DNA of 21,011 nt from positions 1-21,011 of the forward strand of contig ML978149.1 in assembly GCA_010015805.1 (NCBI GenBank), read 5' to 3'. Positions 1 through 21,011 of this stretch are shown in pieces. The DNA is from Rhizodiscina lignyota (taxonomy: Eukaryota; Ascomycota; Dothideomycetes; Aulographales; Rhizodiscinaceae). The notes below the pieces were generated by a model. It did no database searches and was not told the origin of the DNA. It saw only the letters and a program-made list of their open reading frames with translations. Numbering within the stretch: the stretch's first letter is position 1; each line of letters opens with the position of its first letter. The translations under genes and the position numbers were made by a program.

Positions 1-480
1 TCTTAAAAAATGATTTTTAAGTCTTTTAATTTAATAGAAAATAACTTAATAAATAGAGCTATTTTTAGAAATTTAATTATCCTATCTTATTATTTACTAT
101 TTAAAGTATAATATATTAAATTTTTATAGAAATAATCCTATTAGTTATTAATTTATAAAAGGTTAAAAACTATTATACGTAATACGCACGGTAATCTAGT
201 ATACGTAGCCGTCTAATCTCCTACATTTCTAATTTTAGAACCTACTACTCCTTACGGCTACTCGTATTATAACGTGTAGATAAATACTAACTAGGTAAAA
301 CCGTTATAATAAACACTTAAAATATGATTTCTAGTGCTATTATTACTTAAATCGTCTATTAGCTCTAGTACTATAGTTAATCGGATTATTTACATAGCTC
401 TAATACTATAATTAATCAGATCGTCTACTTAGCTCTAGTACTATAATTAATCAGATCGTCTTTTTAGCTAAGGCGCTAAT
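1..480. repeat. AT-rich, RIP-like left flank
   Basis: This stretch is very rich in A, T and TpA steps and nearly lacks CpA and TpG, the usual mark of repeat-induced point mutation in Pezizomycotina. No reading frame in it looks coding. The change to normal composition at about 480 is sharp, and the first gene lies just beyond it. It is probably a heavily mutated transposon or repeat, but nothing of the original element can be recognised. The composition is seen by eye and not computed. Confidence 0.75.
351..469. repeat. Tandem repeat of about 35 bases, about 3.4 copies
   Basis: Units begin at 351, 385, 420 and 455 (the last partial). Each has the form atcgtct-nn-tagctctagtactata followed by attaatcag, with a few substitutions. 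The second and third units are the most alike. The differences are mostly transitions between C and T or G and A, as RIP would leave. It lies inside the AT-rich flank. It could be a minisatellite or an internal repeat of a dead transposon. Confidence 0.75.
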
Positions 481-565
481 AAAACCGTGCGTTGAAAATT
501 CCCGTATCCGTAGGGAGTAATAGTATCTTTAGTCACCCTTAGGGCCTTTCAGTACGGAACTATGA

Positions 566-1726
566 TTACATCGGCAAACACAACGCCTTAGGAAGCGCCC
601 ACTTCGGAACCGACCAAGTAAGGAACCCCCAGGTCTATAGAAAGCCCATGAAAGACGCAACCCATGGAAACTCCATAATCAATCTAATCATTACGCTGTT
701 CTCGTACCAAAGCATCCTGCCAGCTAAGCCTTCAAACACAATAACGGCAGCGTTCAGTGAAAACCAAGCAATGTCTTCCCACCATCCGCAGCTAAACGCA
801 AGGGACCAAGTGACCAGAGCGTGAACGAATCCCGAGAAAAGGAATATTATAACCACATTCAGTGCGCGAGAAAGATGTGTGCGATTTCTCAGACGTAAGA
901 GATAGCGCAGTACCAATTTGCTCAAGCAAATGTACGTTGGGCCAACGAGCTGGTGCCAGAAGCCACCCCAGAAACCGCGGACCGAACGAGTAGCGCGGAT
1001 ATCACCAAAAAGAGGGGGCCACTCTTGGGCAGAATCCAACTGTAGCACCCAGATGGCCACAAAAGCCATGATGCTGTGAAAAAGGTTGTCGACCAGCCAG
1101 GTGCTCAGAACAAAGTCTGCAACTAGCAATAGTCGGAGAATTCCTTCGCCAATTGTGATGTTTGGCAGTCGTCGGGCGAACTTCGTCTTTTCAGTCAGAC
1201 CAGCTGCATACATTCCATCCTTCTGGGCGTTCTGAACAACTTTGCTGGCCAAGGTAGGCGCGTATGTAAAGTATACGTAAACCCCAGCAGTGAAGAGCAA
1301 ACACCGTGTTAGCTGACGAATCCAGGAACTGCTGCTACTTGAGAGAGCGGTTCGTTCTGGAGATGGTTTCGACTCTGAATTGGCCGGCCTTTTTATCCTT
1401 CGAGGATTGAAGAGCATCTTATACGCCGCAAGCCACGAAGCTGGAGCGGGGAGGTTTGGCTCGATAGTGTACGCCTCAATCACCAGAACACAGGAAATGT
1501 GAAGTTGCCAAATCGAAAGAAACAGTAGTATGATTGATTTCAACACTTCGTGGATAGGAATGATGCGTACTTCTTGAAAAGTTGCCATCGTAAATATGCC
1601 GATAATAGAAAGTAGCATCCACCGAGATGCTAGGCCCGTGATACGTAGACCCACGAGCGCCGTAGAAGATGCAACTGCGAAGTAGCTTGAAGCCAATAAT
1701 AACGAAGATAAGAGTGTGGAAGCCAT
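566..1726 (-). CDS. Wax-synthase-type membrane-bound O-acyltransferase (MBOAT)
   Basis: This is probably an integral ER-membrane enzyme that moves an acyl group onto a hydroxyl of a small molecule. Fungal wax-synthase-domain proteins of this kind acylate terpenoids and polyketides. Motifs, numbered from the ATG at 1724-1726, are EWPPLFGD (about 235-242), SVRGFWGGFWHQ (about 248-259) and FSGFVHAL (about 297-304), whose His is the likely catalytic residue. Several hydrophobic segments span the protein. The open frame stops at 635-637, but the next bases encode TWGFLTWSVPKW, which looks like the family's usual C-terminus. A 60-base phase-0 intron (635-694, GTAATG...CTATAG) would join it and end the gene at 566, giving about 366 residues. 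That last intron is inferred. The gene is divergent from the SEC11-like gene. The family is sure; the substrate is unknown. Confidence 0.88.
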
Positions 1727-2350
1727 GTTTCCTTTAGTCGAGTAACTCAAAATGTACGATCTATTTCGATGATGAAATCAATGTTATCGGCAATAAGTTG
1801 CGAGAAACATTCGTTACCAAACAGAATGTCCATAATCTGATTTTCATTCCGCATTAATAAATAGTGGGTTCTACCACATCTCTAAGCAGCATGTTAATCT
1901 GCCATGCTTACAGCTGTTCACATTAATTGAGATTCATTGAGGTTGTGGCTCACCGGCACGACCTGCCTAGACTATCCTATCGTACGGCCGTACGGAGTAC
2001 AAGCGCTACAATTTCGCATGATTCGGGTAAGGTCAGCGCTACTCCCTATGGCCGCGGCAGTTTTCAACCCATCAGCTGAAGAGACGATGTAGTCAATCAT
2101 GGGACTAGAAACTCTATCCTACTGAGTGTTTATTATGAGGATTCTGCCTATCTGACGTTTATTTGCCCGTTGAATATGCCCGTGGCGGCAGGGAGTAGCA
2201 GAGGTCGAGACTCGAGAGTGAAGCCGTCGGCGTCAGCTTCTCCTGCACCTATGTCTTCTAAGCGACGATTGAATCGTTTTCTCTGTCTCCATCTCCTATC
2301 TTCTGTGACTCTTATTGGATTCATTGAACTACACAGGTTCTGCGAAAGCA
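1727..2350. promoter_or_regulatory. Divergent promoter region between the acyltransferase and SEC11-like genes
   Basis: These 624 bases separate two genes that are transcribed away from each other, so both promoters must lie here. I find no convincing protein in it; the open frames are short and start without ATG or overlap the SEC11 frame. An AT-rich stretch at about 1852-1865 could serve the acyltransferase side. The clear feature is the palindrome at 1981-1994, described separately. Confidence 0.6.
1981..1994. promoter_or_regulatory. Perfect 14-base palindrome with CGG/CCG half-sites
   Basis: The sequence CGTACGGCCGTACG equals its own reverse complement. It carries inverted CGG and CCG triplets, the half-site type bound by dimeric Zn(II)2Cys6 regulators, the common pathway regulators of fungal metabolite clusters. 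It sits about 255 bases upstream of the acyltransferase ATG and about 357 bases upstream of the SEC11-like ATG, so one bound dimer could serve both. No regulator gene is present in the window. That it is bound is inference. Confidence 0.45.
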
Positions 2351-2875
2351 ATGTTGTCCTGCAAGTTCCTTCGACACATCCTCGTGTGTACCATTCTACC
2401 AATATCTGTTATTCTATTACAAAAACCACTACAATATGTGTCCCAGTCACGAACACCTATCGTTGTTGTAACATCAGGATCAATGGAACCAGTATTTTAC
2501 CGCGGAGACCTCCTCCTGGTATGGAATCGAGAGCAACACCTTCAAGTAGGCGACATCGCTGTTTGCTGGTTGCCCAGTGCAAAGCTTCCCATGGTTCACC
2601 GCATTATTGAAACGACAACAAAAGATTACGATCCAGCCCAGCAGCTGTTCCTGACGAAGGGCGACAATAACGTAGTCAACGATCGACAGCTCTATCCCGG
2701 CCAAAGGGCTTACCTTGACCGCTCTGACGTTGTAGGAATTGTCAAGGCTCACATTCCGTGGCTTGGGTGGCCGGCTGTTGCAATTAGTGAGATTTCTGGG
2801 CTAGAGGGACTTCTATGGTGCGTTTTGGGGTTGACAGTCTTCTTCTCTGGATGGCGAACAGTTGGCCAAAGCTGA
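2351..2875 (+). CDS. SEC11-type signal peptidase I, ER signal peptidase complex catalytic subunit paralogue
   Basis: This 174-residue, intronless gene encodes the serine protease subunit of the signal peptidase complex, which removes signal peptides in the ER membrane. It has one N-terminal membrane segment (about 8-24) and then the S26 core: SGSMEP with Ser44, VHR with His83, and KGDNN...ND with Asp105 and Asp111. Ser44 and His83 have the same numbers that I recall for the catalytic residues of yeast Sec11. A Ser-His pair instead of Ser-Lys marks the ER type. The ATG at 2351 is chosen because the open frame further upstream has no ATG. Length and motifs look intact, so it should be active. 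It lies 345 bases before the PKS on the same strand. It may be a second copy rather than the housekeeping SEC11; this cannot be settled from one window. Confidence 0.93.
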   Translation: MLSCKFLRHILVCTILPISVILLQKPLQYVSQSRTPIVVVTSGSMEPVFYRGDLLLVWNREQHLQVGDIAVCWLPSAKLPMVHRIIETTTKDYDPAQQLFLTKGDNNVVNDRQLYPGQRAYLDRSDVVGIVKAHIPWLGWPAVAISEISGLEGLLWCVLGLTVFFSGWRTVGQS

Positions 2876-3060
2876 ATGTTTGTTCTTTACGCGGAACATG
2901 CAGCAGTCGGCCCGACAGGGATATGGTGCATTTTCGAGCTGACAATCTTCGTCTCTGAAGGGTGGCCGGTTGGCCTGAGCTGAATGTCTATTCTGGTATT
3001 TTGATGCAATCTTCTTCTTCCAGGGGCGAACAGTTAGCCGAAGCTGACTTTCTATTCTTG
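2813..3060 (+). repeat. Three diverged tandem copies of the SEC11-like gene's 3' end
   Basis: The last codons of the SEC11-like gene (about 2813-2889) recur at about 2921-2995 and, shortened, at about 3002-3060. Shared landmarks are tatggtgc-n-tttt, gacaatcttc or gacagtcttc, the GGCGAACAGTT or GGCCGGTTGG block, and gctgaatgt or gctgactt. The landmark gctga lies at 2871, 2979 and 3043, so the offsets are 108 and 64 bases. Copies two and three lie outside the reading frame. This looks like old slippage or unequal exchange, and it fills most of the space before the PKS. Confidence 0.75.
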
Positions 3061-3220
3061 TACTTGCAGTTGATCAGTGATTGTGCCCGTCGACGTAGCC
3101 ATTCCTCACATAAAGAACAACACTGAGACGCTGTCACTCTATAGTGTGGCAACCAGACATAGGCTGGTTGAGAATACACTCTCTCAGGAGTCTATTTCCC
3201 CTTCTCTTTTGCTCAACGCA
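2876..3220 (+). promoter_or_regulatory. PKS upstream region
   Basis: These 345 bases lie between the SEC11-like stop and the PKS ATG and must hold the PKS promoter and leader. Much of it consists of the degenerate repeat copies described separately. I see no clear TATA box and no copy of the 1981-1994 palindrome. The frame that runs into the PKS from 3077 opens with GTG and has no upstream ATG, so it is read as leader. Confidence 0.5.
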
Positions 3221-6200
3221 ATGTCCACCAATAGTTCGAACAAGTTGCGGTATTCTTCGATAGACTCACCAGATCTCAGAGAACCCGTCGCAATATGTGG
3301 CATGGCAACACGCTTGCCCGGCAACATAGCTTCCCCAGAAGAGCTATGGGACTTTCTCCTGAAGAAAAAAGATGCTCGAAGCAAGGTCCCAGAGAGTCGG
3401 TTCAATATTGAAGCTTTCCTAGATCCGATGGGCCGACCGGGGACCACGACTGTTGATGCTGGATATTTTCTCGATCCCTCGGCCGTTGACTTGGATAGCT
3501 TTGACCTCAATGCATTCTCGATGACTCGCGCTGAGGTCATGGATCTTGATCCGGTGCAGCGGCAGTTGCTGGAGATCGTTCGCGAATGCCTCGAGAGCGC
3601 CGGTGAGCCTGAATGGGAAAGGCATGATACTGGATGCTTTGTGGGGTCTTTCGGTCAGGACTGGGCAGATCTAACCGCAAAAGACAGTCAGGCGCATGGA
3701 ATATATCGGGTGACAGGATCGAGTGATTTTATGTTGAGCAATCGGATCTCCTACGAGTACGATTTTCGAGGACCTAGGTTGGTATTATCTCCCCCAAAAA
3801 CACTTGTCTATGGTCAAGTTCTAACAGCCGATCTTAAAGCGTCACGTTTAGAACTGCCTGCTCAGCGTCTATGGTTGCACTTCATGCCGCCGTCCAAGCT
3901 CTACGGACTGGCGACTGCTCTGCAGCAATCGTTGCGTCAGCGAATTTGATTACTTCACCCGCCCTCACCATAGGGCTGTCCGAGATTGATGCTCTGGCAC
4001 CTGATGCTTCTTCTAAAACATTTGATGAAAGTGCTGACGGATATGCGCGCGGTGAGGCTGTTAATGCAATCTACCTCAAGCGCCTTTCCGATGCTATCAC
4101 CGATGGCAGTCCCGTGCGAGCTATCATCCGGGGTACAGCATCGAACGCCGATGGAAGGACGCTGTCTATAACGAACCCAAATCACAAGGCGCAGGTGGAT
4201 CTGATTCGTCATGCGTACTCCAATGCTGGCTTATCTCTAGACGACACCACGTTTGTTGAGCTACATGGGACCGGAACTCAGGCAGGAGACTGTACTGAGT
4301 CTAACGCCGTAGCCGAGGTTTTCTCGACTCACCGTCATGGTCAGTATATAGGCTCAGGAAAATCTCCCCGTGGTGTTAAGCTTAATGACTTGGAAGCTGA
4401 TGAGATATTTAGGTCAAGCCGAATGTCGGCCATGCAGAAGGCGCATCGGGCCTCACAAGCATTATCGCAAGCGTTCTAGCTTTGGAGCACAAAACTATTC
4501 CACCGAATATCAAATTCGAAAACCCTAACACTAAGAGTAAGACTGCGCAAGCGCCGTACTGTTGTTGCGCTCTGCTAAATATCGATATAGTACCTTTCAA
4601 GAAGGCAAAGCTCATTGTCCCAACTGAACCAACTCCATGGCCAGCCAATCGTTACGAGAGAGTGAGCATCAACTCATTCGGGCTGGGAGGTGCAAATTCG
4701 CATGTAAGTGTATTCAACAATTCTCTTCCATGTTCGAATAACGTGATCTCACAGTCGTCGTGGTGCAGGTAATACTAGACTCGGCGGCATCATTCGGACT
4801 GTATCAGCAGCAACAGCGTGTTGCAACGTCCAATCAACATCTTCTACTTTCCTCCGGTCACAGCCAAGGTTCCACTAATGAGAACGTATCGCGCTTGATC
4901 GAATACATTCAACAAGGCCGACCTAGATTAGATGACCTGGCGTTTACTCTCGGTCGACGGCGACAACACCTCTCATATCGGTCTTATTGCGTGGTCAACG
5001 AACAGAGAATTATTATAACATCTCATCCAATCAAGGCTCACGAGACTGCGAAAGTAGTGATGGTCTTCACAGGTCAAGGTGCTCAGTATCCAGGCATGGG
5101 CAAAGAGCTGGCCGAAACGTACCCGAGCTTCGACAACGACCTCCGCAAATTCGATGCTATCTTGTCATCAATACCAAACCCGCCGTCATGGTCAGTAAGA
5201 GGTCAGTCATGAGCAGCGTTTTCTTTTTCATCAATCATGTGTTGACTCTTAGATAGACACCATACTCCACTCATCTGAATCATCAATGACAGGAGTCATC
5301 TCGCAACCGCTCTGTATCGCCATCCAGATCGGACTAGTAAATTTATTACGTTCATGGGGCGTTACAACAGAGGCAGTTATAGGTCATTCAAGCGGCGAGA
5401 TCGCGGCTGCGTATGCAAGCGGAGCGCTATCCATGGCTGATGCCATTAGTCTGTCATATCGCCGTGGTAATAGTCTGCCGTCCGGTGCGAACGGGTCTAT
5501 GGTCGTTGTAGGTCTTCCTAAAGCTGAGGTTTTGCCGTACATGTTACCCGGTGGGACTATTGGCTGCGAGAATAGTCCTGTGAATATCACGATTTCTGGA
5601 GATGGATCTGTTTTGGACTCTGTCGTAACAAGAATTCAGAAGGAGAAGCCGCAGACCTTCATTCGACGCTTGCCAGTTGACATGGCGTATCATTCTCGTA
5701 AGTTATACCATGTTTCATCTTTCATAGTCTCAATAAACTAACAGACAAAGACCATATGGAATCTATTTCGCATGTTTACATGCGCGCTGTTCAAGACCTC
5801 CAATACGGGACTCCAAAGGTTCCGATGTATTCTACAACATTAGGCCGCAAAGTACAGGAAGGAGAGATCCTCGGTGCGGCATACTGGAGAGCCAATCTTG
5901 TCCAACCTGTACTGTTTGATACAGCGATCCGAAGCATCCTTGATGACAGCACTCTGTCAGGACACAAAGTTTTTCTCGAGATCGGATCCCATTCCGCGTT
6001 ACGAGGAACATTGAGGCAATGCTTTCATCAGCATTTACGAGGTAGCCAGGCGACATATGTCGCTACCTTAGTCCGGAAAGAACCAAGCGATATGTCTCTG
6101 CTCAATACCTTGGGACAGCTGCATTGTCTCGGCACTTCTCTAGCGCTAGGTGCGATCTTCCCAACCAAACAAATCTTGACGGATTTGCCTCCATACTCTT

Positions 6201-9200
6201 GGAATCGAGAGAAGGTCATTAGGGAGAAACGTACCTCCAACGCATGGAGACATCGCAAATTTCCTCGACATGAGCTACTCGGCGCACCTGTTTTGGAGCA
6301 GAACGAACTTGAGCCGGTCTGGCGCAATGTCTTCCGCCTCCAAGATGTGTTGTGGATTCACGATCATCAGGTGGACTCCAATATAGTCTTCCCTGCTGCC
6401 GGATATGTTGCCATCGCCGGTGAAGCCATTAGACAGATTTGCGGTGGTACCATAGATGGCTACGATGTGCGACACCTTTCTGTCGCGGCGGCCATCATTC
6501 TTCGCGAAAACACAACGACGGAGATCATGACGAGCCTTAAACGAGCGCGGTTGTCGGATGCCGAAGTTTCATCGTGGCATGACTTTACCGTATCGTCCGT
6601 CCAGAAAGGCAACTGGGTCCAGCATTGTTGGGGTCAGGTCCGGGCTTCGACGCAGCCTCTGCATTCTGCCTTTTCTTCAGCCGTTGCAGTGCCTTTCTCA
6701 AGAAAGGTCTCGCCACAGAAGTGGTATCATGCTTTGAGTCGTACCGGACTACACTATGGGCCGGCATTTGCAAAGTTAAAGCAGATTTCGGCGGCTGTTG
6801 ACGAACATGCAGCGAGTGCGATGATTACTTACGACTGGCCAGCAGGCGCTGACTATATCCTTCACCCGACAGCTCTTGACTTGATATTTCAGACTCTACA
6901 GGTAGCTGATGTGCACGGAAAATCCACGAGCCTCTCCGGAATATTTGTGCCAACGTACTTGGAGGAACTCAGCGTGAGAAGATCCTCTTCCAAATTGTTT
7001 GTACAAGCCAATGTCCATTCATCCACCGCAACAGAAGGCGTCGGTATGAAGGGTTACTGTGTCGGTTGGGCAGATGGCGGCGGCGTCGTCGTCAAAGGGT
7101 CATGGTTTGCGCATGTCTCAGCTCAGCAACGGTTATGAAGATGCCAGGAGAGCCACAGACCTGATCACCGGGTCAGAAATGATCTGGATGCCGAGCTTGG
7201 AGTATCTGAGTAGCGAGGAAAAGAAGGGGCTGATCCTCACGACCCACGACGTCTCATCTGTCCAAGAAACATTGGAAGAGATGGCCTTATTGACAATGAG
7301 CCAGCACTTTGAAACTCTATGTGCACGAGAGGCGCGGAAACCTCATCTGGAGAAGTTTCGGCAATGGATACTTTCGACAGTACGAGAATTGCAAAAGTCT
7401 CACCATCCAGTGTGGCCTGGCCTCGAAGTGCCGGTCTCAGACTTGGATCTGAGTAAACCCAACGAAATCCATCTCGAAGAAAGAAAAAGGGCTCTACGAC
7501 ATGCAGTCACTCTTCGCGATCAAGCTGGTACCGGCACTGGCGCTGTCGATGTAGTGATACGTATTGGTGAATGCCTGTTGGATATCATAGATGACAAAGT
7601 CTCGACACTCGAGCTCCTCTCGGAAAACGACTTGTTTGGGAGATACTATCGCTTCGGGAAATTGTTCGACTACCGTCCATTCTTGAAGCACCTCATCCAC
7701 GAACGGCCAACATGCAACATCCTTGAAATCGGAGCCGGAACGGGCAGTATCACTGCTAGCATCCTACCAAATCTATACTCAAGTAATGGTAACCGCCTGT
7801 TCTCGACGTATACATTTACAGACATCTCGGAGGGGTTCCTGTCACTTGCAAAGAGCAACTTCCAGCAACACCACGGCATGAGATACCAGGTATTTGACAT
7901 AACTTTAGATCCCGATGGGCAAGGCATTCCAACACAATTCTATGACCTGGTCATTGCAAGCAACGTGGTCCATGCTACACCAGCTTTGCATGCATCCTTG
8001 ACCAATGTTCGGAAAGTGTTACAGCCTAGCGGATATTTGTTATTGCAGGAGCTCCGCAATGATTCATTCTATAACTCCTTCGTGATGGGCGGCTTGGAAA
8101 GGTGGTGGCTTAGAGGAGATGATGACAGAGAAGAAACGCCATACGTTGGCCCAGTAAAGTTGGCAGCCGAGTTGAAAAGGGCTGGATTTGCTGAACCTGA
8201 GATTTCATTAAGGGACCACCAGGATTTGCGCCCGGGAGCCATCAGCGCACTCCTGATTGCGCGTTCAAATGTTTACCAGCCGGCGAATGGTCATTTGGAG
8301 TCTGGAAAGGTCACAATTGTCGTCAACTCGGTTGATTTGGACATCGTCCGACTGATCGAAAACAATTTCGCCACGCATGGCATTATCGTCGATTTCTGTC
8401 AATTCGCACTGGGCGATATGCCTGCAAATAACCAGGACATGATCTCTCTCCTCGACATTGATGGCCCCTTCCTATTGGACATCAATGCTGACGATTTTGA
8501 GCGTTTGAAACACATTTTAACAACCATGGACCCCAACAGCCACCTTCTTTGGTGCACACAGTCGTCACAGTTCCCGGGCATGTCTCACGATCCGTCATAC
8601 GCACCTATACTTGGTTTAGCACGGAGCTCCCGATTCGAGCTTGGAATAGACTTCGCAACCCTTGAGACAGACCTTCCTCTCACTCCTTCGTTTGCTAAAA
8701 TGATTCCCTCTTTCTACACTAAGTATCGTGGGCATCGGGGTGTAGCAAGAGACGGAGGTTCTGGGACAGCAGACTATGAATTTGCATTTGCCAACGATAC
8801 TGTCCACATTGGCCGGCATGATTGGTACTCTTTAAAGTCAAAGAACTTTAACTCTGGCGAAGGTGTACCAATGGATGTTCGAACCCTTTCCATTAATCGC
8901 AAAGGAGCGCTTCAAACTCTGTGTTGGAAGGCGACGGGACATTTGACCCTATCTTCCAGCGATGTTAGAGTCAAAGTGGCGTATATTGGTCTGAATTTTC
9001 GGGTAACGTATATTCTGATGTGGGCCGTCGAGTTTGTGGACTTATTCGTATTAGGATTTGATGGTAGCCATGGGAGTCATTACTGCTGGTGATCTTGGAC
9101 TGGAGATGGTGGGTACCGTAGTTGAAGCTGGACCGGCGGTAATTCGGTTCAAACCTGGCGACCTCGTGGTGGTACTAATGCCTGGATGTTTTGGAACGGA

Positions 9201-11416
9201 AATTGTCGCTTCGGATCGACACTGTGTGCAGATACCAGACGGTCTCAGCTTTAAAGATGCTGCCTCCATGTATTCAGTATTCTGTACATCACTTCTGGCG
9301 CTGATCGATACCGGCAGGCTTCGAACCGGTCAGGTAAGGCACACAGAGGGAACTTTCTAGTAGCAGATGCTGATCAACTGTCACAGAGTGTGCTGATCCA
9401 CTCGGCATGTGGTGGTATTGGACTAGCAGCAATTCAGCTGTGCCAGTCCTTTGGAGTTGAGGTAAGATCAACTCTCTTAGATATATTGCTCGTGGAGACT
9501 AACGTGAGAAATAGACATTTGTAACTGTCGGAAACAAGAATAAAGCCAGGTACCTCCAAGAGCATTTCAAAGTCCCCTCGGATCACATATTCGATTCTCA
9601 CAGCACTTCATTTCGTGAGATGCTTTTAGCTAAAACACAGAATCGAGGTGTCGATCTCGTCCTCAATTCACTCGCAGGAGAGTTGCTTCAAGCTTCGTGG
9701 GATTGTGTTGCGGACTTTGGTATGCTTATCGAGCTCGGAAAGAGAGATATTCAGACGAGAGGCAAACTTGATATGTTCAATTTTAGCCACAATCGAGGAT
9801 ATTATGCTGTGGACTATGAGCAAATTCTCACAGACAAGCCTGGCGTAAACTTGAGGTATGTGCCTAGGTTGATGATTTTAGGTGAATAATTAATGACCAA
9901 TTAACTTAGGATCATGGAAAGAGTCTCGGACTTTTATCATCAGGGAATCATCAAACCACTTCCTCTGAAGGTGTTCCCGGCAAAGGAGGTTGAGCAATGT
10001 TTCCGAGCCCACCAAAAAGGAGAGCACATCGGCAAGTTACTCGTGGAAATGCCTGTTGATCCTTCCAATCTACCCGTGGATGGGAATCTGACCCAAAAAT
10101 CGATCGCTTTCGATCATACTGCAGCCTACCTTCTTGTTGGCGGTTTGGGTGGCATCGGTCGCTCTGTGGCAATCTGGATGGCCGAGCACGGAGCAAAGCA
10201 TATAATATTTGTTTCGCGTTCCAAAACGGCAGAGACAGCTAAGCAGGCGTACGCCAACTTCTTCGAAGAGCTCGAAGCCTTGAGCTGTGAGTACATTGTA
10301 ATCCATGGAGATATTACAGTCGCTGGCTTTGTGGAAGGAATCATCAATAAGACGACGATTGACATACGGGGCGTGCTTCAACTGGCGATGGAGTTGAACG
10401 ACAGCAGCCTTTCATCGATGACACACGAACAGTGGCAAGCAACCGTATCTCCGAAGGTCGCAGGAACGCTAAACATTCACAATGCATTTACGTCATCAAA
10501 TGCATTGCCGTTAGATTTCTTCGTCATGTTTGGTTCCCATAATGGATTGCATGGCTGGTTTGGGCAATCAAACTATGCAGCAGCAAACGCGTTCGTCGAC
10601 GCATTTGTCGAATATCGGCATCGACAGGGTTTGGCAGCGTCTGTAGTGGACCTGGGACCAGTAGACGACATTGGTTTCGTTAATGAGCGGCCGGAGGTGG
10701 CATCTAAGATGCGATCTACGTTCAAATACTTCCTGCCGGAGAAAGAGCTTCTTCACGCAACAGAGATTGCCATTGCAAGGTCAAATCCCTGAGACTTGCA
10801 GCCCATTTCAATAACCCAGTCGAAGTACTTCGCGTCGAACCGCAGCCAGATCATCGCCGGACTGAGGCCAAGCGTTGCACATGGCGAAAACGGCTCTGGA
10901 GACAGCAACCTTCCCTGGCAGGGAGATTCACGATTTCTTGCATTCCGAAATATTGAAGCTGATCTAGGGTCTGGATATGATATCAGCAGTCCAGGACCAG
11001 CGTCTGAGTCTAAAGACAAAGCACTCAGTTTTCTTTTGTCATTGTGCTCTCAAGAATCGTCAATATTGCACGAACAGCCCCTGCGGAGTATTCTGGTACC
11101 CGGTTGTGGGGAGCAGACGGCGCTTCAGGTTGTTTCTGGGGCCATATTCGACAGAATTTGTATATTCTTGGACCTCTCCGATACGAAGAAAGATGAGCTC
11201 GTGCAGCTTGCTGCGCCATCGTCAGTGTCCTTGTTAACCCTGGGCCTTGACTCTCTGGTGGCCATTGAGCTACGCAACTGGTGGAGACAGAGGCTAAGAC
11301 TTGAGATCTCGGTGCTTGAAATCATGGAGAAAAAATCCATTGAGAAATTGGCGCAACATGCACTAGATGGTCTGGCTGCTCATTTTCCTCAGTCAAATGG
11401 CCAGATAACGAGCTAG
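3221..11416 (+). CDS. Highly reducing type I polyketide synthase (KS-AT-DH-MT-ER-KR-ACP), apparently disrupted
   Basis: This large iterative enzyme would build a reduced, alpha-methylated polyketide from malonyl-CoA, using SAM and NADPH. The ATG at 3221 is the first in frame. Ten introns fit by frame and homology: 3778-3839, one ending at 4412, 4537-4590, 4704-4768, 5195-5252, 5698-5744, 9003-9054, 9334-9386, 9462-9514 and 9856-9909. Most have good GT..AG ends and lengths of 47-65 bases. The spliced frame is about 2550 codons, normal for the family. There is no thioesterase, reductase or condensation domain after the ACP, so release must happen in trans. Three faults stand out: no GT at the expected donor of intron 2 (4357), a one-base frame offset in the run at 7094-7099, and an in-frame TGA at 10790-10792. 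All catalytic motifs are otherwise kept, so any decay is recent, or the faults are assembly errors. The product cannot be named. Confidence 0.95.
3286..4780 (+). other. PKS ketosynthase (KS) domain
   Basis: This domain performs the decarboxylative condensation. It opens with [14 protein letters not shown]. The active-site Cys is in RTACSAS (codon 3859-3861), just after intron 1. The first His is in [11 protein letters not shown] (4264-4266) and the second in VKPNVGH (4431-4433), just after intron 2. It closes with [11 protein letters not shown]. All three catalytic residues are present. The join at intron 2 is the weak point. Confidence 0.95.
5056..6015 (+). other. PKS acyltransferase (AT) domain
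   Basis: This domain loads malonyl units onto the ACP. It begins with [13 protein letters not shown], which leads into FTGQGAQ-type sequence normal for fungal ATs. The nucleophile Ser is in GHSSGE (codon 5388-5390). The AYHS motif ends the exon at 5697. Two introns (5195-5252 and 5698-5744) interrupt it. It looks complete. Confidence 0.94.
6268..7115 (+). other. PKS dehydratase (DH) domain
   Basis: This domain removes water from the beta-hydroxyacyl intermediate. The catalytic His is most likely that of [15 protein letters not shown] (codon 6365-6367); the Gly common in the HxxxGxxxxP motif is Ser here. The catalytic Asp is in [10 protein letters not shown] (codon 6878-6880). The reading frame changes near the domain's end at 7094-7099. 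Confidence 0.92.
7590..8265 (+). other. PKS C-methyltransferase (MT) domain
   Basis: This domain adds a methyl group from SAM to the alpha carbon of the growing chain. The SAM-binding glycine motif ILEIGAGTG is at 7720-7746, followed by [11 protein letters not shown] and the post-motif ASNVVHAT. The fold runs on through LLLQEL and [17 protein letters not shown]. It looks intact, so at least one methyl branch is expected in the product. It is in the frame used after the 7094-7099 offset. Confidence 0.92.
8935..10065 (+). other. PKS enoylreductase (ER) domain
   Basis: This NADPH-dependent domain saturates the double bond. It begins with [14 protein letters not shown], split by the intron 9003-9054. 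The cofactor motif is in [16 protein letters not shown], an exon of only 75 bases (9387-9461). [19 protein letters not shown] and the closing [21 protein letters not shown] follow. Its presence makes the enzyme fully reducing without a partner ER. Confidence 0.93.
10108..10789 (+). other. PKS ketoreductase (KR) domain
   Basis: This domain reduces the beta-keto group with NADPH. The nucleotide-binding motif is [12 protein letters not shown], followed by FVSRSK. The catalytic Ser and Tyr lie in FGSHNG and [11 protein letters not shown]. The domain is complete up to AIARSNP, where the in-frame TGA at 10790-10792 interrupts the linker to the ACP. Confidence 0.93.
11085..11395 (+). other. PKS acyl carrier protein (ACP) domain
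   Basis: This domain carries the growing chain on phosphopantetheine. The attachment Ser is in [14 protein letters not shown] (codon 11252-11254). It is the last domain, and the frame stops at 11414-11416. It lies after the in-frame TGA, so with that stop read as such the synthase would lose its carrier and be inactive. Confidence 0.92.
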
Positions 11417-11513
11417 TGTAGGGGACTCATATAGTTTCGTTTGAATACGAATTGATGATAAGATGTTCCGCTTTTGAATATGTGGAACATTATCGCTACG
11501 GTATTATTTGCGT

Positions 11514-12494
11514 CTAATGTAAAACAGGGAAGCATTTCTTGAACGATTCCCGCTCTCCCACCTTTGACCACCACAACTTTATCTTAGCCCCAATTGTGAA
11601 CCCATGATCAGATATTTGAAGGAGCTTCTCTAAAGGCTCGAAATCCGTCACCTGGCTTCCACCCGCACCCCACATTGCATGTGACAACCACGGAATGATA
11701 TGAAGATCCGCCAACGTTAGCTCATCTCCCGCTGCGTACGGAAGGACAAGAAGAGAGTCCAGTTGTTGCAAGCCAGCCGCAAAGTCGCGGAACATTGCAT
11801 CTGACTGTGTGAAAAAGGTCTGATGGTCTTCTCCGACTGGACTGTTATAGAGTTTGTTGACCGCTCCGTTCATGCGAATTCTTGGTTTGTAGAACGCGTC
11901 CAGCTCAGGATTCTCTCCACCATATTTCTCTAATTTGGCTTGTCGATTGCGCAAGAATTCGTTCCACATGCTGCTTTGCTTCTTCTCCATCTCTTCTTTG
12001 TTACGAGCATGCAACAGGATCAAGTTGGTGCCCATTTGATCGGAATGAACGAGACCAATGAGTCTCTGCATGACCTCACGCGTTCGAGTGTCTATTGGAG
12101 TCAATGAAGTCCCCGCCAGTCGCTGGTCGAGATAATTTAGGATCTCCGTCGAATCAACAAGAGGTTTTGGGAGGGACTTTGTCGTCAAGGATGGGATCGT
12201 TCCGTTTGGATTAATCTTCACATAGTCAGGATGGAAGTTCTCTCCGCCAACTAATCACCATTAGCATCTTCAAACTATTCTAAGGCGCACTACTCTTACA
12301 AAGGTCAATTTCTTCAATCTTGTATTCGTCTTCTTTCATGTCCTTCTCTGCAAGACCGAGTAGAGGAACGCCGGCCCATTGAGACGCTGTCGATGAATAC
12401 ACAGTAACCTTTGAATCATTTCCTGTTAGCCCTCAAATAGCCCAACAATGGACATCGCAACTGGCCATGGAAATCCTACCTGATTGTTTGCCAT
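11514..12494 (-). CDS. Glutathione S-transferase-like protein
   Basis: This is a cytosolic, 286-residue GST-family protein that may conjugate glutathione to a reactive small molecule. The ATG is at 12492-12494. Three exons (12494-12480, 12408-12300, 12250-11514) join in phase across introns of 71 and 49 bases, with donors GTAGGA and GTAAGA. The thioredoxin-like N-terminal part begins MANNQVTVYSS and includes INPNGTIPSL with the cis-Pro and DSTEIL for the glutathione glutamyl end. The C-terminal helical domain carries LTLADLHIIPWL. The first exon is only 15 bases. The gene converges on the PKS with 97 bases between the two stops. A role in detoxifying or tailoring the polyketide is inferred from position only. 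Confidence 0.88.
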
Positions 12495-13456
12495 TGTGCT
12501 GTGGTGTTGCGAATAAATCCTTCCCAGCCGGATTCTGTGAACAATATCGTACTAAAGATTCAAGATTTCTCCTTCTACACGACTTAAGGATTCAGTAACA
12601 TTTATATTTTATCATCTCGGACCTCTCCTCATAGCATACAGGTGCTTTGCCCTTCCTTCATCACCCCTGTAATCTGTTAGTCACTAGACTCCCATCCTAT
12701 TCTACTTTGGTATACACATTACGCATAGCTTCCACGACAGAGCCCTTCATCGTGCCAGTTTCTAAAGATATGTCAACAAAATAAAATTAATGTGCTTCCT
12801 CATCCACCTGCATGAGATCTGCAATACAGGATCATGAGGCTGAAACTCTATATTGAGGTCAGAAATTAAGCGGCAGTTGTCTTCGGTGAGGTCCTTGTAT
12901 TGCCAATGAACCAGGGAAAATAAGAATGGATTGGCCCCATTCATGAAGGAAGTTAGTGGAATTAGCTGCCCTGAGAATATCGCGCAAACTAGACATCCTT
13001 TTGGATGACAAAGGGCTCGGCCGCTAGACAAACTGTAATACAAAGAGTGATTATCTCTTACTCCGTGAAGCAATTGAGGCTATCTCTGAAAGTAAATTTG
13101 TATGTTCCTTGGCGTAAAGCAACAACAAATCATCAATAGGTTTATGCGCTTTGACGATCATAGAGGCTACACGCTATTGCTTTCCAATGTTTCGAAAGTG
13201 TGGCAACTTTGCTGTCACCCTCGAGACATGTTCAAGTTTAAAAATCGTATTTGAAAATTGCTGCAACTCCAAAACTCATTCAATCGAGACATTTCCATAG
13301 TATCCGCTCGAAGATATTGATTTCCACATACTATCGAGACAAGCCGCCGCGCAAAAATATATAACCAAAAAAGACCAGAAGAGAATATATAAAGGCCGCC
13401 TTTGTCCCCTGCTCTTAATCAACCCTGACATAACCTTGGAGATGGCGAGACGCGAC
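12495..13456. other. Intergenic, no convincing gene
   Basis: The left end must hold the promoter of the GST-like gene. An open stretch at 12762-13073 on the minus strand has no ATG at its start and resembles nothing I recognise. The right third (13221-13442) has promoter-like features facing the plus strand, described separately. Confidence 0.55.
13221..13442 (+). promoter_or_regulatory. Promoter-like region facing into the lactonase 3' end
   Basis: The octamer TCGAGACA occurs three times at 13221, 13284 and 13334. An AT box atatataaagg follows at about 13386-13396, then a pyrimidine-rich stretch and an ATG at 13442. This order is that of a fungal promoter and leader on the plus strand. The downstream frame is only the reverse strand of the lactonase gene, so there is no partner protein. 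It could drive an antisense transcript or be the remains of a lost gene's promoter. Confidence 0.35.
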
Positions 13457-14596
13457 TTAGAATGCAGTCAAACCAGATGCGCCGTTGTTGACTGGCAGAC
13501 CCTGACCTCGTCCGAAAACTCCCAGATTCCTGAGCGAACCGTCATTTTCCACCGCCCAGCCTTGCACAGCGCCAGTCCCCCGCAAAAGATCATACAGAAA
13601 AGCTCCGTCCGCCGACACCGCAAGATCAACTGGGTTGCTGTCAATGCCGGGATTCGCAGCGACATCCTTGAGGATGCTGACCGCGCCGTTGGGGCTGACA
13701 GTGTAAGAGGCAATCGTGCCACTGACGAAGTTGGCAGTGAAAGCAAACTGCTGCTTGCGTCCAGCAAGTATGACCCAGCAGCCATCAGTCTGCTGATTCT
13801 TTTCGGACTTTGTGATGGGCTTCAGCGCCCCGGTCGAAGTATCAACGTGGTAGGTGGAAACTGCAGCGTTGGTGAAAACAGGAAGGCCAGATTCGACGAC
13901 GAAAAGCGTTCCATCCTCACGGAACTGTGCTCCGAAAGGACGGTTACCTGAAGACGCGCTGATGGTGATAGGGCCGGTTGCTTCGCCATTCCTGTCGATG
14001 TTGAAGAAGTCGATTGTGCTGCCCACTTTGTTTGTGACGATCAAGCCTTTGCCATCGGGGCTGAACTGAATGGTACCTGGGACGCCGATTGGGGTGCTGG
14101 TGGGAATCGTGGTGTTGCCAATCGCAGCGAGCTTGCCATCACGGCCCACCTCATAGCCTCGAATGCCAGTGGTCGCTACCGATCCGTCCAGAACGTAGGC
14201 AAAGCGCTCATTGAGGGTGATGCTCAAGGGCTGATCGCCTCCGTAGATGACTTGGATCCTCTCAAGACAGGAACCGGAGACGGAAAACACGCTAACCCTG
14301 TCGTCCGAGGGACTGATAGCATATAGGAAGCGGTGATCGCGGCTCAATTGTAATCCGCCTTGCGTATCAAAGTCGACTCCTTGACCTTTACCACCAGTAG
14401 AGTATTCCCCAGTCTGCGTGAGCTTGCCAGTGCGGTCTCGTGAGAATGCAATGACCTTGTTATCATCTGGTGCATTAGTCAACGCAAAAGCTGCACCAAC
14501 TTCACCGGAAGGCTTCCTGCAATGTATGTTTACTGCATGAACGACACTGGATGCGAATGCAAGAGCACCAATAATAGCAGTGACTGAAGGTCTCAT
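13457..14596 (-). CDS. Secreted lactonase-type seven-bladed beta-propeller protein
   Basis: This 379-residue protein belongs to the 3-carboxymuconate cyclase / 6-phosphogluconolactonase-like beta-propeller family. It starts with a signal peptide (about 1-21, ending VVHA), so it is likely secreted. The propeller shows as repeated blades such as QLSRDHRFLYAISPSDDRVSVF, PGTIQFSPDGKGLIVTNK and DLAVSADGAFLYDLL. The gene has no introns and a natural end, LPVNNGASGLTAF. Members open or close lactone rings, but many fungal secreted ones have no proven substrate. It could belong to the polyketide cluster, or it could be an unrelated neighbour. A tatattatag stretch at 14648-14657 may be its core promoter. 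Confidence 0.9.
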   Translation of the reverse strand: MRPSVTAIIGALAFASSVVHAVNIHCRKPSGEVGAAFALTNAPDDNKVIAFSRDRTGKLTQTGEYSTGGKGQGVDFDTQGGLQLSRDHRFLYAISPSDDRVSVFSVSGSCLERIQVIYGGDQPLSITLNERFAYVLDGSVATTGIRGYEVGRDGKLAAIGNTTIPTSTPIGVPGTIQFSPDGKGLIVTNKVGSTIDFFNIDRNGEATGPITISASSGNRPFGAQFREDGTLFVVESGLPVFTNAAVSTYHVDTSTGALKPITKSEKNQQTDGCWVILAGRKQQFAFTANFVSGTIASYTVSPNGAVSILKDVAANPGIDSNPVDLAVSADGAFLYDLLRGTGAVQGWAVENDGSLRNLGVFGRGQGLPVNNGASGLTAF

Positions 14597-16065
14597 TGTG
14601 ACTGTATTAACAAAATGATTGAAACGGGTAATGAGTAATGGAGAAATGTATATTATAGAGCGTTCCGTCTAGACAATGGAATTTAGATTAGGATAAAGAC
14701 GTTGGAAAGAAGAATCGACGGCCCAACCTCTATTAAAGGAAAGGAGACGCCCCTGAAGAAGAATTCATGTCTCCAAGAAAGCGTCTACGATTCCAAAGCC
14801 GCCATTGACGCGAGCATTGTGGCTTGTGGAAGGTTGTATACATTGTACGTAAAAATGCTTCTGTCAGCGGGTCCTGGAGAATGCACATTCAATCTTTGAT
14901 GAGGATCATCTGGATCTAGTGAAAGCTACTTCCTCGACTCAAACAAGATTGATTATTTGAGCGATTGACCATTTTGGGCCATCGATACGTTGGTGCTTGT
15001 ATGAATCAGGCGGCAGGTGCCCGGACAGACCCATCGCAGAGTGAAGTGAACAATGAGGTGATCGCCGACCACAATGGCGTGGCATTAATTTTTACGTAGC
15101 TTCAAAGGTTGAGAGCTGGAAGGCATACGGGTGTCGAGGGCCAAAATAGTACCATGGAGGTCTGCCATATTCTCCCCGATAATATACGTTACGTCAAATT
15201 CCTAATCACGAGGCTTGGTCTTCCTTTCTCTTCAAGAATGCTTATATAAGCTTTTTACGACAGTCAGGCTTTGAATTCGGACGCCAATTCTCTCTGGCTA
15301 CACTGCCTTTTACGCATTGACAAAGCTCTGGGCCCTTGCTCTCCCTTCGGATCGACTGTGCAAGTTCATATTCGCTGGGATCACGGGCGGTGCAGTTAAC
15401 ATCCCGAGCAGAGGAGACGAACGCACCGGAACGTGGTCCTCGCGGATGAGCTGAAGGCAACCTAAGTGTAAGGAGGTCGCGGGAGACCAGGAACCGTGTT
15501 CGGGGAAAGGGGACTTTGAAGGAGGTGTGTGTGGTGTTCTGGTCTGGTCGGAACTCGTTCGGCTACTTCCGTTTGGCACCTGTTGGCTTGGCAATGAGGC
15601 AAAGGATTCTTCTGCGCGAGTAAAGGCTGCGAGCTTAATCAAAGGACTCTCATATACCTCAGAATGCAGTTATCGGGTCCAAGAGAAACTCTAAGAACTC
15701 AATTTGCGATAGTATAAGATCTTGCTTGCTTCGGATTACCGCTCGCTTGGACTCCGGACTGGAAGGCAGTTATGTACGCATTGTATTTGCGCGCTTTGGA
15801 TTCTCCCCACAGGTTTTCAATCATGCAAGGAGCCGCATCTCTCTATTTATGATTCAGCTCCATGGATGGCACTCTGGGACGTGACAAAACGTGTGCTGGA
15901 TTCGTTGCTAGACTTCCATTTGGTTGTTGTCGTTCCAATTGCCGACCCCGTCATTTCCTAGATCCAATATGATCTTGCTCCCCAGTAAGCCACAGTATTC
16001 TGTGCTGGACTAAGCTAAATCGTAACTGTAGTTCTCTTCGTGGAAGATATCTCAGACCAAATAAA
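14597..16065. other. Gene-poor stretch
   Basis: Apart from the lactonase promoter at its left end I find nothing I can support. Open frames at 14702-14899, 15242-15642 and 15722-15961 are short, lack family motifs, and have low-complexity or random-looking composition. Base composition is ordinary, so this is not RIP-type DNA. Confidence 0.6.
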
Positions 16066-16500
16066 CGGGTTCGGTACTATGAGAAGCGCATCGTGACGGA
16101 GAAGCTGCCTTCTGAAAGCAAAGCTGCGGCGGATCCATACATATACAGCGCACTGCCTTCCGCACGACATATTCGTCTCGTCAGTATTTTACCAGGGCCT
16201 CCAGATTCGGCGACATCGCTTCGAAATTCAATACATGACCTATCAGAGTGTCCGCCGTTCGAGGCGCTCTCATACACATGGGGCGATGCCTCAGTCACTG
16301 CTCTCGCCCAATGCCGCATGCGATAGCAAGGCTCTACGAAGTTCATCAAGATGAGCGTCCGCAAATTGTCAGGAAAACCTTCGGGAGAAGGTGCTTGCCA
16401 ATGGTCGGCCACGGAACAGCCCGAATCGCCTAGTCAAGCAAGCATGACCATGAAAGAATGCGCCGAGTAGAACGGATGTTTGCAGAACAGACCCAAGTGA
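16066..16500 (+). pseudogene. HET-domain (heterokaryon incompatibility) gene relic
   Basis: The frame around 16093-16326 encodes PYIYSALPSARHIRLVSILPG and then CPPFEALSYTWGD. These are the hallmark opening motifs of the HET domain found in fungal allorecognition and cell-death proteins. The frame stops at 16324-16326, right where the domain should go on. Weaker traces follow in other frames: a NLREKV-like piece near 16370 and DHERMRRVERMFAEQ near 16450, matching the later HET region. No ATG precedes the first motif in frame. It is a broken remnant of a once longer gene and encodes no working protein. Confidence 0.7.
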
Positions 16501-17287
16501 ATATCCACTTCGATTCAAGCACTGCGGAGGGAGCGTAAGGGATCTAAGAAGCTTGGCGCATGAGGATCTAGGGAATTGCAGATGCTGCTTTTAGCCTGAA
16601 TGAAATGCAAGTGCTTAGCGGCTGTCATCCACGTTACAATGGCATTAACATCATTAAAGAGGGGTTCCAAGCAATCACAATCTCTTTCTTACACTCTAGA
16701 TTAATCGCCTTATACACATCTTGCATGATGATGTAGTGCAAACCCTCAAACGGGCAGGTCGACAATGTTCCGTTCAAGCGTCGACCCAAAAGCGTCGCAA
16801 CCGTGACCAAACGACGTCTCTATTTCAATCCAATGGACTGGTACTGGCAGTTTTAGATCTTTCATGAGGCGTGGCGGCCCTGTTTTCAACGTCTCCGCGC
16901 CCCAGTACTCCGCCAGTTTGAGCAGGAGTTTCGCCACTTGCAAGGTTCGCGCCAGGTTAATTTCTCCAAACGGCGAAGTGGGGGCATTTTGTTTCACAGT
17001 CGAACGCTCAAAGCATTCATGCGAGATGAAAATAAGCTTTAATCGAAACCCGTAATAATTGAGACGCCACCGGGAATGAAATCATGGAGAGCTCAATATG
17101 TACGGAGAAAGTCCAGGTCTACCGCAGGATGAATTTGATCGCGACATCTCCGTCTGACCGAACAGTTCAAAGTCACCGAAGAACTTAAATACCTTCTCAT
17201 GTTGCCATAATACTCAAAGACTCAGCTTGTCTCTCTCTCGCATCTCCATCTCAGCCACAAACATTTCCATCTTCCAAGCTCTTCATC
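16501..17287. other. Intergenic region with one unidentified open frame
   Basis: Besides the minus-strand frame at 16746-17081, listed separately, I see no coding signal. The last 200 bases before 17288 include the acetylxylan esterase promoter and a CT-rich leader (about 17221-17285), as is common before fungal start codons. Confidence 0.5.
16746..17081 (-). pseudogene. Unidentified open frame without start codon
   Basis: This stretch of 111 codons stays open from an upstream TGA at 17082-17084 to its stop at 16746. It has no ATG near its beginning; the first Met is well inside. Composition looks protein-like, for example RLKLIFISHECFERS and LQVAKLLLKLAEYWGAETL. I do not recognise the family. 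It may be the last exon or the surviving 3' end of a lost gene, or chance. Confidence 0.25.
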
Positions 17288-18172
17288 ATGTTTCACGTCA
17301 AGGCCGCTTGCATTTTTCTTCTCGCACAAACACTCATTGCATCTCCTATTGACTTGGAAGCAAGACAGAGCTGCCCAAACATTCATGTATTTGGCGCTCG
17401 AGAGACGACTGCTCCAGCCGGTTATGGATCTTCTGGCACGGTGGTCAACTTGATCCTCAACGCTCATCCCGGAGCGACCTCCGAAGCCATCAATTACCCG
17501 GCGTGCGGAGGACAGAGCAGCTGCGGCGGTGTTAGTTATGCAAACTCGGTTGTTCAGGGAATCAGTGCTATTACCAGCGCAGTGAATTCGTTCAACAGTC
17601 GTTGTCCGAGTACGCAACTTGTTTTGGTCGGCTACTCACAGGTACGCGTCGAGGAATTTTCTTGCTCAAGAAACACCTGCAGGTTTACAAGGCACTGACA
17701 AACACATGCAGGGCGGTCAAATCACAGATGATGCTCTGTGTGGCGGCGGAGATCCAAACGAGGGATACTCCAGCACGGCCGTCACCTTCTCCGCATCAGC
17801 ATTGAACATGATTAAAGCAGCCATATTCATGGGAGATCCTCGCAATGTCGCTGGACTCTCATACAATGTTGGTACTTGCGCTGCCGGCGGAGTAAGTGTC
17901 CATGTCTTATCCCACTTGCACTTCCATCCCTGGTTTCTGCATTCTCCCATCGGTCTTGCGTCAATGTGAAATGGAATTCCCTTGCTGACCAGTTGCTCCA
18001 GTTTGACGCCCGTCCGGCTGGATTTTCTTGCCCGAATGCCAGCAAGATCAAATCGTACTGCGACTCCTCGGATCCGTACTGCTGTAATGGCAACAATGCT
18101 GCAACTCACCAAGGATACGGCAGCGAGTACGGCCAAGCAGCATTGACCTTCGTCAACAGCAAGCTGTCATAA
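17288..18172 (+). CDS. Acetylxylan esterase, carbohydrate esterase family 5 (cutinase fold)
   Basis: This secreted serine esterase removes acetyl groups from xylan in plant cell walls. Three exons (17288-17641, 17712-17891, 18002-18172) give 234 residues. The introns are 70 and 110 bases. A signal peptide (about 1-18) and a short propeptide ending EARQ precede SCPNIHVFGARETTAP. The catalytic triad is Ser117 in GYSQGG, Asp202 in SDPYCC and His214 in ATHQGYG. The spacings of 85 and 12 residues match those I recall for Penicillium acetylxylan esterase II. Many Cys residues (PACGG, SSCGG, TCAAGG, PYCC) fit the family's disulfides. It has no carbohydrate-binding module. The first intron splits the GYSQ/GG motif. 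It looks intact and unrelated to the polyketide genes. Confidence 0.95.
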
Positions 18173-19372
18173 CCCTGGACGATCATGGATTAACCAAAGC
18201 CTTCGTCTGCGTGCTCTTTTGATCCCTTATGACTCTTAATGCCCGGAAGCAGGCGAAGGTATGGCGCTCAATCCTGCATGAACATTGGTTTCCCTGTATA
18301 TATCTTGATGTAAATACGAGCTTGCGATCCAACATACATACAAGCATGGATCCATCGGCACAGAGACCTTTTCCAACTGAGGAGGTCTGTTGTTGCAGAG
18401 CCACAGGTTGATCAGCCACTGATCAAACTTGACAATGTAATCCGTCGCTCAACTGATTGATCCCCACTGCGAACAAGCGTGGACTCATTAAATACGTTGT
18501 TTCTATTGTTAGATAGTGATACCAAACGTGCTCTCTTAACCTTTGACACGACTCCGGAAGCTCAGAGGTCCTGCTCTCGCTCACAAATACTTGTGAACTT
18601 GTGCGACCTCGTTGAGACCTCGTTGAGAATATCATCTGTTAGCAGAGTTTTGGAGAAGCTCTAATTTGATTAGACTCGTCACAGCCTATAGGAATTCGGC
18701 CCATATCCAAAGGCTGCTCGATGATGAATAGAGAGGTAAGTGTATCCTCATCTTCCTTCCTTTTGCGGATGATTCATTCTACAGCCCTCGTGCAAGATTG
18801 ACGAAGGAGGAAAAGACCACGAATCAAGCATTCCTCGCACAGCAATAAGGAAAGCGAAGGGCCTTCCATAGATTGATAAAGTTCGTCAAGGTTAACTCTT
18901 CTTGAATCAACGATTTGGCTATTTGACTTTGTGTTGACGGTTCTCGGTGCCAGCTCGTGCGCGATGTGAACGTCGCTCGAATAGCTGTATAAACTTCCGC
19001 AACGTCATGAAATTCCGCGTCGCAATAAATCATCTCAATCCAGTATACTCTATTTGAGTTCATCTCAAATTATTATTGTCCAAAAGAAGCTTTTTCGGCC
19101 GTAGAGCTGTGAAAAGGGAAGATTACTGATCGTGCTGCGGAATAGTGAACATCTTCAACGTCGACGCAGGTTCACGCTCGCAACACAGGCAATTTATGCT
19201 GAGTGATCGTTTCTCCGCATCTGAGATCATTCCAAGGTTATTTGCGCCTTTTTGATACCTCGGTCGTAAGCTCGATTTTCTGCGCTGAAATTACGAAACG
19301 CGTCGTGGAACTCTTCTCGTCCGGCTTTCGAGATATTGAAAGACGACCATTTCACAGACAGAAGGTATCACA
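18173..19372. other. Intergenic, no convincing gene
   Basis: No open frame here exceeds about 80 codons, and none carries a recognisable motif. There is a small direct repeat (gacctcgttga twice at about 18605-18626). The last few hundred bases must hold the promoter of the metallo-hydrolase gene at 19373. Confidence 0.6.
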
Positions 19373-20245
19373 ATGGCAGAACTTCGTGCAGCAGTTTATA
19401 TTGCACCGCCGATTCTATTTGCTTCGCCCAGCGGTAAAGGCAAAGGCGGCGTCTGGTCGCCGATTTCATGCACTCTTGTTTACGCTGCCAATGAAGCTGT
19501 TCTTGTCGACACACCGATTACCATCAAACAAACCGAAGAGCTGATAAGTTGGATCAAACGAATTGCGCCCGGCCGCAAGCTGTCGTACATCTACATCACG
19601 CACGGACATGGAGACCACTTCTTCGGAATCCCACAGCTGTTAAAAGAGTTCCCAGAGGCGGTGGCTGTTGCAACAGCAGGGACAGTGGCACATATGGAAC
19701 AGCAGATCCAAGAGAAGGAGTATCATGATACATGGGAAGTCCGCTTCCCCGGACAAATCTACCGACCATTCAAGCTTGCCGATCCATTACCGTCGAGGAA
19801 CGAATTTCGCCTTGCGAATCGCTGGCTTTTCCGCGCCATTGAGTGCGGCCACTCAGATACATACTCGTCCACAGCGCTTTGGCAACCCGATCTCAAGCTC
19901 GCCGTCTGCGGTGACGTGGTGTATGGACAGGTGCACCAGATGCTGGGTGAGGCGAACACAAAGACCAAGCGTGAAGAATGGATTCGAGCGGTCGAGAAGA
20001 TCGAAGCACTCGATCCAGCATATGTCGTGCCAGGCCATTGTCAAGCAGAGGAGATCCATGGCGCGTGGCACCTTACGAATACAAAGAAGTATCTTGTCGA
20101 TTTTGGAGAAGTGCTAAAGACTGCGAAAGACCGAAGAGCGGTTATCGAAGGCATGAACAAATTGTATCCTGACCGATTCAATCCTGCTGCGTTGATAATG
20201 AGCGCTGTTCGCGCGTTCGAGGTGCCAAAGAAGGCTAGGATTTAA
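19373..20245 (+). CDS. Metallo-beta-lactamase-fold hydrolase
   Basis: This 290-residue, intronless protein has the metal-binding set of the superfamily: THGHGDH at 76-82 (His77, His79, Asp81, His82), His160 in ECGH, Asp181 in CGDVVYG and His222 in PGHC. All expected zinc ligands are present, so it should be active as a hydrolase of an ester, thioester, lactone or similar bond. There is no signal peptide, so it is likely cytosolic. The ATG at 19373 has a good context (caca before ATG). Some fungal members of this fold release polyketides from non-reducing synthases, but this one lies 8 kb from the PKS and I cannot assign it to that group. It ends within about 20 bases of the AT-rich right flank. 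Confidence 0.93.
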   Translation: MAELRAAVYIAPPILFASPSGKGKGGVWSPISCTLVYAANEAVLVDTPITIKQTEELISWIKRIAPGRKLSYIYITHGHGDHFFGIPQLLKEFPEAVAVATAGTVAHMEQQIQEKEYHDTWEVRFPGQIYRPFKLADPLPSRNEFRLANRWLFRAIECGHSDTYSSTALWQPDLKLAVCGDVVYGQVHQMLGEANTKTKREEWIRAVEKIEALDPAYVVPGHCQAEEIHGAWHLTNTKKYLVDFGEVLKTAKDRRAVIEGMNKLYPDRFNPAALIMSAVRAFEVPKKARI

Positions 20246-21011
20246 GCTATAAGTAGAAAAGAACTGATAATAAAGCGACAGAGCAAATCTAAAGCGAATT
20301 TAAGTCGATTTAAGAGCGATTTCTAAGTAGCTTAAAAAACTTTTAAAGCTACTTAAGTATTCTACTCTAAAACGTGTTATATTCCCGTAACTTTACCTAC
20401 CTACCCTCCTTATTACTACCCTAGAACGCGTCGCCTTCCTAATTTTACTTACCTACCCCTTATATTATATATATAGATTATATCGCGATTTACTACCCTT
20501 TAGGAACCTATTATAAATCCTTTTCCTCTTTTCTTCCTTTTCCTCCCCCTAAATCTAGGCTTATATAGCCTATATACTATATACCTATCTATACTTAATA
20601 ATAACTACTTTAACTACTATTATACTATTAATTTAATTATACTAATCTTTTTTTTAATCTCTTTTATATTTACTTACTTACTTATTCTTTCTTTTTCTCT
20701 CTCTTTCTTTCTAAGCTTATTATCTCTTAAAAATAATATTTTAAGCTCTTATTAATAAAACTAAGCTATTTAGCTACTAGGACTCTTTTATAAGTATAGA
20801 CTAATACGTATATTCGCTCTAGTTACTATGTAACTACAAGTTGTTTTAGTAGCTAGTATATAGTCCTCCTCCTAAAACTATATATTTAGATCCCTACTAA
20901 AACCTTATATTATCTAAAAGTAACTAAACTAATCTATACTTTTATAACGCTCTTTTTTAACTAGTCTAATAATATTAGCGTACTTAAAGAGTAGTAGTAG
21001 TAGAAAGAGTA
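20246..21011. repeat. AT-rich, RIP-like right flank
   Basis: Composition falls to mostly A and T directly after the metallo-hydrolase stop, with many TpA steps and very few CpA or TpG. From about 20380 to 20710 the given strand is markedly pyrimidine-rich. No coding frame is visible. It probably marks the start of a RIP-mutated repeat block, the mirror of the left edge of the window. The original element cannot be named. Confidence 0.75.
20325..20354. repeat. Inverted repeat with short loop
   Basis: Arms at 20325-20337 (aagtagcttaaaa) and 20341-20354 (ttttaaagctactt) are inverse copies with one base extra. They could fold into a hairpin about 80 bases after the metallo-hydrolase stop, at the edge of the AT-rich block. 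It may be a 3'-end signal or a leftover transposon end; AT-rich DNA also gives such pairs by chance. Confidence 0.4.

Follow-up and report, generated by a model that had tools for sequence, protein, structure and literature searches.

A second SEC11 signal peptidase gene with both gatekeeper residues replaced, beside a highly reducing polyketide synthase gene in Rhizodiscina lignyota: a possible self-resistance copy

Genes and features of the locus

The window, a 21,011-nt stretch of contig ML978149.1 of the fungus Rhizodiscina lignyota, contains a SEC11 gene placed between an MBOAT gene and a polyketide synthase (PKS) gene, and we refer to it as the cluster SEC11 throughout the text.

635..1726, minus strand: MBOAT_2 O-acyltransferase of wax-synthase type, 363 aa counted from the ATG, one frame, pointing away from SEC11 (PF13813, E 5.2e-17, over the cut-off)
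1727..2350, no strand: 624-base region separating the divergent MBOAT and SEC11 starts (from the coordinates; no shared regulatory motif established)
2351..2875, plus strand: cluster SEC11, 174-aa catalytic subunit of signal peptidase, no intron (open frame, homology, alignment, AlphaFold2 model)
3221..11416, plus strand: highly reducing PKS, KS-AT-DH-MT-ER-KR-ACP, with eleven inferred junctions (Pfam on separate exon pieces)
4357..4412, plus strand: 56 nt in the KS coding region, removal required by homology, no GT donor, exons unjoined (Ketoacyl-synt_C profile positions 2-83 before, 84-118 after)
11514..12250, minus strand: GST-like gene, main exon (GST_N_3 narrowly above the cut-off, GST_N_2 narrowly below it; PDB 1e6b, E 8.6e-05)
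20300..21011, no strand: AT-rich repeat of subtelomeric type at the right contig end (14 other places, none more than 46 kb from a contig end)

The SEC11 stop codon ends at 2875 and the PKS ATG lies at 3221 in the same direction, leaving 345 bases between the two genes, and the MBOAT ATG lies at 1726 on the opposite strand. The original prediction, which had placed an intact SEC11-type protease 345 bases from the PKS, is borne out by the reading frame, the homology and the coordinates. The codon use of the cluster SEC11 (GC3 0.48) resembles that of the PKS (0.52) and the MBOAT gene (0.51), in contrast to the GC3 of 0.70 in a second SEC11 gene located on contig C8 (see below). Further genes in the window encode a cutinase, a protein with a metallo-beta-lactamase fold and a lactonase-like protein, none of which can be tied in an obvious way to a polyketide. 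The window proteins that were scanned include no recognisable transcription factor, P450, transporter or peptide synthetase. The locus has AT-rich, RIP-like flanks, and the 3' end of SEC11 recurs as partial, degenerate repeats in the gap before the PKS.

The exon pieces of the PKS match KS, AT, DH, methyltransferase, ADH_N (part of the ER), KR and ACP models. The domains that mark a highly reducing PKS (KS, AT, DH, ER, KR and ACP) lie in one reading unit, with one junction lacking a GT donor, and the ER is assigned via ADH_N on one exon, the Pfam scan having left out the ER exons at 9387-9461 and 9515-9855. The PDB relatives of the AT-DH piece are psoA and LovB, and the piece at 5756-7138 has a best match of 32% identity in the rest of the genome. 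GT..AG boundaries are present at 10 of the 11 inferred exon junctions. For the remaining one, at 4357-4412, the GT-donor introns among the candidates listed were rejected since they delete or replace conserved KS residues. In the raw frames, the PKS seemed to be disrupted by a frameshift close to 7100 and a stop close to 10790; this was rejected as well because GT..AG introns fit both places (7099-7147 and 10780-10845); the boundary at 7099-7147 is uncertain, as other introns keep the frame too.

The two SEC11 copies and the replaced gate

By its sequence, the cluster gene is a member of the SEC11 family, with a similarity beyond chance. It matches the NCBIfam model TIGR02228 above the cut-off (82.5 vs 51.85 bits), and its residues 10-164 match human SEC11A (E 3.5e-28) and SEC11C (E 7.8e-28) in the PDB. 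Its sole Pfam match, Peptidase_S24, is slightly under the cut-off (21.6 vs 23.3), as is that of the C8 SEC11 (22.3 vs 23.3). In the sequence alignment, Ser44, His83, Asp105 and Asp111 are retained, with the catalytic Ser-His-Asp (Ser44, His83 and Asp111) opposite human positions 56, 96 and 122; we take the catalytic position numbers of human SEC11 to include 96, 116 and 122. The AlphaFold2 model, for which 20 prokaryotic relatives were used as rows, has a mean pLDDT of 76.8 and finds its best structural match in the catalytic chains of the human SPC. A pseudogene is ruled out by the open frame together with the retained catalytic and pocket residues, and a duplicate of assembly is ruled out by a genome search in which positions 2200-3220 of the window match only themselves.

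The original prediction named a sole, housekeeping SEC11 as a finding that would refute it. This possibility is ruled out by the second, separate SEC11 on contig C8, which has one intron and adjoins a JAB/MPN-domain gene in a housekeeping-type setting. The two copies are identical at 64 of 166 positions (38.6%), and the cluster copy is 37.6% identical to human SEC11A. The partner subunit genes SPC12, SPC22 and SPC25 have one locus each in the genome.

The residue comparison of the two copies that had been proposed together with the self-resistance idea gave a divided answer, in that the S1/S3 pocket and catalytic residues are unchanged, whereas the signal-peptide path differs at both of its gatekeepers. 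PMC13385932 gives Ser56 as the human catalytic Ser and Trp36 and Thr153 as the gatekeepers, and states that the precise role of the gatekeeper residues is still to be addressed. The gate positions were placed by sequence alignment with the human chain, with the gatekeeper identities taken from that paper.

2420..2422, plus strand: codon of Gln24, at the position of human gatekeeper Trp36 (alignment)
2480..2482, plus strand: codon of catalytic Ser44, equivalent to human Ser56 (alignment)
2774..2776, plus strand: codon of Ala142, at the position of human gatekeeper Thr153 (alignment)

The cluster SEC11 retains 7/7 of the published S1/S3 pocket residues and 0/2 of the published gatekeepers (W36 to Q24 and T153 to A142). 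The Trp and the Thr are both retained in the C8 SEC11, human SEC11A and human SEC11C, and the replacement thus concerns the cluster copy only. A groove residue is also changed (L53 to T). The replaced gate, combined with the kept S1/S3 pockets, is a possible resistance-type difference.

The divergence of the cluster copy is greatest in the membrane segments. Among the columns common to SEC11A, SEC11C and the C8 copy, 13/20 are changed in the membrane segments vs 16/55 elsewhere (p 0.007), and the cluster copy has the higher overall rate of change (29 vs 7 columns, p 0.0003). Both p values are rough, since the comparison uses a single fungal copy and two human paralogues that are close to each other. 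This pattern could fit a copy escaping a membrane-borne inhibitor and also a drifting paralogue.

A search of genome contigs for relatives found 50 prokaryotic loci, of which 24 were read as full frames, and 20 of these 24 were used for the gate count; no SEC11 relatives were found in the viral contigs. The gate Trp is missing in all 19 prokaryotic relatives with a residue at that position (Gln in two of them), and an equivalent of Thr153 is present in 8/20. Trp36 and Thr153 are typical of eukaryotic SEC11 and not strictly defining. Since the prokaryotic relatives are also without the Trp, membership of the cluster SEC11 in the wider family is unaffected by its replaced gate.

Self-resistance and the alternatives

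Our leading hypothesis, to which we assign a probability of about 0.4, is that the cluster SEC11 confers self-resistance to what the adjoining PKS makes. A self-resistance gene is expected to have a second homologue elsewhere in the genome and to lie in or next to a biosynthetic cluster; here the C8 SEC11 is such a homologue, and the PKS starts 345 bases away. According to PMC12616698, a duplicated housekeeping protein in a cluster is an accepted sign of self-resistance. The proposal is further supported by the codon use that the cluster SEC11 shares with the PKS and MBOAT genes, unlike the C8 copy, by the concentration of changes in the membrane segments, by the single locus of each partner subunit, and by the fact that a fungal metabolite is known to act on the signal peptidase (PMC6958371). 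The self-resistance reading of the original prediction is partly supported: it gains from the second SEC11, the position at the locus and the replaced gatekeepers, and is weakened by the subtelomeric-type setting and the missing GT donor at one PKS junction. Several further points were counted against it. First, the copies differ widely, beyond the gate, and the faster change is what drift would give as well. Second, the gate Trp is absent from the prokaryotic relatives anyway. Third, the scanned proteins of the window lack a recognisable transcription factor, P450 or transporter.

If the self-resistance hypothesis holds, the PKS and the MBOAT acyltransferase would make a reduced, methylated, lipid-like polyketide, which would block the housekeeping Sec11 from C8 in the membrane path that holds the h-region of the signal peptide. 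When the cluster is switched on, the cluster Sec11 would be co-produced and would join the single-locus SPC12, SPC22 and SPC25. It would go on cleaving signal peptides owing to its unchanged catalytic residues and -1/-3 pockets, and would evade the inhibitor owing to its different gate and membrane segments. The more specific proposal that a lipid-like inhibitor enters the transmembrane window of the SPC and lodges at the Trp/Thr gate, from which the cluster SEC11 escapes via both gatekeeper replacements with its catalysis and its -1/-3 pockets preserved, is rather doubtful.

The alternative that survives best, a real possibility with odds well short of even, is that an old, diverged SEC11 paralogue came to lie beside the PKS by chance in a shuffled subtelomeric region, where it would play no part in the cluster and might serve as a minor or condition-specific signal peptidase. 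The adjacency of the two genes could be chance. Unrelated genes mix in regions of this type. The repeat at the right contig end, which recurs near other contig ends, is consistent with this explanation, as are the window genes with no evident polyketide link and the fact that the cluster SEC11 is no closer to the C8 copy than to human SEC11A. However, the gene sits between the MBOAT and PKS genes with cluster-like codon use, and the fact that every pocket and catalytic residue is still in place speaks for a kept function.

It is unlikely that the cluster is a decaying one whose PKS is no longer correctly made, with the SEC11 as a leftover resistance copy or a paralogue drifting under weak constraint. 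Such decay would agree with the KS junction without a GT donor, the RIP-like AT-rich flanks, the degenerate SEC11 repeats before the PKS and the accelerated change of SEC11, but the remaining PKS exons are all open with matched domains, the SEC11 gene is undamaged and still encodes the catalytic residues, and the lone odd junction could be explained by a consensus error or by non-canonical splicing. Least probable is a Sec11 paralogue whose altered membrane gate serves not resistance but the cleavage of other substrates, e.g. pathway membrane proteins: the most-changed parts are the gatekeepers and the membrane segments, which contact the h-region, and the human SPC has two forms with different Sec11 paralogues, yet both human paralogues have Trp and Thr at the gate and no cluster substrate was identified.

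Relation to known systems

Cluster-linked self-resistance copies in fungi include an acetolactate synthase (pts), a proteasome subunit (fellutamide) and an HMG-CoA reductase (lovastatin-type). In 2544 genomes, PMC12616698 extracted 413 cluster families that contain a duplicated housekeeping protein. The SEC11 case shares with these copies a duplicated housekeeping enzyme at the cluster and a second copy elsewhere (PMC12616698, PMC10734572), and differs in that the putative target is the ER signal peptidase and that the product and the resistance are predicted. Cavinafungin, a fungal metabolite, inhibits signal peptidase, as stated in PMC6958371. The predicted cluster product would share this target; however, the cavinafungins are linear peptides, whereas the locus has a PKS. 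In the titles and the starts of abstracts of the papers listed, we found no cavinafungin resistance residues for comparison and, in the literature on clusters, resistance and duplication, no SEC11 or signal peptidase gene in a fungal cluster, though the supplementary list of PMC12616698 may already hold this case.

To our knowledge, no earlier self-resistance gene for a signal peptidase has been described, and the cluster SEC11 would be the first if the proposal of an inhibitor held at the gate is true, which would also point to a non-peptide way of blocking the signal peptidase. If the self-resistance hypothesis holds, the locus predicts a polyketide of fungal origin that stops the cleavage of signal peptides in the ER; resistance copies in clusters can disclose the target of a compound before its isolation.

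Compared with human SEC11A and SEC11C (PDB 7p2p, 7p2q and 9rjb), the cluster SEC11 is alike in family, catalytic residues, S1/S3 pocket and predicted fold, and differs in both gatekeepers, the L53 to T change, the diverged membrane segments and the location beside a PKS. What is new here is that catalytic and 7/7 pocket residues are kept and yet both gatekeepers are replaced, which makes the cluster SEC11 a natural eukaryotic enzyme for a direct test of the role of the gate.

Gene content of the contig and copy number of SEC11

Contig C29 (21,011 b), one of 29 in a 33.4 Mb genome whose gene content is fungal, makes up the entire window. Gene recognition in the window bore out the originally predicted coordinates and spacing, and gave the following features:

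635-1726, minus strand: MBOAT_2 acyltransferase
2351-2875, plus strand: SEC11 signal-peptidase catalytic subunit
3221-11416, plus strand: HR-PKS
11514-12250, minus strand: GST-like gene, main exon
13457-14596, minus strand: lactonase-like beta-propeller (PF10282), 379 aa in a single frame, past the GST-like gene
from 17288, plus strand: cutinase
19373-20245, plus strand: metallo-beta-lactamase-fold protein

The cutinase and metallo-beta-lactamase-fold genes (17288-20245, plus strand) probably lie outside any cluster. The raw frames hinted at breaks in the PKS, but removing ten GT..AG introns of 47-66 nt leaves its exons connected in one frame. Pfam searches with the separate exons recovered KS, AT, DH, methyltransferase, ADH_N (part of the ER; the scan left out ER exons 9387-9461 and 9515-9855), KR and ACP. 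Solved relatives of the AT-DH piece (460 aa) include psoA and LovB, and its best other match in the genome has 32% identity.

The predicted SEC11 is real: the frame, of 174 aa, has both human paralogues, SEC11A and SEC11C, among its matches, and its TIGR02228 match exceeds the model cut-off. The search for a second SEC11 that the original prediction had called for found one on contig C8 (~1,770,986-1,771,630); a protein search of the whole genome with the cluster SEC11 (E up to 10) and a TIGR02228 search each gave these two loci. The C8 copy (174 aa) has one intron (L010 1737-1856), adjoins a JAB/MPN-domain gene and has a sacsin-domain gene a few kilobases away, surroundings of housekeeping type. 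The remaining subunits of the signal peptidase complex (SPC) were each found at a single locus: SPC25 on C5, SPC22 on C10 and SPC12 on C12. The cluster SEC11, which is intronless, is a second, apparently intact copy, placed between the acyltransferase and the HR-PKS, with the housekeeping-type copy elsewhere.

Divergence, pockets and gate of the cluster copy

The cluster copy is 38.6% identical to the C8 copy (64/166) and 37.6% to human SEC11A (56/149), to which the C8 copy is 53.7% identical (80/149). It keeps 46 of the 75 columns common to SEC11A, SEC11C and C8, and the C8 copy has changed 7 of the 53 common to SEC11A, SEC11C and the cluster copy. Changes are thus ~4x as frequent in the cluster copy (29 vs 7, binomial p 0.0003), a comparison limited by its outgroup of two close human paralogues. 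Agreement with SEC11A at residues 26-46 and 146-175 is 23/51 for C8 and 10/51 for the cluster copy; outside them it is 57/98 and 46/98. An AlphaFold2 model of the cluster SEC11, built from 21 sequences, has a mean pLDDT of 76.8 and a pTM of 0.69, with a weak C-terminal helix (final three blocks at 56, 52 and 36). The nearest Foldseek matches of this predicted fold were 7p2q_A (E 5.2e-10) and 7p2p_A (E 1.3e-9), followed by bacterial signal peptidases and LexA-type folds.

By sequence alignment, the cluster SEC11 keeps the catalytic residues, among them those at human His96, Asp116 and Asp122. Its gatekeeper positions hold Gln24 and Ala142, where the C8 copy, SEC11A and SEC11C have Trp and Thr; adding 20 prokaryotic relatives left this assignment unchanged. 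A 2026 report on the structure of the human SPC with a signal peptide bound (PMC13385932) describes W36 (TM1) and T153 (bowsprit helix) as highly conserved gatekeepers at the signal peptide's transition from h- to c-region, an S3 pocket (V50, V52, V84, P93, V95), an S1 pocket (M57, F61, V52, V95) and five groove residues contacting the backbone (V51, L53, S54, P93, V95). Comparison of the substrate pockets, likewise proposed at the outset, found all seven distinct S1/S3 residues kept and only one groove residue of five changed (L53 to Thr), with the gatekeepers replaced in the cluster copy. Both the chemistry and the -1/-3 pockets have been retained; what has shifted is the region reading the membrane-bound h-region.

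Trp36 is missing in all 19 prokaryotic relatives with a residue there (Gln in two), and the Thr153 position holds Thr in 8/20 and Ala in 3/20. Since these relatives lack Trp36 and often Thr153, fold and catalysis are independent of the gate, and the cluster SEC11 can presumably work without it. The gate result is compatible with evasion of a membrane-borne inhibitor, with a change in substrate choice and with a relaxation of constraint, and does not separate the three; nor does losing the gate have to be adaptive.

Possible roles and genomic setting

We tentatively favor a self-resistance copy (probability about 0.4): the HR-PKS product would be lipid-like, the SPC would be its target, and the cluster SEC11 would protect the producer. 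That an inhibitor would be avoided specifically via the replaced gatekeepers is rather unlikely, a rating slightly lowered after the prokaryotic gate count. The cluster SEC11 is a duplicated housekeeping protein as sought in resistance-guided mining (PMC12616698), a study with presence in more than one genus as a further filter. In open-licence PubMed Central papers we found no fungal biosynthetic cluster described as carrying a SEC11 or signal-peptidase copy; most subscription papers and the PMC12616698 supplement fall outside this scope, and the result does not prove absence.

An unrelated subtelomeric paralogue is a somewhat less probable alternative. The last 712 bases of the window (20300-21011) match at least 14 other places in the genome; none of these 14 is more than 46 kb from a contig end, and 13 are within ~15 kb of one. 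Both window ends have GC 0.25 and high TpA/ApT; the right-end element therefore looks like a subtelomeric, RIP-like repeat. This setting cuts both ways, since fungal clusters are frequent in subtelomeres, where genes are also shuffled. GC3 is 0.48 in the cluster SEC11, 0.52 in a PKS exon, 0.51 in the MBOAT gene and 0.70 in the C8 copy; this cluster-like codon use suggests residence in such a place over some period, joint function not being implied.

A decaying cluster is improbable. The KS junction at 4357-4412, the only non-GT..AG one among the eleven inferred in the PKS, lacks a GT donor, which could reflect non-canonical splicing, an error in the consensus or a lesion. Its 56 nt must be removed because the Ketoacyl-synt_C profile continues across (2-83 before 4357, 84-118 after 4412); the alternatives among the candidate introns listed there drop or replace conserved KS residues. 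Least probable is a specialised protease.

Between SEC11 and the PKS, the last SEC11 codons and 3' flank (2814-2886) recur at 2922-2994 (78%) as a degenerate direct repeat, and a 59-nt unit lies at 2835, 2943 and 3007 (repeat span 2814-3065); these resemble the decayed remains of a SEC11 3' end partly duplicated in tandem. At the left end, window positions 1-223 match one place on C3, 3236575-3236797 (94%, opposite strand).
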